From: Sulfuricurvum sp. 17-40-25 | GTDB taxonomy: Bacteria > Campylobacterota > Campylobacteria > Campylobacterales > Sulfurimonadaceae | Assembly: GCA_002282015.1 (NCBI GenBank) | Contig: NCIJ01000006.1 | Span: 1-64,000, forward strand | Direction: 5' to 3' | Length of the DNA: 64,000 nt | The notes under the pieces: generated by a model | The model's database searches: none | What the model was told of the DNA's origin: nothing | The model's input: only the letters and a program-made list of their open reading frames with translations | Shown here: one piece after another, positions 1 to 64,000 of the stretch | Position numbering within the stretch: the first letter of the stretch is position 1 | Layout of the letters: each line of letters starts with the position of its first letter | Position numbers and translations under genes: made by a program

Positions 1-131
1 GTTTGACCTACTTAGTTTTCAATGATCGCAAACTCAAACTCGTACCTTAACTCAAGGTCTTCATCGTTTGTGGACGGGAATTATAGGGGAAATCATCTTA
101 GTTGTCAAGAGCTAGGAGAAAGAATTGTTAA

Positions 132-150
132 GAAAAGGATTATCCTTTTC
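132..150 (-). terminator. Possible weak terminator hairpin after the transglutaminase operon
   Basis: A perfect 9-bp inverted repeat (GAAAAGGAT / ATCCTTTTC, one-base centre) lies 51 bases beyond the stop codon of the last gene of the minus-strand operon. On the minus strand it is followed by a short T-rich stretch (CTTAACAATTCT). The loop would in practice open to 3-5 bases and the stem is AT-rich, so it is a weak candidate. The rest of 1-200 shows no convincing gene. Confidence 0.25.
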
Positions 151-200
151 TCTTGGTATCATAGAATGTTATTTTACTACTTGAATTTGACTCAGAAGAA

Positions 201-1127
201 TCACGATTGGCTTTGACTTTGGCTTTGTAGTGTCATCTCTTCACGTTTCACATCAACTATCACACTGACACTACTACGTCCACTACCCAAAACCACCCCT
301 TGCATCGGTGCAATGTCCGCATAGTCACGGCCATATCCTAAGACGATATGTTGATCATACGGAACAATGTTGTTAGTTGGATCAAAGTCAAACCATCCAA
401 ATCCTGGAATAAAAACCGAAAACCATGCATGAGAAGCATCGACTCCAAACAGTTTTTCTTCCCCCTCAGGGGGTAGTGTTTCTATGTATCCACTCACATA
501 ACGAGCAGCAAGGCCTAGAGAGCGAAGGGCACTGATCGCAATATGGGCGAAATCTTGACAAACCCCTTTTCGTGCCTCAAATACTGTTTCTACAGGTGTA
601 TTGACATCACTAAAACCGCTAACAAATTGGAAATCATTAAAAATACGCCCCATGAATTCCTCAACACTTTCATAAACAGAACGTTCAAGGAAAAAGGAAC
701 TAGAGACATAATCATGTAATAATGGATCTGTTTTTTTAAGAAACTGGCTTGGCATGCAATACTGCTTTGCATCTATTACATCAGAGGTACTTGCACTAAG
801 GGCTTGAAGCGCTTGTGAATAACTGACTTCTTTCGCATGTTCAGATAATATTTTATGCTGTTCGATCGCTTGTAGATCCATTGCAATACACGATTGTGCA
901 CTTACCTTTAGATGATGATGCGGCTCACGTACAAGCATATGGTAAAGATAATTACCAAAATAATCGGTATAACCTTCAAGCTCTGCAACATCAGGATCTG
1001 TAGTAAGTGAAAAATCAATGACCGTTTGAAAAGGAGTGTCTTTGGGCTTCAAGCGAATGAGATTATGGCTAAAACTCACCAACTGCTGATACGAAAATTC
1101 GGTGCTATGAAAAATATGGTACAACAT
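201..1127 (-). CDS. Transglutaminase-like protein (cysteine peptidase fold)
   Basis: 308 residues. An N-terminal bacterial transglutaminase-associated domain (about 1-100) is followed by a transglutaminase-like core. The catalytic triad is visible: Cys190 in KGVCQDFAH, His233 in ASHAWF and Asp249 in DFDPTNN. The protein ends in an alternating Gln-Ser tail (QSQSQSQS). No signal peptide is seen, so a cytoplasmic site is likely. It is the last gene of a three-gene minus-strand operon, two bases after the ATP-grasp/alpha-E gene. In this family the core may act as a peptidase, amidase or acyl transferase; the substrate is unknown. Comparative genomics links this set to modification of a peptide or protein by ATP-grasp ligation; the specific role here is inference. 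Confidence 0.85.
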   Translation of the reverse strand: MLYHIFHSTEFSYQQLVSFSHNLIRLKPKDTPFQTVIDFSLTTDPDVAELEGYTDYFGNYLYHMLVREPHHHLKVSAQSCIAMDLQAIEQHKILSEHAKEVSYSQALQALSASTSDVIDAKQYCMPSQFLKKTDPLLHDYVSSSFFLERSVYESVEEFMGRIFNDFQFVSGFSDVNTPVETVFEARKGVCQDFAHIAISALRSLGLAARYVSGYIETLPPEGEEKLFGVDASHAWFSVFIPGFGWFDFDPTNNIVPYDQHIVLGYGRDYADIAPMQGVVLGSGRSSVSVIVDVKREEMTLQSQSQSQS

Positions 1128-1129
1128 GG

Positions 1130-3622
1130 CTACTCATCATAATGGGCGAAATAAGTTTTAGACAACTCATCGGATACCACAATCAATTTATTGGAAATAT
1201 TCGTAAGAAGTATATCCATATTCTCACGTACAACTGAATCGGGTGCTAACGCACATAAACTTTCAATTCGACTTAGCCGTAACAATGAAAATGCTTCAAA
1301 AAGAGGCTCTTCGTATCGACTAAGATAAATATCATTTTTGAACTTTGGCAATTTTGGTAACAACTCCAGTAAGCGAGCGATCTCACTGATTAATGATTTT
1401 GGGAATTGACTGTCCAAAAGCATAAATTCACTCACATGCTCTAAGTCTATTGAAGCACGATAATGTGCTCTATAGGCATTTAAACTTTCACTACTTCCTA
1501 ATAATGTTTCCAAAACTTCATACTCCGTAAAAGGTTCATATACCGAGGTCAGCATTGCACGTGATTTTGTGATCAATGATTGTGAACGTTCAAGTCCAGC
1601 TCCAATTTCATATAAAATTAGCCCTTGCTCTAAAAATAAACTGTCTTCGATCAGTGCTTTGTATGCCATTAAATGCACAAGTAATTTATCAAGTCCTGCA
1701 ATCATCGTGCGCTGAGGAAGTGAAGTATTGTTTGTATATTCTTTCCATTCACGCACCAGACGTTCAAAAATACGCCATGCCTCTAGGGGAAGAAGGTTCT
1801 TTGTACTTGTATTCGCGTTAGAAAGCATATGTATGACTTGATGAAGCGATCCAATCCGATCACTTTGTGAAATAACAGACCATATTTCTTTAATAGGATC
1901 AGTGACTTTTTCATTTCCGACACCTAAAAACCCAGGATACGTCATAGACAAATGAGTTAAGGTATCGCACAAAACCTCTTGTGCATAAAGATTCCCATCA
2001 CTGTCGTAACGTGTTGCATTGGCCAAGCTTTTGAGCGTAATACGGATCATCCGTGCACTGATGATACATCGCATCAAATAACGTCCAAGCCAAAACAGGT
2101 TTTCTGCCCGAAGACTTGGTATATTTTCCAATGAATTTTCAGAAGTTGATTTTGGCTTATAAGCACTAGTAGGTGCTAAAGGGCCTGCTTCTCCCAAAAC
2201 CCATAAATCTTTACTGCTACCGCCACGCTGACCAGAGACAATCAATGAATCGTCACTGCTTCCTACACGGACCAATGCCCCCGGCATTACTTCATACTCT
2301 TCATCTTTTACGATAGCGAATGAACGTATAACTACATGCTGAGGCTTTATCTCACCCTCTACCAGACTTGGTGCGGTTGCAAACTGAACCTCTTCTTGAC
2401 CTACATACATATAAGGATTGGCTAGTATTTTAGCGCGTAACTGTTCTTGTTCATCAAGAGAAAGTCTTTTCCCAACATAGGTACCTGATTCACTACCGCT
2501 ACGATCAATGGCTTTGATAATCAGTGTTGGTAAATTTTCAAGTACGTATTCACATTCTGTGCTTTGACCACACCACCAGCTTGCTATTTGTGGCAGGATC
2601 AACTCTTCATTCAAGAAAAATTGTGCCAATTTTGGCATAAAGGGGTGTATCCCTAGATTTTCCAAGACTCCACAGCCCAAAGGGTTTGCCATCGCAATCC
2701 CCTGTTTACGAATGGCTTGTACCAGCCCTGATACCCCAAGCTTAGACTCGGCGCGCAACTCAAGCGGATCACAATAGCCCTCATCCAAACGTCGTAAAAT
2801 CGAATCTACACGGCGAAGCCCTTTGAGGCTTTTAAGCCAAATAGCTCCCCCTTTGGCCAATAAATCCTGTCCTTGGACCAAGGTTAAGCCCAAGAAAGAA
2901 CTTAAATACGCATGTTCAAAATAGGTTTCATTATGTGGTCCAGGGGTAAGCAAGACATTGAGCGGTTCGCTTTTAGTATTTTCCCCAAGTTTGGTAAGCA
3001 TCGATTTAAAATCTTCATAAAACGTATACAAACGGCGCATTGAAATATTCGAGTATAAATCCTGAACAGCGCTGTTCATCGTCAATCGATTTTCGATTGC
3101 ATACCCCAATCCAGATGGGGACTGAACACGGTCATGGATTACCCACATCTTACCATCAGGTCCCCGAGCCAAATCAGCTGCCACTATCATCAAAGGATGC
3201 GTTAGATGCGTATACAATCCATGTACTTCACGTAAAAAACCGCTGTGACCAAAAATGATTTCACTGGGGACAATGTTTTGTTTAAGAACCTTCTGTTCTC
3301 CATAAATGTCTTTAAACAAAAGATTGAGTAAGGTGGCACGCTGGTGCATACCTGCTTCGATTGTTTTCCAATCATTGCTTTCTAATATAAGAGGAATAGG
3401 GTCAAGATGCCATGGTCTACTCGTACCGTTGGGATCATCATACACATTGTACGTGACCCCATTATCCTCCAGACGCCAATCGATCTCTTTTTGTTTGATA
3501 TTAAGCTGTTCAAGCCCGAGGCTCTCGAGATTATTGGCAAGTGTCTTCCAATGCTCCCGGATTGTTCCATCTTCATTAAACATTTCATCATACGATGATA
3601 TGGAGTAGTTTTCAAAAATCAT
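1130..3622 (-). CDS. Circularly permuted ATP-grasp / alpha-E fusion protein
   Basis: 830 residues. The N-terminal part (about 1-490) matches the circularly permuted ATP-grasp type 2 family (COG2308): it has the HLDPIPLIL start region, LTPGPHNETYFEH and the RSFAIVKDEEYEVMPGALVRV segment. From about residue 505 (RAENLFWLGRYLMR) to the end it is the all-helical alpha-E domain (COG2307). In many bacteria these are two adjacent genes; here they form one chain. ATP-grasp enzymes join a carboxylate to an amine through an acyl-phosphate; the substrate of this family is not established. It sits 9 bases after the DUF2126 gene and 2 bases before the transglutaminase gene, so all three are probably co-transcribed and work together. 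Confidence 0.9.
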   Translation of the reverse strand: MIFENYSISSYDEMFNEDGTIREHWKTLANNLESLGLEQLNIKQKEIDWRLEDNGVTYNVYDDPNGTSRPWHLDPIPLILESNDWKTIEAGMHQRATLLNLLFKDIYGEQKVLKQNIVPSEIIFGHSGFLREVHGLYTHLTHPLMIVAADLARGPDGKMWVIHDRVQSPSGLGYAIENRLTMNSAVQDLYSNISMRRLYTFYEDFKSMLTKLGENTKSEPLNVLLTPGPHNETYFEHAYLSSFLGLTLVQGQDLLAKGGAIWLKSLKGLRRVDSILRRLDEGYCDPLELRAESKLGVSGLVQAIRKQGIAMANPLGCGVLENLGIHPFMPKLAQFFLNEELILPQIASWWCGQSTECEYVLENLPTLIIKAIDRSGSESGTYVGKRLSLDEQEQLRAKILANPYMYVGQEEVQFATAPSLVEGEIKPQHVVIRSFAIVKDEEYEVMPGALVRVGSSDDSLIVSGQRGGSSKDLWVLGEAGPLAPTSAYKPKSTSENSLENIPSLRAENLFWLGRYLMRCIISARMIRITLKSLANATRYDSDGNLYAQEVLCDTLTHLSMTYPGFLGVGNEKVTDPIKEIWSVISQSDRIGSLHQVIHMLSNANTSTKNLLPLEAWRIFERLVREWKEYTNNTSLPQRTMIAGLDKLLVHLMAYKALIEDSLFLEQGLILYEIGAGLERSQSLITKSRAMLTSVYEPFTEYEVLETLLGSSESLNAYRAHYRASIDLEHVSEFMLLDSQFPKSLISEIARLLELLPKLPKFKNDIYLSRYEEPLFEAFSLLRLSRIESLCALAPDSVVRENMDILLTNISNKLIVVSDELSKTYFAHYDE

Positions 3623-3631
3623 GCGCTAATT

Positions 3632-6600
3632 CTACTCTTTTATTCCTTTTGGGCTCCATTTTCGACGTAAGTCCAGCGTCAGAGGATATTCCAGACTTCC
3701 CGGAAGTTCCTGATACGTAAATGTTTTCTTCCCAGCAACATTCGGAGTTACTTGTGTTGATGACACACCCTCTTCTCTACCTTGTGATTTGATCGGTGAA
3801 CGTATCTCTTCGAGTTCTCCTTGTGAATGTCCAAAGGCGGTATAACGACTAAAACGTCGAGATTGGGCTTCGAGAGAATTGACCGGGAACGTATCGTACG
3901 ATCGTCCTCCCGGATGGGATACGTGATACGTAAATCCGCCCAATGAGCGTCGATTCCACTTGTCAACAATGTCATATACCAAAGGGGTATCCACTCCGAT
4001 AGTAGGATGCAGTGCCGACCATGGCTGCCATGCACGGTAGCGTACCCCCGCTACGTATTCTCCCTCAACTCCTGTAGAAACCAACGGAACTTTGACACCG
4101 TTACACGTCAAGACATAACGCTCATTGACAAAATTGGACACTTTGACCTGTACCCGTTCCAACGATGAATCGACATAACGCGCAGTTCCTTGCGAGCTTG
4201 ATTCCTCGCCCAATACGTGCCATGGCTCTATGCCTGCACGAAGTTCACACGAAATTCCCTCGATCATGTTTAATCCATATAAAGGAAAACGAAATTCGAA
4301 GAACGGATCAAACCAATCTAACTCAAATGCATATCCCTCAGCTCGTAAAAACTCCACAATATCCCGGATATCTTCACGTACATAGTGCTCGATCAAAAAT
4401 TTATCGTGCAGTTGCGTTCCCCAGCGTACCAATTTATGTTTGTACGGTTTACGCCAAAAAAGCGACACGAGGGTACGTACCAACAACATCTGCATCAGCG
4501 ACATCTCCTGATGAGGAGGCATATCAAAACCGCGTAGTTCTAAAATACCCAATCTCCCTGTCGAAGAGTCAGGGGAATACAGTTTATCAATACAAAACTC
4601 ACTACGATGCGTATTACCCGTGATGTCCGTGAGCATATGACGAAACAGTCTATCTGTCAGCCAAAAAGGGACCTCTTGATCCTGAGGTATTTGTGAGAAT
4701 GCAATTTCGAGTTCATAGAGATTTTCAGCACGTCCCTCATCCACGCGTGGCGCTTGTGAAGTGGGTCCGATAAATGATCCTGAAAAAAGATACGAAAGAC
4801 CCGGATGGTGCTGCCAAAAAGTGATCAAACTGCGCAATAAATCAGGACTGCGCAGTAACGGACTGTCGCTAGGGGTCATACCACCGATGGTGACATGATT
4901 ACCTCCACCTGTTCCCGTATGCTTGCCATCTTGCATAAACTTCTCGGTTCCCAAACGTGAGAGATGAGCCTCTTGGTAGAGTGTACTTATTAATTCGGTA
5001 AGTTCTCCCCAACTGCTGGTGGGATGGATATTTACCTCTATAACACCCGGATCCGGAGTGACCCGCATTTTTTCAATCCGAAGATCGTGTGGCGCTTCAT
5101 ACCCCTCGATCATCACTGGGATTTTCAACTCTGCTGCGGTGGTCTCAATCGACGCTATCAAATCCAAAAAGGCATCCGTACGTTTTAATGGTGGAAGGAA
5201 TAAAAAGAGTTTTCCCTCTCGGACCTCAGCAGAAATTGCTGTTCGAACAAAAACTTCCGCTTCCCCTTTTTTCTTAGTAGGCTTGGAGGCTTTTGATGCA
5301 CGCGCCGCTATCGCACTGTGGTATTCACCAAGCTCGGGTAAAACAGCAAATACGTCATTATCAAATCCTTGATCCAGTTCATGTGTCGGTTTATCGACGA
5401 GAGAGTCCAATGGTAGACGCAATCCAACAGGCGACGTTCCCGGCATCAAGAACAGATGTCCTCGTCGGAATTTCCATGTACACGTGATCCAATTTTTGGA
5501 ATCTGAGTTCAAAGGCAGTACAAATCCGCATGGTGTATTAAGTCCTTTGGACAAACTTTCTGCCAACGCTTTGCGTTCCCATGAATCTTTGAGATCGACT
5601 TTTAACGGATCAATATCGATAGGTAACTGTGCCTCTTGTAAAAGTGCTACCAACGGATCATTATACGCATCTAATATGTACTGATCGCTAACACCAAGAT
5701 TCACGCATAAGCGTCCTAAAAACTTCTTCGCATCTGTTGGCTTGATGTCGTATGTTTTATCCAAACTTGCTAATAAATCGTGGTTTTTCCAAATCTGTTT
5801 GCCGTCTTTACGCCAAAAAATACTGCTCATCCATCGTGGTAACGGTTCGCCAGGATACCATTTTCCCTGTGCGTGATGAAGCATTCCTCCATACCCAAAG
5901 GTATTTAACAATCGGCGTGAAAGGACATTTGCCAATTCACGTTTATGAGGACCGTCCGCATCGGTATTCCATTGAGCTGATTCTTGATCATCAATCGATA
6001 CAAATGTCGGTTCTCCCCCCATACTCATACGGACATCATTGGCTACGAGTTCTTTATCTACCTCAAAACCCAGCTTTTTAATCGCTTCCCATTGCTCGAT
6101 ACGATAGGGCTTCGTGACACGCGGTGATTCGAATACTCTCGTAACAGTATTGGAAAAGGTAAATTCAACTTCACACTGATCCATCCCACCCTCAACGGGT
6201 GCCGCACTCTCTGGATTTGGAGTACATGCCAGAGGAATATGTCCCTCACCTGCAAATAATCCGCTCGTGGAATCCAATCCGATCCACCCAGCACCGGGAA
6301 TATACACTTCCGTCCACGCATGTAAATCGGTAAAATCTTCCTCAGGACCGCTAGGACCATCCAATGATTTCATATCTGACTTAAGCTGTACCAGATACCC
6401 CGAGACGAAACGTGCTGCCAATCCTAGATGACGAAATATTTGGACAAACAACCATGCAAAATCACGACATGACCCCAGTTTTTTACCCAGAGTTACTTCA
6501 CACGTCTGAATACCCGGTTCCATACGAACGGTATAGTTTAGATACTGATTAAGCTTGATATTAAGCTCTACTAAAAAATCATTAATGGTACGCGGTGTCA

Positions 6601-7006
6601 GATCAATATCTTTTACAAAACTCTTAAGAAGCTTACCGTTTGACGTCACTTTCAAATAGGGAGACAACTCTTTTTTGAGTTCTTTTTTATATTTGAAGGG
6701 GAAATTGGTCGCATACTCTTCTACGAAAAAGTCAAACGGGTTGATACTCACCAACTCCGCCAATATTTCCACATCGATCTCTAACTCCGTCGTTTTTTCA
6801 GGAAAAACAATTCGTGCTAGATAATTGCCAAATGGATCCTGCTGCCAATTGATAAAATGAGTATCCGGTTTGATCTTAAGCGAATACGCTTCTATCGGGG
6901 TACGGCTATGCGGTGCCGGACGCAAGCGAATCACATGAGGGGATAGATTAATAGGCTTGTCAAATGCATAATGTGTTTTATGAGAAAGGACAACTTTGAG
7001 TGACAT
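3632..7006 (-). CDS. Transglutaminase-DUF2126 protein
   Basis: 1124 residues. Residues 1-250 form a transglutaminase N-terminal domain and core with the triad Cys180 (LGSCRDFAW), His229 (DLHAWTEVY) and Asp245 (GLDSTSGL). The remaining 800 or so residues match DUF2126 (COG4196), with conserved-looking stretches such as MSMGGEPTFVSID and HTGTGGGNHVTIGG. The second of these suggests a ligase- or nucleotide-binding-like region, but the activity is not established. First gene of the operon 7006 to 201; the promoter should lie in 7007-7124, shared with the divergent response regulator gene. The family commonly travels with COG2307/COG2308 proteins and sometimes with the proteasome-like peptidase Anbu; no Anbu gene is visible here. 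Confidence 0.88.
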   Translation of the reverse strand: MSLKVVLSHKTHYAFDKPINLSPHVIRLRPAPHSRTPIEAYSLKIKPDTHFINWQQDPFGNYLARIVFPEKTTELEIDVEILAELVSINPFDFFVEEYATNFPFKYKKELKKELSPYLKVTSNGKLLKSFVKDIDLTPRTINDFLVELNIKLNQYLNYTVRMEPGIQTCEVTLGKKLGSCRDFAWLFVQIFRHLGLAARFVSGYLVQLKSDMKSLDGPSGPEEDFTDLHAWTEVYIPGAGWIGLDSTSGLFAGEGHIPLACTPNPESAAPVEGGMDQCEVEFTFSNTVTRVFESPRVTKPYRIEQWEAIKKLGFEVDKELVANDVRMSMGGEPTFVSIDDQESAQWNTDADGPHKRELANVLSRRLLNTFGYGGMLHHAQGKWYPGEPLPRWMSSIFWRKDGKQIWKNHDLLASLDKTYDIKPTDAKKFLGRLCVNLGVSDQYILDAYNDPLVALLQEAQLPIDIDPLKVDLKDSWERKALAESLSKGLNTPCGFVLPLNSDSKNWITCTWKFRRGHLFLMPGTSPVGLRLPLDSLVDKPTHELDQGFDNDVFAVLPELGEYHSAIAARASKASKPTKKKGEAEVFVRTAISAEVREGKLFLFLPPLKRTDAFLDLIASIETTAAELKIPVMIEGYEAPHDLRIEKMRVTPDPGVIEVNIHPTSSWGELTELISTLYQEAHLSRLGTEKFMQDGKHTGTGGGNHVTIGGMTPSDSPLLRSPDLLRSLITFWQHHPGLSYLFSGSFIGPTSQAPRVDEGRAENLYELEIAFSQIPQDQEVPFWLTDRLFRHMLTDITGNTHRSEFCIDKLYSPDSSTGRLGILELRGFDMPPHQEMSLMQMLLVRTLVSLFWRKPYKHKLVRWGTQLHDKFLIEHYVREDIRDIVEFLRAEGYAFELDWFDPFFEFRFPLYGLNMIEGISCELRAGIEPWHVLGEESSSQGTARYVDSSLERVQVKVSNFVNERYVLTCNGVKVPLVSTGVEGEYVAGVRYRAWQPWSALHPTIGVDTPLVYDIVDKWNRRSLGGFTYHVSHPGGRSYDTFPVNSLEAQSRRFSRYTAFGHSQGELEEIRSPIKSQGREEGVSSTQVTPNVAGKKTFTYQELPGSLEYPLTLDLRRKWSPKGIKE

Positions 7007-7077
7007 AAATATTCCTTTGTCTAGTAAGCTGCAACAAGAATAACATAATTATTTTCAAAGTAGTGTATATTTTTAGC

Positions 7078-7094
7078 CCACTTAGTGGTAGAAT
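7078..7094 (+). promoter_or_regulatory. Candidate promoter/operator before the response regulator gene
   Basis: An 11-base palindrome CCACT-T-AGTGG (7078-7088) abuts a -10-like TAGAAT (7089-7094), 30 bases before the GTG start at 7125. The palindrome would occupy the -35/-10 spacer, as expected for an operator. No good -35 box is seen. Weak evidence. Confidence 0.3.
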
Positions 7095-7124
7095 TACTGT
7101 CAATGCTTACAAAAAAGAGTCACC

Positions 7125-7760
7125 GTGAAAATTTTTCTACTCGAAGATGACTATCTACTAAACAAAGCGATTACCCAGTACCTAGTCAGTAAAGGGTTTA
7201 CTGTCGGTGCCTATTACAATGGAACCGAAGCGATCAAAGCCATGACCGATAACTTTGACGTCATGGTTTTAGACATCGATATCCCACAGCTAGATGGAAT
7301 CACTGTCATGGAAGAGATTCGAAAAATCTACCCCACCAAACCGATTATTATGATAAGTGCAACCATTAACATTGATACTATTCCCAAGGCATACGAAAAA
7401 GGGTGCAATGACTACATGAAAAAGCCTTTTGATATTCGTGAACTTGAGCTCAAAATTCGAACTTTTAAAAAAGAAACAACAAATAGTATTCAAATTGTCA
7501 AAGGACTTGAATACACCCTAAACGATCAGCGTCTTTTATACCATTCACGTGAAGTAGGATTAACCCCAAAAGAACGAAGACTCTTTCATGTCTTGATCGA
7601 GAACAAAGGCCGTACTGTTTCTCTTGAATTGCTGGAGCAAGCGGTTTGGGGACTTAACGGCGATTCTGTTCATCTGCGTCAACTTGTCGCACGTTTACGT
7701 AAAAAATTACCAGAAGAGATCATTGAAAACCGTACAGGAAGTGGCTATTGTATCGTTTAG
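7125..7760 (+). CDS. OmpR-family response regulator
   Basis: 211 residues with a GTG start (an A/G-rich stretch AAAAGAG lies just upstream). The receiver domain (1-115) has the acidic pair Glu7-Asp8-Asp9, phospho-acceptor Asp50 in VLDIDIP and Lys101 in KKPFD. The C-terminal winged-helix DNA-binding domain (about 125-211) has LTPKERRLF, LLEQAVWG and the VARLRKKL recognition region, ending with the typical GSGYCIV strand. It is followed 21 bases later by a sensor kinase gene, its likely partner. It is divergent from the transglutaminase operon, whose promoter region it shares, so control of that operon is possible but not shown. Confidence 0.9.
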   Translation: MKIFLLEDDYLLNKAITQYLVSKGFTVGAYYNGTEAIKAMTDNFDVMVLDIDIPQLDGITVMEEIRKIYPTKPIIMISATINIDTIPKAYEKGCNDYMKKPFDIRELELKIRTFKKETTNSIQIVKGLEYTLNDQRLLYHSREVGLTPKERRLFHVLIENKGRTVSLELLEQAVWGLNGDSVHLRQLVARLRKKLPEEIIENRTGSGYCIV

Positions 7761-7781
7761 TGTCACTTATATTTTAAAAAA

Positions 7782-9662
7782 ATGTTGCTACCAAAGCGCA
7801 GTATAAAAACCCTTTTCCTAACACTTACTTGCATCAGTTTACTCCTCATGGCAATAGGATCTGTATGGCTATACAACTATGCCACTACTACTATTTCAGA
7901 AAAACTCGCCCGCACTGCTCACGATAAAGTAGATACTATCCGATATGAGATTATCCGATTTTACGATGCGATGGTATACACATTTACGCAGACTAAATCT
8001 CTTCAAACATCTAAGATGCAACAAGCACAGCTCTATTTCCAGCAACATGGGATGGATGCACCCCTGCTAGACTTACAAAAGAGACTTGAAGACAGTGAGA
8101 GCCAGTATGATATTTACCTTATTAATAAAAAGATGATAGTTGAACGTACGACTCTGAACCATGATTTAGATCTTGATTACAAACAGTACACTTTTGTTCC
8201 AAAACTTCTACACTCACTGTTTAGTCATCCGAAACATATAAATATCAGTGAGCCTTTGTATGAATCTTTCTCTGATAATTTTAAATGCTATACGACTCAA
8301 GCTTCCCTGGATGGACAGTATATCATCCAACTAAGACAGACCCTCAAAGAATCAAAATCTTTTCATGCATTTATGAACCGTCTTAAAAAGCTGATTCCAA
8401 CCCTCTATAGCCATTCCACCTACACCGTTTACAAACCAAATCATCCATCCATAGATGCTCAAGTATTCTGGTCTCAGCGTCTTTCAAAAATAAGAAATAA
8501 AGATGTCATCAAACTATGGGGGAGTCTGGGTAATTTCCAGCAAATTTTGCAACGTATAGATCCTAGCAGTACACGTTTGTTCAAAAATAGCCAACGCTTG
8601 CTTTATCCCTATTTGGACATCATGTTCCAACAAGACATCCGAAAAGAACTCACCTATTGGAAAGATGATCGATACTTGCGTATAGTGATGCTTCCCCAAC
8701 AAAGCTATTATAATCAGCTAGAAAAGAGCTACTCATTTTTAGTCGTGGAACTGGATGAAACCGAGCTTTACAATGATGCCCAAAACATGAAAATGACTAT
8801 CTTACTTAGCTGGACAATACTCATAGGGTTTGTCCTAGCCGTGTCTGTCCTTTTTTACCGTCGTATTATTCTTCCTATTACCCTCTTACAATCCCATATG
8901 CACTCTAAAACACCTCTTAATGATAAACAAGTGCTTCTTCGAGATGATGAAATAAGCACAATTTCTCGTACCTATAATTGGCTATTAAGTGATCTAAAAA
9001 ATCAAATCGAAGCCAAACAGACACTATTATCCCAATTTAAAACCTTTACTGCCAATGCGATTCATCAAGTCCGGACACCGCTAAGTGTCATCAAAATTGC
9101 CCATTCAATGATTGATGATGATATACATAAAGAGGCTAAACTACATATCCAATCTTCCTTGATCTCTATGGAACATTTATACGATTCTCTTGCATTTACC
9201 CTTCAAAATGAGGAAATTGAACTGCCAATTACCCCACTTGATCTTAGCACTATATTCCAAAGTAGAGTCAACCTTTTCACTCCTGTAGCTTCTGCTATGG
9301 ATACACAGATTAATACTAACATCCGGAAAAATATTACAGTACAAATGAATCAAACTGAACTTGAATACCTCATCGATAACAATCTATCCAATGCACTTAA
9401 GTACGGACAGCCTTTTAAACCCATCACAGTAACCCTCTCTCAATCCAAAAATGAACTTATTGTACTCTTTGAAAGTTATGGAGAGCAAATTACCGATACA
9501 CATGCTATTTTCCAACGCTATATCCGTCATGACCATAGTAAACAAGGCAGCGGTATCGGCTTACATATCGTCGCAAACATTTGTGAGCGTTACCAAATCA
9601 TCATTCATGTGACTTACGAAGACGGAAAAAACTGTTTTCGCTACTTTTTTCCAACAAAATAA
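7782..9662 (+). CDS. Sensor histidine kinase with large periplasmic domain
   Basis: 626 residues. Membrane segments at about 9-31 and 340-360 enclose a roughly 305-residue periplasmic domain that I do not recognise; it carries many aromatic and charged residues and one Cys. A short HAMP-like linker leads to the dimerisation helix with His428 (NAIHQVRTPLSVI), then the ATPase domain with an N box (NNLSNALKYGQ, near 530-540) and a glycine-rich G2 box (GSGIGLHIV). Partner of the regulator encoded just upstream. Signal sensed: unknown. Confidence 0.88.
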   Translation: MLLPKRSIKTLFLTLTCISLLLMAIGSVWLYNYATTTISEKLARTAHDKVDTIRYEIIRFYDAMVYTFTQTKSLQTSKMQQAQLYFQQHGMDAPLLDLQKRLEDSESQYDIYLINKKMIVERTTLNHDLDLDYKQYTFVPKLLHSLFSHPKHINISEPLYESFSDNFKCYTTQASLDGQYIIQLRQTLKESKSFHAFMNRLKKLIPTLYSHSTYTVYKPNHPSIDAQVFWSQRLSKIRNKDVIKLWGSLGNFQQILQRIDPSSTRLFKNSQRLLYPYLDIMFQQDIRKELTYWKDDRYLRIVMLPQQSYYNQLEKSYSFLVVELDETELYNDAQNMKMTILLSWTILIGFVLAVSVLFYRRIILPITLLQSHMHSKTPLNDKQVLLRDDEISTISRTYNWLLSDLKNQIEAKQTLLSQFKTFTANAIHQVRTPLSVIKIAHSMIDDDIHKEAKLHIQSSLISMEHLYDSLAFTLQNEEIELPITPLDLSTIFQSRVNLFTPVASAMDTQINTNIRKNITVQMNQTELEYLIDNNLSNALKYGQPFKPITVTLSQSKNELIVLFESYGEQITDTHAIFQRYIRHDHSKQGSGIGLHIVANICERYQIIIHVTYEDGKNCFRYFFPTK

Positions 9663-9732
9663 CCAAATATTACACCATTGTCACACGAAAAGACTACAAT
9701 TGTCGTAATATATATGTGTAGGAAGGTTAATT

Positions 9733-10638
9733 ATGGTGTTTTCTCGTAATCTTTTCGGTATTTCATCCTTTCTTCCTATTTTTGATGCTCATGATGCTCT
9801 GTTTGAACAAATTTTTCTTAATTCCCCAACCGCATTATGTGTAACCGATACCGACGGTATCATACAACACGTAAATCAAGCGTTCATAACGCTAACAGGA
9901 TACACTTCCAATGAGTTAATTGGGAACAACCACTCTTTGATGAAATCCTCCAAAAATGATTCCGATTTCTTTCAACATTTTTGGAAGAAACTTCTAGATA
10001 ACAATAATTTTAACGGGAATATCTGGAATCAACACAAAGACAGCCATGATGCATTGCACTCTATTACTATTACCCCTATCTCTCTAGACAAAGCCTACTA
10101 CCTCAGTACTCATATTGATATCACCAAAGAAGTAGCACTTCAAGAAAGAAACCATCATCTAGCCTATCACGATCCTCATACGGGATTAGCCAATCGTTCA
10201 TTGTTCGAAGACCGTCTATCCCATGCCATCGATAATGCAGTCCGTATTGGGAACAGTGTTGGAATACTCTATTGTGACCTCAATGAATTCAAACAAATCA
10301 ATGATGAATTCGGCCATGCGATAGGAGATCAGGTACTCACAGAGGTTGCCAATCGGCTTCAATCCTATTTTCGCGCTAATGACACCGTAGCACGTTTTGG
10401 AGGCGATGAGTTTGTCATCATCATCGAACATATTAAAGACAATACACAACTCATAAAGATGGCAGAGGAATTAAAGGATAAGATTAAAGCACCAATTGCC
10501 GAGTTAAATCTCTGCGTCAGTACCAGTATCGGCATTGCCTGTTTTCCGCAAGACGGCCTTACCAAAGATCAGCTTCTCCACATTGCCGATGATAGAATGT
10601 ATCACAGTAAAAATCAGTTTTATGGACTGGTTAGCTAA
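9733..10638 (+). CDS. PAS-GGDEF diguanylate cyclase
   Basis: 301 residues. A PAS domain (about 23-135, FLNSPTALCVTDTDGIIQHVNQAF) precedes a GGDEF domain (about 140-301) with an intact active-site motif GGDEF at 223-227 (ARFGGDEFVIII). An RxxD inhibitory site (Arg214-Ala-Asn-Asp217) lies five residues ahead, so the enzyme should make cyclic di-GMP from two GTP and be product-inhibited. No membrane segment or EAL domain. The PAS domain probably senses an intracellular signal or a bound cofactor; which one cannot be read from sequence. Preceded by a good Shine-Dalgarno (AGGAAGG). Confidence 0.92.
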   Translation: MVFSRNLFGISSFLPIFDAHDALFEQIFLNSPTALCVTDTDGIIQHVNQAFITLTGYTSNELIGNNHSLMKSSKNDSDFFQHFWKKLLDNNNFNGNIWNQHKDSHDALHSITITPISLDKAYYLSTHIDITKEVALQERNHHLAYHDPHTGLANRSLFEDRLSHAIDNAVRIGNSVGILYCDLNEFKQINDEFGHAIGDQVLTEVANRLQSYFRANDTVARFGGDEFVIIIEHIKDNTQLIKMAEELKDKIKAPIAELNLCVSTSIGIACFPQDGLTKDQLLHIADDRMYHSKNQFYGLVS

Positions 10639-10662
10639 AACCTCTATTAATATTCGTTATAC

Positions 10663-10668
10663 TATAAT
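10663..10668 (+). promoter_or_regulatory. -10 box TATAAT before the MBL-fold gene
   Basis: Perfect TATAAT, 31 bases before the ATG at 10700. No clear -35 box, which is usual for Campylobacterota sigma70 promoters. Confidence 0.5.
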
Positions 10669-10699
10669 CAATCTATAACTATATCACGAGCGAGAAAAT

Positions 10700-11476
10700 A
10701 TGGACTACATCGAATTTTTAGGAACCAGCGGAACGCGAACTCCTAATCAAGGGACAACGTGTTTACGTGTTTCAAAACATTGTGTCATTGATGCAGGAAA
10801 CCTTATTAATGCTCTTGGAGATGATGTGTTTACCATTGAGCATATCTTTTTGACCCATTCACATCTCGACCATATTATCGATATCCCCTTTCTCGCTGAT
10901 CTTTTTGTTACTCAACAATCCATATCACTCAAAATATATGCCCTCAAAGAGACTCTCGATGACTTACGCCAATTTATTTTCAATCATCGAATATGGCCCA
11001 ACTTCGAAGAAATCAATCTAATAGGCCATACCGATAAAACGATTGAACTCATCGAAATTAATCTGGATCAAAAATATACGATTGACGACGTCACTCTCAC
11101 TCCTTTTAAAACAAATCACACCGATGGGAGTTGTGGTTATCTCATTGAAAAGAATGCTAAAGGGATGCTTTTTACAGCAGATACGTATAAATGCCCAAAA
11201 ATATGGGAAATCTTGGATCAAAACCCACACATTCACACACTTGTCACGGAAGTCTCCTTTCCCTCAAGTTTTGACAAACTCGCCTCCGATAGTAAACATC
11301 TAACTCCAACACTGTTAGAAGATGAATTAAAACAATCTAAACGCAATGATTTTACCGTCTATGCAATGCATCTAAAAACACTCTTTGCCCCCACCATCAT
11401 CCATGAATTAAAAAATATGAAGCTTCTTCTTAACGGAGGTCGTGTTTTACATGATAGTGATAGGATTGATTTTTAG
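10700..11476 (+). CDS. Metallo-beta-lactamase-fold hydrolase, class II cyclic nucleotide phosphodiesterase-like
   Basis: 258 residues. It begins with the FLGTSGTRTPNQGTTC pattern typical of class II cAMP phosphodiesterase-like MBL proteins. The metal-binding motif HxHxDH is at 53-58 (HSHLDH), with further likely ligands His140 (TNHTDG) and Asp161 (FTADTYK) and a late His in YAMHLK. The known relatives hydrolyse 3',5'-cyclic nucleotides; RNase Z-like nucleases share the fold and cannot be excluded. It follows the diguanylate cyclase but has its own -10 box. Cytoplasmic; no signal peptide. Confidence 0.75.
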   Translation: MDYIEFLGTSGTRTPNQGTTCLRVSKHCVIDAGNLINALGDDVFTIEHIFLTHSHLDHIIDIPFLADLFVTQQSISLKIYALKETLDDLRQFIFNHRIWPNFEEINLIGHTDKTIELIEINLDQKYTIDDVTLTPFKTNHTDGSCGYLIEKNAKGMLFTADTYKCPKIWEILDQNPHIHTLVTEVSFPSSFDKLASDSKHLTPTLLEDELKQSKRNDFTVYAMHLKTLFAPTIIHELKNMKLLLNGGRVLHDSDRIDF

Positions 11477-11526
11477 TATATGGCATGTTAAATGCTTTAA
11501 ATAGCTAAATAATCAAAGGGTCTTCT

Positions 11527-11934
11527 ATGCTATTTTCATGGTCAAATACAAATCTCGGCGGTAAAATTATTCTCATCTCTACTGTTATCGCAACCATAAG
11601 TATGTTTCTACCATGGGTTGACATGGTAACTCGCTATACAACTGGCTTCCAAGAGTATGCTTTCGCATTATTATTACTTTATATCTACCCCGTAGTACAA
11701 ACCATTCGAAATCAATCCATATCTCTTGTTTTCGGAAGTCTCACTTCTATTATTGCAGCTGTTGCAGCAGTAGCATTTATGGAATACAAAACGATCCCAT
11801 TTGAAGGGGTAAACTTATGTTTTGCAGGTCAGGGAACCTATCTTTTCTTTGCAGCATCAGTATTCCTATTTGCCGGGATACTAAAATATAAACCTGCACC
11901 ACTCACAGCTGTTGAGAGTGCTGAAATACAATAG
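11527..11934 (+). CDS. Small integral membrane protein, unknown function
   Basis: 135 residues with about four hydrophobic helices (near 12-30, 42-58, 63-85 and 98-120). I do not recognise a family with confidence. It has a short N-terminal cytoplasmic part (MLFSWSNTNLGGK) and a hydrophilic C-terminus. Its stop codon is 18 bases from the stop of the convergent haem-protein gene. The RBS is AAAGGGTCTTCT. No neighbour gives a clear functional clue. Confidence 0.6.
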   Translation: MLFSWSNTNLGGKIILISTVIATISMFLPWVDMVTRYTTGFQEYAFALLLLYIYPVVQTIRNQSISLVFGSLTSIIAAVAAVAFMEYKTIPFEGVNLCFAGQGTYLFFAASVFLFAGILKYKPAPLTAVESAEIQ

Positions 11935-11952
11935 AGATGCTCCTAGTGGGCT

Positions 11953-12237
11953 TTACTCTTTTTCTTTGAAGTGGTAATATTTCTTATTTAAGTATACCGC
12001 CACGTCATGTTCATCCTCATCAAACCACTGCGCATCATTTTCAATCTGGCACGCAGAGACTCTTCCTTGTATTTGTAAAAATGTTTTTGATTTTCTAATT
12101 TTTTTATCTTTAAAGTCTTCAACATTGTGGCACTCCATGCATTTAGCATTGTCAAAAAGCTTTTTACCCTTTGTCATGTCTGCATACCCACAGGTACAGA
12201 ATAACACTGAAAACGCGATCGTTATGAATCTAGTCAT
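11953..12237 (-). CDS. Small monohaem c-type cytochrome-like protein
   Basis: 94 residues. An N-terminal signal peptide (about 1-19, hydrophobic IAFSVLFCTCGYA) directs it to the periplasm. One haem-c site CMECH (Cys33, Cys36, His37) follows. There is no methionine after residue 34, so the usual distal Met ligand is missing; His or an open sixth position is possible. An extra Cys lies in SACQIEN. The protein resembles small class I cytochromes or sphaeroides haem protein-type proteins; the partner is unknown. Confidence 0.7.
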   Translation of the reverse strand: MTRFITIAFSVLFCTCGYADMTKGKKLFDNAKCMECHNVEDFKDKKIRKSKTFLQIQGRVSACQIENDAQWFDEDEHDVAVYLNKKYYHFKEKE

Positions 12238-12388
12238 ACTATTTTCCCTTTTTTAAATACGTAAGAACTCTTTGATATCATTAAGTGAGTATTTATCAAA
12301 GCTATACCCTATAATAATATAAGAAAATACTATATAAATAAATAAAATTCTTTTATTGATTGTCTAAAAAAAGAAAGGAAGATTCATC

Positions 12389-12465
12389 TGGTGCGCCATG
12401 CAGGATTCGAACCTGCGACCTACAGCTTAGGAAGCCGTTGCTCTATCCAGCTGAGCTAAAAGCGC
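12389..12465 (-). tRNA. tRNA-Arg (CCT anticodon)
   Basis: Full cloverleaf on the minus strand: acceptor GCGCTTT/ATGGCGC, D-arm GCTC..GAGC, anticodon loop TTCCTAA (CCT), T-arm GCAGG-TTCGAAT-CCTGC, discriminator A and encoded CCA (12391-12389). One T-T mismatch lies in the acceptor stem (pair 6-67). Confidence 0.95.
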
Positions 12466-12579
12466 ATTAAATTATTAGCGAATACGTGAAATTTTAACTA
12501 AAACATTTCTAAATAAAGATAATAAAAACTAAGAGTGTGTTTTGTAAAAGGATGATTGTAGTTTTAATGGAAAGAGTTG

Positions 12580-12597
12580 TAGATGGTGGCGAGAGAG
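12580..12597. repeat. 18-bp direct repeat, left copy (att-like tRNA 3'-end fragment)
   Basis: TAGATGGTGGCGAGAGAG, identical to 14063-14080. The right copy covers the 3' end of tRNA-Met including its CCA; this left copy has no tRNA attached. The two copies bracket the two toxin-antitoxin modules. The rest of 12466-12685 shows no gene. Confidence 0.8.
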
Positions 12598-12685
12598 TCT
12601 ACCATTTAAGACCTATTTTATGGGTTTATTTGACTATACAAAAAAATATACCCCTAAAAATTATTGCTTAGAGAGTATATCATTA

Positions 12686-12955
12686 CTATTTCTGCTTCCA
12701 CTCATTCTGATTGAAAATACCCAAAATAAGAATGACTTCATCATCGATCAAATAAGGGACAGTGTAACCTTTATGGACTAATTCACGATAGCCATCTTCG
12801 CTTAAGCGTCCTTTACTCGGATGTTCAATTAGCTTTTCGATGGCAGATTGTAAATTACGGTTAAATGCTTTGGCAGCACTTTTTTTGTCTTTAGCGATAT
12901 AATCGATGATCTCACCTAACTCATTCTCAAAACGACTACTTCGTCTGATCCTCAA
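12686..12955 (-). CDS. RelE/ParE-family toxin
   Basis: 89 residues, the usual length for the family, with the typical start (MRIRRSSRFENELGEIIDYI), a KAFNRNLQSAIEKLIEHPSKGR central helix region and a C-terminal strand set (YTVPYLIDDEVILILGIFNQ). The family includes gyrase poisons (ParE) and ribosome-dependent mRNA nucleases (RelE); which one applies cannot be decided from sequence alone. Its start overlaps the antitoxin stop by 4 bases, so the pair is translationally coupled with the antitoxin first. Confidence 0.82.
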   Translation of the reverse strand: MRIRRSSRFENELGEIIDYIAKDKKSAAKAFNRNLQSAIEKLIEHPSKGRLSEDGYRELVHKGYTVPYLIDDEVILILGIFNQNEWKQK

Positions 12956-13179
12956 TGGCTATCCATTTCATCAATCCGTTTATCCATACTATCCCAAAAA
13001 TCTTGATCGAGTGGATATGTCTCCATCTTCCCACTTTTGTATTCTTCTACTCGGCGTTTGACTTCATCAGCATACCATGGGCGTGAAGATTCAACTTCTA
13101 CAGCATCTTTGGGTAGCGTTTTCAAAAACGCCATGACTTGATCGGCAAACCTATCTTTGACATTTATGGTCATTGTCAT
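12952..13179 (-). CDS. Antitoxin of the ParE/RelE-type module
   Basis: 75 residues, acidic (many Glu/Asp), with a short N-terminal segment (MTMTINVKDRFADQVMAFLKTLP) that could be a DNA-binding or dimerisation part and a charged, probably flexible C-terminus (DSMDKRIDEMDSH) of the kind that wraps the toxin. The call rests mostly on position: it precedes and overlaps the toxin gene. An alternative start at the second Met (MTINVK) is possible. Confidence 0.75.
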   Translation of the reverse strand: MTMTINVKDRFADQVMAFLKTLPKDAVEVESSRPWYADEVKRRVEEYKSGKMETYPLDQDFWDSMDKRIDEMDSH

Positions 13180-13268
13180 TGTTACCCCTTTAATATATCA
13201 TTGTAAAAATTATAGCACTTTTTACGTTATGCCCAATATTTCATTAGTCATAAATTTGATCTTAATTA

Positions 13269-13622
13269 TCACGCTCCAAGCAATGATTCATAAGGTACAT
13301 GTAGCTTAGCGTGAAGATTACGAATCATTGCAATAGAAAGTTGGCGTTTGTGATTTAGCACTTCAGATACTTTAGATCGTGATCCGATAATTGAAGTTAA
13401 ATCTTTTGGCTCAAGTCCCATTTGTTCCATTCTAAATTTAATTGCTTCTACTGGATCACATACTGGCATTGCATAGTGTTTAGCTTCGTATACCTCTACC
13501 AATGTAACGAGGATATCAAGTTCATCCCCTTCTGCTGTTCCAAGTTGGGCATTCATTAGCTGATCAATGCGTACCAATGCCACATCATAATCATTTTCAG
13601 TTCGAATAGGAAAAATGTTCAT
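13269..13622 (-). CDS. HigA-type antitoxin, HTH transcription regulator
   Basis: 117 residues, COG5499-like. The N-terminal half (FPIRTENDYDVALVRIDQLMNAQLGTAEGDELDILVTLVEVYE) is typical of HigA antitoxins. The C-terminal half has a helix-turn-helix (EQMGLEPKDLTSIIGSRSKVSEVLNHKRQLSIAMIR). It should bind and neutralise HigB and repress the operon. It lies 2 bases after the toxin gene; toxin-first order is usual for higBA. Confidence 0.88.
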   Translation of the reverse strand: MNIFPIRTENDYDVALVRIDQLMNAQLGTAEGDELDILVTLVEVYEAKHYAMPVCDPVEAIKFRMEQMGLEPKDLTSIIGSRSKVSEVLNHKRQLSIAMIRNLHAKLHVPYESLLGA

Positions 13623-13624
13623 CT

Positions 13625-13918
13625 TTATATCTCCTCTGCGTTTATTTTGTCATATTGGGCATGCGTACCAACAAATCGAACATACACTGTACTGTATGGA
13701 TAGTTTATCTTTACAATCAAACGATATTTGTTCCCACCGATATTGAATACTACACGATTATCCCGTAAAAAGCTGGCAGTTTTATACTGAGACTTAATAT
13801 CCTGTGGCGACTGCCATGAAGCTTTCATTGCCTCAGCATACCATCCTGCTAACGGATTCATTGAATCGGAATGAATATTCCAAAAATCTTGCAATGTTCG
13901 CTTGCTGATGACTCTCAT
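13625..13918 (-). CDS. HigB-type toxin, mRNA interferase
   Basis: 97 residues from the ATG at 13918 (MRVISKRTLQDFW), the normal family start; the frame is open upstream to 13945 but those extra codons are not typical. The HigB signature is clear: TLQDFWNIHSD, LAGWYAEAMKASW, VVFNIGGNKYRLIVKINY and VYVRFVGTHAQYDKI. The family cleaves mRNA on the ribosome. First gene of a toxin-antitoxin operon with higA. Confidence 0.9.
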   Translation of the reverse strand: MRVISKRTLQDFWNIHSDSMNPLAGWYAEAMKASWQSPQDIKSQYKTASFLRDNRVVFNIGGNKYRLIVKINYPYSTVYVRFVGTHAQYDKINAEEI

Positions 13919-14062
13919 AAAAGTATTATAGCAGATATTTCCCATTTTGGGAAATATCTCTTAAGTTAAAAAATATTAAAGAGCAAGTAGATCCAACGAA
14001 AGTATATTTCAGTGAATTTTTAAGCAAATCTAGTGTTTATTTTAGTTTATGAAGGGAATTTA

Positions 14063-14080
14063 TAGATGGTGGCGAGAGAG
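14063..14080. repeat. 18-bp direct repeat, right copy (tRNA-Met 3' end)
   Basis: TAGATGGTGGCGAGAGAG, same as 12580-12597. It covers the last bases of the tRNA-Met acceptor strand, the CCA and four flanking bases, the usual target of tyrosine integrases. Confidence 0.8.
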
Positions 14081-14143
14081 GGACTCGAACCCTCGACCTC
14101 CGGCTTATGAGACCAGCGCTCTAACCAGCTGAGCTACCTAGCC
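14067..14143 (-). tRNA. tRNA-Met (CAT anticodon)
   Basis: Cloverleaf on the minus strand: acceptor GGCTAGG/TCTCGCC, D-arm GCTC..GAGC, anticodon loop CTCATAA, T-arm GAGGG-TTCGAGT-CCCTC, discriminator A and encoded CCA. The acceptor stem has a T-C mismatch (pair 4-69) and a terminal G-T. CAT could also be an initiator or a lysidine-modified Ile tRNA; the 5' sequence fits elongator Met best. Confidence 0.9.
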
Positions 14144-14159
14144 ATCTATTCTTGTGTAG

Positions 14160-14165
14160 AGTATA
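14160..14165 (-). promoter_or_regulatory. -10 box TATACT before tRNA-Met
   Basis: TATACT on the minus strand, ending 16 bases before the tRNA 5' end. No good -35 at 17 bases. Confidence 0.35.
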
Positions 14166-14263
14166 ACAAGGTCGAAATTATAGTGATAGATAACTTATTA
14201 TTACCTAAAAGATAAAACTTTTTTTAAACAATATAGATATGCAAAAAATACTACGCTAAAATA

Positions 14264-14280
14264 ACTCATATTAATTGAGT
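14264..14280 (+). promoter_or_regulatory. Degenerate CIRCE-like element before groES
   Basis: ACTC-N9-GAGT, the inner core and spacing of the HrcA-binding CIRCE element (TTAGCACTC-N9-GAGTGCTAA), but the outer arms are poorly conserved. It ends 17 bases before the -35 box. It may be chance. Confidence 0.22.
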
Positions 14281-14297
14281 CGATAGGACTAAAGTTA

Positions 14298-14326
14298 TTG
14301 ACAATTAATGTGTTCTTGTGTACAAT
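14298..14326 (+). promoter_or_regulatory. Consensus sigma70 promoter of groES-groEL
   Basis: TTGACA (14298-14303), 17-base spacer, TACAAT (14321-14326), 38 bases before the groES start. A consensus -35 is uncommon in Campylobacterota and fits a strongly expressed operon. Confidence 0.8.
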
Positions 14327-14364
14327 CTCCAACTATAAAATTAATCACAATAGAAGGAAATACT

Positions 14365-14628
14365 ATGAACTTTCAACCGCTTGGAAAACGTGTATTGGTC
14401 CAACGTCTCGAAGAGGCAACTACCACTGCATCAGGTATCATCATCCCTGACAATGCAAAAGAAAAACCTTCACAAGGTACTGTTATCTCTGTCAGTACAG
14501 AAGTTGAAAATGTTAACACAGGCGACATCGTCGTATTTGGTAAATATGCTGGAAATGAGCTTTCATTCGAAGGTAAAACCTATTTGGTCATCGAAACGGA
14601 TGATTTATTCGGAATTATTAAACAATAA
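14365..14628 (+). CDS. groES: Co-chaperonin GroES
   Basis: 87 residues, the normal length, starting at [14 protein letters not shown]; the AGAAGGAA Shine-Dalgarno at about 14352 fixes this start over an upstream in-frame ATG. The mobile loop ([23 protein letters not shown]) and C-terminal [12 protein letters not shown] are typical. It forms the heptameric lid of GroEL in the cytoplasm. groEL follows after 24 bases in the same operon. Confidence 0.98.
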
Positions 14629-14652
14629 CCCTATCATATTAAAGGAAACACA

Positions 14653-16281
14653 ATGGCAAAAGAAATACATTATTCAGACGACGCTCGTAACAAATTAGCA
14701 GCGGGTGTACAAAAGCTCACAGATGCAGTCAAAGTAACAATGGGACCACGTGGCCGCAATGTTCTTATCCAAAGAAGCTACGGTGCTCCAATGATCACCA
14801 AAGACGGTGTATCGGTTGCTAAAGAAGTAGAGCTTAAAGACCCGCTTGAGAACATGGGTGCACAGCTTGTAAAAGAAGTGGCTTCTAACACTGCGGATGA
14901 AGCAGGTGATGGTACCACTACGGCAACTATCCTTGCCAACGCTATTTTCAAAGAAGGTCTTCGCAATATCACAGCAGGTGCCAATCCAATCGAAGTCAAA
15001 CGCGGTATGGACAAAGCAACCGAAGCAATTTTGGCAGAACTAAAAGGAGCTTCTCGTATTATCAATGATAAAAAAGAGATCGCTCAAGTAGCAACTATCT
15101 CTGCAAATTCTGATGAGCGTATCGGTGCAATGATCGCAGAAGCTATGGACAAAGTAGGCCGTGATGGTGTTATCACTGTTGAAGAGGCAAAAGGGATCAA
15201 TGATGAGCTTGATGTTGTAGAGGGTATGCAGTTTGACCGTGGTTACCTCAGTCCTTATTTTATCACCAACAGTGAAAAGATGACGGTTGAATTAGATCAT
15301 CCATTTATCCTTTTATTTGATCAAAAAATTTCAAATCTTAAAGATTTGCTTCCAGTACTAGAGCAAGTACAAAAAAGCTCACGCCCTCTTCTTATCATCG
15401 CAGAAGACGTTGACGGTGAAGCATTAGCGACATTGGTTGTTAACAAACTTCGTGGTGTATTGAATATCACTGCGGTTAAGGCTCCAGGATTTGGTGATCG
15501 TCGTAAAGCAATGCTACAAGACATCGCTGTATTGACTCACGCTCAATTGATCAGCGAAGAGATCGGACGTACTCTAGAGAGTGCAACTGTTGCAGATCTT
15601 GGTCAAGCATCTCGTGTTGTTATCACTAAAGACAACACCACTATCGTTGATGGTGCAGGAGAGAAAGAAGCAGTATCTTCACGTATCAAAGAGATCCGTA
15701 CTCAAATCGAAAGTACAACTAGCGAATACGATAAAGAAAAACTTCAAGAGCGTCTTGCAAAACTTGCAGGCGGTGTTGCCGTTATCAAAGTTGGAGCTGC
15801 TACAGAGACTGAGATGAAAGAGAAAAAAGACCGTGTTGATGATGCTCTTTCAGCAACCAAAGCAGCAGTCGAAGAAGGAATCGTTATCGGTGGTGGTGCG
15901 GCTCTAATTCGTGCCGCAGCAAAAATAACGCATGACTTAACAGGCGATCAAAAAATCGGATGGGAAATCATTCTTCGTGCGATCACTGCTCCTGTCAAAC
16001 AAATTGCTGAGAATGCAGGGTATGATGCAGGTGTCGTAGTAAATACAATCGTATCATCAACCAATCAAAACCTAGGCTTCAATGCGGCAACAGGTGAATA
16101 CGTTGATATGTATGAAGCGGGAATCATCGATCCTCTTAAAGTAGAGCGTGTTGCCCTTACAAACGCAACATCGGTTTCAAGTATGCTTTTAACAACGGAA
16201 GCTACGATTCATGAGATCAAAGAAGATAAGCCAGCAATGCCTGACATGAGTGGAATGGGAGGAATGCCTGGGATGATGTAA
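14653..16281 (+). CDS. groEL: Chaperonin GroEL (Hsp60)
   Basis: 542 residues. Clear family landmarks: [10 protein letters not shown] near the start, the ATP-binding [11 protein letters not shown], the intermediate-domain [13 protein letters not shown] and a Gly-Met-rich tail ([11 protein letters not shown]). It folds proteins in the cytoplasm in ATP-driven cycles with GroES. RBS AAAGGAAACACA. A stem-loop follows the stop codon. Nothing unusual in length or motifs. Confidence 0.99.
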
Positions 16282-16305
16282 TCTCCCAAGCTTCTAAAGT
16301 GCGAA

Positions 16306-16327
16306 TTTCATACCTTAGGGTATGAAA
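16306..16327. terminator. Hairpin between groEL and the opposing microprotein gene
   Basis: TTTCATACC-TTAG-GGTATGAAA: 9-bp perfect stem with a TTAG loop, 25 bases after the groEL stop and 10 bases beyond the stop of the minus-strand gene. It could stop transcription in both directions; the T tract on the plus strand begins about 13 bases later. Confidence 0.6.
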
Positions 16328-16336
16328 ACTATCTGC

Positions 16337-16474
16337 TTACTTTTTTTTACCTTTATTCTCTTTTTTTTCTTTCTTCTTATACTCTTTGATATGTTTTTTT
16401 ACTTCTTGTTTTAGTTCTTTTTTTAACAAGTTTTTCACTTGCTTCTTAACCATTGTTTTCATTTTATTACTCAT
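16337..16474 (-). CDS. Lysine-rich microprotein (45 residues)
   Basis: Small gene starting MSNKMKTMVKKQVKNLLKKE and ending ENKGKKK; 20 of 45 residues are Lys, with interspersed Glu and few hydrophobics, giving a strongly basic, probably helical or disordered chain. A good Shine-Dalgarno (AAAAGGATTACC) precedes the ATG. The reading frame is kept through a very A-rich stretch without an internal stop, and the stop lies just before a terminator-like hairpin. No family recognised. RNA, DNA or ribosome binding is a guess from charge. The 302-base gap between groEL and the TerC-like gene holds only this and the hairpin. Confidence 0.6.
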   Translation of the reverse strand: MSNKMKTMVKKQVKNLLKKELKQEVKKHIKEYKKKEKKENKGKKK

Positions 16475-16583
16475 TGGTAATCCTTTTAATATTGGGATAC
16501 AACCATCATAGTCTATAGCTGCTTAATCTTTCTTTTGTTATTTAGTATTAAATTATGCTCTCAGCAGCTATGATTCAACATCC

Positions 16584-17561
16584 TTACGCGTTTAATACTT
16601 TTCTATTTTCCCAAACAGAATGGCCAAATGCAATAGCGATCAATCCAATACCAATCGTACCGGTAACCACTTCCTCGATATGAACCGTGATTTTCATAAG
16701 CATAATAACCGCCAAAATCCCGATTGCATAGTGAGCACCATGTTCTAAATAGCGAAATTGCGAGAGTGTTTTGTGTTCAACAAAATAAATCGTCATACTC
16801 CGTACAAACATCGCCCCAACACCCAACCCGATCATAATGATAAAAATATTACTCGTAAGCGCAAATGCTCCGATAACCCCATCAAAACTGAAACTCGCAT
16901 CCAACACTTCCAGATAAATAAATCCTGCAATACCACTCTTAACCGTATCCGATGAAAGAAAATGGTCTAACATACCCAATAAGGAATGCAATAAGATTCC
17001 GTACATAAAGGCTAACACGACCCCAAAATCCTGCGTTATATTTCCAAGAACAATCCCGACTATGATAGCAGTGATGAGTTCGATGTTTGCAACTCCTGAA
17101 AACTTTTCTACTATTTTAGAACCCTCTACAAACGTTACCCATTTAACATCTCGCGCTTCAAAGAAAAAATCCAAAAAGACCATCAATAAAAAAGCACCGC
17201 CAAAAGCAAAGATAATCGATTCTGTCGATTTCAAAACCGTTTCATACCGAGCAGGTTCATTCATAGCCACCTGTAATGTCTCAATCATACCCATGCCCGT
17301 CACCATCGCAACGATTGCCAAAGGAAAGACCAAGCGCATACCAAAAACGGCAATAGGAATACCGTAGAGAATAAAACGTTTCTGCCAAATAGGTTCCATG
17401 GTATCCAGTACTTTTGCATTCACAACCGCATTGTCAAATGAAAGAGAGACTTCTAAAATAATAAGTAAAAATGTAATATAGATAGCAGCAAGCCCACCAA
17501 GGTAAAAAGAAGCAATCAGGCCCAGTGCCATAATCACAAAAGAAGAGTAAAAGTAGCGCAT
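16584..17561 (-). CDS. DUF475/TerC-family integral membrane protein
   Basis: 325 residues with about eight to nine membrane segments. The family pattern ISLSFDNAVV-type acidic motif is present twice (EVSLSFDNAVVNAKVL near 37-52 and EVLDASFSFDGVIGAFAL near 220-240), as in TerC-like transporters. These are linked in other bacteria to metal ion (Mn, tellurite stress) handling; the substrate here is not known. A single gene with its own upstream region; the next gene upstream on the same strand is 57 bases away. Confidence 0.85.
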   Translation of the reverse strand: MRYFYSSFVIMALGLIASFYLGGLAAIYITFLLIILEVSLSFDNAVVNAKVLDTMEPIWQKRFILYGIPIAVFGMRLVFPLAIVAMVTGMGMIETLQVAMNEPARYETVLKSTESIIFAFGGAFLLMVFLDFFFEARDVKWVTFVEGSKIVEKFSGVANIELITAIIVGIVLGNITQDFGVVLAFMYGILLHSLLGMLDHFLSSDTVKSGIAGFIYLEVLDASFSFDGVIGAFALTSNIFIIMIGLGVGAMFVRSMTIYFVEHKTLSQFRYLEHGAHYAIGILAVIMLMKITVHIEEVVTGTIGIGLIAIAFGHSVWENRKVLNA

Positions 17562-17618
17562 ATAACACCTTATGAAAACAAGATGTAGGATTATAATGAA
17601 TGTAGCCTATTAATAGCG

Positions 17619-17870
17619 TTATTTATGTCGGGAAAAACGTAGCTGTTTTCCCAATTTTTCTTTTTTACTGCGTAAAAATAACTTTACATGCACGTATGAT
17701 TTCAAATGTTTTCTTGGAGCAGTATAGCTGGTAAATGTTTTTGCTTTTCCAAGTAAAGAAGTGTAATGTGAATACATCGTTTTACATTTTGCAAACGGTG
17801 ATGGCGTCGTTCCCATCGATAAAAAAATGTCTTCCAACCCTAATCTCTCTTCTTGTGTCAAGCAGCTCAT
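17619..17870 (-). CDS. Hypothetical protein, 83 residues
   Basis: I do not recognise it. It is basic overall with a C-terminal Lys/Arg-rich part (LRSKKEKLGKQLRFSRHK) and two Cys (positions 3 and 29). It lies 2 bases after the HTH gene on the same strand, so the two are probably one operon. RBS AGGGGTAAGT. Coding status rests on this arrangement and the RBS. Confidence 0.5.
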   Translation of the reverse strand: MSCLTQEERLGLEDIFLSMGTTPSPFAKCKTMYSHYTSLLGKAKTFTSYTAPRKHLKSYVHVKLFLRSKKEKLGKQLRFSRHK

Positions 17871-17872
17871 AC

Positions 17873-18112
17873 TTACCCCTTTAATTTATTTATTTTTCGT
17901 ACGACTCTGATGATCTCATCATCATCAAGCATCCCAAGCATCTCTATAACTGCTTTGGCAGACTGAGGCTTGGTGTTGCCCAATCTCCAGTCCTGATACG
18001 TTCGCATGGAAAGTCCAAGCTGATCTGCCATCTCTTTTTGAGAAATCTTTTTCCCATTTCGCTGTGCTTCTAAAGCGTTGTGCAAGAGATTGAAAAGATC
18101 ATTTGTTTCCAT
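17873..18112 (-). CDS. Small HTH (XRE-like) DNA-binding protein
   Basis: 79 residues. The helix-turn-helix spans about 22-55 (KKISQKEMADQLGLSMRTYQDWRLGNTKPQ), followed by a helical C-terminal part. It is probably a transcription regulator; the very AT-rich 240 bases upstream would hold its operator. It is followed directly by an 83-residue gene of unknown function. Confidence 0.75.
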   Translation of the reverse strand: METNDLFNLLHNALEAQRNGKKISQKEMADQLGLSMRTYQDWRLGNTKPQSAKAVIEMLGMLDDDEIIRVVRKINKLKG

Positions 18113-18143
18113 TGAAATATTATACGTTATTTAATATAAAAAG

Positions 18144-18218
18144 AGTATTAAATTGTATATTTTATTACTAATAATTCATATAATATTTACTTTTATGTAT
18201 ATTATAAGTATTAAATTG
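18144..18218. repeat. AT-rich leader with a 12-base repeat 63 bases apart
   Basis: AGTATTAAATTG occurs at 18144-18155 and 18207-18218, 63 bases (six helical turns) apart, in a gene-free, extremely AT-rich stretch (18113-18352) upstream of the HTH gene. It could be an operator pair; the low complexity makes chance plausible. Confidence 0.4.
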
Positions 18219-18352
18219 AATTAATATTCAATATATACACATTTAAAATATATATAACGAATATATGTACGGTATTTCGTATATTAATAGAAAGAAGAAT
18301 AGTTTATAAAAACGATGCTAAAAAGAAAAAAGAAGGGGATTTGGGAAAAGGG

Positions 18353-19021
18353 TTAAATCAGAGCGTCATGCCACGCAACGAGGGATAAGCGAAATCCTTT
18401 GGTAACAGGAAGGACTTCATGTGAAAAATAGGGATTACTTAAAAATACGATCATATCACCAGCCTTTGGCTGTACCGTAATCATCTCACCGTTTTCATCG
18501 AACAAATAATTGAATACAAGCTCTCCCCCCTCGAACGTATCATTGACGAAGAGAACCGTGGAAAGCTTGCGTTCAGGGGCAGATGAGACATAGCCAATGG
18601 TCTGTCCCTCACGATCACGTAGTTCGCTGGAATCATCTGCATGTCTTACGTAAAATCCTCCCTCATTGTAGCCCAGTACCTGCAGGGGAGTTGAACGTGT
18701 TAGTGAAAGAGAGAAAAACGTTTCAATCTCACTGCGAAGGGCATCAAAACGGGCTTGATATAAAGAATGATATTCGGGGGGTAACGTGTAAAGATCCGTC
18801 TTACGTATCTGTGAGTTTACATCACCTCCCCGCAGGGAAGCGGTATGTTTATCCTGTTGACTCTGAACATAAGAAGTTATGGAACTACACTCATCGAAAT
18901 CCAGAACACCTCGAATAAGCATAAAGGGAAGATCATGATAAGGGTTAGGAAGACGTTTGGTGGGAATATCCCACCTCAGCAGATCATCGTGTGCGTAAAC
19001 GTAGTTACTGATTTGATGCAT
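18353..19021 (-). CDS. 2-oxoglutarate/Fe(II)-dependent dioxygenase
   Basis: 222 residues, prolyl 4-hydroxylase-like fold. The iron ligands are visible: His127 and Asp129 (YVRHADD) and His201 (FSHEVLP), with Arg211 (GFRLSLVAWHD) as the 2-oxoglutarate anchor. The LSTVLFVNDTFEGGELVF and GDMIVFLSNPYFSHEV segments are typical. No signal peptide. It is the last gene of the manB-to-exbD run, 6 bases after exbD. PKHD-type hydroxylases near TonB/Exb systems have been linked with iron uptake; its substrate here is unknown. Confidence 0.85.
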   Translation of the reverse strand: MHQISNYVYAHDDLLRWDIPTKRLPNPYHDLPFMLIRGVLDFDECSSITSYVQSQQDKHTASLRGGDVNSQIRKTDLYTLPPEYHSLYQARFDALRSEIETFFSLSLTRSTPLQVLGYNEGGFYVRHADDSSELRDREGQTIGYVSSAPERKLSTVLFVNDTFEGGELVFNYLFDENGEMITVQPKAGDMIVFLSNPYFSHEVLPVTKGFRLSLVAWHDALI

Positions 19022-19027
19022 TACTAT

Positions 19028-19411
19028 TTATTGCTTATCCGTTACAATATAAAGCTGTTCATGTCCTAGACGCTTGAGCACATCCATGACCCCTACAAAG
19101 TTTTGGAATGCTGCATCTTTGTCACTGTAAAGAACGACGGTCATCTCATGGCCTCCCGCAACTACCTTTTGTTCAAACTGCTCCAGACTCACTGGCTCTT
19201 TATCGTCTAGCCATAAGCTACCGTCTTTTTTAATGGTCAGCTTGAGTTCACTTGGCTTATGTTCAGCAGCAGACCCTTTTGCTTCGGGTAAATCCACAGG
19301 AATAAGACCCGTTTTGACAAAGGTCGCTGTCGTCAGCACCATTACCAATAAAACCAGCATAATATCGATAAACGGGATAACGTTAATCGAATCGATACGT
19401 TTCATTTTCAT
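19028..19411 (-). CDS. exbD: ExbD-family energy transducer subunit
   Basis: 127 residues. One membrane helix near 11-32 contains the essential acidic residue Asp16 (VIPFIDIMLVLLVMV). The periplasmic C-terminal domain (about 45-127) follows. With ExbB it forms a proton-driven motor in the inner membrane that energises TonB or a similar outer-membrane transporter. The gene is 3 bases after exbB. No tonB or receptor gene lies in the window, so the partner is encoded elsewhere. Confidence 0.9.
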   Translation of the reverse strand: MKMKRIDSINVIPFIDIMLVLLVMVLTTATFVKTGLIPVDLPEAKGSAAEHKPSELKLTIKKDGSLWLDDKEPVSLEQFEQKVVAGGHEMTVVLYSDKDAAFQNFVGVMDVLKRLGHEQLYIVTDKQ

Positions 19412-19414
19412 AGT

Positions 19415-19867
19415 TTAAGCTCTTTTTTTATGGGAGGCAATTTCCCATTGGGTTAGAAGACGTTCGATTTTACGCAACAATATATTGTAAAAAACAATCG
19501 CAGGAATAGCAACAACAAGCCCAAGCGCTGTTGCTTTGAGTGCCAATGCAAGACCTGTCATAATTTTTTTCGGATCAACAGCACCCATATCTCCCAGTGA
19601 ATAAAACGTGATCATAATCCCGATAACTGTCCCTAGCAATCCGACATACGGAGCATTTGACCCAATCGTAGCAATGGTGGAAAGATTATCCCCAAGATCG
19701 AGCTCAAGTTCGTCTTTAGTCTCATAATCACTGATACGAACATTACCAAAATACATCATACGCTCAATAAAAAGCCATAAAGAGACAATACTCATCAATA
19801 TCAATATACCCATCACTCCGTAATTGAGTGTCTGCTCTGCTAATTCCAACCAACTGTTATTTTCCAT
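19415..19867 (-). CDS. exbB: ExbB-family proton channel subunit
   Basis: 150 residues, the short form seen in Campylobacterota. There are three membrane segments (about 15-35, 65-90, 105-130), with the MotA/TolQ/ExbB signature APYVGLLGTVIGIMITF and GLALALKATALGLVVAIPAIVFYN. Partner of ExbD. Its start overlaps the end of the histidine kinase gene by 11 bases, so the motor genes appear translationally coupled to the two-component genes upstream. Confidence 0.9.
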   Translation of the reverse strand: MENNSWLELAEQTLNYGVMGILILMSIVSLWLFIERMMYFGNVRISDYETKDELELDLGDNLSTIATIGSNAPYVGLLGTVIGIMITFYSLGDMGAVDPKKIMTGLALALKATALGLVVAIPAIVFYNILLRKIERLLTQWEIASHKKRA

Positions 19868-20738
19868 GTTTTCCTCTGTTTAGTTCAAGTGTGACACATG
19901 TTCCCTCATCTAGCTGTGAGCGAACGTGCAAGCCAATTTTATAGCGGTCGCAATACCGCTTAACAAGACCCAGTCCTATTCCATACCCGGCCATCGTGCT
20001 ATCATTTTGATAATAACGGTCGAAAATACGGACCAGCGTCATCTCATCCATCCCAAATCCCTTATCACAAATAGACAAGGTATCCTCGTATAACGAGATG
20101 GTAATACACGCAGACGGTGGAGAGTATTTTACCCCGTTATCGATCAGATTATCAATCACTTTGGCAAAACCCTTTCGATCAAGTGTAACCTCATACGCCT
20201 CAGCCGTAACTTCCCACTCTACATCAGGATACAGAGGTTTCAAAAAAGCGAGCCGTTCGTCAAGAAGTTCTCCTATCTCGAACGTTTCAATGCTCTCTTG
20301 TTCCATTTGTTTCTTGATTAAATAATCAAGCTCATTATACCGTTCTTTTAGCATCACTGTTGCCATCTCTATACGGTCAAGACGCTTAATGCTTTTTTCG
20401 TCACTGTTCGTTTTACGCAACATCGAGAGATTAGCGGTAATCGTATTGATAGGTAAATTGAGTTCATGGAGGGTTTCTTTTGAAAAGCGGTCTAAATGAT
20501 TAAAATATTCTTTGAGCGGTTCCATGGCTACAATTACAACCACTTTTCCCATTCCGATACCCAACATCAGGGCTAATAATATGATGATACCCCACTGATG
20601 AACCTTTACTACTTCATAGACAATATAAATACTTCCAACTATAATTGCCACACTCATCATATACAAAGTGATCAGTGCAATCTCTACATTACGGAACAAG
20701 TCGGTACCCAAATCCGCGCACGTTAAGTATTTGTGCAC
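19857..20738 (-). CDS. Sensor histidine kinase, compact
   Basis: 293 residues if read from the GTG at 20738; a TTG at 20699 would reduce the overlap with the regulator gene from 50 to 11 bases and is equally possible. Two membrane helices (about 16-42 and 49-72) have almost no periplasmic loop, so it may sense within the membrane. The dimerisation helix carries His91 (KETLHELNLPINTI), followed by a degenerate DNxxDNG N box (DNLIDNGVKYSPP) and a G2 box (GYGIGLGLVKRY). It pairs with the response regulator encoded just upstream. Confidence 0.88.
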   Translation of the reverse strand: MHKYLTCADLGTDLFRNVEIALITLYMMSVAIIVGSIYIVYEVVKVHQWGIIILLALMLGIGMGKVVVIVAMEPLKEYFNHLDRFSKETLHELNLPINTITANLSMLRKTNSDEKSIKRLDRIEMATVMLKERYNELDYLIKKQMEQESIETFEIGELLDERLAFLKPLYPDVEWEVTAEAYEVTLDRKGFAKVIDNLIDNGVKYSPPSACITISLYEDTLSICDKGFGMDEMTLVRIFDRYYQNDSTMAGYGIGLGLVKRYCDRYKIGLHVRSQLDEGTCVTLELNRGKHGK

Positions 20739-21354
20739 TACCTATTAAATGTTTGAGTCTATTGATATAAACACGGATAGCTCCCTCGCTCATCATTTCC
20801 GAAGCACTCCACAGCTCTTCGATCATCATCTCTTTGGTAACTACCTCACCTGCGTTACGTATGAATAACGCCATCAATTGATACTCTTTTGGGGTCAGTA
20901 TAATCTCATTGTCATCCACTAAAATTCGTTTACGTGATTCATCCAGTACCAATGATCCTAACGAATGCTGTTGGTTCATCGCTTTCGCCCTGCGTAATAA
21001 CACACCCAATCGCATGATCAACTCTTGAGTCTCAAACGGTTTTTTGAGGTAATCATCTGCTCCGTTTTCATAGGCGGTTGAGAGTGTTTGCATATCGCAG
21101 TGCGAAGTCAGAAACATCGCAGGTGTTTGATCATCAGCCCTACGCAATGAACGCAATAGAGACAAACCATCAAGTAGTGGGACATTCACATCCAGAAGAT
21201 AACCATCAAACTTTTTGACATACGTCGCTTCGAGGGCTTCATTCCCATTGCGACACAAAGTTACTTCGTAGCCTTCTTCTTCGAGAACATCTTGAATCGA
21301 TTCTCCAAAAAGAAGATCATCCTCCAAAAGCAGCAGTTTAATCGACACGCTCAA
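20689..21354 (-). CDS. OmpR-family response regulator
   Basis: 221 residues from a TTG at 21354 (a GTG two codons later is an alternative). Receiver domain with the acidic pocket EDD at 11-13, phospho-acceptor Asp55 (YLLDVNVP) and the conserved Lys in KKPFET. Winged-helix output domain (about 130-221) with [12 protein letters not shown] and INRLKHLIG. Its start overlaps the pyrC stop by 17 bases and its end overlaps the kinase gene. Targets are unknown; the operon it sits in (exbBD and a dioxygenase) is an obvious candidate. Confidence 0.9.
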
Positions 21355-22345
21355 TGGACCATCTTAGAGTTTCACCCGCCATCATAGGTACGACTTCACC
21401 GTACATCTCAGGAACAACAAAATCGCGTTTTGCCAGCACTACTTCTTTGTACTCAGGACAAATACCGTAAATTCTTTGAGCATTGTCACTGACAAATGCT
21501 TGAAGATTATCCAGTGCATTGTGCTGCTCAAAAATCTCACATAATAATTGCAAAGCTATGGGTGCGGTAAAGACCCCTGCCCCACACCCGCACGACTCTT
21601 TTTTATGTTTAGGATGTGGTGCTGAATCGGAGCCAAACATCACTTTTGGATGGGCTGCGAGGGCAGTTTTCAAAAGGGCATCTCTGTCATGCGGACGTTT
21701 GGCTATCGGCTTGCAAAAGAGATGCGGACGTAACATCCCCCCTGCCACATCATCAAGCGTAATCATCAAATGGTGTACAGTGATCGTAGCGTACAGGTTT
21801 TCATAGCGATCAAGCATCTCAACCGCTTCACGAGTCGTGATATGTTCCATAATGATTTTAAGTTTCGGAAAATTACTGGCAAGCATCTCATAGACACTCA
21901 TAAACTCCGCTTCGCGATCCATCACAAATCCCATCGTCTCACCATGTACGCACAAAACTATCCCCAAATCCGACATTGCCTCTAATGTCTCACGCATCGG
22001 CTCAATGTCAAAGTTGACTACACCCCCCTCAGAGTTCGTCGTTGCACCACTGGGATAAATCTTAACTGCCGTAATATGGTCACGTGCACTTTCTAAAAAT
22101 TCACGACTGTAGTGTTGATAAAAAAGAGTCATATACGGTTCAAAATCATCCCCTTCCATAGCCTCTTTAATACGATGCCAATACGCTTTTACCGCCTCAA
22201 TTGTTGTTACAGGAGGAACAAGATTGGGCATTACAATCGCCCCGCTGAAACTGTAGGAGGTTAGCGGTGCTACGATTTTAAGCATATCTTCATCACGAAG
22301 ATGGAGGTGCATATCCAATGGCATCATTAAAGAAAGTGTTTGCAT
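21338..22345 (-). CDS. pyrC: Dihydroorotase (class II)
   Basis: 335 residues. The metal-binding HLHLR (His13, His15) near the start, the carbamylated lysine region [12 protein letters not shown], the substrate and metal histidines further on and the catalytic Asp in FGSDSAPH are all present. It closes N-carbamoyl-aspartate to dihydroorotate in pyrimidine synthesis, in the cytoplasm. It lies 4 bases after manB and overlaps the response regulator gene, so a housekeeping enzyme here sits inside a signalling operon. Confidence 0.95.
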
Positions 22346-22349
22346 AAGG

Positions 22350-23720
22350 CTAGTCCTTGAGTTTATTTTTAGCGTCTAATATCAGTGCATTAAGGGCTGC
22401 TTCATATCGTAGCGCTTCATTTTTATCCGTTGATTCAAAACGGGTCACTAAAACAGGAGTCGTATTGCTCGCACGCACTAAGCCCCATCCCTTATCAAAT
22501 ATCACCCGAACACCATCTACTTGTATAATTTCCACGATTGCAGGAAAATCAACCGGTGGATTTTTGAGTAACTCTTTGAGCTTATCAATCAGTAAAAACT
22601 TTTCGCTCTCAGTGGTTGATACTTTGATTTCTTCGGTTGAAAATACTTGCGGTAGTTTTGCAATCTCGGCATCCAAATCAACCCCTTGTTGTATCAGCTC
22701 CAACATCCGCAACGTAGCATAGATCGCATCGTCGTATCCAAAATAGCGATCCGCGAAAAAGACATGCCCGCTCACTTCGCAGGCTAAATCTGCCCCAACC
22801 TCTTTCATCTTGACTTTTAGATTGGAGTGCCCCGTTTTATACATGATGGCCGTTGCTCCACGTTCACGTAATGTATCGTACATCACTTGCGAACATTTCA
22901 CCTCACCGATAACCGTCGGCTTATCCATTTTTAATGCGAACAAAAGGGCCATAATGTCCCCTTTTATATTGTTTTTATGGGTTAAAACGGCAATACGGTC
23001 AGCATCTCCATCATAGGCAAATGCAATATCTCCCTCTTTTTCTAGGAGTTTTTTAATATCTTCAAGATTATGTTCTTCGCTAGGATCGGGGTGATGGTTT
23101 GGGAAAGTGCCGTCTGGATCCGTATAAATCCCTTTGGTATTAAGTTCAAGCTTGTTAAAAATATCTTCTATAGCCAATCCGGCAACACCATTACCGCAGT
23201 CGTATACAATACGCTGCTTCATCCCTTTTAAATGAGAAAATGCACTGATCATATACTCTTTGTAACGACTCAAAGCATCGATTTCAATAACATTTCGTTC
23301 ACATTTTACAGGGAAAGGCATCGTGTCGATCTTACGTCCAAGAGCATAGATCGATTCACCGAAAAAAGGAGATTTATTAATGGTAATTTTGAAGCCGTTG
23401 TATTCGCTAGGGTTGTGAGAACCTGTTATCATAACAGAAGCGCATGCAGTAAGACCGTCAAAAGAGTGGTAGTTACAAAAGTAGTTGACAGGTGTGAGCA
23501 CCATACCCATACACAATACCGTCATCCCTCCAGCATTCAAACCTGCTGTAAGGTACTCAAATAAAATCGGAGAGTGACTTCGGGCATCGTATCCGACAGC
23601 CACAACAGTACCAAAAGGCTTTATCTCTTGCGCCAATGCCTCGCCCAATCGGGTGATGGTCGCTTCATTTAGCTCTTGTTCAAAAATGCCTCGAATATCG
23701 TATTCTCGATAAATGCTCAT
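22350..23720 (-). CDS. manB: Phosphomannomutase/phosphoglucomutase
   Basis: 456 residues, alpha-D-phosphohexomutase family. The phosphoserine loop is [12 protein letters not shown], the metal loop [10 protein letters not shown], the sugar-binding loop CEVSGHVFF and the phosphate-binding loop [11 protein letters not shown]. It interconverts hexose 6-phosphate and 1-phosphate for polysaccharide and LPS precursors; the AlgC-like type often acts on both mannose and glucose. First gene of the run that continues through pyrC to the dioxygenase gene. Confidence 0.92.
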
Positions 23721-23767
23721 AGTTTTCCCATCAAAGTCAAAGATGGAGAAATTATAGCGTGAGGTTT

Positions 23768-24955
23768 CTAAATAGCCCTTTTAAACTCTGGATAGGCTTC
23801 CAGTCCACATTCGCTTACGTCAAGCCCCTGCATTTGCTCTTCATCCGTTGCTCTAAAAGGAAATACTTTGTTAATAAGATAGATCGCAATATACGAAATC
23901 GTAAAGACAAAGATGGCGATTTCCGCCACCCCTTTGAGCTGATTCATAAAAGTGATATCTTTTGCCGTATCGCTAGCAAAAATTCCAACGGCAAGCGTCC
24001 CCCAAACACCATTGACCAAATGAACCGACAGTGCCCCAACCGGATCGTCTATGTGTACTTTGTCAAACAATGGAATCGCAAGAACAACCAAAATTCCGCC
24101 AATAAAACCAATGGCCAATGCATCATAAAGAGTAAACAGATGTGCCCCTGCGGTAACTGCCACCAATCCGCCAAGAGCACCATTGAGAATCATCGTAATA
24201 TCAAAAAGTTTGTAACGCATGTAAATCAAAATTCCCGCCGAAATCGCTCCAGCAAGACCTGCTATATTGGTATTAAAAATCGTTAACGCTACACTGTCTG
24301 CTAGCTCTTTAGTAGAAATACCACCTACTGATCCGCCGTTGAATCCGAACCATCCAATCCACAACAACATGGCGCCCAAAACAACCAACGGGATATTGGA
24401 GGCAGGAATAACACGCATTTGATCATGGACGTATCGACCTCTTCGTGAACCGATTATCAAAATAGCCGCCAATAACGCCCATCCACCCGTAGAGTGAATA
24501 ACAGTAGAACCTGCCAAATCAACCATATTCAAATCAAATAAAGTATCTTTTAACCAATCGCTTCCCCAACTGATGTTAACCGCTGTTGGATAGATAAATG
24601 CTCCCATGATAATCGTAAAAATAGTAAGAGGGAAAAGCTTTGCCCGCTCACCAACACCCCCACTCATAATGTTGATCGCTTTGCCGACAAAGGCCATCTG
24701 AAACATAAAAAATGCCCATTTGCTCATTGTTGCACTTTGCAGTTCACCAAAAGCCAAGCCATATCCGACCAATATAAATGCCATCGATGCCACGGCATAA
24801 ATCATCACATTCACCGTCAAAACACTCGAAACATTTTTGGTTCGAACGAGTCCAGCTTCCAGCATCGCAAAACCGGGAACCATTAAAATAATTAAGGTAA
24901 TAGAGAAAAGAGTAAAGAGGGTATCGATAACGTAAGCAGTATCCATAAGCATCAC
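23768..24955 (-). CDS. amt: Ammonium transporter (Amt family), second copy
   Basis: 395 residues with about eleven membrane helices and no cleavable signal peptide. Pore histidines of the twin-His motif are in VIHSTGGWALL and LSVHLVNGVWGT. The family conducts ammonium/ammonia across the inner membrane and is blocked by PII proteins. It is 85 bases after glnK but has its own TATAAT and an upstream palindrome identical to that before the other amt gene, so it is probably a separate, co-regulated transcript. Confidence 0.95.
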   Translation of the reverse strand: MMLMDTAYVIDTLFTLFSITLIILMVPGFAMLEAGLVRTKNVSSVLTVNVMIYAVASMAFILVGYGLAFGELQSATMSKWAFFMFQMAFVGKAINIMSGGVGERAKLFPLTIFTIIMGAFIYPTAVNISWGSDWLKDTLFDLNMVDLAGSTVIHSTGGWALLAAILIIGSRRGRYVHDQMRVIPASNIPLVVLGAMLLWIGWFGFNGGSVGGISTKELADSVALTIFNTNIAGLAGAISAGILIYMRYKLFDITMILNGALGGLVAVTAGAHLFTLYDALAIGFIGGILVVLAIPLFDKVHIDDPVGALSVHLVNGVWGTLAVGIFASDTAKDITFMNQLKGVAEIAIFVFTISYIAIYLINKVFPFRATDEEQMQGLDVSECGLEAYPEFKRAI

Positions 24956-24979
24956 CTTTAATTTGAGATAAAGGCGTGC

Positions 24980-24985
24980 ATTATA
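24980..24985 (-). promoter_or_regulatory. -10 box TATAAT of the second amt gene
   Basis: Perfect TATAAT on the minus strand, 24 bases before the start codon and exactly 31 bases downstream of the palindrome at 25017-25033. The -35 region (TTTCCA) is poor, as expected of an activator-dependent promoter. Confidence 0.65.
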
Positions 24986-25016
24986 GCTCCAATTTAAAAA
25001 ATTGGAAAAGAAAAGT

Positions 25017-25033
25017 TGATTAAAATTTAATCA
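25017..25033. promoter_or_regulatory. Palindromic operator TGATTAAA-A-TTTAATCA, copy 1
   Basis: A 17-base palindrome in the glnK-amt gap, identical to 26794-26810, both 31 bases upstream of a -10 box (centre near -52 from the predicted start). It probably binds a regulator shared by both amt promoters. It could instead be a weak terminator stem for glnK. Confidence 0.7.
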
Positions 25034-25040
25034 GGAATGG

Positions 25041-26719
<1,679 letters not shown>

Positions 26720-26756
26720 CTATACTCCTTTTAATGTGTTCTAAAACTCACTCACC

Positions 26757-26762
26757 ATTCTA
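26757..26762 (-). promoter_or_regulatory. -10 box TAGAAT of the amt-glnK operon
   Basis: TAGAAT on the minus strand, 37 bases before the amt start and exactly 31 bases downstream of the palindrome at 26794-26810, the same spacing as at the other amt promoter. The -35 (AGCCAA) is poor. Confidence 0.6.
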
Positions 26763-26793
26763 CAGGAGCAATAAATCAATTGGCTTAAATATA

Positions 26794-26810
26794 TGATTAA
26801 AATTTAATCA
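26794..26810. promoter_or_regulatory. Palindromic operator TGATTAAA-A-TTTAATCA, copy 2
   Basis: Identical to 25017-25033, and the next base (G) is also shared. It lies in the divergent gap between amt-glnK and gyrA, nearer to the gyrA -10 box upstream flank, but its spacing to the amt -10 matches copy 1. Confidence 0.75.
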
Positions 26811-26853
26811 GTAGCATTTTTCAGTTAAAATCATCACTTAAGCCTCATTGGGT

Positions 26854-26859
26854 TATAAT
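26854..26859 (+). promoter_or_regulatory. -10 box TATAAT of gyrA
   Basis: Perfect TATAAT 32 bases before the gyrA ATG. No -35 match. Confidence 0.55.
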
Positions 26860-26891
26860 CGGCGACTTAATCTTCACTTTTCGGGGACTGC

Positions 26892-29384
26892 ATGAACGAT
26901 CTGCTAGACAACAGCGAAATTCACGATATTAATATAGAAGACACACTCAAGAGCAGTTATCTTGACTACTCTATGAGCGTTATTATTGGGCGAGCACTGC
27001 CTGATGTACGTGATGGACTTAAACCGGTTCACCGCCGTATTTTGTACGCGATGGATAAACTCAATCTTTCCGCAGGTGCTAAATACAAAAAATCAGCCCG
27101 TATTATCGGGGATGTTATCGGACAGTATCACCCGCACGGTGATACATCTGTTTATGACGCCTTGGTTCGTATGGCACAACCATTTGCGATGCGCGTACCA
27201 TTGGTTGACGGTCAAGGTAACTTTGGTTCTGTTGATGGGGACAACGCGGCTGCTATGCGTTATACGGAAGCACGTATGACCCGTTATGCGGGAGAGCTAC
27301 TCAAAGATCTTGAAAAAGATACCGTTAACATGGTGGATAACTATGACGGTACTACCCAAGAACCGGTAGTACTTCCTACACGTGTACCGAATCTTCTAAT
27401 TAATGGTTCAAGCGGTATTGCTGTTGGTATGGCCACCAATATCCCTCCTCATAACCCTAACGAAGTCCTAAGCGCACTAGTACACCTTATGGATAATCCG
27501 GATGCTTCTCTCATCGAAATCATGCAGTTTATCAAAGCCCCTGATTTCCCTACAGGCGGAACGATCTACGGTAAAAAAGGGATTTTAGACGCTTATGAAA
27601 CCGGTCGTGGTCGTATTCGCGTTCGTGCTAAAACACACATCGAGAAAAAAGCGAATAAAGACGTAATCGTCATTGATGAGCTTCCCTATCAGGTCAACAA
27701 AGCACGCTTAATAGAAACCATTGCTGATTTAGTAAAAGACAAGTTTATCGAAGGCATCAGTGAGATACGTGATGAATCTGACCGTGAAGGTATCCGTGTT
27801 GTCATCGAACTAAAACGCGATGCGATGAGCGAAATCGTTCTTAACAACCTTTATAAATCCACCAATATGGAAACGACTTTTGGGATCATTATGCTCTCAG
27901 TTTTCAATCAAGAGCCTCGTATCTTTACGCTATTGGAAATGTTGGGTCATTTCATCAATCACCGTAAAACGGTTATTATCCGCCGTACGATTTTCGATCT
28001 TGAAAAAGCAAAAGCCCGCGCACATATTTTGGAAGGTTTGAAAAAAGCGCTTGATCATATCGAAGCGATTATCAAACTGATTCGTGCGAGCAAAGACGGT
28101 GAAAGCGCTAAAGAAGGACTGATCAGCGAGTTCGGATTCTCTCCAATCCAAGCGCAAGCCATCTTGGACATGCGTCTTCAGCGCCTTACGGGTCTTGAAC
28201 GTGATAAAATCGAAAACGAGCTCAAAGAGATCTTGGCTCATGTCGAATACCTCGAGTCTATTCTTCGCAGTGAAGAAGTACTCAAAGGTATCATCAAAGA
28301 TGAGTTCATCGAACTCGTTGAACAATTCAATATTCCACGCGTAACCGATATCGAAGACAATTATGATGACATTAATATCGAAGATTTGATTCCTAATGAG
28401 CCAATGGTCGTTACCATCAGTCACCGTGGTTACATCAAACGTGTTCCATTAGCCTCTTATGAAAAACAGCGTCGTGGTGGAAAAGGTAAAGTTGCTGTTA
28501 CCACGTACGATGATGACTTCATCGAGAAATTCTATACGTGTAACACTCATGATACGCTCATGTTCGTTACCGATCGAGGACAGCTTCACTGGTTAAAAGT
28601 GTATAAAATTCCTGAGGGTTCTCGTACGGCTAAAGGAAAAGCAGTGGTTAACCTCATTAACCTCGAAGCGGATGAGAAGATTCGTTCAATCATCCCTACA
28701 ACCGATTTTAATGACAATAAATCACTCGTCTTCTTTACCCAAAATGGTATCGTTAAACGAACAGCACTCAGTGAATTTTCAAATGTTCGTAGTAATGGTG
28801 TACGTGCGATCGTCCTGGATGATGATGATGCATTGATCACGGCGCACATTGCCAATGAAGAGACCAAATACCTCTTCATAGTCACTAAATTCGCACAATG
28901 TATCAAATTTGAAATCGAAAAAACCCGTGACCAAGGACGAAGTACTCGTGGTGTTCGCGGTATTAAGTTCAAAGTCGAAGGCGACGTTGTCGTTGATGCA
29001 AACATCATTAAAAGTGACGAGCAAGAAATCCTAATGGTGAGTGAAAAAGGGATTGGTAAGCGTACCACTGCAGAAGAATACCGTCTTACTAACCGAGCAG
29101 GTTCAGGCGTAATCGCAATGAAGCTCAATGCTAAAACAGGAACAACGGTCGTAGGATGTCTAATGGTAGACGAAACCATGGACATGATGGCTCTGACAAA
29201 AGCCGGTAAAATGATCCGTGTTGATATGCAAACCATTGCTAAATCAGGACGTAATACCAGCGGTGTCTATATCATCAAAGGTGACGATGTCAAGAGTATT
29301 TCACGATGTCCAAAAACAGAAGTGGATGAAGATGATGAAGGCGAAAATACAGAAGAAAACGAAGGCACATTAATTTTGGAATAG
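26892..29384 (+). CDS. gyrA: DNA gyrase subunit A
   Basis: 830 residues. The catalytic tyrosine is Tyr124 ([11 protein letters not shown]). The quinolone-determining region reads [12 protein letters not shown] with Thr85 and Asp89 at the places of E. coli Ser83 and Asp87; Thr there is the wild-type residue in Campylobacter. The C-terminal beta-pinwheel has the GyrA-box-like QRRGGKGK (in [13 protein letters not shown]). With GyrB it introduces negative supercoils. RBS is weak (CGGGGACTGC). The acidic tail ([16 protein letters not shown]) is normal. Confidence 0.98.
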
Positions 29385-29393
29385 TACTTGCTT
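29376..29393 (+). promoter_or_regulatory. Sigma54 promoter overlapping the gyrA stop codon
   Basis: TTGGAATAGTACTTGCTT: the GG (378-379 of 29 kb) and GC (390-391) are exactly 10 bases apart, matching TGGCAC-N5-TTGCW. It sits 41 bases before the FlgP-like gene, with FlgR encoded just downstream. Flagellar genes of this group commonly use sigma54. Confidence 0.65.
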
Positions 29394-29433
29394 TAGGTTA
29401 GATACTATTTTAGCCTATTGAAGGAAATTAACC

Positions 29434-29892
29434 ATGAAGTATTCAGCAGCTCTTGCCTTGCTTTTAAGTATCACTACTTTGCAAGCAGGTTTTTTAAGCC
29501 CAACTAATGCATCAGGAGAAAAAGTCCGATGCGTTTACAGTGGCACAGATGGTAACTGTGTTGAACCCGCACTAGAGTCTTCACATCAACTCGTTATTAC
29601 TGTTTTTGGACAAGGTGTTGCTCCAACGGTAACGGCATCTCCTGCACAAGCGTATGCCCTTGCTAAGCGTGCTGCACTTGCTGATGGCTATCGCCAAATT
29701 GCTGAACGAATCAAAGGTGTCCATATTGAAGGACAAGACTCAGTCAAGAACATGATGTTGCAACGTTCAACAGTTCGTACTTCCGTTGACGCTATGGTAC
29801 GTGGTGCCAATGTCATGGATACAACATTCAAAGATGGTTTATGCGAAGTGGAACTCGAAATCGTACTTTCTTACTCACAGTTTTCACACTAA
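29434..29892 (+). CDS. LPP20/FlgP-like exported protein
   Basis: 152 residues. N-terminal signal peptide (about 1-18, LALLLSITTLQAG) without a lipobox Cys, then a domain with PAQAYALAKRAALADGYRQIAERIKGVHIEG, the pattern of the LPP20 family that includes the flagellar basal-disk protein FlgP. Periplasmic or outer-membrane associated. It lies behind a sigma54 promoter and ahead of flgR, which supports a flagellar role; the exact function is inference. RBS GAAGGAAAT. Confidence 0.7.
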   Translation: MKYSAALALLLSITTLQAGFLSPTNASGEKVRCVYSGTDGNCVEPALESSHQLVITVFGQGVAPTVTASPAQAYALAKRAALADGYRQIAERIKGVHIEGQDSVKNMMLQRSTVRTSVDAMVRGANVMDTTFKDGLCEVELEIVLSYSQFSH

Positions 29893-30245
29893 TCAGCATA
29901 TCAGCCCTTATGGGCGATGAATATTTGATTGGATATCGTCTTACAACTCAAAACTCAACCTTAGTTTCTGACCGAATAAGCGTTTCCAAATCCATGACCC
30001 CTTGTCTTGGTTCAAAACAAGAGAGTTTATTTCTTCCTCGTCAGCCTTCTCAAAAACTTCAAGCACTTCTTAATACCCATGAAGATGAATTTATAGAATT
30101 TGCCACACAACAAACCATCAAACTACAAAGCCATCAAAATATAACCAATCATGAGCATACTTCCAGTGATTCCATGACACTGCCTACCCAGTGTTATATT
30201 GTCGATTTTAATGATGATTCTGTTACAATTTCACTATTAAAATAG
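29841..30245 (+). CDS. Small exported protein, unknown function
   Basis: 134 residues. A signal peptide (RNRTFLLTVFTLISISALMG, about 6-25) precedes a mature part with two Cys (near 55 and 121). The start overlaps the FlgP-like gene by 52 bases; a shorter start at the Met in ALMGDEY would lose the signal peptide, so the long form is preferred. It sits where Helicobacter carries a small gene between gyrA and flgR. FlgQ-like function is possible but cannot be read from sequence. Confidence 0.6.
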   Translation: MRSGTRNRTFLLTVFTLISISALMGDEYLIGYRLTTQNSTLVSDRISVSKSMTPCLGSKQESLFLPRQPSQKLQALLNTHEDEFIEFATQQTIKLQSHQNITNHEHTSSDSMTLPTQCYIVDFNDDSVTISLLK

Positions 30246-30258
30246 CTCAAGGGACCGA

Positions 30259-31413
30259 ATGAAAATTGCGATAGTCGAAGATGATATCAATATGCGTAAA
30301 TCACTAGAAATCGCTATGAGTGATTATAATGAATACGACGTTCATACGTTTAAAAGCCCAAAAGATGCTCTCAAAAAGCTCGATGATACCTTTGATCTCA
30401 TCATCAGTGACATCAATATGCCCGGAATGGATGGTATTGAATTTGTCAAAAGCTTAAACGGAAAATTTGAAGTTATCTTTATTACCGGTAATGCTACGTT
30501 GACTCGTGCTATTGAATCCATACAACTTGGAGTCAAAGACTTTTTACTCAAACCTTTTGAGATTGAAACACTCATTGCAGCAATACAACGCAGTGCCAAT
30601 ATTCAGCAAAAAGTGAAAAAAAGCGGTGCCAAATGTACCCTCAAAACAGGTACTTTTCTAGGTACTTCACCTGCTTTGGAAAAACTGCTCAACTACATTG
30701 ACAAAGCCGCAAAAACCGATGCTAATATCATGCTGTTAGGCGAAAGCGGTGTCGGTAAAGAAGTCTTTGCCTGCCACGTTCATGACAAATCGCTTCGAAA
30801 TGAGAAACCATTCATCGCAATCAACATGGCTGCAATTCCTGAAAATTTGATAGAAAGTGAACTTTTTGGATTTGAAAAAGGGTCCTTCACCGATGCTACT
30901 GAGGGTAAAATAGGTCAATTCGAACTTGCAAATGGTGGGACACTTTTTTTAGATGAAATTGCAGAAATGCCTTATGCTCTTCAAGCAAAACTCTTACGTG
31001 TGCTTCAAGAGCGTGAGATTCGCCGTCTTGGATCTTCAAAAAGTACAAAAATCGATGTTCGTATCATTACCGCAACCAATGCCAACTTACAACAAAATAT
31101 TACGGATGGAAAATTTAGAGAAGATCTCTATTATCGGCTTAATACCATTCCTCTAAGCATTCCTCCCTTACGAGAACGTCAAGAAGAAATTATTCCCATA
31201 GCTACTGCAATATTGCAGCAAAATTGCAGTCAATATGGATTTGCATCTAAGGTATTTGATACCGATGCTATCGAAGCACTGGAAGGCTATACCTGGCCTG
31301 GGAACATTCGAGAACTTATCTCTGTCGTTGAACGCTCCGCAATATTGAGTGATACGGATATTATTGGCGTCGAAGACCTATTCTTAGAAGCACGAGGGTT
31401 TGGAAGAGTTTAA
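30259..31413 (+). CDS. flgR: FlgR-type sigma54-dependent response regulator lacking HTH
   Basis: 384 residues. Receiver domain with Asp51 (IISDINMPGMDG) and Lys98 (LLKPFE). AAA+ domain with Walker A GESGVGKE at 161-168, the sigma54-contact loop as GSFTDA at 208-213 (consensus GAFTGA) and Walker B GGTLFLDEI at 226-234. After WPGNIRELISVVERSAIL only a short tail remains, so the Fis-type DNA-binding domain of NtrC proteins is absent, as in Helicobacter FlgR. It should activate sigma54 promoters of flagellar genes after phosphorylation by FlgS, which is not in this window. Confidence 0.92.
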   Translation: MKIAIVEDDINMRKSLEIAMSDYNEYDVHTFKSPKDALKKLDDTFDLIISDINMPGMDGIEFVKSLNGKFEVIFITGNATLTRAIESIQLGVKDFLLKPFEIETLIAAIQRSANIQQKVKKSGAKCTLKTGTFLGTSPALEKLLNYIDKAAKTDANIMLLGESGVGKEVFACHVHDKSLRNEKPFIAINMAAIPENLIESELFGFEKGSFTDATEGKIGQFELANGGTLFLDEIAEMPYALQAKLLRVLQEREIRRLGSSKSTKIDVRIITATNANLQQNITDGKFREDLYYRLNTIPLSIPPLRERQEEIIPIATAILQQNCSQYGFASKVFDTDAIEALEGYTWPGNIRELISVVERSAILSDTDIIGVEDLFLEARGFGRV

Positions 31414-31435
31414 ACAGTTCAAAGTCCCCATTGGA

Positions 31436-31441
31436 TATAAT
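31436..31441 (+). promoter_or_regulatory. -10 box TATAAT of asd
   Basis: Perfect TATAAT 30 bases before the asd start and 22 bases after the flgR stop, giving asd its own promoter. Confidence 0.5.
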
Positions 31442-31471
31442 CGCATTTCCATAAAACCTGAGGAATTTTTC

Positions 31472-32500
31472 ATGAAACTTTATAATGTTGCTATTGTCGG
31501 TGCTAGTGGTGCTGTAGGGGAAGAGATTTTGCGTGTACTGGAAGAAATCGATTTTCCGTATGCTAAAATCATCCCACTTGCAAGTGCACGAAGTGCTGGA
31601 AATACTGTCAGCTTTAACGATCAAGAACTCGTCATTCAAGAGCTAACAACAACCATCTTTGATGAAGAGAAAATAGAAATAGCATTGTTTAGTGCAGGCG
31701 GTAATATCTCTGCTGAGTTTGCCCCTTATGCCGCAGCGGCAGGTGCAGTTGTCATTGATAACACCAGTCACTTTCGTATGTACGACGATGTTCCACTAGT
31801 CGTTCCTGAAGTAAATCCTGAAGATATAGGACAATGGCGTAATCGCGGTATTATCGCAAATCCAAACTGTTCAACCATTCAAATGGTCCAAGCACTCAAA
31901 CCTCTTGATACTGCATATGATCTTGTGCGTATTGATGTCAGTACCTATCAAGCAACCTCAGGTGCTGGAAAATCTGCTATGGAAGAGCTTGTTGAACAAA
32001 TGCAGGCATTTTTCGCATTTACCCTCGATGATACAGAACCAAAAAAATTCCCTCATCGTATTGCTCTCAATGCTATTCCACAAATTGATTCTTTTACTGA
32101 CACTGGTTATACCAAAGAAGAACTAAAGATGGTCAACGAAACTCAAAAGATAATGCACAAAGAGATCGAAGTAAGTGCAACCTGCGTACGTATCCCAACA
32201 TTACGGGGTCATGCTGAAACATTGACTTTGACATTCGATGGTGCAGTGGATGCGAATGAAGCGCGTGAGCTATTGCGTAAATCTCCTAATATCATCGTTC
32301 TTGATGAACCAAGCGAGAGCCTTTACCCAATGCCATCGTTATGTATGGATCAAAACGAAACCTTTGTCGGACGTATTCGCAGTGATCTTTATCGTGATAA
32401 TGTACTTCATATGTGGGTTGTCGCCGATAACCTTCGTGTAGGTGCTGCAACTAATGCTGTGCGAATTGCCCAAAAATGGGTAGAGATGCAAGGAGAGTAA
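31472..32500 (+). CDS. asd: Aspartate-semialdehyde dehydrogenase
   Basis: 342 residues from MKLYNVAIVGASGAVG (RBS GAGGAATT; the frame is open 24 codons further upstream, but that part has no family match). NADP-binding GASGAVGEE, catalytic Cys in ANPNCSTIQM and the QATSGAGKSAMEEL segment are clear. It reduces aspartyl phosphate to aspartate semialdehyde for lysine, diaminopimelate, threonine and methionine synthesis in the cytoplasm. Confidence 0.97.
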   Translation: MKLYNVAIVGASGAVGEEILRVLEEIDFPYAKIIPLASARSAGNTVSFNDQELVIQELTTTIFDEEKIEIALFSAGGNISAEFAPYAAAAGAVVIDNTSHFRMYDDVPLVVPEVNPEDIGQWRNRGIIANPNCSTIQMVQALKPLDTAYDLVRIDVSTYQATSGAGKSAMEELVEQMQAFFAFTLDDTEPKKFPHRIALNAIPQIDSFTDTGYTKEELKMVNETQKIMHKEIEVSATCVRIPTLRGHAETLTLTFDGAVDANEARELLRKSPNIIVLDEPSESLYPMPSLCMDQNETFVGRIRSDLYRDNVLHMWVVADNLRVGAATNAVRIAQKWVEMQGE

Positions 32501-32502
32501 CA

Positions 32503-33027
32503 ATGCATTTTTTAGAAAATATATTTGAACAAGGTATTTGGAGCTCACGACTTATTATTCTTTTGGCAGTAGTCTTTGGCTTACTTGGAGCTTTTATACT
32601 CTTTGCTATCGCCAGCTTTGATATTTATAACACCATGCTTTATGTTATCAATACCTATGCTACTCATGCGCATCCTGAACATTTTCACGAAGAAGTGGTC
32701 GGCGGCATCATCGGTGCGGTTGACTTATACCTCATTGGCGTGGTTATGATTATTTTCTCATTTGGTTTGTACGAGCTATTTATTTCCGAAATTGACCCTG
32801 CAAAAGATAGAGATGGTCATGAAAATCAACTATTAGCGGTTCATTCACTCGATCAGCTTAAAGATAAAATATCCAAGGTTATCGTAATGGTCCTAGTAGT
32901 CGGTTTTTTCCAAAAAGTAGGACATACCGTGTTTACCGGGGCATTAGAATTGCTCTATCTCGCCCTTTCGATCACAGCGGTTGCTGTTGGTCTTTATTTC
33001 TTGAGTAAAGTAGGTCACCATGAGTAA
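32503..33027 (+). CDS. YqhA/UPF0114-family membrane protein
   Basis: 174 residues from the ATG at 32503, which has a strong Shine-Dalgarno (AAGGAGAG) at the asd stop. Four membrane helices (about 14-40, 65-90, 120-138, 145-165) are visible, with the family segment [23 protein letters not shown]. Function of UPF0114 is unknown. It overlaps the hemE start by 8 bases and follows asd by 2, so asd-yqhA-hemE form an operon. Confidence 0.88.
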
Positions 33028-34063
33028 AATTTTCGTAGACGCTTGTTTTGGTAAAGAAACCCCCTACACTCCCGTTTGGATGATGCGTCAAGCTGGACGT
33101 TATTTACCTGAGTATATGGCCGTGCGCCGTCGTGCCGGAAACTTTCTCAATCTTTGTCATGCTCCCGATATGGCTGCTGAAGTCACTATCCAGCCACTTG
33201 ATATTGTGGGTGTGGATGCTGCCATACTGTTTAGTGATATTTTAGTTATCCCTAATGAGATGGGAATGCAACTCGATTTTGTACAAGGCGAGGGTCCCGT
33301 TTTTGAAAAACCAATTGAAACCGAAGAAGATCTAAACGATTTAATCGGCGGAGATGAAGCGGCTTCAAAACTTACCTACGTTTACGATACTATCAAGCTG
33401 TTACGTTCACAACTCGATGCACGTACCGATAACAAAGCATTGATCGGTTTTACAGGTGCGCCATGGACCCTTGCTACTTATATGATCGAGGGGCATGGAA
33501 CCAAAACCTACAACGTCTGTAAAAAGATGATGTATTCCAATCCAAAGCTTCTCCATAAAATACTGCGTAAAGTGACCGATGTCGTCAAGCTGTATATGGA
33601 AAAACAAATCCAATCAGGCATTGACGTTGTTCAAATCTTTGACAGTTGGGCTGCCGCAATCGAACCCTCTAAATACGACGAATTTTCGTGGAGCTATATG
33701 GTTGAAATCGCGGAATATTTAAAAGAAAAATACCCACACATTCCCGTCATCATGTTTCCAAAAGGAATACCTTCATTTTTAGACCATGTCTATGGAAACT
33801 TTGACGTATTCGGCGTTGACTGGAGCACTCCAATGGCTCTGGCAAAAGAAAAGCTGGGTGACCGCTACGTTCTTCAAGGAAATATGGAGCCATGCCGTTT
33901 GTACTCCAAAGAAGAGACAACCGCATCCGTGGAAGAGATTCAAAAAATCATGTGTGGTAAACGCCATATTTTCAATCTAGGTCATGGGATTTTACCCGAT
34001 GTTCCCGTCGAACATGCACAACACTTTGTCAGTGAATGTCAAAGAGTAAGTAAAAAATCTTAA
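33020..34063 (+). CDS. hemE: Uroporphyrinogen decarboxylase
   Basis: 347 residues, usual length. The N-terminal signature [16 protein letters not shown] with the catalytic-site Arg residues, the Asp in [10 protein letters not shown] and the IQIFDSWAA-type segment ([12 protein letters not shown]) are present. It removes four acetate carboxyls from uroporphyrinogen III to give coproporphyrinogen III in haem synthesis. Last enzyme gene of the asd operon before the radical SAM gene, which starts 1 base later. Confidence 0.98.
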
Positions 34064-34064
34064 T

Positions 34065-35018
34065 ATGAACACCATCTTCGGTCCTATCCATTCACGCCGC
34101 TTTGGCGTGTCACTAGGGATCGACCTCTCTTCATCCACAAAACAATGTAACTTTGATTGTCTTTACTGTGAATTAGCCCCCATGCAAGCTATCACGCAAC
34201 AACATGAGATAACTCCCATTGCAACTATCATCACCGATTTAACCCATGCCCTCACCCAGCATCCCAATATAGATGTCATTACCCTCACTGCCAACGGGGA
34301 ACCCACGATGTACCCCTATCTTGAGGAACTCATCGATCAAATCGACACTGTAAAAGGGGATAAACAAACGCTTATCCTCTCCAATAGCGCCTATTTATCT
34401 AATTCAAAAGTCTTTCAAGCCCTTCTCAAGCTTGACCAAGTCAAACTTTCCCTAGATGCAGCCACCTCGGAAGTCTTCTATAAGATTGATCGTCCGGCAG
34501 AGGGAATCAATATCGAGGACATCATAAGTTCTATTGAAAAATTTTCACATGTTTATCGTGGAAAACTTTTTATTGAGATTCTTTTTGTCCGAGGGCTTAA
34601 TGATACATGTGAGGAAATAGCTGCACTCAATAAAGCATTGTTGCCCATATCCTGCGAACGCATCGATATCGGAACCATTGACAGACCTCCAGCTTATCCC
34701 GTGGAAGGACTCAATTTTACGGAGCTCTTTGAGTTATCACACTACTTTGATACCACTTTACCTATTCACATTGTCTCCCGTACCCACGCGCAAGCCATTC
34801 CTTCCTATTTTACCAGTAATGAGATTCTTACAACACTGGACAAACGTCCTTTGACCGAAGATGACATCAACGCCCTTTTCGACGACACCTCAAAAAAACG
34901 GTTTCAAATACTGTTAGATGAAGAAAAAATCAGCACAATTGAGCGTTCAAATATCATTTTTTATCTCCCATCCAAAAATAATGCGCGAAAACGCCCAAAA
35001 TTGCCTAAAAAATCTTGA
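34065..35018 (+). CDS. Radical SAM protein, COG0731-like
   Basis: 317 residues. The radical SAM cluster motif is Cys28-x3-Cys32-x2-Cys35 (QCNFDCLYCELAP), followed by the SAM-binding region TLTANGEPTMYPY. The start (IFGPIHSRRFGVSLGIDL) is typical of a widespread Fe-S oxidoreductase family. The C-terminal third has no recognised domain and ends in a basic tail (KNNARKRPKLPKKS). Substrate unknown. It is directly downstream of hemE; whether that is functional is unclear. Confidence 0.85.
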   Translation: MNTIFGPIHSRRFGVSLGIDLSSSTKQCNFDCLYCELAPMQAITQQHEITPIATIITDLTHALTQHPNIDVITLTANGEPTMYPYLEELIDQIDTVKGDKQTLILSNSAYLSNSKVFQALLKLDQVKLSLDAATSEVFYKIDRPAEGINIEDIISSIEKFSHVYRGKLFIEILFVRGLNDTCEEIAALNKALLPISCERIDIGTIDRPPAYPVEGLNFTELFELSHYFDTTLPIHIVSRTHAQAIPSYFTSNEILTTLDKRPLTEDDINALFDDTSKKRFQILLDEEKISTIERSNIIFYLPSKNNARKRPKLPKKS

Positions 35019-35043
35019 CAATTAAGATAAAGCTCACTATAAT
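35015..35043 (+). promoter_or_regulatory. Perfect sigma70 promoter of tRNA-Asn
   Basis: TTGACA (35015-35020), 17-base spacer, TATAAT (35038-35043), both hexamers consensus. The -35 overlaps the stop codon of the radical SAM gene; the tRNA starts 18 bases after the -10. Confidence 0.9.
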
Positions 35044-35060
35044 TACGACCTCTTAAACAT

Positions 35061-35135
35061 TCCGGATTAGCTCAGCGGTAGAGTAGGTGACTGTTAATCA
35101 CTTGGTCACTGGTTCGAATCCAGTATCCGGAGCCA
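35061..35135 (+). tRNA. tRNA-Asn (GTT anticodon)
   Basis: Acceptor TCCGGAT/ATCCGGA perfectly paired, D-arm CTC..GAG, anticodon loop CTGTTAA (GTT), T-arm ACTGG-TTCGAAT-CCAGT, discriminator G and encoded CCA. Confidence 0.97.
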
Positions 35136-35236
35136 CTTCTTTCAAGTCAAATCATAAAAAACACCCAATTTCTAAAATTAATACTCAAATTTTATTTTCA
35201 ATCCCTAACTACTTAGCTATCTAAGCAATATTTCAC

Positions 35237-35242
35237 TATAAT
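35237..35242 (+). promoter_or_regulatory. -10 box TATAAT of the rml operon
   Basis: Perfect TATAAT 29 bases before the rmlA start; no -35 match. It would drive the rmlACDB run and possibly the glycosyltransferases that follow. Confidence 0.5.
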
Positions 35243-35271
35243 TCCCTAATATAGACGGAGACAGGAGTATT

Positions 35272-36162
35272 ATGAAAGGTATTATTTTAGCTGGAGGCAG
35301 CGGTACACGACTTTACCCAATCACAAAAGGGGTTAGTAAGCAACTCGTCCCCATCTATGATAAGCCAATGGTATATTATCCTCTCTCTGTATTAATGCTT
35401 GCTGGTATCACCGAAGTTCTTATTATTTCCACTCCGACTGATTTACCGCGTTTTGAAGAACTGTTAGGAGATGGTAGTGACATTGGTATGCGCTTTGAGT
35501 ACTGCGTACAACCTAGTCCAGATGGTTTAGCACAAGCATTTATCCTTGGTGCAGATTTTATTGGAAGCGATGATGTTTGTCTTGTATTAGGTGATAATAT
35601 CTTTCATGGTCATGGCCTTACTAAACTACTCGCTCAATCGGTTCGAAATGTTACTGAAGATAAAAAAGCAACGGTATTTGGTTATTGGGTCAAAGACCCT
35701 GAACGCTATGGTGTTGCTGAATTTGATAAAGCAGGTAATGTTTTATCTATCGAAGAAAAACCTCTTAAACCGAAAAGTTCTTATGCCGTTATCGGACTTT
35801 ACTTTTATCCCAACAGTGTTGTTCAGATTGCTAAAAACATTAAACCATCCGATCGTGGAGAGCTAGAGATCACCACTGTCAATCAAGAATACCTAGCCCA
35901 AAATGCTCTTAAAGTAGAATTGATGGGACGTGGATATGCATGGCTAGATACAGGAACACACGAAAGCCTTCTGGAAGCCAGCATGTTTATCCAAACCATT
36001 GAAAACCGTCAAGGTCTCAAAGTTGCCTGCTTGGAAGAGATCGCTTTTGAAATGGGATACATCACAAAAGAAAAATTGCTCGAACTGGCTAAACCATTAT
36101 CCAAAAACCAATATGGTCAATACTTGATCCGTAGAGCTCATGAGGGGAAAATCGGCGAATGA
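35272..36162 (+). CDS. rmlA: Glucose-1-phosphate thymidylyltransferase
   Basis: 296 residues. Nucleotidyltransferase start [23 protein letters not shown], metal-binding Asp in VLGDNIFHG and the sugar-binding EEKP segment ([15 protein letters not shown]). First step of dTDP-L-rhamnose synthesis: dTTP plus glucose 1-phosphate gives dTDP-glucose. RBS ACAGGAG. Its stop overlaps the rmlC start by 4 bases. Confidence 0.97.
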
Positions 36163-36731
36163 CCTTTACTCGTACTGCCATACCAGATGTTGTTTTAATC
36201 GATCCAGTTATCCATGGAGATGATCGTGGCTATTTTGTTGAAACTTTTCGTGGAGACAAGCTCGAAAAATTCTTAGGTTTTAATGCCCCTTTTTGTCAAG
36301 ATAATGAAAGTAAAAGTTCATACGGTGTTTTACGTGGACTGCACTACCAACTCCCCCCATTTGCTCAGACTAAACTGGTTCGTGTCATTGAGGGAGAAGT
36401 ACTGGACGTTGCCGTTGATATCCGAAAAGGCTCTCCAACCTTTGGACAACATATAGCCGTACGCTTAAGTGGTGAGAACAAACGCCAATTATTTATCCCT
36501 CGAGGTTTTGCACATGGATTTGTCGTGCTCAGTGAAACCTGTACCTTTGCCTATAAAGTAGATAATTATTATAGCCCAGAGTGTGATCGTGGGATTGCGT
36601 TTGATGATCAAGCTCTAAACATTGATTGGATTGCCGAGCTATCTAAATTGCAACTTTCCACTAAAGACACAAAGCAACCTCTCTTTAGTAATGCAGATCA
36701 TTTTACGTTTGGTGATAATTTGTATGCGTAA
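36159..36731 (+). CDS. rmlC: dTDP-4-dehydrorhamnose 3,5-epimerase
   Basis: 190 residues, cupin fold. The catalytic His is in [20 protein letters not shown] and the catalytic Tyr in [12 protein letters not shown]. Third step of the rhamnose pathway. The gene is coupled to rmlA (4-base overlap) and overlaps rmlD by 8 bases. Confidence 0.97.
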
Positions 36732-37593
36732 AATTTTAGTCACTGGTGAAAATGGACAATTAGGAAGTGAGTTAAAAGAACTAAGTGTTTTGTACCCGCA
36801 ATATCAATTTACCTTCACTGACCGTAATACTCTTGATCTCACTAATCTTTGTAAGATAGAAGACTATTTTGACGATAAACACTTTGACAGTATTATCAAC
36901 TGTGCCGCCTATACGGCTGTAGACAAAGCCCAGTCCGAAGAAGACCTCGCTAATACTATCAACCATCGCGCGGTTTCATTACTTGCAAAAATAGCGAAAA
37001 AGAAAACTATTTCCCTAATCCATATCTCAACCGATTACGTATTTGATGGACAAAACTATCGCCCTTACATCGAAACGGATCCAACCGATCCACAAGGAGT
37101 GTATGGTCGTACCAAACGAGATGGAGAAAATGCTATTCTTGAAGCATCTCCTCACAACAGCATTATCATTCGTACCTCATGGGTTTATTCGAGCTTTGGT
37201 AATAACTTTGTTAAAACCATGCTCCGCTTAGGCAAAGAACGCGACAGTTTAGGCGTCATTTTTGATCAAATAGGTACCCCGACTTATGCACGTGATTTGG
37301 CAAAAGCACTTTTAGATATTCTTCCTAAAATCAAAAATAATTCCCCTGAAATCTACCACTACAGTAATGATGGGGTTACCAGCTGGTATGACTTTGCGTC
37401 AGTTATCTTTGAACTCTCGAAAATTAATTGTCATGTGAATCCAATCACCGCCGAAGAATACCCTCTTCCTGCCCCTAGACCCCATTACAGTCTGCTGAAT
37501 AAAGCAAAAATAAAAAATGACTTCGGCATTACCATTCCATATTGGAAAAATAGTCTAAAAGAGTGTATTGAACTATTAGGAGAAAAACTATGA
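36724..37593 (+). CDS. rmlD: dTDP-4-dehydrorhamnose reductase
   Basis: 289 residues from [17 protein letters not shown]; the frame is open further upstream inside rmlC, but this start carries the Rossmann motif. Active-site YxxxK is YGRTK (in GVYGRTKRDGE), preceded by the Ser/Thr of ISTDYVFDG. Last step, giving dTDP-L-rhamnose. It overlaps the rmlB start by 4 bases. Confidence 0.96.
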   Translation: MRKILVTGENGQLGSELKELSVLYPQYQFTFTDRNTLDLTNLCKIEDYFDDKHFDSIINCAAYTAVDKAQSEEDLANTINHRAVSLLAKIAKKKTISLIHISTDYVFDGQNYRPYIETDPTDPQGVYGRTKRDGENAILEASPHNSIIIRTSWVYSSFGNNFVKTMLRLGKERDSLGVIFDQIGTPTYARDLAKALLDILPKIKNNSPEIYHYSNDGVTSWYDFASVIFELSKINCHVNPITAEEYPLPAPRPHYSLLNKAKIKNDFGITIPYWKNSLKECIELLGEKL

Positions 37594-38612
37594 AAACCAT
37601 TTTAGTCACCGGATGTGCCGGATTCATCGGCAGTAATTTCGTCCCCTATTTTTTAGCAAAATATCCCGATATCCGTCTTATCAATCTTGATTTACTCACT
37701 TATGCTGGAGATATGGAAAATCTTTTCGATGCACCACAAGGTGATCGTCATATCTTCGTAAAAGGGGATATTTGCGATCGTCCTTTAGTAGAATCACTTT
37801 TTAATCAATATGATATTCGTGGTGTCATTCACTTTGCAGCTGAGAGTCATGTTGACAACTCTATTAAAAACCCTGGTGTGTTTATCCAGACTAATGTCAA
37901 CGGAAGCTTTACTCTCATCGATGTTGCCTATAAGTCATGGATGGAAAAACCTTTTGTCTATAAGATAGGATATGAAGGATGCCGCTTCCATCATATCTCT
38001 ACTGACGAAGTGTATGGAACCCTAGGTGAGACAGGTTTATTCACCGAAGAGACATCTTATGCGCCCAACAGCCCCTACAGTGCATCAAAAGCTGGAAGCG
38101 ATATGATCGTTCGCTCATACCATCATACGTATGGAATGAACACTGTTATCACGAACTGCTCTAACAACTATGGTCCTAAACAGCATGATGAAAAACTGAT
38201 CCCAACGATTATCCGAAAAGCATTCGCTGGTGAAAATATCCCAATCTATGGTGACGGTAAAAATATCCGTGACTGGCTGTATGTATTAGATCATTGCAAA
38301 GGAATCGATCTCGTATATAGTACTGGCCGTAGCGGAGAAGTGTATAATATTGGCGGGCGTAATGAGCGTAACAACAATCAGATTGCTGAACGTATTTGTA
38401 CACTCCTTGATACCATAAAACCTAAATCAGACGGCACAAGCTATCAGAGTCTCATCACCTATGTCGAAGACCGCGCTGGACATGATCGTCGCTATGCCAT
38501 TGATGCTACCAAGATCGAAAATGAACTTGGGTGGAAAGCTCAAGAGACGTTTGATACGGGGATTGTTAAAACGATTGAATGGTATTTGCAAAAATACAGC
38601 CAAAATATTTAA
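37590..38612 (+). CDS. rmlB: dTDP-glucose 4,6-dehydratase
   Basis: 340 residues. NAD-binding TGCAGFIGSNFV, the active-site HISTDEVYG and YSASKAGSD, and the LYVLDHCKGI segment are typical. Second step of the rhamnose pathway. An extra stretch (YKIGYEGCRFHH) before the active site is a little longer than in some relatives. The next gene starts 2 bases after the stop. Confidence 0.97.
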   Translation: MKTILVTGCAGFIGSNFVPYFLAKYPDIRLINLDLLTYAGDMENLFDAPQGDRHIFVKGDICDRPLVESLFNQYDIRGVIHFAAESHVDNSIKNPGVFIQTNVNGSFTLIDVAYKSWMEKPFVYKIGYEGCRFHHISTDEVYGTLGETGLFTEETSYAPNSPYSASKAGSDMIVRSYHHTYGMNTVITNCSNNYGPKQHDEKLIPTIIRKAFAGENIPIYGDGKNIRDWLYVLDHCKGIDLVYSTGRSGEVYNIGGRNERNNNQIAERICTLLDTIKPKSDGTSYQSLITYVEDRAGHDRRYAIDATKIENELGWKAQETFDTGIVKTIEWYLQKYSQNI

Positions 38613-38614
38613 AT

Positions 38615-39634
38615 ATGCCTATTTTAAAAGACGTTAAACGAGCACTTATTCTTCGATGCGGAGCATTGGGAGATCTTGTCTATGCTACTAGCGCCATTGA
38701 TGCTCTCAAAGCCCAATATGGAGAAGATATTATCATCGACTTCATAACGACTCCAGGTACTGCTAAACTTTTTGAATTTGACCCTCGCGTAAATCAGACA
38801 TTTCATCTAAAACACAAAAAGCTTCCTATTTGGCTTAGTCCGCAAAAGCGTGCTATCATTCGATCATCAAACCAAAAACCCTATGATTTATTTATCAATT
38901 TCGAAATGGGTAAACAATTTTTGTCTCTCTCTCAAGCCATCAATGCAAAACATAAAACTGGATGGTTTTTTAGTAATCCAGACCTTTCCAATGTCACGCA
39001 TATGGTTGATATTTGCAAATCTTTTTATGCGCCGGTCATTGCATCTGAAATACTGCAAGATGCATCTCCCCGAATTATGGGTAAATCTTTTTCAGAAGTA
39101 CAAAGCAAACTCAATCTCCCGGAGCAGTTTCTTGTTCTTAGCCCCAGTAATTCTCATAATAAAAAAAGTAGACTCAATCACCGCGCATGGCCCCAAACTC
39201 ACTGGAAAAACCTTATTGCCCTACTGCCGCCAAAATTACCGGTTATCATGGTCGGAGGAAAAGGGGAAGAAGCATTTTTCGAAACAATCAAACCCTATCC
39301 ATCTCAAGTTATCGATCTTGTCGGGAAAACATCGATCTCCGAAATGATTGCCATCATTGATCAAGCAAAAGCTCTTATAGTTACCGATACAGGCACAGCA
39401 CATATTGCCTCAGCTCTAAACACACCTATCTTTTGTCTTATCGGACCGACTCCGGCAAACGTAACCGGTCCCTATCAATCAAAGAAAAATAAAGTTCATA
39501 TCATAACCCTAAATCTCCCCTGCTCTCCGTGCTATAAAACTGAAATAATGAAGAAATGTAAAGATAATATTTGCATGACACAAATTACACCTGAAATGGT
39601 TTTAACATCGCTAACATCAGCTAGTATAGTATAA
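38615..39634 (+). CDS. Glycosyltransferase family 9 (heptosyltransferase-like)
   Basis: 339 residues from MPILKDVKRALILRCGALGD; the frame is open 12 codons further back within rmlB. GT9 landmarks: LRCGALGDLVYATSAIDAL at the start, LSPSNSHNKKSRLNHRAWP (donor site region) and VTDTGTAHIASALNTP near the C-terminus. It probably adds heptose or another sugar to LPS core on the inner face of the membrane. There are three GT9 proteins in the region; acceptor specificity cannot be assigned. Confidence 0.85.
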   Translation: MPILKDVKRALILRCGALGDLVYATSAIDALKAQYGEDIIIDFITTPGTAKLFEFDPRVNQTFHLKHKKLPIWLSPQKRAIIRSSNQKPYDLFINFEMGKQFLSLSQAINAKHKTGWFFSNPDLSNVTHMVDICKSFYAPVIASEILQDASPRIMGKSFSEVQSKLNLPEQFLVLSPSNSHNKKSRLNHRAWPQTHWKNLIALLPPKLPVIMVGGKGEEAFFETIKPYPSQVIDLVGKTSISEMIAIIDQAKALIVTDTGTAHIASALNTPIFCLIGPTPANVTGPYQSKKNKVHIITLNLPCSPCYKTEIMKKCKDNICMTQITPEMVLTSLTSASIV

Positions 39635-39666
39635 AATACATTCACCCTATTCCGGAGATACACCTA

Positions 39667-40494
39667 ATGCCTTACCCAAAATCAACTCTCATAATCTCCG
39701 TCTATAAAGATACCGATGCATTGGGATTTATCTTCGACAGTTTGGAGCGCCAAACACTATTACCTGATGAGATCATCATCTCTGAAGATGGTGACTCGAC
39801 TGAAATGGCAACCTATCTCGCCACTCAAAAAAACCGATTCCCTAACCTTGTCCATCTTACACAAGAGGATGACGGATGGCGAAAAAATATCGCCATGAAT
39901 AATTCTATCAAAGCGGCAACCAATGAATACCTTATTTTTATCGATGGCGACTGTATCCCCTACAGCACTTTTATCCAAGGACATGTTGAAAATTCCCAAA
40001 AAGGGATTGTTCTTTGCGGCAAACGATTTGAGCTTGGCGCAAAATTCACCGATAAAATCAAAAATCATCAACTCACCATGCTAGATTTGGAAAAGAAATT
40101 TCTATGGCATTTACCATGGATGGTCAAAGATGGTGCTCGACACGTTGAAGAAGGGTTTTATTTTCCATCAGGCAGTTTTTTAAGCAATAAAACCAAACGC
40201 TATGTTAACTACATAATCGGTTGTAATTTTTCGTGCTACAAAGAAGACTTTTTAGCCATTAATGGTTTTGATGAGACCTATAGACTCCCTTCTGTAGGAG
40301 AAGACATTGATCTAGGATGGAGGTTCAGAGGGTTAGGGATAGAGCTCAAATCCTGCCGAAATAATGCCTGCATGATGCACCTTTGGCATAAAAAACGGTT
40401 TGCACAAGAAGAAGGAATTATCAATAACAAGATTTTAAAAGTCAATTTTGATCAAAATCGTTTTGTATGTGAAAATGGACTTATCAAGTCGTGA
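39667..40494 (+). CDS. Glycosyltransferase family 2
   Basis: 275 residues, GT-A fold. Donor-site Asp residues in ISEDGDSTEM and the DxD-type IFIDGDCIP are visible; the C-terminal part has GEDIDLGWRFRGLG, the acceptor-side ED motif. No membrane segment. The family resembles those that add sugars in surface polysaccharides; acceptor unknown. Its stop overlaps the next gene by 4 bases. Confidence 0.85.
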   Translation: MPYPKSTLIISVYKDTDALGFIFDSLERQTLLPDEIIISEDGDSTEMATYLATQKNRFPNLVHLTQEDDGWRKNIAMNNSIKAATNEYLIFIDGDCIPYSTFIQGHVENSQKGIVLCGKRFELGAKFTDKIKNHQLTMLDLEKKFLWHLPWMVKDGARHVEEGFYFPSGSFLSNKTKRYVNYIIGCNFSCYKEDFLAINGFDETYRLPSVGEDIDLGWRFRGLGIELKSCRNNACMMHLWHKKRFAQEEGIINNKILKVNFDQNRFVCENGLIKS

Positions 40495-41369
40495 TTAAAA
40501 CTTCCGCCTGCGTAGTACTTTACAATCCAACAATTGAAGTTATTGAAAACGTCGCAACTTATGCTAATAAAGTTGATGATTTCATTGTTATAGATAATTC
40601 GGATATTCAACAGCATGATATTATAAAAAATCTCAAAATCACGTATCCCAAGCTAATTTATATCAACAATCACGCCAATCTAGGGATTGCGACTGCACTG
40701 AATATCACTTGCGATACGGCCATCGCACAAAACAGTAATTGGATTTTAACGATGGATCAGGATAGTAAATTTGTTAATTTTCAAGATTATCTTAACTGCC
40801 TTCATTCACTCGATGATACATCTGAAATTGCACTTTTAGCTCCAAATACAGGGAGATATCGGCCAGAAGACATTGAGACAAACAGTCATGATTGCACGTT
40901 TGAAGAACAATTTATTGTTATTACATCCGGTAATTTTTTAAATCTCAATCTTTTCAATAGTATCGGAAGATTTGATGAGAACTTATTTATCGATGTTGTC
41001 GATTATGACTATTGTGCTAAAGTCAGACTAGCAGGATACAAGACACTCCTCTTTAAAAATATTTTATTAGAGCATCAGCTGGGAATTTTACATAAACGCG
41101 AGAATTTATTAACAAGGAAAATCAAATATAAAATAGAGCATAGTCCGCAAAGAGCTTACTATATTGCTAGAAACTATTTGTATCTAGCTCTCAAGTATCG
41201 TCAATCTCTCCCTCAAGAATTTGCTCTTTTGAAAGTTTTGAACATCATTTTCATCCATGATGTCACTAAAATTCTCCTTTACGAAGATCAAAAATGGAAC
41301 AAAATAAGCGCTAAATTTTTAGGTGCATATCACTTTATGATAGGTAAATATGGAAAATACACCCTCTAA
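40491..41369 (+). CDS. Glycosyltransferase family 2, rhamnosyltransferase-like
   Basis: 292 residues from a GTG start. It resembles the RfbF-type rhamnosyltransferases: CVVLYNPTIEVIEN start, LTMDQDSKF donor site and DVVDYDYCAKVRLAGY near 165-180, then LEHQLG. With rmlABCD close upstream, use of dTDP-rhamnose is a reasonable inference. It overlaps the next gene by 20 bases. Confidence 0.8.
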   Translation: MIKTSACVVLYNPTIEVIENVATYANKVDDFIVIDNSDIQQHDIIKNLKITYPKLIYINNHANLGIATALNITCDTAIAQNSNWILTMDQDSKFVNFQDYLNCLHSLDDTSEIALLAPNTGRYRPEDIETNSHDCTFEEQFIVITSGNFLNLNLFNSIGRFDENLFIDVVDYDYCAKVRLAGYKTLLFKNILLEHQLGILHKRENLLTRKIKYKIEHSPQRAYYIARNYLYLALKYRQSLPQEFALLKVLNIIFIHDVTKILLYEDQKWNKISAKFLGAYHFMIGKYGKYTL

Positions 41370-42282
41370 TATCGATATCTCATTCATAACGATCAATTAC
41401 AATTCGTCACATCACACTATTACACTTATAGAGAGTATTATCACCCAAACTTCTACTAATATTTCCTATGAAATCATTGTCGTGGACAACGCCTCAGAAT
41501 TTGAGGACTATACTCATCTATATAACAACATCAGCCATTTGACTCAGGTTTCAATCATTCGTAACCGTATCAACAATGGGTTTGCCGGTGGCAATATGCT
41601 AGGTGTCAATTATGCTCACGGAAATTACTATTTTTTTATTAACAACGATTGTCACTTATTGAATGATTGTGCAATGATCATGAAAAAATTTATGGACGGC
41701 ACCCCCAATATTGCTGCCGTAACTGCGAAAATAATGGATAAAAACGGCAATTTTTCCTCCTCATACAAGCAGTTCCCCTCCCCCCTCAAGCAATGGTTCG
41801 GAAATACGCTCCATCGATGGCTCTCTTCAAGTAACTTTCCAAGTAATAAAACGCTGTTAAATACCCCTACAGCCGTGGAAGTTATCAGCGGCTCATGCAT
41901 GTTTTTCAAAGCCGAAGACTTCTGTAGCATCGGGGGATTAGATACAGTTTTTTTTCTCTATTGTGAGGAAGAAGATATCTGCAAGCGGGTCTGGGACAAT
42001 GGTAAAGCAATCTATTTTCTCCCCGATGCAAAGGTTTTTCATATCGGTGGTGGAAGTTCTGCTCGTAGTCTGGCTTTGGAAAAAGAGTTTTATATCTCCT
42101 ACACTCTTTTAATCAATAAACATTACACGTTTATTCCACGGTTATTAATAAAAATGGCCCTTCTGCTTAAACAGTTCCGGCGGATCTTTACTAAGAAAAA
42201 TGGGGTATCTCTTTTTTTATTTACAGCCCGAAACACTCCAATACATGAAAGTTTACGTTATAAACAGGCAGTAAGAGAGTAA
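41350..42282 (+). CDS. Glycosyltransferase family 2, rhamnosyltransferase-like
   Basis: 310 residues. VSFITINYNS-type start (DISFITINYNSSHHT), VVDNASE, the NNGFAGGNMLGVNYA segment typical of WbbL-like enzymes, FFINNDCHLL (donor Asp), SGSCMFFKAEDF and FFLYCEEEDICKRVWDNG. These features are usual for rhamnosyltransferases of O-antigen clusters. The gene is directly adjacent to the MBOAT gene (no gap). Confidence 0.82.
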   Translation: MENTPSNIDISFITINYNSSHHTITLIESIITQTSTNISYEIIVVDNASEFEDYTHLYNNISHLTQVSIIRNRINNGFAGGNMLGVNYAHGNYYFFINNDCHLLNDCAMIMKKFMDGTPNIAAVTAKIMDKNGNFSSSYKQFPSPLKQWFGNTLHRWLSSSNFPSNKTLLNTPTAVEVISGSCMFFKAEDFCSIGGLDTVFFLYCEEEDICKRVWDNGKAIYFLPDAKVFHIGGGSSARSLALEKEFYISYTLLINKHYTFIPRLLIKMALLLKQFRRIFTKKNGVSLFLFTARNTPIHESLRYKQAVRE

Positions 42283-43758
42283 ATGTTATTCAATAGTTAT
42301 GAGTTTATCTTTTTCTTCTTACCCATTAGCTTTGGAATATATTTTTGGCTCAATGCTAAACGACTAACACAAGCGTCCAAAGGGTGGATGGTATTTGCAT
42401 CGCTCTTTTTTTACTCGTGGTGGAATATTATCTATTTGCCTCTCATCCTTGGCTCTATTCTCTTTAATTTCGTCATAGGTTCAACTATTTCTAAGATGAA
42501 TAGTCTGTATGTTACCCCAAAAAATAGAATCTCTAAGAAAACACTACTAACATTTGGCATTGTTGCTAATATCCTATTGCTGGGCTTTTTCAAGTATATG
42601 GATTTTTTTATTCTTAATGTCAATACTCTATTGAATACCCATTTGGATATGCTACACATACTCCTTCCCTTAGGGATTAGCTTTTTTACCTTTACACAAA
42701 TTGCTTATTTAGTAGATGCCTACCGCGATGAAGTAAAAGAGATGGATTATCTCAACTATACCCTTTTTGTCACGTTCTTTCCACACCTCCTTGCAGGACC
42801 GATTCTTCATCACAAAGAGATGATGCCTCAATTTGATTCGCTCAGAAGTAAGGTACTCAACTATCAAAATATTTCCGCCGGAATTTTTTTATTTTCCATC
42901 GGTCTGTTTAAAAAAGTTGTGATTGCAGATACATTTAGTAAATGGGCTAATGCTGGATTCCAAACTACCCAAGCCCTTAATCTTTTTGAAGCATGGGCTA
43001 CGAGTTTGAGTTATACCTTTCAGCTCTATTTTGACTTTAGCGGCTACACCGATATGGCATTGGGTGTAGCATTACTGTTTAATATCAAACTTCCCATGAA
43101 CTTTAACAGTCCTTACAAAGCCCTGAATATTCAAGACTTCTGGAGACGTTGGCATATGACCCTCTCCCGTTTTTTAAGGGATTATATTTATATTCCTTTG
43201 GGTGGAAATCGTAATGGAGAATTTCGTACGTACAGTAACCTCTTTACCGTTTTTGTAATCGGAGGGCTCTGGCATGGTGCAAGTTGGATGTTCATGGCAT
43301 GGGGTGCTTTACATGGCCTTGCTATTATACTTCATCGTGCCTGGCAACAAATGGGAGGAAAAATGAACACCATCATTGCATGGTTCATAACCTTTAATTT
43401 TATCAATGTCACCTGGATATTCTTCAGAGCAGACGATTGGTCAAAAGCAAGCAATCTATTAAACGGTATGCTTGGAAATAATGGAATTATCCTACCAGAA
43501 AAATACACCCAATATTTTAAATCAGCTCATAACAATCATATGAGCTATGGAACAGTTTTCGAACATATCAATGGTAGTACACAAACTATTCTTTATATTA
43601 TTGGAGGGTTATTAATCACTCTCTCTTTTCAGAATTCTATGATTCAATGGAATAATTTCAAATCAACACCTTTTCAACTCATCTTTACCCTTGCACTTTT
43701 CATAACCGCTACTTCTATGATGTCCCGGGTTTCTGAGTTTTTATATTTTAATTTTTAG
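42283..43758 (+). CDS. MBOAT-family O-acyltransferase (AlgI-like)
   Basis: 491 residues with about ten to twelve membrane helices. The family core is clear: FWRRWHMTLSRFLRDYIYIPLGG near 280-305 and the catalytic His in GGLWHGASWMFMAWGALHG near 325-345. AlgI-type proteins pass acetyl groups through the inner membrane to a periplasmic partner that modifies a polysaccharide. The next gene encodes a probable partner, so this pair should O-acetylate a surface glycan. Confidence 0.92.
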   Translation: MLFNSYEFIFFFLPISFGIYFWLNAKRLTQASKGWMVFASLFFYSWWNIIYLPLILGSILFNFVIGSTISKMNSLYVTPKNRISKKTLLTFGIVANILLLGFFKYMDFFILNVNTLLNTHLDMLHILLPLGISFFTFTQIAYLVDAYRDEVKEMDYLNYTLFVTFFPHLLAGPILHHKEMMPQFDSLRSKVLNYQNISAGIFLFSIGLFKKVVIADTFSKWANAGFQTTQALNLFEAWATSLSYTFQLYFDFSGYTDMALGVALLFNIKLPMNFNSPYKALNIQDFWRRWHMTLSRFLRDYIYIPLGGNRNGEFRTYSNLFTVFVIGGLWHGASWMFMAWGALHGLAIILHRAWQQMGGKMNTIIAWFITFNFINVTWIFFRADDWSKASNLLNGMLGNNGIILPEKYTQYFKSAHNNHMSYGTVFEHINGSTQTILYIIGGLLITLSFQNSMIQWNNFKSTPFQLIFTLALFITATSMMSRVSEFLYFNF

Positions 43759-43766
43759 GAACCATC

Positions 43767-44861
43767 TTGTATATAAAGTTATCAAATCGGAAATTTGTTT
43801 CTTTTTTCCTTGTAATTATCATTACTTTTATCACCTATCATCTATTTATTTGGTACTTTTTAACCTCAAAGATATTTAATGCATCCCCATACTATATTGG
43901 GGATTTAGGTAGAATGAGCTACCAAATCGATTCACTATTCCCAAGAATTGAACAAGTAACCCTGCCTAATCGCCACTTCAATGATATCGATGAGAACAAG
44001 AGACCGATCGATCTTATTACCATAGGAGACTCATTTTCCAATGGTATGGGTTCCGGAACAAATCCCTATTATCAGGATTATTTAGCTACTGCTCTAAATA
44101 TCAATATTTTAAACATTCAAAACGTGGACAACAGTTTTGGATATATCGATACAATACGATATTTACATAAAAATGGGTGGCTACGAAAAGTTCAAACTAA
44201 AGCCGTCTTAATCGAATGCGTTGCCAGAGAAACACTCAATCATGTTCCTAGTAAAAACAATACTTTTCAATTACAGCAACGCGATTTAAACGCAACACTA
44301 TTTAAAACAAACTTCACAAGAGAATTCCCAAATACTCTGCCCATTAATACAGGAAATTACAAAGCCTCATATTACTATATGAAATACAAATATTCTATAC
44401 ATGCAAAAAAAGAGGTTTATAAATTTCCTCTTGTAACAAATCTCTTTTCCAGTAAAGACAAAAACCATCTTCTTGTCTATAATGATGACATAAATAATAT
44501 CGATCAAATTACCGATAAAAGCGTTATACTATTAAATCACGAATTAAATCTTCTGTCAAACGAATTAAAAAAAGATGGTATCACACTTCTTTTTATGCCT
44601 GTAGTGGACAAATATGATTTGTATTACAATTTTATAGAAAAAAATGATGATTATCCAAGAAATCCATTTTTTACTTTACTAAGAAAACAACAAAAAAATT
44701 ATGTTTTTGTAGATACAAAAGCCATTCTAATTCCAATGCTTGAAAAAAACATCTCAGATGTATATTATCCAGATGATACCCATTGGAGCTTTAATGCATC
44801 GGAACAGATTAGCAAGAATAAGACTTTTACTTTTACTTTTTTAAGCAATAAAGGCATATAG
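43767..44861 (+). CDS. AlgJ/AlgX-like SGNH acyltransferase, membrane anchored
   Basis: 364 residues from a TTG start; an AGGA (overlapping the stop of the MBOAT gene) lies 7 bases ahead and decides it. One N-terminal membrane helix (about 10-32), then a periplasmic domain with the nucleophile Ser in IGDSFSNG (GDSF at 87-90) and the late Asp-His pair in DDTHW (His near 339), the SGNH catalytic set. It probably takes acetyl groups delivered by the MBOAT protein. Confidence 0.82.
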   Translation: MYIKLSNRKFVSFFLVIIITFITYHLFIWYFLTSKIFNASPYYIGDLGRMSYQIDSLFPRIEQVTLPNRHFNDIDENKRPIDLITIGDSFSNGMGSGTNPYYQDYLATALNINILNIQNVDNSFGYIDTIRYLHKNGWLRKVQTKAVLIECVARETLNHVPSKNNTFQLQQRDLNATLFKTNFTREFPNTLPINTGNYKASYYYMKYKYSIHAKKEVYKFPLVTNLFSSKDKNHLLVYNDDINNIDQITDKSVILLNHELNLLSNELKKDGITLLFMPVVDKYDLYYNFIEKNDDYPRNPFFTLLRKQQKNYVFVDTKAILIPMLEKNISDVYYPDDTHWSFNASEQISKNKTFTFTFLSNKGI

Positions 44862-46135
44862 TGACTTTAGCATTTCAACAGAAAAACTTTGATCCATCAT
44901 TATATGCCAATTATCTTCTCATTGCATATGCCTTTTTTTTGCCTATATCACATAAGATAGCTTCTATCGTGATGCTTTTTTTTGCTTTATTTGTTCTTTT
45001 ATCTGGAAATCTAAAAGAGCGTTTTAAAAATATCATAAATGACAAAATTATTATTGCGTTTATTCTTTTTTATCTACTCCATTTTATTTGGTTAATTGGA
45101 AGCGAACACCTTCATTTTGCCTTACTCAAATTAAAAGAGTTTAAATACCTTCTCTATCTTATCCCTATTGCCATGGTATTAAAAAAAGAATTTGTTCCGA
45201 AGATCCTCACCGGCTTTATATCAGCAATGTTTTTCAGTGAACTTGTCTCTTATTCGATGTATTTTGGAATCACTATTCCGCTAATTCCGCTTAATACAAA
45301 CGCAACGAATGTCCCGTTCATGGAATGGTACACTCAATACAGTGCTATTCTTTCCATAACATTAGGGATTCTTCTTTATCAGCTTCTTACCAATAAAGAT
45401 TTAAATTTTTATTTTAAAATTCTTTATACAGGCTTTTTTATCAGTGCATCCTTAAACATATTTATCATTGCCTCCCGAATAGGGTATTCACTTTATGCTC
45501 TTTCAATTTTGACCGTTTTATTAATCATTTACAAACAACAGTTACTTAAAGTTTTACTGGTTGGATTTTTCATCATCATCTCTGGATACATTACAGCATA
45601 CCTATCAAGTAATCTCTTTAAAAGTAGAGTTTCAGAAGCCATCAGTGATATAAAAATGATCTCTGAGGGGAAATTAGCAACTTCCTTAGGTGCTAGAGCT
45701 GGCTTTCATATTTATAGCTATAAGGTTATTAAACATCATTTACTCTTTGGAGTCGGCACAGCAGACCACATTGCTGTTGTTAGTCAAGCGATTTGTTCAC
45801 AAGAGACTGATCCACAAAATGTTGAAGGGATAATGTGCAATATTAAAAGTGGCCATAATGCGAGTTTGCACAGTGAATATTTGGATACTATAGTACAATT
45901 CGGAATCGTAGGACTATTGATTTTTCTAAATATTTTTTACCAGATCTACCGATATGAGCAAAGCAATGGCCTTTTAAGAATGATACAGCTTGTAACGATC
46001 CCTATAATTCTTTTTGTTTCCATTGGGTCTATAATCTTTATCCATGCTGACATAGGAAAAATATTTGTCCTATTGATAGCGTTAACACTCAGTATCAAAC
46101 CTCATGACTCTACGTCCGCTCAACGCTCCAGGTGA
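44861..46135 (+). CDS. O-antigen ligase/polymerase family membrane protein
   Basis: 424 residues from a GTG that overlaps the previous stop. About eleven membrane helices with a large periplasmic loop in the C-terminal half holding KSGHNASLHSEYLDTIVQFGIVG, the Wzy_C/WaaL signature. It either joins polysaccharide to lipid A-core (WaaL) or polymerises repeat units (Wzy); sequence alone does not decide. Its end overlaps the convergent acyltransferase gene by 26 bases. Confidence 0.82.
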   Translation: MTLAFQQKNFDPSLYANYLLIAYAFFLPISHKIASIVMLFFALFVLLSGNLKERFKNIINDKIIIAFILFYLLHFIWLIGSEHLHFALLKLKEFKYLLYLIPIAMVLKKEFVPKILTGFISAMFFSELVSYSMYFGITIPLIPLNTNATNVPFMEWYTQYSAILSITLGILLYQLLTNKDLNFYFKILYTGFFISASLNIFIIASRIGYSLYALSILTVLLIIYKQQLLKVLLVGFFIIISGYITAYLSSNLFKSRVSEAISDIKMISEGKLATSLGARAGFHIYSYKVIKHHLLFGVGTADHIAVVSQAICSQETDPQNVEGIMCNIKSGHNASLHSEYLDTIVQFGIVGLLIFLNIFYQIYRYEQSNGLLRMIQLVTIPIILFVSIGSIIFIHADIGKIFVLLIALTLSIKPHDSTSAQRSR

Positions 46136-46748
46136 TTCCTTCTTTTATCACTTTTGCCGGAAATCCAGCAATAATTGAATGAGCTGGATAAGGTCTAGCC
46201 GTCACTAAGCTTCCCATGCCTACAACCGTATTTTCCAAAAGGGATACCCCTTTTAAAATTTTGACATTTCTACCGATCCAAACATGATCTGAAATAAAAA
46301 TCGGTTTACTCTTATTGATTCGTACTCCATTTTGATAAACAGAATGTCCGTCACATGACCAAAACTCCACGTCATCTGCAATCAAGTTATAATTTCCAAT
46401 GCTAACCTGATCTTTAAACTCGCAACAAATGATTTTAGCACCACCTATTTCAGTACTTTTACCTATCATAACCTGACTTCCAGAGTTTTGGACAATGATC
46501 TCTAATGCCCCTATTTTAGTACCTTCATCTATAAAAATTGTGTTATCATCCCCATCTATACCTATGCGAATATTTTTTAAGCTTCCTTCTCTAATCGTAA
46601 TCGTATTATTTTTACCTGTTATACGAATTTTTGATTTTCCTCGTAATACTCCACTTACATTAAAATTATTATTAAAAAGATTCCCAATTTTTTTGTTAGC
46701 TAATAATAAAAAAAATATGATCTTCAGTTGATTTAAAACTACTCGCAT
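46110..46748 (-). CDS. Hexapeptide-repeat acyltransferase
   Basis: 212 residues. The middle and C-terminal part (about 40-205) shows left-handed beta-helix repeats (for example VWIGRNVKILKGVSLLENTVVGMGSLV). An N-terminal hydrophobic segment may contact the membrane. Relatives acetylate sugars using acetyl-CoA in the cytoplasm. It is a lone minus-strand gene facing the O-antigen ligase gene. Confidence 0.82.
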   Translation of the reverse strand: MRVVLNQLKIIFFLLLANKKIGNLFNNNFNVSGVLRGKSKIRITGKNNTITIREGSLKNIRIGIDGDDNTIFIDEGTKIGALEIIVQNSGSQVMIGKSTEIGGAKIICCEFKDQVSIGNYNLIADDVEFWSCDGHSVYQNGVRINKSKPIFISDHVWIGRNVKILKGVSLLENTVVGMGSLVTARPYPAHSIIAGFPAKVIKEGITWSVERT

Positions 46749-46878
46749 TTAGAAATTCCTCAATAAAAATAATATACATAATGCCATTGTTTTGAGCACG
46801 GTCCTTTCGTATTCCAATGTTTTCTTGGTTCTTATGCTTTATATCCAATCCCGTAATTGTCGAAAGACACTCGTATAT

Positions 46879-46996
46879 TTATGAATTTTTACCCTCTTCA
46901 GCGACAATAACTTCAAAATAAGTATACGTTTGACGTTTCAATACCTCAACTATCAACGATAAAGAAGTAGCATCCCCTTCTAAATCACAAGGATAT
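46879..46996 (-). pseudogene. Possible remnant of a GT2 glycosyltransferase
   Basis: In the gap 46749-47005, one minus-strand frame reads YPCDLEGDATSLSLIVEVL... FEVIVAEEGKNS and then stops. The pattern (SLIVEVLKRQTYTYFEVIVAE) looks like the start of a GT2 enzyme that is cut off after about 38 codons. No start codon with RBS is seen. Identification is tentative. Confidence 0.4.
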
Positions 46997-47005
46997 CGTT
47001 GACTT

Positions 47006-48103
47006 TCATGCTTGTTGCAACCTCTTTTGTAATTCAGCAAACTTCTTTTGACTCTCAAAAATATCTAAGGCTTTAGCCTTTCCAGTAACTGCATACTCTT
47101 CACGTAATGTAAAATTTTCATGTAACAAAAGCAACTTATCTGCCAAATCTTGACTATCAAATGTTTTAAATAATAGCCCATTAATACCATCATCAATAAT
47201 CTCTAACGGTCCGCCACTGTCACTGCCAACTACACACACCCCACACATCATCGCTTCAATCAGTACTAAACCAAATGTTTCATTTTCCGTCGCAAGTACC
47301 ATAACATCACACAGCTGCATCATAGCCTGAGCTTCACGGGTAAAGCCCGTAAATATAATACGGTCTTTCAATCCTCGCATCACACTATTTTGTTCAAGAG
47401 CCGTTAGATAATCATCACTCATCGCATGCCCGACAATCAATGCTCTGGCATCGATTCCCTGATGAATCAGTTTTTCAATCGCATCGATGACAAGATATTG
47501 CCCTTTTTGCGGTTCAATACGTCCTACTATTCCTACAGTAAACGAATCTGCAAGTCCTAATTCTTGGCGACGGTTCCTATTCTCTTCTTCAGAAATAATA
47601 ATCGGCTGTTCAGCACCAATATAAAGAGTTTCTACTTTTGGACGGATGGACAAAGGAATAAATTTTTCAATTTGTGTTTTTACCTGGTGAGTTACGGTAA
47701 GCATCAAATCCATATTACGGTATAAAAAGCGATGGTACACATCATCTTTGAACCGTGTCATTGTCATATGGCGAGACTGAACTACTTTGGGCTTACGCTT
47801 GGAAAGTAGCTTTGCAATAATGGCCGTTGGAAGATCTTTAGTCCAGTGTAGATGTAAAATATCAATAGACTCATTATCAATAATACGAGCTAAATCACGA
47901 GCTGTAAGCCATGCCGAAAAAACGTAACGGCGCTTTAGTGTGAAATAACGATAGTTTGTGTCATCATAATAACTTCGTAACTTTCCTTTTTCGTTAATTA
48001 CGCTAATACACGTGTCTCCCAAATAACGAGAAGCACGCATCATGTAAAGCTCTAGGCCTCCAAGATCAGGGGAAAGACACAGTTCACATATCTTCTTACC
48101 CAC
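47006..48103 (-). CDS. Glycosyltransferase family 4
   Basis: 365 residues, GT-B fold. N-terminal domain starts LCLSPDLGGLELYMMRAS; the C-terminal nucleotide-sugar domain has VGRIEPQKGQYLVIDAI and the EX7E motif region ATENETFGLVLIEAMMCGVCVVGSDSGG. Probably an LPS or polysaccharide transferase at the inner membrane. It overlaps the GT2 gene upstream by 8 bases, in a three-gene operon with a deacetylase. Confidence 0.9.
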   Translation of the reverse strand: MGKKICELCLSPDLGGLELYMMRASRYLGDTCISVINEKGKLRSYYDDTNYRYFTLKRRYVFSAWLTARDLARIIDNESIDILHLHWTKDLPTAIIAKLLSKRKPKVVQSRHMTMTRFKDDVYHRFLYRNMDLMLTVTHQVKTQIEKFIPLSIRPKVETLYIGAEQPIIISEEENRNRRQELGLADSFTVGIVGRIEPQKGQYLVIDAIEKLIHQGIDARALIVGHAMSDDYLTALEQNSVMRGLKDRIIFTGFTREAQAMMQLCDVMVLATENETFGLVLIEAMMCGVCVVGSDSGGPLEIIDDGINGLLFKTFDSQDLADKLLLLHENFTLREEYAVTGKAKALDIFESQKKFAELQKRLQQA

Positions 48104-48854
48104 GCTTACTCTTTTGCTCCAAATTCATCTCATACAGTTTGATGTATTTATAAAAATTAGTCGCCATATGAGAAAAGGAAATAATGAGTCCCGCATATCC
48201 GTCCAAAAATCCTCGTTTGAGAATATAAGTTCTGAAAAAAGAATAGAGACCATTAAAAAAGGCTTTAAGGGGAGATGAGGATTTACGACCGACATTATCG
48301 TTTGCAAAAAGTGTTGAATAGCGGTCAAGTTTGACAATAAAATCGGAAATACTCATGTAGCTGTAATGCTTCATATTTCCCTCAATAGCCTCTTTATTCA
48401 TCCCCTCATCGATGATATTTTCATGGACTGCATTGTCATTAAATCGCGTTACCGATTTATTGTAGATACGACGTATCTTTTGATTATTCCAGCCGCAATA
48501 TTTGATCTGTATTTCTTTATAAAAAGCAAGAAAATTCACAATATAGATGGTCTTACTGTCTAGAGGTTTGATTTGTAGTGAGTGTAGTAAGGTATCGTCA
48601 ACCACTTCGTCACTGTCAATAATCAAAATCCAATCGTTTTTGGCAAATCCAGCCGCACGGTTTTTTGTCGTCCCAAATCCGTCAAAGTTTCCCTCAATCA
48701 GATTCACATTAGGAAACTCCCGGGCAATGGCTACTGTTTCATCGGTCGAACCGTTATCGTAGACAATTACATCTTCAAAAAGCACTAGACTTTCCAGTGT
48801 ACGGCGAATCGTTCGTGCGCCATTTTTTACAATCATCACTGCCGATACATTCAT
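48096..48854 (-). CDS. Glycosyltransferase family 2, WaaE/KdtX-like
   Basis: 252 residues from MNVSAVMIVKNGARTIRRTLESL; the ATG at 48854 follows the deacetylase stop by 2 bases and matches the family start, better than the in-frame ATG at 48872. Donor-site Asp residues: VYDNGSTDET and LIIDSDEVVDDTL. The Kdo/heptose-region glucosyltransferases of the WaaE type share this layout. Acceptor not provable here. Confidence 0.87.
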   Translation of the reverse strand: MNVSAVMIVKNGARTIRRTLESLVLFEDVIVYDNGSTDETVAIAREFPNVNLIEGNFDGFGTTKNRAAGFAKNDWILIIDSDEVVDDTLLHSLQIKPLDSKTIYIVNFLAFYKEIQIKYCGWNNQKIRRIYNKSVTRFNDNAVHENIIDEGMNKEAIEGNMKHYSYMSISDFIVKLDRYSTLFANDNVGRKSSSPLKAFFNGLYSFFRTYILKRGFLDGYAGLIISFSHMATNFYKYIKLYEMNLEQKSKRG

Positions 48855-48856
48855 AC

Positions 48857-49588
48857 TCAACTCTTTGCCCATTTCACCATAGTTTTACACCAAAAAACAA
48901 ATTGGCTCAAAGGGTTAAAAAGGGAGCATGGGCGTTTAAGCCCATCCCCTTTGATACGATAGATCAATCCGCCAATGCCATCCCACGAAGGATTAAGTGC
49001 ATTACCGATACGAAATACGTATGAATAATGTTCTCTCGCTAACTCAACTGCAGCATCGTTGTACTTGCCATACGGAAGGACAAACGAATCAACACGACAG
49101 CCGATTTTTTCTTCAAGCATTACTTTAGAAGAAAAGATCTCTTTTTCCAAATCAATGCCCTCATCTATCAGATTCACATGATTCATTGAGTGCGAAGCGA
49201 TCATAACATGCCCGCTTTGAACCATTTCTCGAAGCTCTTTAAAGGTACAAAAAGGGGCAAAATCATTATAGTTTTTGTAGATATCTTCATGTTTTAAAGA
49301 TAAGCGTTGTTGTGAATCAATATCCGTATGATCAAGAATAAAAGCGCAGGGAACTGCGAGAAGAGCTTTTAGATTGTACTGCTTGAGCAAGGGAAAAATA
49401 TAATAGTAAAAATCGTAATACGCATCGTCAAACGTCAAACAAATAGAACGATTGGTGATGGTTTCGCCTGGAAAAATAGTAGTGTAGCGCTCGCTGATAA
49501 GTTCCAAGTGGGCTTTCATCATCACATCTGAATTCGAAAGAGGCAGGTCATCACTGTTAACATGATGGTACATAATGACTGGTAGCAT
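48857..49588 (-). CDS. Polysaccharide deacetylase (NodB domain)
   Basis: 243 residues. NodB landmarks: MYHHVN start, metal and catalytic Asp pair in LTFDDAYYDFY, His residues in IASHSMNHVN and the VLPYGKYND loop. The family removes N- or O-acetyl groups from sugars. No signal peptide, so it may act on a cytoplasmic precursor. First gene of the operon with the GT2 and GT4 genes; it lies in the LPS region where a deacetylated amino sugar could matter. Confidence 0.88.
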   Translation of the reverse strand: MLPVIMYHHVNSDDLPLSNSDVMMKAHLELISERYTTIFPGETITNRSICLTFDDAYYDFYYYIFPLLKQYNLKALLAVPCAFILDHTDIDSQQRLSLKHEDIYKNYNDFAPFCTFKELREMVQSGHVMIASHSMNHVNLIDEGIDLEKEIFSSKVMLEEKIGCRVDSFVLPYGKYNDAAVELAREHYSYVFRIGNALNPSWDGIGGLIYRIKGDGLKRPCSLFNPLSQFVFWCKTMVKWAKS

Positions 49589-49660
49589 TCTACTGTCCTC
49601 TCTCGCCTTTCAGGAATTATAAAGTATCATACCACACCCTCACTTAGGCAAAAGGTTACC

Positions 49661-50428
49661 ATGAGCGTTCAGTGCGACTATTCATCTAATTATGAATCAC
49701 TTATCCACTCTTTCGAATCCATACAAGCGATTTTCGCAGGAGATAATCACAGTATCCATAAGGCACGTAATGAACTGAAAATCATTGAACTGGACGGAAT
49801 CAGCACTGTTGTAAAATCGTTTAAGGTACCTCATCTGCTTAACCGTATTGTTTATACCTATTTTCGCAAGAGCAAGGCCTATAAATCCTACCATAATGCG
49901 CTTCGCTTGAGAGAGTTAAATATCTCAACTCCCAATCCCATTGCACAAATCGAGTTTTTTGAATCCGGACTTTTAGGCGAAAGTTTTTTTATTGCTGAAT
50001 ATTTTGCTTATGATTTCACTATCCGAACTCCACTGCTTGAACCCCTTGAAGATCGAGAATCGATTTTCAAAGCCTTTGCGGCCTATACCTATGATCTGCA
50101 CCAAAAAGGGGTCTGGCATCTAGATTACTCCCCGGGTAATATTCTCATCAAACGCACGGACAAAGGCTACCTCTTTAGCATTGTGGATATCAACCGTATG
50201 GAGTTTCGGCCTATTAGTCCACTCGAGGGATGTGAAAACTTTAACAAGTTGTGGGCATCCGATGAAGAACTGGAAATTATGGGGCGGGAATATGCGCGAC
50301 TAAGCGGATTTAATGTCGCAGTAACGATCGCCGAAATGAAAAAATATAACGACGCCAATAAGAGAACCAAAAATTTTAAAAAAAGACTCAAAAACCTTTT
50401 AAAAGGAAATTTTTCAACTCCTGCTTAA
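49661..50428 (+). CDS. WaaP/Kdo-kinase-like LPS kinase
   Basis: 255 residues, protein kinase-like fold. The catalytic loop is WHLDYSPGNILIK (His-x-Asp and Asn), followed by IVDINRM, which takes the place of the DFG metal site. Relatives (WaaP, KdkA) phosphorylate heptose or Kdo in LPS core with ATP. It is alone on the plus strand, divergent from the deacetylase operon, and its last 41 bases overlap the convergent GT9 gene. Confidence 0.82.
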   Translation: MSVQCDYSSNYESLIHSFESIQAIFAGDNHSIHKARNELKIIELDGISTVVKSFKVPHLLNRIVYTYFRKSKAYKSYHNALRLRELNISTPNPIAQIEFFESGLLGESFFIAEYFAYDFTIRTPLLEPLEDRESIFKAFAAYTYDLHQKGVWHLDYSPGNILIKRTDKGYLFSIVDINRMEFRPISPLEGCENFNKLWASDEELEIMGREYARLSGFNVAVTIAEMKKYNDANKRTKNFKKRLKNLLKGNFSTPA

Positions 50429-51359
50429 CGGTTTCAAACATCTTAGCTCTTCCTTCTGGTTCTAATGGAATCATAAAATGATGTTGCCGACTCTCTTCAC
50501 CAATACTCTTCCAGCGTGCCGCAGAGGCAAATTTAGAATCTCCAAAAAACGTCAATGTCTCACAACCGCTCGCACTTGCTAGATGATACGTTCCCGTTGA
50601 GGTACTCACAAAAAGTTTGAATCGGCTCAGTAATGCCGCAAAATCAACAATGCTTCCTTGCGAACGATATAAGATGACGCTAGTGTCTCCTAAAAGCTCC
50701 TTGGCTTGCTCATAAAGCTTTTCTTCATCCGGACCAAACGTCATCACAACATCAATGGTTTGATTCTCAACCGTAAGCTTTACTAGCTCTATATATTCTT
50801 CCAAGGTCCAATTGGCATCAGAGGATCCTCCAAATCCAGGATGAAAGGCGACTATTGGTTTAGTAATAGAATATTCACCACAAAATTTCTGAAAGTTTTC
50901 ATCCGTAAAGCGTAAAAGAGGTTTGGGAAAATCAAGTAAAATATCTTCAAAAAGTACTCGAGCAAGCTGTAGGTTGTATTCAAACTCTGCCATCTCTACA
51001 CGACTGCGGCGCTGTTTGATACCATGGGTGTAAAAGATTTGGGCTATTTTGGTTGCTGGCGCTATGCGAATAGGAATACGGGCTAAAAATTGGGCGATAG
51101 CGACACGAGTATTGGAAAAAAGTGTAATAGAGGCACGAATCTTAGCTTTTTTAATTTTAAACATCAGTTCCAAAATATCAGGAGCGTCATCTACGATTAC
51201 CTCATCGATAAAATCACACGATTGGGCAAGCTTACGATTTAAAGGTGCTACAAGAGCGATAATACGGTTTGATGGATTATAGTGTTTCAGGACATACAGT
51301 GTCGGCAATGCCGTAATAAAATCACCTAGCTTGTCGTTTCGTACCACTAATATATTCAT
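50388..51359 (-). CDS. Glycosyltransferase family 9 (heptosyltransferase-like)
   Basis: 323 residues. VVRNDKLGDFITALPTLYVL at the start and FVSTSTGTYHLASASGCETLTFFG near the C-terminus are GT9 motifs. A donor-site segment FHPGFGGSSDANW is typical. It should transfer a heptose to the LPS core in the cytoplasm. Single gene, convergent with the kinase gene (41-base overlap) and divergent from the glycosidase-like gene. Confidence 0.87.
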   Translation of the reverse strand: MNILVVRNDKLGDFITALPTLYVLKHYNPSNRIIALVAPLNRKLAQSCDFIDEVIVDDAPDILELMFKIKKAKIRASITLFSNTRVAIAQFLARIPIRIAPATKIAQIFYTHGIKQRRSRVEMAEFEYNLQLARVLFEDILLDFPKPLLRFTDENFQKFCGEYSITKPIVAFHPGFGGSSDANWTLEEYIELVKLTVENQTIDVVMTFGPDEEKLYEQAKELLGDTSVILYRSQGSIVDFAALLSRFKLFVSTSTGTYHLASASGCETLTFFGDSKFASAARWKSIGEESRQHHFMIPLEPEGRAKMFETVKQELKNFLLKGF

Positions 51360-51416
51360 TATCCCACCTCGTTTATTCCTTATATTTTACCCGATTCCTG
51401 TTGATAAAACGGTACA

Positions 51417-52595
51417 ATGTCACCTATGAAAGAACCGTTTGCCTGGGATCATTATTCCGATCAACCTGCCATCATCCGCGACAAAGCACTAAAGCGTAAG
51501 ATGCGGCGTAGTGCATTGTTCTCACTTATCAAAACTTTTTTAATTTCTTTAATTGTGTTACCCATTGCTTATATCGTAACCTTTTTCCTTCCTCGCAAAA
51601 AAATAAGTGGTGAAGAGTTCTTTGGTATGGGAGTCAACCTCAACAACAACCCTGCTCTCGTGCCAGAATATATCAACGAATTAGGTGTCAAGAAGCTCCT
51701 TGTGCGTATTGCTCTTTGGGAGATGGATCGTCTGGATGAGTACGTGGCTTTTATCGATTCACTCCAAGAACATCATATTACTGTTGCTATCTTGCAGGAC
51801 CGTGAACATATTACTGATCTTAACCTCACAAAAGTGCATTTAAGCCAAATATTTACAGCACTTGAGCATCACTGTAATACCTATGTTATCGGATCAACCA
51901 TCAATCGTGCAAAATGGGGATTTTTCAGTGTAAATGAATATCTTAAATTTTATTCGGTCGCTTATAGTTTGAAAAAAGAGCTCTTTCCCAATCTCAAGTT
52001 CATTGGTTCCCAGACAATCGATTTTGAACTTCACTTTACCACTCATACGCTTTTCAATCTTCAAAATATTTATTTCGATGCACTAGGGACACTTCTGTAT
52101 GTTGACAGACGCGGTGCGCCTGAAAATACCCAGATGGGATTTAATCTGATGGGGAAAATCAACCTTATCGATGCCCTGATGCGTCTTAGTTTTAAAACTG
52201 CCAATGAACTCATCATAACCGAGACCAATTGGCCGATCAAAAATACAGCACCCTATGCCCCCACCAGCGAATACGAGTGTGTAGATGAAGCAGAGTATAC
52301 GAACTACATGATACGCTATCATCTACTGGCCTTTGCGACTCAAAAAGTTACCAGTGTGTATTGGCATCAGCTCATCGCACCCGGATATGGGCTCATTGAT
52401 AATCGAGAAGGGGTTATCATCAAACGAAATGCTTTTTATGCCTATCAAACGATGTTCACCCATTTAGGTGATGCGACCTTTGATCATTTTAGTAAAAAAA
52501 ATGGAGCCTATCACCTAATATGTTCTACTCCAAGAGGGTCGCTAACTATTACGTGGGATCTTCATTCAACACCGATTTATACCTACAAGGCTTAA
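51417..52595 (+). CDS. Glycoside hydrolase-like membrane protein
   Basis: 392 residues; an ATG at 51426 (MKEPFAWDHY) is an alternative start 9 bases later. An N-terminal cytoplasmic stretch rich in Lys/Arg is followed by one membrane helix (about 35-60), so the rest is probably periplasmic. The soluble part resembles a TIM-barrel glycosidase: NLNNNPALVPEYINELGV, VIGSTINRAKW, and a possible nucleophile Glu in LIITETNWPIKN. I cannot assign a GH family. It sits between two GT9 genes, suggesting glycan trimming or sensing. Confidence 0.6.
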   Translation: MSPMKEPFAWDHYSDQPAIIRDKALKRKMRRSALFSLIKTFLISLIVLPIAYIVTFFLPRKKISGEEFFGMGVNLNNNPALVPEYINELGVKKLLVRIALWEMDRLDEYVAFIDSLQEHHITVAILQDREHITDLNLTKVHLSQIFTALEHHCNTYVIGSTINRAKWGFFSVNEYLKFYSVAYSLKKELFPNLKFIGSQTIDFELHFTTHTLFNLQNIYFDALGTLLYVDRRGAPENTQMGFNLMGKINLIDALMRLSFKTANELIITETNWPIKNTAPYAPTSEYECVDEAEYTNYMIRYHLLAFATQKVTSVYWHQLIAPGYGLIDNREGVIIKRNAFYAYQTMFTHLGDATFDHFSKKNGAYHLICSTPRGSLTITWDLHSTPIYTYKA

Positions 52596-52596
52596 T

Positions 52597-53556
52597 GTGA
52601 CCATTTTAATCATTCTCCCAAACTGGCTAGGCGATGCGGTAATGGCAACACCCGCTATAGAAGCGCTCTGTGAACAATACCCCCAAGCACAGTTAACACT
52701 TGTAGGTTCTCACGTCAGTATAGAAGCCCTCAAACATCATCCGCAATGCACACGAAGTTATGTAGATGAAACGAAAAAAAAGGGGAACCGTTTTCTCAAT
52801 ACCTATCGTTTTGCCAAGGAGCTTGGGGCTCATGATATGGCCATCACTTTTCGCAACCAGCTGCATTCCTCTCTTTTGCTGTATTGGAGCCAAACACCAA
52901 TAACTGCAGGACGTTCAACATGGCATTCAAAGCTTTTGCTTACCCATGCAATCAAACCAACCCATCCCTCACATCTGGTAGAACAATATGGTGACATAGC
53001 CCAAAGCTTAACTCCAAAACCTCTTGAGATAGAAAAACTAAAGCTTCACCTTCCTGTCCATCAATACTATCGTCCAACACTTGGGATTAATCCGGGAGCC
53101 ACCTATGGAAGTGCCAAACGATGGTATCCCGAAAAGTTTGCCGCAGTAGCTCTGGAGTTGAGTAATCACTATGAGATTATTTTATTCGGAGGCCCTGGCG
53201 AAGTGGATATGGCAAAAGACATTGAATCACGCCTTCATGGTATTGCCCTCACTAATATGGCAGGAAAAACATCTGTGCCTGAGTTGTGCTCCATGATTGC
53301 CGGATTGGATATGTTTATCACCAACGACAGTGGCCCCATGCATGTTGCCGCAGCGTATCAAGTTCCGACAGTAGCTATTTTTGGTCCGACACGGTATTTA
53401 GAAACGTCTCAATGGAAAAATGAAAAAAGTAAGATTGTCCGACACGATATGGAGTGTGCACCTTGCATGAAGCGTGAATGTCCTCTAGGACATCACGAAT
53501 GTATGAAGAATATCACCCCAAATGAGGTAATAGAAGCGGTTAGAAGTCTAATCTGA
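52597..53556 (+). CDS. waaF: LPS heptosyltransferase II
   Basis: 319 residues from a GTG one base after the previous stop. GT9 with the WaaF-type features NWLGDAVMATPAIEALCE, NPGATYGSAKRWYPEKFA and TNDSGPMHVAAAYQVPTVAIFGPT, ending with the Cys-rich ECAPCMKRECPLGHHECM segment usual in WaaF. It adds the second L,D-heptose to the inner core. Its end overlaps the convergent yfaZ gene by 17 bases. Confidence 0.93.
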   Translation: MTILIILPNWLGDAVMATPAIEALCEQYPQAQLTLVGSHVSIEALKHHPQCTRSYVDETKKKGNRFLNTYRFAKELGAHDMAITFRNQLHSSLLLYWSQTPITAGRSTWHSKLLLTHAIKPTHPSHLVEQYGDIAQSLTPKPLEIEKLKLHLPVHQYYRPTLGINPGATYGSAKRWYPEKFAAVALELSNHYEIILFGGPGEVDMAKDIESRLHGIALTNMAGKTSVPELCSMIAGLDMFITNDSGPMHVAAAYQVPTVAIFGPTRYLETSQWKNEKSKIVRHDMECAPCMKRECPLGHHECMKNITPNEVIEAVRSLI

Positions 53557-54124
53557 GTCCAAAATACCATGAATCGTTATACGTCACACTGCGATTTTTC
53601 AAATTGGTATCGATCTGGCGATATCCAACTTCCACACGAGCATTCTCAATGGGTTCTACATCTAAGTGAATACGCGTCTCAAAATAATCATCCGCATCTT
53701 TAAACGCAAGTACTGAAGGAGCATAATACAGTGCCCCTCCTAGATAAAATGCGATTGGAGAATGAAGCGGCAACTTTAGCTCTGCCTCAATTCCTAATGG
53801 AATCGCAGCATAACTTTGACCATCGATCTTAGTAAATTCACCTTTAAATCCAAGCCCTATTTTTAATCCTCGAACACCGGTAACATCGTTTTGTGCCATA
53901 AAGGAAACTTCCATCAACGCATCAGGATCGGCAATCGTTTGACTGTTATTGTTGTCCCCATTTAAAAATCGAGCACCAACATACGTATGTGCTAAACTCC
54001 CCATACGTCCCATATCCAGACGAATCTGTCCTTCAACGTCTTTATCATTGACATTGACTTCCACTTGATGTGCCCCAAACGCTGCACTGCAAATTAATGC
54101 AATTAGTACTATTTTTTTTAACAT
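53540..54124 (-). CDS. yfaZ: YfaZ-family outer-membrane protein
   Basis: 194 residues. Signal peptide (about 1-17), then a beta-rich chain ending in an aromatic residue (YFGLRLDF), the usual end of an outer-membrane barrel. The YfaZ pattern (VNVNDKDVEGQIRLDMG, YYAPSVLAFKDADDYFE) is clear. Function unknown. It overlaps the hldE stop by 7 bases, so it is co-transcribed with the heptose genes. Confidence 0.85.
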   Translation of the reverse strand: MLKKIVLIALICSAAFGAHQVEVNVNDKDVEGQIRLDMGRMGSLAHTYVGARFLNGDNNNSQTIADPDALMEVSFMAQNDVTGVRGLKIGLGFKGEFTKIDGQSYAAIPLGIEAELKLPLHSPIAFYLGGALYYAPSVLAFKDADDYFETRIHLDVEPIENARVEVGYRQIDTNLKNRSVTYNDSWYFGLRLDF

Positions 54125-55551
54125 GTTGTTCCTTCATTGATACGTGCAATCGTGGCTGTCGTACTTTTTCCATCTACAAATTCTACCAAACGTAGTTCTT
54201 TAGCAAATTGGGCTCCAACAACTGATTTTCCCTCATAGTCCCCACCCTTGACTAAAATATCAGGAGAAATACTTTTGATAAGTTCATAAGGGGTTTCATC
54301 GCTAAACATCACGACATAATCGACCGATTCAAGTGCAGCTAAAATATACGCACGGTCATTTTGAGGATTTACCGGTCGTGTTGGTCCTTTGAGTTCTCGA
54401 ACAGAGCTATCCGAGTTAAGCCCTACAATCAAAACATCCCCATAACTTTTTGCCTCTTGGAGATATTTAACATGTCCCACATGAAGAATATCAAAACAAC
54501 CGTTCGTGAAAACGACGCGCTTACCTTCACGCTTGAATCGTTGTGCAATCGCCACAATCTCGGTTTGCGACTTAATATGCGTATCTGAACTACTTTGATG
54601 CAAGCTGGATTCATAGGTCTCGATCTCGTCCAAAGTCACCGTGGCAGATCCGATCTTACCCACAACCACTGCAGCCGCATGATTGGCAAAAGGAGCTGCC
54701 TCATCGATAGAGAGTCCACACGAAAGAGCAAAAGATAAAGAAGCGATAACCGTATCCCCCGCACCCGTAACATCAAAGACCTCTTTGGCAACCGTCGGAT
54801 ATCGACGCATACTCTCATCATAAATAGCGATCCCGTCTTCAGAGAGGGTGATCATAGAACATTGCAAGTTACATGTAGACTTAAGACCCAAAAGTGCTTC
54901 ACGTAAAGTTTCGTCATCTTTAATCGTAATCCCCGTTGCTTCGGAAGCCTCTTTTTTATTGGGTGTCAGTAAATAAGCACCGCTGTATTTACAATAATCT
55001 TTCCCCTTTGGGTCAACCAAAACTTTTTTATCTTTGGTTTTAGCGCACGCGATAACCCCTTGGGCCACGGCCTCGGTTATAACTCCTTTACCGTAATCAG
55101 AGAGAATCACCATATCGCATTGATCGATAATACGTAAAACATAAGCAATGAGTTTTTGAGCACTTAACTCTTCGATAGATTCTTTTGACTCTTTGTCATA
55201 ACGCAGTATTTGCTGATTTGAGGCAATAATGCGGCTTTTTTTAGAGGTTTTACGTCCCTCCTGAATAACCAATCCCTCGCATGAAGCACCCAGTGAAGAA
55301 AGCATTTTCGTAAGCTCAAGACCATTTTCATCATCACCTATCACACCAGCCACACTGACACGCGCACCCAATGTTACGAGATTATTGACAACGTTTCCAG
55401 CCCCACCGAGAACCGTTGTCTCACGTGCGATATCAACCACTTGAACCGGAGCTTCAGGAGAGATACGTTCACACCCACCCCATAAATAATGGTCAATCAT
55501 CAAATCACCAATAACAAGAATATGAGGCTGTGCGTTTTTCAAACGATTCAT
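54118..55551 (-). CDS. hldE: Bifunctional heptose kinase/adenylyltransferase
   Basis: 477 residues. The N-terminal ribokinase-like domain (about 1-325) has NNLVTLGARVSVAGV and the DVTGAGDTVIASL motif near 262-274. The C-terminal nucleotidyltransferase domain (about 340-477) has FTNGCFDILHVGHVKYL with the HxGH motif. It makes heptose 1,7-bisphosphate, and then ADP-heptose after GmhB has acted. It overlaps hldD by 4 bases. The full pathway partners gmhA and gmhB are at 60130-61219. Confidence 0.97.
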   Translation of the reverse strand: MNRLKNAQPHILVIGDLMIDHYLWGGCERISPEAPVQVVDIARETTVLGGAGNVVNNLVTLGARVSVAGVIGDDENGLELTKMLSSLGASCEGLVIQEGRKTSKKSRIIASNQQILRYDKESKESIEELSAQKLIAYVLRIIDQCDMVILSDYGKGVITEAVAQGVIACAKTKDKKVLVDPKGKDYCKYSGAYLLTPNKKEASEATGITIKDDETLREALLGLKSTCNLQCSMITLSEDGIAIYDESMRRYPTVAKEVFDVTGAGDTVIASLSFALSCGLSIDEAAPFANHAAAVVVGKIGSATVTLDEIETYESSLHQSSSDTHIKSQTEIVAIAQRFKREGKRVVFTNGCFDILHVGHVKYLQEAKSYGDVLIVGLNSDSSVRELKGPTRPVNPQNDRAYILAALESVDYVVMFSDETPYELIKSISPDILVKGGDYEGKSVVGAQFAKELRLVEFVDGKSTTATIARINEGTTC

Positions 55552-56564
55552 TCAACTTCCTCAGTAAAGAGTCGTTTGATCTCAGGAGCATACGCTTTGA
55601 TACCGTCTTCAAATTCAAAACGAGGGCTATAACCTAATATCTCACGGGTACTGTCGATATCTGCTTCGGTATGGAATTGATACCGTCCAATATACGGATT
55701 AGGAATGTACTCACACGTAAATGAGGTTCCCAATTCATGCTGTAAAATATTCACCATTGATTGAAACGAACGTGCTTTTCCAGTACCCACATTAAACACT
55801 CCCGATTGACTCGGATGCATTGCCAAGATGTTGGCTTGAACAATATCTTCGATGTAAATAAAATCACGCAAAATTTTGTCCGAATTTTCAAAAAGTTTAG
55901 GATTCTTACCACTAAGTAACTGATGCCCAAACTGCACAACCATAGAAGCCGTTTTGTTTTTGAAAAATTCATGAGGTCCGTATACATTAAAATAGCGTAA
56001 TCCCACAATCGAGATATTGGTAAATTTTAGCGCATAATCCCGTGCCAAATGATCCATCATCAATTTTGAAAAACCGTACACATTTTGAGGAGCTTCACGA
56101 CCGACTCTCTGGGGAGATGGTGCATCACCATAGGTTGCTCCCGATGAGGCATAGATCATATTGGCATCATGTGCTACCGCCATATCCAGTAAATCTTTAA
56201 ATGCATTGACATTGGTCTGAATCATTAGGTCTTGCTCTAATGCAGTCGTATCCGAAATGGCCGCTTCATGAAAAATATAATCAAATTTGTACTGTGTAGA
56301 AAGCTTTGCAAGGAGGGCTTGATCGTTGATGTCTCCACTGATCACTTCGCCCGTAAAACCAATCAGATTTTTAAAGTGGCCAAAACTTTTTAGATTTCCG
56401 TTGGAAAGTGTCAAATTGGAGCGAAAAAGATCTAATACCACAACCTTAGCTTGCGGATAATGTTTTTGAAAATAGAAAGCGAGGTTAGACCCTATAAAAC
56501 CGGCTCCACCTGTAATCAAAATAGTTTTGTTGTTAAAATCAATATCACTGTAGCGCATAAGCAC
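55548..56564 (-). CDS. hldD: ADP-glyceromanno-heptose 6-epimerase
   Basis: 338 residues; a Met two codons later (MRYSDIDFNN) is an alternative start. Short-chain dehydrogenase fold with TGGAGFIGSNLAF (NADP site), the YASSGATYG active-site stretch and YGFSK as the catalytic Tyr-x3-Lys. It turns ADP-D,D-heptose into ADP-L,D-heptose. First gene of the hldD-hldE-yfaZ operon; a -10-like TACAAT lies 27 bases before its start. Confidence 0.96.
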   Translation of the reverse strand: MLMRYSDIDFNNKTILITGGAGFIGSNLAFYFQKHYPQAKVVVLDLFRSNLTLSNGNLKSFGHFKNLIGFTGEVISGDINDQALLAKLSTQYKFDYIFHEAAISDTTALEQDLMIQTNVNAFKDLLDMAVAHDANMIYASSGATYGDAPSPQRVGREAPQNVYGFSKLMMDHLARDYALKFTNISIVGLRYFNVYGPHEFFKNKTASMVVQFGHQLLSGKNPKLFENSDKILRDFIYIEDIVQANILAMHPSQSGVFNVGTGKARSFQSMVNILQHELGTSFTCEYIPNPYIGRYQFHTEADIDSTREILGYSPRFEFEDGIKAYAPEIKRLFTEEVE

Positions 56565-56651
56565 CCCTTTTGTTTTCTTTGCAAAGTACTATTGTATCGA
56601 AGCTTCTATTAAAACATAAAAAGCGTTAGACTACTTTAAGATTGTTGGGAA

Positions 56652-56657
56652 TATAAT
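56652..56657 (+). promoter_or_regulatory. -10 box TATAAT of cytochrome c553
   Basis: Perfect TATAAT 29 bases before the ATG at 56687; no consensus -35. Fits a strongly expressed small gene. Confidence 0.55.
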
Positions 56658-56686
56658 AGCGACAAATTTTTTAACGGAGAAACAAA

Positions 56687-56983
56687 ATGAAAAAAATTGC
56701 TCTTGCAATGTTATTCGCTGGTGTATCAATGATGGCTGCTGATGGAAAAGCTCTTTCAGCTAAATGTGTAGCTTGTCACGGTGCTAGCTTCGAAAAAGCG
56801 GCTCTTGGTAAATCTGCAATCGTAAAAGGTCAATCAGCAGCTGCTATCGAAGCTGCATTGAAAGGCTACAAAGCTGGTACATTGAATAAATCTGGAATGG
56901 GTGCATTGATGAAAGGTCAAGTTGCTACTATGTCTGATGCTGATATCAAGGCAGTTGCTGCTTACGCTGCAACAGGTAAATAA
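56687..56983 (+). CDS. Cytochrome c553-type monohaem protein
   Basis: 98 residues. Signal peptide (about 1-18, ALAMLFAGVSMMA), haem-c site CVACH (Cys27, Cys30, His31) and a distal Met in the MSDADIKAVAAYAA-preceding stretch GQVATM. Class I cytochrome, periplasmic electron carrier to a terminal oxidase; the adjacent cbb3 assembly genes support that. RBS ACGGAGAAAC. High Ala/Lys content is typical. Confidence 0.95.
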   Translation: MKKIALAMLFAGVSMMAADGKALSAKCVACHGASFEKAALGKSAIVKGQSAAAIEAALKGYKAGTLNKSGMGALMKGQVATMSDADIKAVAAYAATGK

Positions 56984-57002
56984 GTTTCATACTTAAATAC
57001 CC

Positions 57003-57022
57003 TCATCGCTTAGGCGATGAGA
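57003..57022. terminator. Terminator hairpin between c553 and ccoS
   Basis: CTCATCGC-TTAG-GCGATGAG: 8-bp perfect stem with the same TTAG loop as the one after groEL, placed 20 bases after the c553 stop and 15 bases from the ccoS stop. It can serve both directions. Confidence 0.8.
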
Positions 57023-57036
57023 ACTTCTTCTCTTTA

Positions 57037-57255
57037 TTATTCCGGTCTATAATCTTTCTTTCTTAACGCATCTCTTTTTTTCTGCTGATCTGCTGCATCG
57101 TTTAATTCGTTTTCATCATCAAACTGCACCTGATTCATCATCCGTTTTTCATCATCAAATTGACCCGTTTTAATGCCCCATAAAAATGCAATGAGAGCAA
57201 TGCCCCCTAAAAACAACGATGCACCTAACATCATAGCAACTACCCAACTGTCCAC
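57037..57255 (-). CDS. ccoS: cbb3 oxidase assembly protein CcoS
   Basis: 72 residues. One N-terminal membrane helix (about 6-28) followed by the family signature FLWGIKTGQFDDEKRMM. It is needed for cofactor insertion into cbb3 oxidase. It is 9 bases after ccoI and ends before a two-way hairpin. Confidence 0.93.
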   Translation of the reverse strand: MDSWVVAMMLGASLFLGGIALIAFLWGIKTGQFDDEKRMMNQVQFDDENELNDAADQQKKRDALRKKDYRPE

Positions 57256-57264
57256 AATAACCTC

Positions 57265-59664
57265 CTATTTATACATCCATTTGACACGCATCGAATTACC
57301 AACAACCAAAAGAGAACTAAACGACATCGACAGTGCCGCCAATAAGGGGATAATATACCCCATCATAGCCAATGGTATCGTAACCGCATTATAAATCAAT
57401 GAAATCCCTAAGTTTTGTTTGATCAGACCATAGGTCCGTCTGCTAATGGCATACGCTTCTGTAAGTGACACCAATGAATCGTTAAGCAATACAATATCAG
57501 AGACCTCGATAGCTATGTCACTGCCATTGCCCATAGCAATACCTATATCCGCACAGGCCAGGGCCAAGAGATCATTAACCCCATCCCCTGCCATGACGAC
57601 AACGTGTCCCTCATTGTGTGCTTTATCAATAAAATCTGCTTTTTCTTGCGCCGTAACATGGGCATGCACTTCATCTATACCTACTGCTCCGGCTACCCGT
57701 AATGCAGACGCCGTATGATCTCCCGTCAGCATTACAACACGCAAACCAAACTCGCGCAAACTCTGGATCGATTCAAGTGCATTTTCTTTAGGTAGGTCTT
57801 GCAACTCAAACGTTGCACACAGCTCTCCATCCACAGCATAATAAAAGAGGCTTTTATCGCTGAGCGTTTGGGTTTCTATTCCCATATCTTCCATGAGTAA
57901 AGCGTTCCCTCCGGCAATCATCACTCCATTAGCACGCCCTACTAAACCACGTGCAGGAATCTCGTTGACCTCAGAAATCCCCCCCGTTTGTATCATAGGT
58001 TCGGTTTTATCCAAATACTGTGCTATTCCTAAACTGATGGGGTGTTTGGACGAGCTTACTAAAGCCAATAATACAGATCGATCATACCCTGCATGATAGG
58101 TTGCATACACCACAGCCGGGCGCCCTTGCGTAATGGTCCCTGTCTTATCGAGGACAATCATCGTCACTTTTGCCATCGTCTCGATTTGTGCCGCGGATTT
58201 AAACAGAATCGATCGCTTTGCTCCCAAAGCCAATCCCACAATAGTCGCTACAGGAGTAGCCAGCGCAAGCGCACATGGACATGCAATAATGATAACCGAA
58301 ATACCCACCATCAATGCCCTATCAAAGGTATGCGGCCAAAAATACCAAACCCAAAACGTCCCGATCGCTAAAAATAAAATTGCAGACGAAAAATATTCAG
58401 AAAGACGATTGGCCAGTTGTTCGATTTTAGGCTTTTGACGCATCGCATTTTCTAACAGATTGACCAAATGAGAGAGTGTTGAGTTGGCATAGTCTTTGAG
58501 TGCACGATAATGCAACAAGGCATCAATACTGGTCGTACCGCTGATGATATTGTCCCCTTTACGTTTAAAAATAGGATCTGCTTCCCCTGTGAGATTGCTC
58601 TCATCAAAACTACCTTCGCCCGAGATGACTTCCCCGTCAATTGCGGCCCGCTCACCCGTACGGATGATAATAGTATCCCCGACATTCACCTCAGATACAC
58701 GAACACTGCGAATCGCATCTCCGTCTAAAACACTCACTTCACTGGGAACGTATTTCCCCATCACATCCAACGTATCTGCGGCATGTTTTCGGCTCAATAC
58801 CTCCAAAAACTTACCCAGCAAGACAAAAGTGATGATCATCGCTACCGAATCAAAATAGGCATCCCCTTTTTCAAGTACAGTGATATAGATGGAATAAAAG
58901 TACGCCAGTGTGGATCCCGTTACCACCAACATATCCATCGTAACCGCACCATTGCGAAGGCCGTAATACGCGCCCCGATAAAAAACCCATCCGCTGTAAA
59001 AAAGCGCCGGTGTTGCAAGTACCCATTCCGCAATATTAAGAATCGTCTTGATCTCTTGACTCATCCCTGTGAAATAACCTGCGTATTGGGCAACCGCAAT
59101 CCACATCATGTTCATAGACGCAAAGGCCGCAACGGCCATACGCAAATAATACTCTTTACGTTCTTTATTAGCTCGTACTTCTTGCATAGAAGCATCGTAT
59201 GGATAGGCATTGTATCCGATAGCGCGAATCATCTCGATAATAGTGGAAAGTTTGAGTTTTGTCACATCCCAGACAATATGTGCTTTGTTGTTGGTATAGT
59301 TGATATGCGCTTCGATCACGCCAGGCATCTTATGCAGTGCTTTTTCATTCAACCACACACATGCAGCACAATGAATCCCCTCAATAATCAGTGAGATTTG
59401 TGCCGTATTTTCTTCTCCAAGCGTCACAAAACGCTCATAAAATGTAGGGGAATCAAAATTCTCACTCGCCTCAAACTGCTGGTCGGGAGGGGTAAGTGTT
59501 GTCTCTCCCATCTTGGTGTAAAAACTATCAAGCCCTTCATCTTTTAACAGATGATAGATCCCCTTGCATCCATTACAGCAAAAGCGTAGCTCCTCATCAT
59601 GGATCATCACCGAGTCGCTAAAGACCAGATGACAATGGTCACATTTGACGTCAGACATAATCAA
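57265..59664 (-). CDS. ccoI: Copper-type P-ATPase CcoI/FixI
   Basis: 799 residues (or 797 from the second Met). The N-terminal Cys-rich part (CDHC, CCNGC) and heavy-metal domain IEGIHCAACVW are CcoI-like. Eight membrane helices, with CPC in IIACPCALALATP, the phosphorylation site DKTGTITQG and the hinge GDGVNDLLAL. Exports Cu(I) for cbb3-oxidase assembly. Its start overlaps the asparaginase-like gene by 14 bases. Confidence 0.95.
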   Translation of the reverse strand: MIMSDVKCDHCHLVFSDSVMIHDEELRFCCNGCKGIYHLLKDEGLDSFYTKMGETTLTPPDQQFEASENFDSPTFYERFVTLGEENTAQISLIIEGIHCAACVWLNEKALHKMPGVIEAHINYTNNKAHIVWDVTKLKLSTIIEMIRAIGYNAYPYDASMQEVRANKERKEYYLRMAVAAFASMNMMWIAVAQYAGYFTGMSQEIKTILNIAEWVLATPALFYSGWVFYRGAYYGLRNGAVTMDMLVVTGSTLAYFYSIYITVLEKGDAYFDSVAMIITFVLLGKFLEVLSRKHAADTLDVMGKYVPSEVSVLDGDAIRSVRVSEVNVGDTIIIRTGERAAIDGEVISGEGSFDESNLTGEADPIFKRKGDNIISGTTSIDALLHYRALKDYANSTLSHLVNLLENAMRQKPKIEQLANRLSEYFSSAILFLAIGTFWVWYFWPHTFDRALMVGISVIIIACPCALALATPVATIVGLALGAKRSILFKSAAQIETMAKVTMIVLDKTGTITQGRPAVVYATYHAGYDRSVLLALVSSSKHPISLGIAQYLDKTEPMIQTGGISEVNEIPARGLVGRANGVMIAGGNALLMEDMGIETQTLSDKSLFYYAVDGELCATFELQDLPKENALESIQSLREFGLRVVMLTGDHTASALRVAGAVGIDEVHAHVTAQEKADFIDKAHNEGHVVVMAGDGVNDLLALACADIGIAMGNGSDIAIEVSDIVLLNDSLVSLTEAYAISRRTYGLIKQNLGISLIYNAVTIPLAMMGYIIPLLAALSMSFSSLLVVGNSMRVKWMYK

Positions 59665-60130
59665 ACTTGCCCTGATCTCTATTTTTAATCACTCGATTAT
59701 AGGGGCCACATACCCCTTGCATTACGATATAGACCCCATGTAACGCATGGTGAGTATACCCAATTGCCATAGCCAAATTAGCGGTTGCCTCAATTGGGTC
59801 AATGCTAAACGGAACCATTGAGCCTGTAAATACAATCACTTTTTGTAATCCAAGGTTTGCAACATGCTGGGCACTTTGATCCATCGTATCGGTTCCATGA
59901 ACAACGATAATCAAATCTTCATCCGATTGGAATATCGTTTTTGCAAGTACTTCACGATCTTCATGCGTCATCTCAAGCGAGTCTTTATACAGTAGTCCCT
60001 GAACACGTATAGGTGTACTAAATGTGGATGTGATCGAAATAATCGCTACCTCATCATGAGGTACCTCCAGTGTACCAGTCAATGGATTGTAACGTTTATT
60101 AAAGGTTCCGCCAGTATTTAGGATAAGCAT
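59651..60130 (-). CDS. Single-domain L-asparaginase-like protein
   Basis: 159 residues, only half of a normal asparaginase (about 330). The catalytic N-terminal domain features are present: nucleophile Thr in LNTGGTFNKRY and the HGTDTMDQSA motif, and TGSMVP. The C-terminal domain, which completes the active site in the dimer, is missing and the stop is clean, with the next gene overlapping, so this is not a fresh truncation. It shares 1 base with gmhB and overlaps ccoI. The substrate is uncertain. Confidence 0.75.
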   Translation of the reverse strand: MLILNTGGTFNKRYNPLTGTLEVPHDEVAIISITSTFSTPIRVQGLLYKDSLEMTHEDREVLAKTIFQSDEDLIIVVHGTDTMDQSAQHVANLGLQKVIVFTGSMVPFSIDPIEATANLAMAIGYTHHALHGVYIVMQGVCGPYNRVIKNRDQGKFDYV

Positions 60131-60639
60131 TACAAAAGTTCCTTTAATGACCTGATAATCTGGTTAGCAGCAGATTCATTGGCTTCAGAGCTTAGCAGGA
60201 TATTGGTCGTAACCCCAGCACGCATCGCAGCTTCGATATCACGTTCGTTATCCCCGATCATGATTGAGCTTGCCATATCAATATCAAAATCTTTTTGCGC
60301 TTCTAAAAACATCCCTGGTTGCGGTTTACGACAGTCACATGGGCCATCAATATTTTCATGATGAGGACAATGATAGATGTGAGTCAGCGTAATACCTACT
60401 GATTTGAAATACTGTATCATCCACTCGCTCAAGAGTTTAAAATCCTCTTGCGTATAATACCCGCGTGAAATTCCGGACTGATTCGTCACGATGATGATCA
60501 AATATCCCCGTGCTTCATACCAACGGCAAACATCCAATATCCCATCCATAAGTTCAAAATCATCGATTTTATAGAGGTAGTTTTTCTCAACGTTGACGAC
60601 ACCGTCACGATCTAAAAAGAGCGCTTTAGGCAACCCCAT
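60130..60639 (-). CDS. gmhB: D,D-heptose 1,7-bisphosphate phosphatase
   Basis: 169 residues from the ATG at 60639; TTG starts at 60660 and 60633 are also possible (the last has GGAG at 6 bases). HAD fold: DRDGVVN nucleophile (LDRDGVV), VTNQSGISRGYY, the zinc-binding cluster CPHHENIDGPCDCRKP and GDNERDIEAA. Removes the C7 phosphate in ADP-heptose synthesis. It overlaps the gmhA stop by up to 14 bases. Confidence 0.93.
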   Translation of the reverse strand: MGLPKALFLDRDGVVNVEKNYLYKIDDFELMDGILDVCRWYEARGYLIIIVTNQSGISRGYYTQEDFKLLSEWMIQYFKSVGITLTHIYHCPHHENIDGPCDCRKPQPGMFLEAQKDFDIDMASSIMIGDNERDIEAAMRAGVTTNILLSSEANESAANQIIRSLKELL

Positions 60640-61219
60640 CTCCGAAGAGCTCTTGTTCAATAATGTCGCATAAAATATGTCCGATCAAAATATGTGATTC
60701 CTGAATACGCGGTGTAGCATTAGATGGGATAATAATCGCATAATCAGCCATTGCTGCCATTTTTCCACCGTCACGTCCTGTTAACGCAACTGTTGTAACA
60801 CCACGTTCTTTTGCCGATTCAAATGCATTGATGATATTTTGGGAGTTGCCGGAAGTAGAAATACCGATAAACAAATCACCCGATTGTGACATCCCCTCAA
60901 CCTGACGTGAAAAGACTTTGTCATACCCGTAATCATTTCCAATCGCTGTCAGGTTAGACGTATCCGTCGTCAATGCCAATGAAGGGATAGAAGGGCGGTC
61001 AAACCCATAGCGTCCAACCAGTTCCGCAGCAATATGCTGTGCATCCGCAGCAGATCCGCCGTTACCGGCTAGCATTGTTTTCTTTCCATTGCGATAAACC
61101 GCTACACACGCCTTCGCAACCGCTTCTATGACGTCCAAAAGAGGTTCACTCTCTAAAATCGCTTGTTTAGTAGCCGCTGAATCAGCGATTTGATGATAAA
61201 TATATTGTTTCATTTTCAT
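60626..61219 (-). CDS. gmhA: Sedoheptulose 7-phosphate isomerase
   Basis: 197 residues, SIS fold. Substrate-loop LAGNGGSAADAQHIAAELVGRY, ISTSGNSQN and the late HILCDIIEQ are typical. First step of ADP-heptose synthesis: sedoheptulose 7-phosphate to heptose 7-phosphate. trpS ends upstream, 5 bases away, on the same strand; gmhB follows with an overlap. Confidence 0.97.
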   Translation of the reverse strand: MKMKQYIYHQIADSAATKQAILESEPLLDVIEAVAKACVAVYRNGKKTMLAGNGGSAADAQHIAAELVGRYGFDRPSIPSLALTTDTSNLTAIGNDYGYDKVFSRQVEGMSQSGDLFIGISTSGNSQNIINAFESAKERGVTTVALTGRDGGKMAAMADYAIIIPSNATPRIQESHILIGHILCDIIEQELFGDGVA

Positions 61220-61224
61220 TCCTT

Positions 61225-62190
61225 CTAATATTGGATTCCCGTCACGGATCGTATTCTTTCAATAATAGGCATTGCTACAGCGGTGGCTTTTACTGCCCCT
61301 GCTTTTAGTACATCACGCACTTCATCCTGATGTGCTTCATAATAAGCCCGTCGTTCTCTAAAGGGGCGAAAATACTCCCACAGTACATCTGCCAAATAAA
61401 GCTTGAAGTGCCCGTGCCCTTCTCCACCGCTCAAATAACGTTCTTGCAGTGCGATACGTTCATTCTCATTCAAAAACAGTTTAACGATATTATAGACATT
61501 GCAGTTTTCAAACTCTTTTGGCTCTTCCATTCCGACAACTTCCGTCACAATCTTTTTAATAGTTTTGAGCTGGCTTTTTTCTTCACCAAAAATCGTGATG
61601 GTATTGCCGTAACTCTTCGACATCTTTTGCCCATCGGTACCAGGTACAGTTGCTACATTCTCATCCACACGAAATTCCGGCATCGTAAAAATATCACCGT
61701 ATTGATTATTAAATTTAGTCGCGATATCTCTGGCAATCTCGACATGCTGTATCTGATCCTTCCCAACAGGAACGACCTGCGAACCAAACAGTAAAATATC
61801 GGCTGCCATAAGTACCGGATAGGAAAAAAGACTGTGATTTGACGCAATCCCGCGTGCTGTTTTATCTTTATAGCTATGAGCCCGCTCAAGCAATCCCATA
61901 GGGGTGAAACTAGAGAGAATCCAGTACAACTCCAAGACCTCTTTGACATCCGATTGGACCCAAAACGTACTTTTAGCAGGATTCATCCCCAATGCCAAAA
62001 AATCAGTTGCCGCTTGCATAGTAAGCTGTCGTAATCGTTCACCATCTCCCAACGATGTCATGGCGTGATAATTGGCGATAAAAGCAAACACTTCATGGTC
62101 ATTTTGGGATTCGATCATTGGAAGAATCGAACCAAAATAATTCCCGATATGCAAATCACCCGAAGGTTGTATTCCAGTCAAGACTCTCAA
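61225..62190 (-). CDS. trpS: Tryptophanyl-tRNA synthetase
   Basis: 321 residues. Class I motifs: HIGN (GDLHIGNYFGS) and KMSKS (GQKMSKSYGN), and the GKDQIQHVEIARDIA substrate segment. It charges tRNA-Trp in the cytoplasm. First gene of the run leading through gmhA, gmhB, the asparaginase-like gene, ccoI and ccoS. Confidence 0.98.
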   Translation of the reverse strand: MRVLTGIQPSGDLHIGNYFGSILPMIESQNDHEVFAFIANYHAMTSLGDGERLRQLTMQAATDFLALGMNPAKSTFWVQSDVKEVLELYWILSSFTPMGLLERAHSYKDKTARGIASNHSLFSYPVLMAADILLFGSQVVPVGKDQIQHVEIARDIATKFNNQYGDIFTMPEFRVDENVATVPGTDGQKMSKSYGNTITIFGEEKSQLKTIKKIVTEVVGMEEPKEFENCNVYNIVKLFLNENERIALQERYLSGGEGHGHFKLYLADVLWEYFRPFRERRAYYEAHQDEVRDVLKAGAVKATAVAMPIIERIRSVTGIQY

Positions 62191-62313
62191 AAATACTCCT
62201 AAATCAATATAACTACTATTATATCAAACCCTCGATTAACTGCATCACAGTTAAGCTTCATTTTAAGAAACAAGGTGTATATTTTTCTATAGTTCAACTA
62301 AAAAGGATTCATT

Positions 62314-62646
62314 ATGAATGTACAAATTCGCGCAAAAGACATTACTCTTACATCTCATCTTAACGATCACATTGCAGCAGCAATCGACAATTTTAAGCGT
62401 TACCATCTTGATATGACAACCGTGAATGTCATTATCACCAAAGAGAAACAATCTGTCGCTGTTGAGTTTGATATCCATATTGCACATGCACAACCGGTTG
62501 TTATCAGCCATTCAGATGCCGATCTTGACACTGCTATCGACCTGGCCATTGAGCGTGCCAATAAAGCACTCAGACGTCTGCACGACAAGACCAAAGATCA
62601 CCATACATCTTCTATCCGTGATATTGAAGTAGCGGAAGCAGAGTAA
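62314..62646 (+). CDS. hpf: Ribosome hibernation-promoting factor, short HPF/RaiA type
   Basis: 110 residues, the short type without the long C-terminal extension. The fold pattern NVQIRAKDITLTSHLNDHIAAAIDNF and DLDTAIDLAIERANKALRRLHDK is typical. It binds the 30S subunit and helps form inactive ribosomes in slow growth. RBS AAAAGGATT; it is 6 bases before the thioredoxin gene. Confidence 0.9.
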   Translation: MNVQIRAKDITLTSHLNDHIAAAIDNFKRYHLDMTTVNVIITKEKQSVAVEFDIHIAHAQPVVISHSDADLDTAIDLAIERANKALRRLHDKTKDHHTSSIRDIEVAEAE

Positions 62647-62652
62647 ATATCC

Positions 62653-63084
62653 ATGGATAAAATAAACGTTGTGTGCCCTCATTGCGGGGGCGTTAACGCC
62701 ATTCCCCTCAAAGAAACGTACACAAAAGCATCTTGCGGCCACTGTAAAGCTTCACTTCTTGATACCAAACCCCTTTCTCTTAACACTGAGACCTTTGATC
62801 GACTGATGCTCAATGACCAGCGATTGGTCATTGCTGACTTTTGGGCCCCATGGTGTGGACCATGCCGTTCTATGGCACCAGCATTCGAAGAAGCGGCCAA
62901 GTCATTTGCTCTAAAAGCACAGTTTGTCAAAATCAATACCGAAGAGGAACAAACCATCGCAGGACGATTTTCCATCCGTTCTATTCCCACTATCATCGCT
63001 TTTAAAAATAACCGTATCGTTGATCAGATCAGCGGCGCACTTCCTGCCTCTCAGATTATCGCATGGGTACGCAAACACCTCTAA
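62653..63084 (+). CDS. trxC: Thioredoxin 2-like protein (zinc ribbon plus thioredoxin)
   Basis: 143 residues. The N-terminal zinc ribbon has two Cys pairs (CPHCGG, CGHCKA) in the first 32 residues. The thioredoxin domain has WCGPC in FWAPWCGPCRSMAP and the cis-Pro in IRSIPTIIAF. Cytoplasmic disulfide reductase. The second gene after hpf. The symbol is by similarity of layout to E. coli TrxC. Confidence 0.92.
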   Translation: MDKINVVCPHCGGVNAIPLKETYTKASCGHCKASLLDTKPLSLNTETFDRLMLNDQRLVIADFWAPWCGPCRSMAPAFEEAAKSFALKAQFVKINTEEEQTIAGRFSIRSIPTIIAFKNNRIVDQISGALPASQIIAWVRKHL

Positions 63085-63145
63085 TATAACCTAGTATTCA
63101 TTCTTTTTTCGCTACTCTTCCCTACTTTAACATTAGGAAAACAGT

Positions 63146-63589
63146 ATGTACAACTGGGTAGTTTGGTTTCACATCATATCGATGGTATCATGGTTTGCGG
63201 TACTCTTTTATCTGCCACGTCTTTTTGTCTATCATGTAGAAAACGCTGAGAATAAAGGTTTTTTAGAAGTGATCGAAGTCATGGAGATGAAGATTTACAA
63301 ATATATAGGTATTCCTGCATTTTGGGCAACACTGTTATCGGGTATAGCGCTGATTTTCATGTCAACCGCACATTACGGAGTCAATGTCTTTCAAACAGGT
63401 GGATGGCTTCACGCCAAACTAACCCTTGTAGCTATCTTGATTGCTTATTTCTTTTCTCTAGGACACTACCGCCTAAAACTTCAAGAAGATGCGAACTATA
63501 AAAACGGTAAGTTTTTCCGTCTTTATAATGAAGTGCCAACTCTACTGCTCATGGCAATCGTCGCATTGGTAATCGTTAAACCGTTTTGA
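63146..63589 (+). CDS. hemJ: Protoporphyrinogen oxidase, HemJ family
   Basis: 147 residues with four membrane helices and the conserved His in VVWFHIISMVSWFAVLFYLPRLFVYHVE and GGWLHAKLTLVAIL. The HemJ family oxidises protoporphyrinogen IX to protoporphyrin IX in most Campylobacterota. With hemE at 33020 it is the second haem gene of the window. Its stop codon abuts the stop of der. Confidence 0.92.
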   Translation: MYNWVVWFHIISMVSWFAVLFYLPRLFVYHVENAENKGFLEVIEVMEMKIYKYIGIPAFWATLLSGIALIFMSTAHYGVNVFQTGGWLHAKLTLVAILIAYFFSLGHYRLKLQEDANYKNGKFFRLYNEVPTLLLMAIVALVIVKPF

Positions 63590-64000
63590 TTACCATAAAG
63601 CTCTTGTTTTATGAGGTCTCGGTTTTTTATCTCCACCTCTACTTTTCGCTTTGAAAAGAATTGGTGTCCCCTCAAAGTTAAACTCATCACGCAATCGATT
63701 GGTCAAGTATCTGCGATAACTAAAATGTAACCCCTGTGGTTTGTTCATAATCAAGGCAATACGCGGAGGACGAATATCGTACTGTGTCACAAAATAAAGG
63801 CGGATATTCATCCCATTAACACTCGGAAGCGTATGTCTGCGCAATGCCGATTGAATCACTTCATTAAGTTTTCCAGTTGAGATGCGCTGAGAATAATTTT
63901 CATTGATTTTGAGAAGCATATCAAAGATCTTATGCACACGTTGCTTACTTTGCGCCGAAATCGTGACGATTGGAGCATAGCTCAAAAACTTAAAGCGGTC
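63590..64000 (-). CDS. der: GTPase Der, C-terminal part (gene runs past the window)
   Basis: 136 residues visible; the coding frame is open to the right edge (5' end outside). The segment is the last part of the second GTPase domain (DRFKFLSYAPIVTISAQ) followed by the KH-like domain (KIFDMLLKINENYSQRI, PRIALIMNKPQGLHFSYRRYLTNRLRDEFNFEGTPI). Der (EngA) matures the 50S subunit. The typical basic tail (RGGDKKPRPHKTRALW) ends the protein. Confidence 0.95.
   Translation of the reverse strand, partial: DRFKFLSYAPIVTISAQSKQRVHKIFDMLLKINENYSQRISTGKLNEVIQSALRRHTLPSVNGMNIRLYFVTQYDIRPPRIALIMNKPQGLHFSYRRYLTNRLRDEFNFEGTPILFKAKSRGGDKKPRPHKTRALW

Follow-up and report, generated by a model that had tools for sequence, protein, structure and literature searches.

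Copper-responsive two-component systems such as CusRS/CopRS are linked to efflux, and their kinases carry a periplasmic metal-binding domain. Intramembrane-sensing histidine kinases are defined by two transmembrane helices, a loop under about 25 residues and no other sensor domain. The kinases of BceRS-BceAB and GraRS-VraFG have two transmembrane helices and a tiny loop, and they are reported to be paired with a transport machine, an ABC transporter. ExbBD motors often serve siderophore receptors. One source describes CxxxM-HxM ligands in the OprC/NosA copper receptors of Pseudomonas and states that the TonB partner of OprC is unknown (PMC8610252); another reports OprC of P. aeruginosa to be under CueR (PMC7558416). 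CrtA (BfrG) operons combine a TonB-dependent receptor (TBDR) gene with a PepSY_TM gene, sometimes with ExbBD/TonB, and more than 40% of them carry cruR (PMC12914433). No published account of a copper sensor-motor system like the one proposed below was found among open-licence full texts.

We analyzed a window of 64,000 nucleotides from Sulfuricurvum sp. 17-40-25 (contig C38, positions 1 to 64,000). The host is a sulfur-oxidising bacterium. Seven genes had been predicted to form one run from manB to a dioxygenase, with a response regulator (RR) and a histidine kinase (HK) at its center. All seven were found on the minus strand in the order claimed, and profile searches matched all their products with the expected families. 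The features are as follows, with the receptor that lies outside the window given last.

23721..23767, minus strand: amt-manB gap, 47 bp, with a TATAAT-like box and no tandem repeat
22350..23720, minus strand: manB/pgm-type phosphohexomutase, first gene of the run (Pfam PGM_PMM I-IV)
21338..22345, minus strand: pyrC dihydroorotase, over the pyrC_dimer TIGR00856 cut-off (384.6 vs 292.95 bits), syntenic with the RR-HK pair
20689..21348, minus strand: OmpR-family response regulator, likely GTG start at 21348 (Response_reg and Trans_reg_C)
19857..20699, minus strand: intramembrane-type histidine kinase, likely TTG start at 20699, HELNLP motif, no HAMP
19415..19867, minus strand: ExbB of exbB2 type (ExbB type 2 TonB energizer), over the TIGR02805 cut-off (171.9 vs 135.35 bits), overlapping the kinase end by 11 nt
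19028..19411, minus strand: ExbD, over the PF02472 cut-off and slightly under that of TIGR02804, ExbD type 2 (113 vs 123.45)
18353..19021, minus strand: Fe(II)/2OG dioxygenase of prolyl-hydroxylase fold (PF13640, 2OG-FeII_Oxy_3)
C38:79030-81025: OprC/NosA-type receptor, best named family TonB-copper, best PDB match OprC

Gaps of 3-6 bases had been described and are present at manB/pyrC (4 bp), exbB/exbD (3 bp) and exbD/dioxygenase (6 bp), but the overlap of up to 50 bases is a product of choosing a far upstream GTG as the kinase start. TTG 20699 corresponds to the M-F-R-N at or near which most aligned homologues begin, and the profile match begins there too. With these starts, the genes likely overlap by 11 nt three times, at pyrC/RR (GTG 21348), RR/HK and HK/exbB. 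manB is probably a passenger of the run; the gap upstream of it measures 123-285 bp at sister loci. The absence of a nearby TonB or receptor gene, also part of the original prediction, is true within the window: the six receptor and three TonB_C matches of the genome all lie outside C38:1-64000, the best TonB candidate being C39:65143-65820.

A gene-neighborhood comparison, which had been proposed as a check, showed that the core pyrC-RR-HK-exbB-exbD recurs in relatives from several families, so the run is more than chance. exbB directly followed the kinase in 71 of the 80 named loci, and RR-HK occurred without adjoining exbBD in eight, some of them cut off by a contig end; pyrC was a frequent neighbor of the pair. 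In other families, the pair adjoins TonB-like genes, an OprC/NosA-type copper receptor, NosL or NosZ, and the arrangements found include RR-HK-TonB-OprC, RR-HK-exbBD-TonB-OprC, RR-HK-OprC, exbBD-TonB-RR-HK and exbBD-TonB-NosL-ABC. One family has the pair without exbBD alongside, with a PilZ-domain neighbor at one such locus. This linkage of the pair to TonB systems in several arrangements supports the earlier idea of a dedicated sensor with an outer-membrane-linked motor. Separation from the two-component genes in relatives, named beforehand as the observation that would count against a single unit, was seen for the dioxygenase, but for exbBD only in some relatives.

The receptor at C38:79030-81025 contains CxxxM in the plug and HxM in the barrel (C99, M103, H297, M299); these residues are invariant in four aligned receptor rows, and their columns match OprC 6fok. 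Though TIGR01778 (TonB-copper) is its best family, the receptor stays under the curated cut-off (203.4 vs 472.45 bits), and we therefore call it OprC-type and not a TIGR01778 member. It shares fold and ligands with Pseudomonas OprC/NosA; the Campylobacterota receptor differs by its linkage to a two-component system and ExbBD/TonB. A receptor was found in 125 of the 144 genomes with a clear kinase (E ≤ 1e-66) vs 2 of the 233 without one (>1e-58 or no match), counts in which genomes are not independent because co-occurrence follows families; the 20 genomes between these thresholds, 12 with a receptor, were set aside. Kinase and receptor are not adjacent in most co-occurring genomes (~58 kb apart in this one), and the 14 pairs measured were chosen for closeness on one contig, so that 8/14 is no rate for all genomes. 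Three of 10 Sulfuricurvum genomes keep the operon and have no receptor profile match. N2O reductase as the sole purpose of the system was rejected, as the genome has no NosZ match and 59 of the 127 NosZ genomes have no receptor.

The receptor promoters bear a tandem repeat, TTAACAC-N4-KTAACAC, an 18-bp site of the OmpR type. In a family with 49 receptor-bearing genomes, the repeat or a close variant was present in all 24 receptor promoters examined, 23 of them by pattern; 19 of 29 unique non-training genes (counted by eye, as the 68 receptor records include duplicates) were above threshold. A -10 box stood at +7 bp from the repeat in 25 of 43 unique promoters, the next best offset having 5. 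None of the control genes had the repeat (groEL 0/42, gyrA 0/12, glnK 0/28, amt 0/21). An excess of sites over the reversed control was confined to genomes with a clear kinase (182 vs 74, 43 genomes) and did not appear in 14 kinase-doubtful genomes (26 vs 38) or 143 kinase-absent ones (90 vs 144); the enrichment follows the kinase.

In some lineages, the repeat also precedes tonB (six records, four genes), exbB (5/110 records), RR (5/134 records, three genes) or manB, the last in six sister Sulfuricurvum-type loci. In the window operon, no site with two mismatches or fewer was found, including in the 47-bp gap, so self-control was not seen there and was rejected. Seven sites were found in this genome. 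Five adjoin genes for copper or for oxidases/cytochromes, one precedes the gene of a TBDR paired with PepSY_TM, and one is inside a gene. Sites adjoin ccoN, sco1-coxA and a ResB gene, those before sco1 and ccoN pointing away from the gene. The TBDR-PepSY_TM pair recalls the gene pairing of the CrtA (BfrG) operons; the cargo of this receptor is unsettled, its best NCBIfam match being TonB-siderophor, below cut-off. Of 20 sites retrieved from four further genomes with the kinase, nine are near receptors, exbB, RR, NosL or a PCuAC-like gene; the other 11 are not.

The sensor had been said to have almost no periplasmic domain, and a structure model agreed, with two helices and a 5-residue linker. 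The hydropathy average over 117 kinases dips for ~10 residues between the helices (129 matches, minus seven without the motif in the reading frame used, leaving 122, minus five too short). The kinase, with no other sensor domain, fits the intramembrane-sensing definition. No conserved metal ligand was found in its helices, as no H/C/M column exceeds 25% in the N-terminal part of the 117 kinases. Unlike the CusRS/CopRS kinases, it thus has neither periplasmic sensor domain nor metal ligands, and the pair is linked to uptake genes instead of efflux. The regulator is of the OmpR type shared with those systems and has cztR_silR_copR among its closest named families, with a score below the TIGR01387 cut-off (140.1 vs 279.2). 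Its recognition-helix stretch RVYINRLK is well conserved (RVY and K at least 90%, the residues between at least 60%, 121 rows) and occurs in none of the 12 other readable OmpR-type paralogues of the genome.

Dioxygenase orthologues occur in 58 of the 397 class genomes, 10 genus members and 48 others. The gene lies within ~1 kb of the kinase, the span of exbB plus exbD, in all 10 sampled genus members, and at the RR-HK locus it is present only in Sulfuricurvum-type genomes. By eye, in none of the 41 non-genus carriers with both positions listed do the gene and the best kinase match lie on one contig at 100 kb or less from each other; of the remaining carriers, six have no clear kinase match and one (G044) has an unlisted position. 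No common theme appeared among the neighbors of 19 readable copies (20 fetched). Since no non-genus carrier with known positions has the dioxygenase beside the kinase, its separation is of the kind named beforehand, its membership in a sensor-motor unit is not borne out, and it appears as a genus-level passenger or extra. H127, D129, H201 and R211 are invariant in 24/24 aligned sequences, giving the HxD...H plus Arg of the Pseudomonas P4H and PiuC enzymes, whose fold it shares (P4H-EF-Tu of P. putida, 4iw3, being the nearest solved structure and PiuC among the matches). The fold search returned prolyl-hydroxylase folds and did not indicate the substrate. The protein differs from the PiuC/PKHD hydroxylase family by falling below all four NCBIfam PRK05467 cut-offs (best 36.3 vs 143).

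Copper is suggested by the receptor, chaperones and oxidases that are linked, and the pair and a TonB system come together in several arrangements. On these genomic grounds, we consider it probable that RR-HK serves as a two-component system for copper acquisition in Campylobacterota and that exbB-exbD energizes TonB-dependent copper import under its control. Phosphorylated RR would bind the repeat near -35 and activate the receptor gene, probably at copper shortage; ExbBD and a TonB encoded elsewhere, for which C39:65143-65820 is a candidate, would drive copper through the receptor, and the imported copper would serve oxidases and, in other genera, also N2O reductase. If true, bacteria with oxidases and N2O reductase, which are important in the sulfur and nitrogen cycles, would have a defined regulon for copper limitation. 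One lineage supplies candidates for the energizer and the regulator together with an 18-bp site, all open to test in culturable relatives such as Sulfuricurvum or Sulfurimonas. Lacking both a sensor domain and a metal site, the kinase might even read the ExbB-ExbD motor itself, its helices lying against ExbB/ExbD and reporting the work of the TonB motor on the copper receptor, an idea that we hold to be quite unlikely. Transport activity would then be the signal, in a proton-motor counterpart of BceS-BceAB; the partner in the Bce and Gra systems is an ABC transporter, whereas the candidate here is a proton-driven motor and the physical coupling is hypothetical.

The kinase could instead sense the state of oxidases or electron transport (quinone, redox or proton-motive force), copper genes being targets because oxidases need copper. 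The sites beside ccoN, sco1-coxA and the ResB gene and the lack of a frequent H/C/M column are consistent with such a respiratory regulon, which we nevertheless find rather unlikely: across families, the copper receptor is where sites occur most often, with TonB, exbB and NosL in some, and those at ccoN and sco1 are reverse-oriented. That a different regulator binds the repeat, with RR-HK merely near those genes, seems decidedly improbable, because the enrichment tracks the kinase, several lineages have the repeat before RR or an RR-containing run, and the recognition stretch is well conserved and shared by no other of the 13 OmpR-type regulators readable in the genome; yet binding by RR is predicted from sequence, the window operon has no repeat, and some matches precede respiratory genes where the kinase is absent. 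manB and pyrC belong to ordinary metabolism, and gene order might persist passively, but a housekeeping run devoid of functional link is scarcely credible when the association of RR-HK with TonB systems recurs in different orders and without pyrC.

The original prediction had favored iron, with the two-component system serving iron uptake and an iron enzyme in its operon. The siderophore-type TBDR match that bears a site, the PiuC fold match and the usual clients of ExbBD would suit this reading, which we judge highly improbable given the prominence of OprC-type receptor, NosL, NosZ, HMA and SCO1 genes among linked and target genes. Iron control through the dioxygenase was rejected, as that gene appears unlinked outside the genus, among neighbors with no common theme. 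Its constant place ~1 kb from the kinase in the genus and its intact catalytic residues might reflect a role within the copper system, such as the modification of a proline in TonB, in ExbD or in a different co-controlled protein. We regard this as very doubtful, since 48 of the 58 carriers lie outside the genus, with unrelated neighbors in those inspected, and one locus (L074) has lost the dioxygenase and retained exbBD. Another locus labelled Sulfuricurvum (L102) has Sulfurimonas-like sequence (44%) and no dioxygenase.

The minus-strand order manB-pyrC-response regulator-histidine kinase-exbB-exbD-dioxygenase agrees with the original prediction, and in a family profile search of the window all seven genes matched the expected families. 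We think it probable that the core of this run is a two-component system for copper acquisition, together with the TonB energiser that serves it. Taken singly, the parts belong to known kinds; no account of a two-component pair combined with an energiser and this regulon was found in open-licence full texts. The overlapping arrangement holds, but the predicted 50-base overlap appears to be a start-codon effect. Most kinase homologues start at or near the residue encoded here by TTG 20699, and with this likely later start the kinase overlap is 11 nt, so the 50-base figure falls; the pyrC/regulator and kinase/exbB overlaps are likely also 11 nt.

Among the matches listed, the named loci closest to the window are Sulfuricurvum. 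The order pyrC-regulator-kinase-exbB-exbD is kept in 17 of 20 loci hand-picked among ExbB matches. In a kinase-profile sample (the best 80 of 572 named loci), exbB directly follows the kinase in 71; in one further locus, Arcobacter EP1, exbB-exbD and a TonB-like gene stand directly before the regulator, and eight have no exbB beside the kinase, some of them ending at a contig edge. Among the fetched loci of relatives (L numbers), L074 carries an insertion (7192-8728) that breaks the regulator-kinase overlap, with ORFs presumably resembling a ParE/RelE-type toxin pair; kinase, exbB and exbD then follow. A conserved single-helix protein of ~80 residues follows exbD on the opposite strand in L038-L047 (except L041 and L046) and many Sulfurimonas loci, and was not seen next to exbD in the window. 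In L189, L190 and L198, from one family, a protein of ~370-383 residues stands after the pair, where exbBD would be; pyrC accompanies the pair in L189 and L190, and a PilZ domain in the L190 protein suggests another output of the same kinase.

Beyond the window's family, the regulator-kinase pair (RR-HK) adjoins TonB-system genes in varied orders. TonB is Pfam-confirmed in L203, L195 and L053 and TonB-like by BLAST or by eye in the other loci.

Gene orders at TonB-system loci of relatives
RR-HK-exbB-exbD-TonB-receptor: L203
RR-HK-TonB-receptor: L195, L244, L246, L247, and L245 with NosZ next
RR-HK-receptor: L242, L243
exbB-exbD-TonB-RR-HK: L137
RR-HK-exbB-exbD-TonB, close to an ABC permease and NosL: L199
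pyrC-RR-HK-exbB-exbD-TonB-NosL-ABC: L053, L129, L135
receptor with exbBD and a TonB-like gene, no adjoining RR-HK: L050, L239, L240

From the NosL neighbours, the receptor was predicted to be of the OprC/NosA type, and this prediction was then tested. Its best named family is TonB-copper, yet with a score below the cut-off, and its best PDB match is OprC. CxxxM and HxM, copper ligands of OprC according to an excerpt of PMC8610252, are invariant in all four aligned receptors, in columns that coincide with those of OprC. The 2.3-Mb window genome encodes the following on contigs C38 (that of the window) and C39:

C38:79030-81025, its own receptor, 15 kb beyond the window
C39:65143-65820, a lone TonB resembling the pyrC-adjoining TonB of relatives (31%, 82 bits)
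C39:77 kb, a second ExbB-ExbD set with an adjoining TonB

Since this second TonB lies beside another ExbB-ExbD set, the lone TonB is only a candidate partner. In Sulfurovum-like loci, a CxCGC cysteine cluster, possibly a metal site judging by its sequence, lies shortly after the TonB membrane helix (L129 9936-10727, L135 10676-11512); the L053 TonB (7284-8099) has only a weak Pfam metallothionein match.

Across 397 Campylobacteria genomes, the receptor profile matched 125 of the 144 with a clear kinase (E≤1e-66) and 2 of the 233 without one, 20 intermediate genomes (12 receptor-positive) being set aside; the Fisher value is tiny, but these genomes are related by descent. Adjacency gives support independent of these counts: among 14 genomes picked for having kinase and receptor near each other on one contig, the gap is ≤1.74 kb in eight, with two gaps of 98 and 222 bp. 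The two genes are far apart in the window genome and most others. Association with NosZ is weaker, with 74 of 127 NosZ genomes having a clear kinase and 68 a receptor, and NosZ had no match in the window genome. This argues against N2O reduction as the sole purpose and makes copper supply in general the likelier one.

The predicted regulator site is a tandem repeat with an 11-bp period, TTAACA(C)-N4-(G/T)TAACA(C). It or a near variant was present in all 24 receptor upstream regions read, out of 49 receptor-bearing genomes in the window's family; the search pattern fits 23. A weight matrix built from those promoters, with the 99% level of random windows as threshold, passes at 54 of 68 receptor records (19 of 29 unique non-training genes). 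It also passes before TonB (6/21 records), NosL (2/12), manB (6/59, all sister Sulfuricurvum-type loci), exbB (5/110) and the regulator (5/134), the last two counts being so low that control by the repeat is seen in few lineages only. There were no passes before groEL (0/42), gyrA (0/12), glnK (0/28), amt (0/21), DUF475 (0/12), pyrC (0/85), the kinase (0/127), exbD (0/109), NosZ (0/13), the ABC permease (0/8) or the dioxygenase (0/13); operon-internal genes are not expected to have their own promoter repeat. Of 43 unique promoters, 25 have a TATAAT-like hexamer (5 or 6 matches) 7 bp downstream of the repeat, and the next best offset accounts for 5 promoters; we take this spacing to be that expected of a PhoB-like activator bound near -35. 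When 200 genomes were scanned with a short pattern, the 43 with a clear kinase gave 182 sites versus 74 in the reversed control, the 143 without a kinase 90 versus 144, and 14 intermediate ones 26 versus 38. By eye, several of L259-L278 seem to have a small membrane-protein ORF divergent from the receptor, which would share its promoter region.

The window genome has seven repeat sites versus two in the control, four of them well placed and oriented:

copper receptor: well placed, oriented
pair of a TonB-dependent receptor and PepSY_TM: well placed, oriented
HMA metallochaperone, with a DsbD_2 protein encoded divergently: well placed, oriented
ResB gene: well placed, oriented
before sco1-coxA: intergenic, opposite orientation
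before ccoN: intergenic, opposite orientation
within a prepilin-like gene

In four other kinase genomes, 9 of 20 fetched sites lie by receptors, exbB, the regulator, NosL or what we take to be a PCuAC-like gene, and the other 11 adjoin other genes, e.g., metH and a flagellin-like gene. The receptor paired with PepSY_TM scores best as TonB-siderophor, below the cut-off, and the pair's sole tie to copper would be a resemblance to crtA operons as described in an excerpt of PMC12914433. No repeat was found at the window operon. In the sub-clade of the window (window, L036, L066, L074), 47-48 bp separate amt from manB, against 123-285 bp in sister loci, most of which carry the repeat, so that self-control of the window operon seems to have been lost. 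By eye, a short hairpin between repeat and manB is seemingly kept while its stem letters change (L037 12838-12960, L067 5766-5976, L069 5852-5975, L070 5853-5977, L071 1441-1725), and a second TATAAT-like box follows it.

The regulator is OmpR-type; at least 90% of 121 rows retain RVY of its recognition helix and the K after it, and RVY[IV]..[LI]K occurs in none of the 12 other readable OmpR-type regulators of the window genome. The kinase model (pTM 0.51) has two helices with five residues between them, the second running straight into the phosphoacceptor domain. Across 117 kinases, H, C or M exceeds 25% in no column of the N-terminal part, which rules out a copper sensor of the CusS/CopS type. 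Lacking a metal-ligand column, the kinase would need a partner or membrane signal, and ExbBD, its commonest neighbour, may be the signalling partner.

The dioxygenase, originally predicted to belong to the run, proved separate from the kinase in the non-genus genomes with both positions known. It follows exbD in 10 of the best 80 of 572 named loci, all Sulfuricurvum by title or close window match; it is lost from L074 and is not at that place in L102, a locus with a Sulfuricurvum title but Sulfurimonas-like sequence. Of the 397 class genomes, 58 encode it. The distance to the kinase is ~1 kb or less in 10 genus members, and none of 41 non-genus genomes (those of 48 with both positions known) has it within 100 kb of the best kinase match. 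No common neighbour theme emerged among 19 readable copies (20 fetched). This distribution and these mixed neighbours mark the dioxygenase as an addition at genus level. The enzyme looks catalytically intact, its HxD, H and Arg being invariant in 24 of 24 aligned sequences, and its predicted structure (pLDDT 93.8) has a fold like those of P. putida P4H (4iw3, solved with EF-Tu; TM 0.64) and PiuC (9qn0; TM 0.60).
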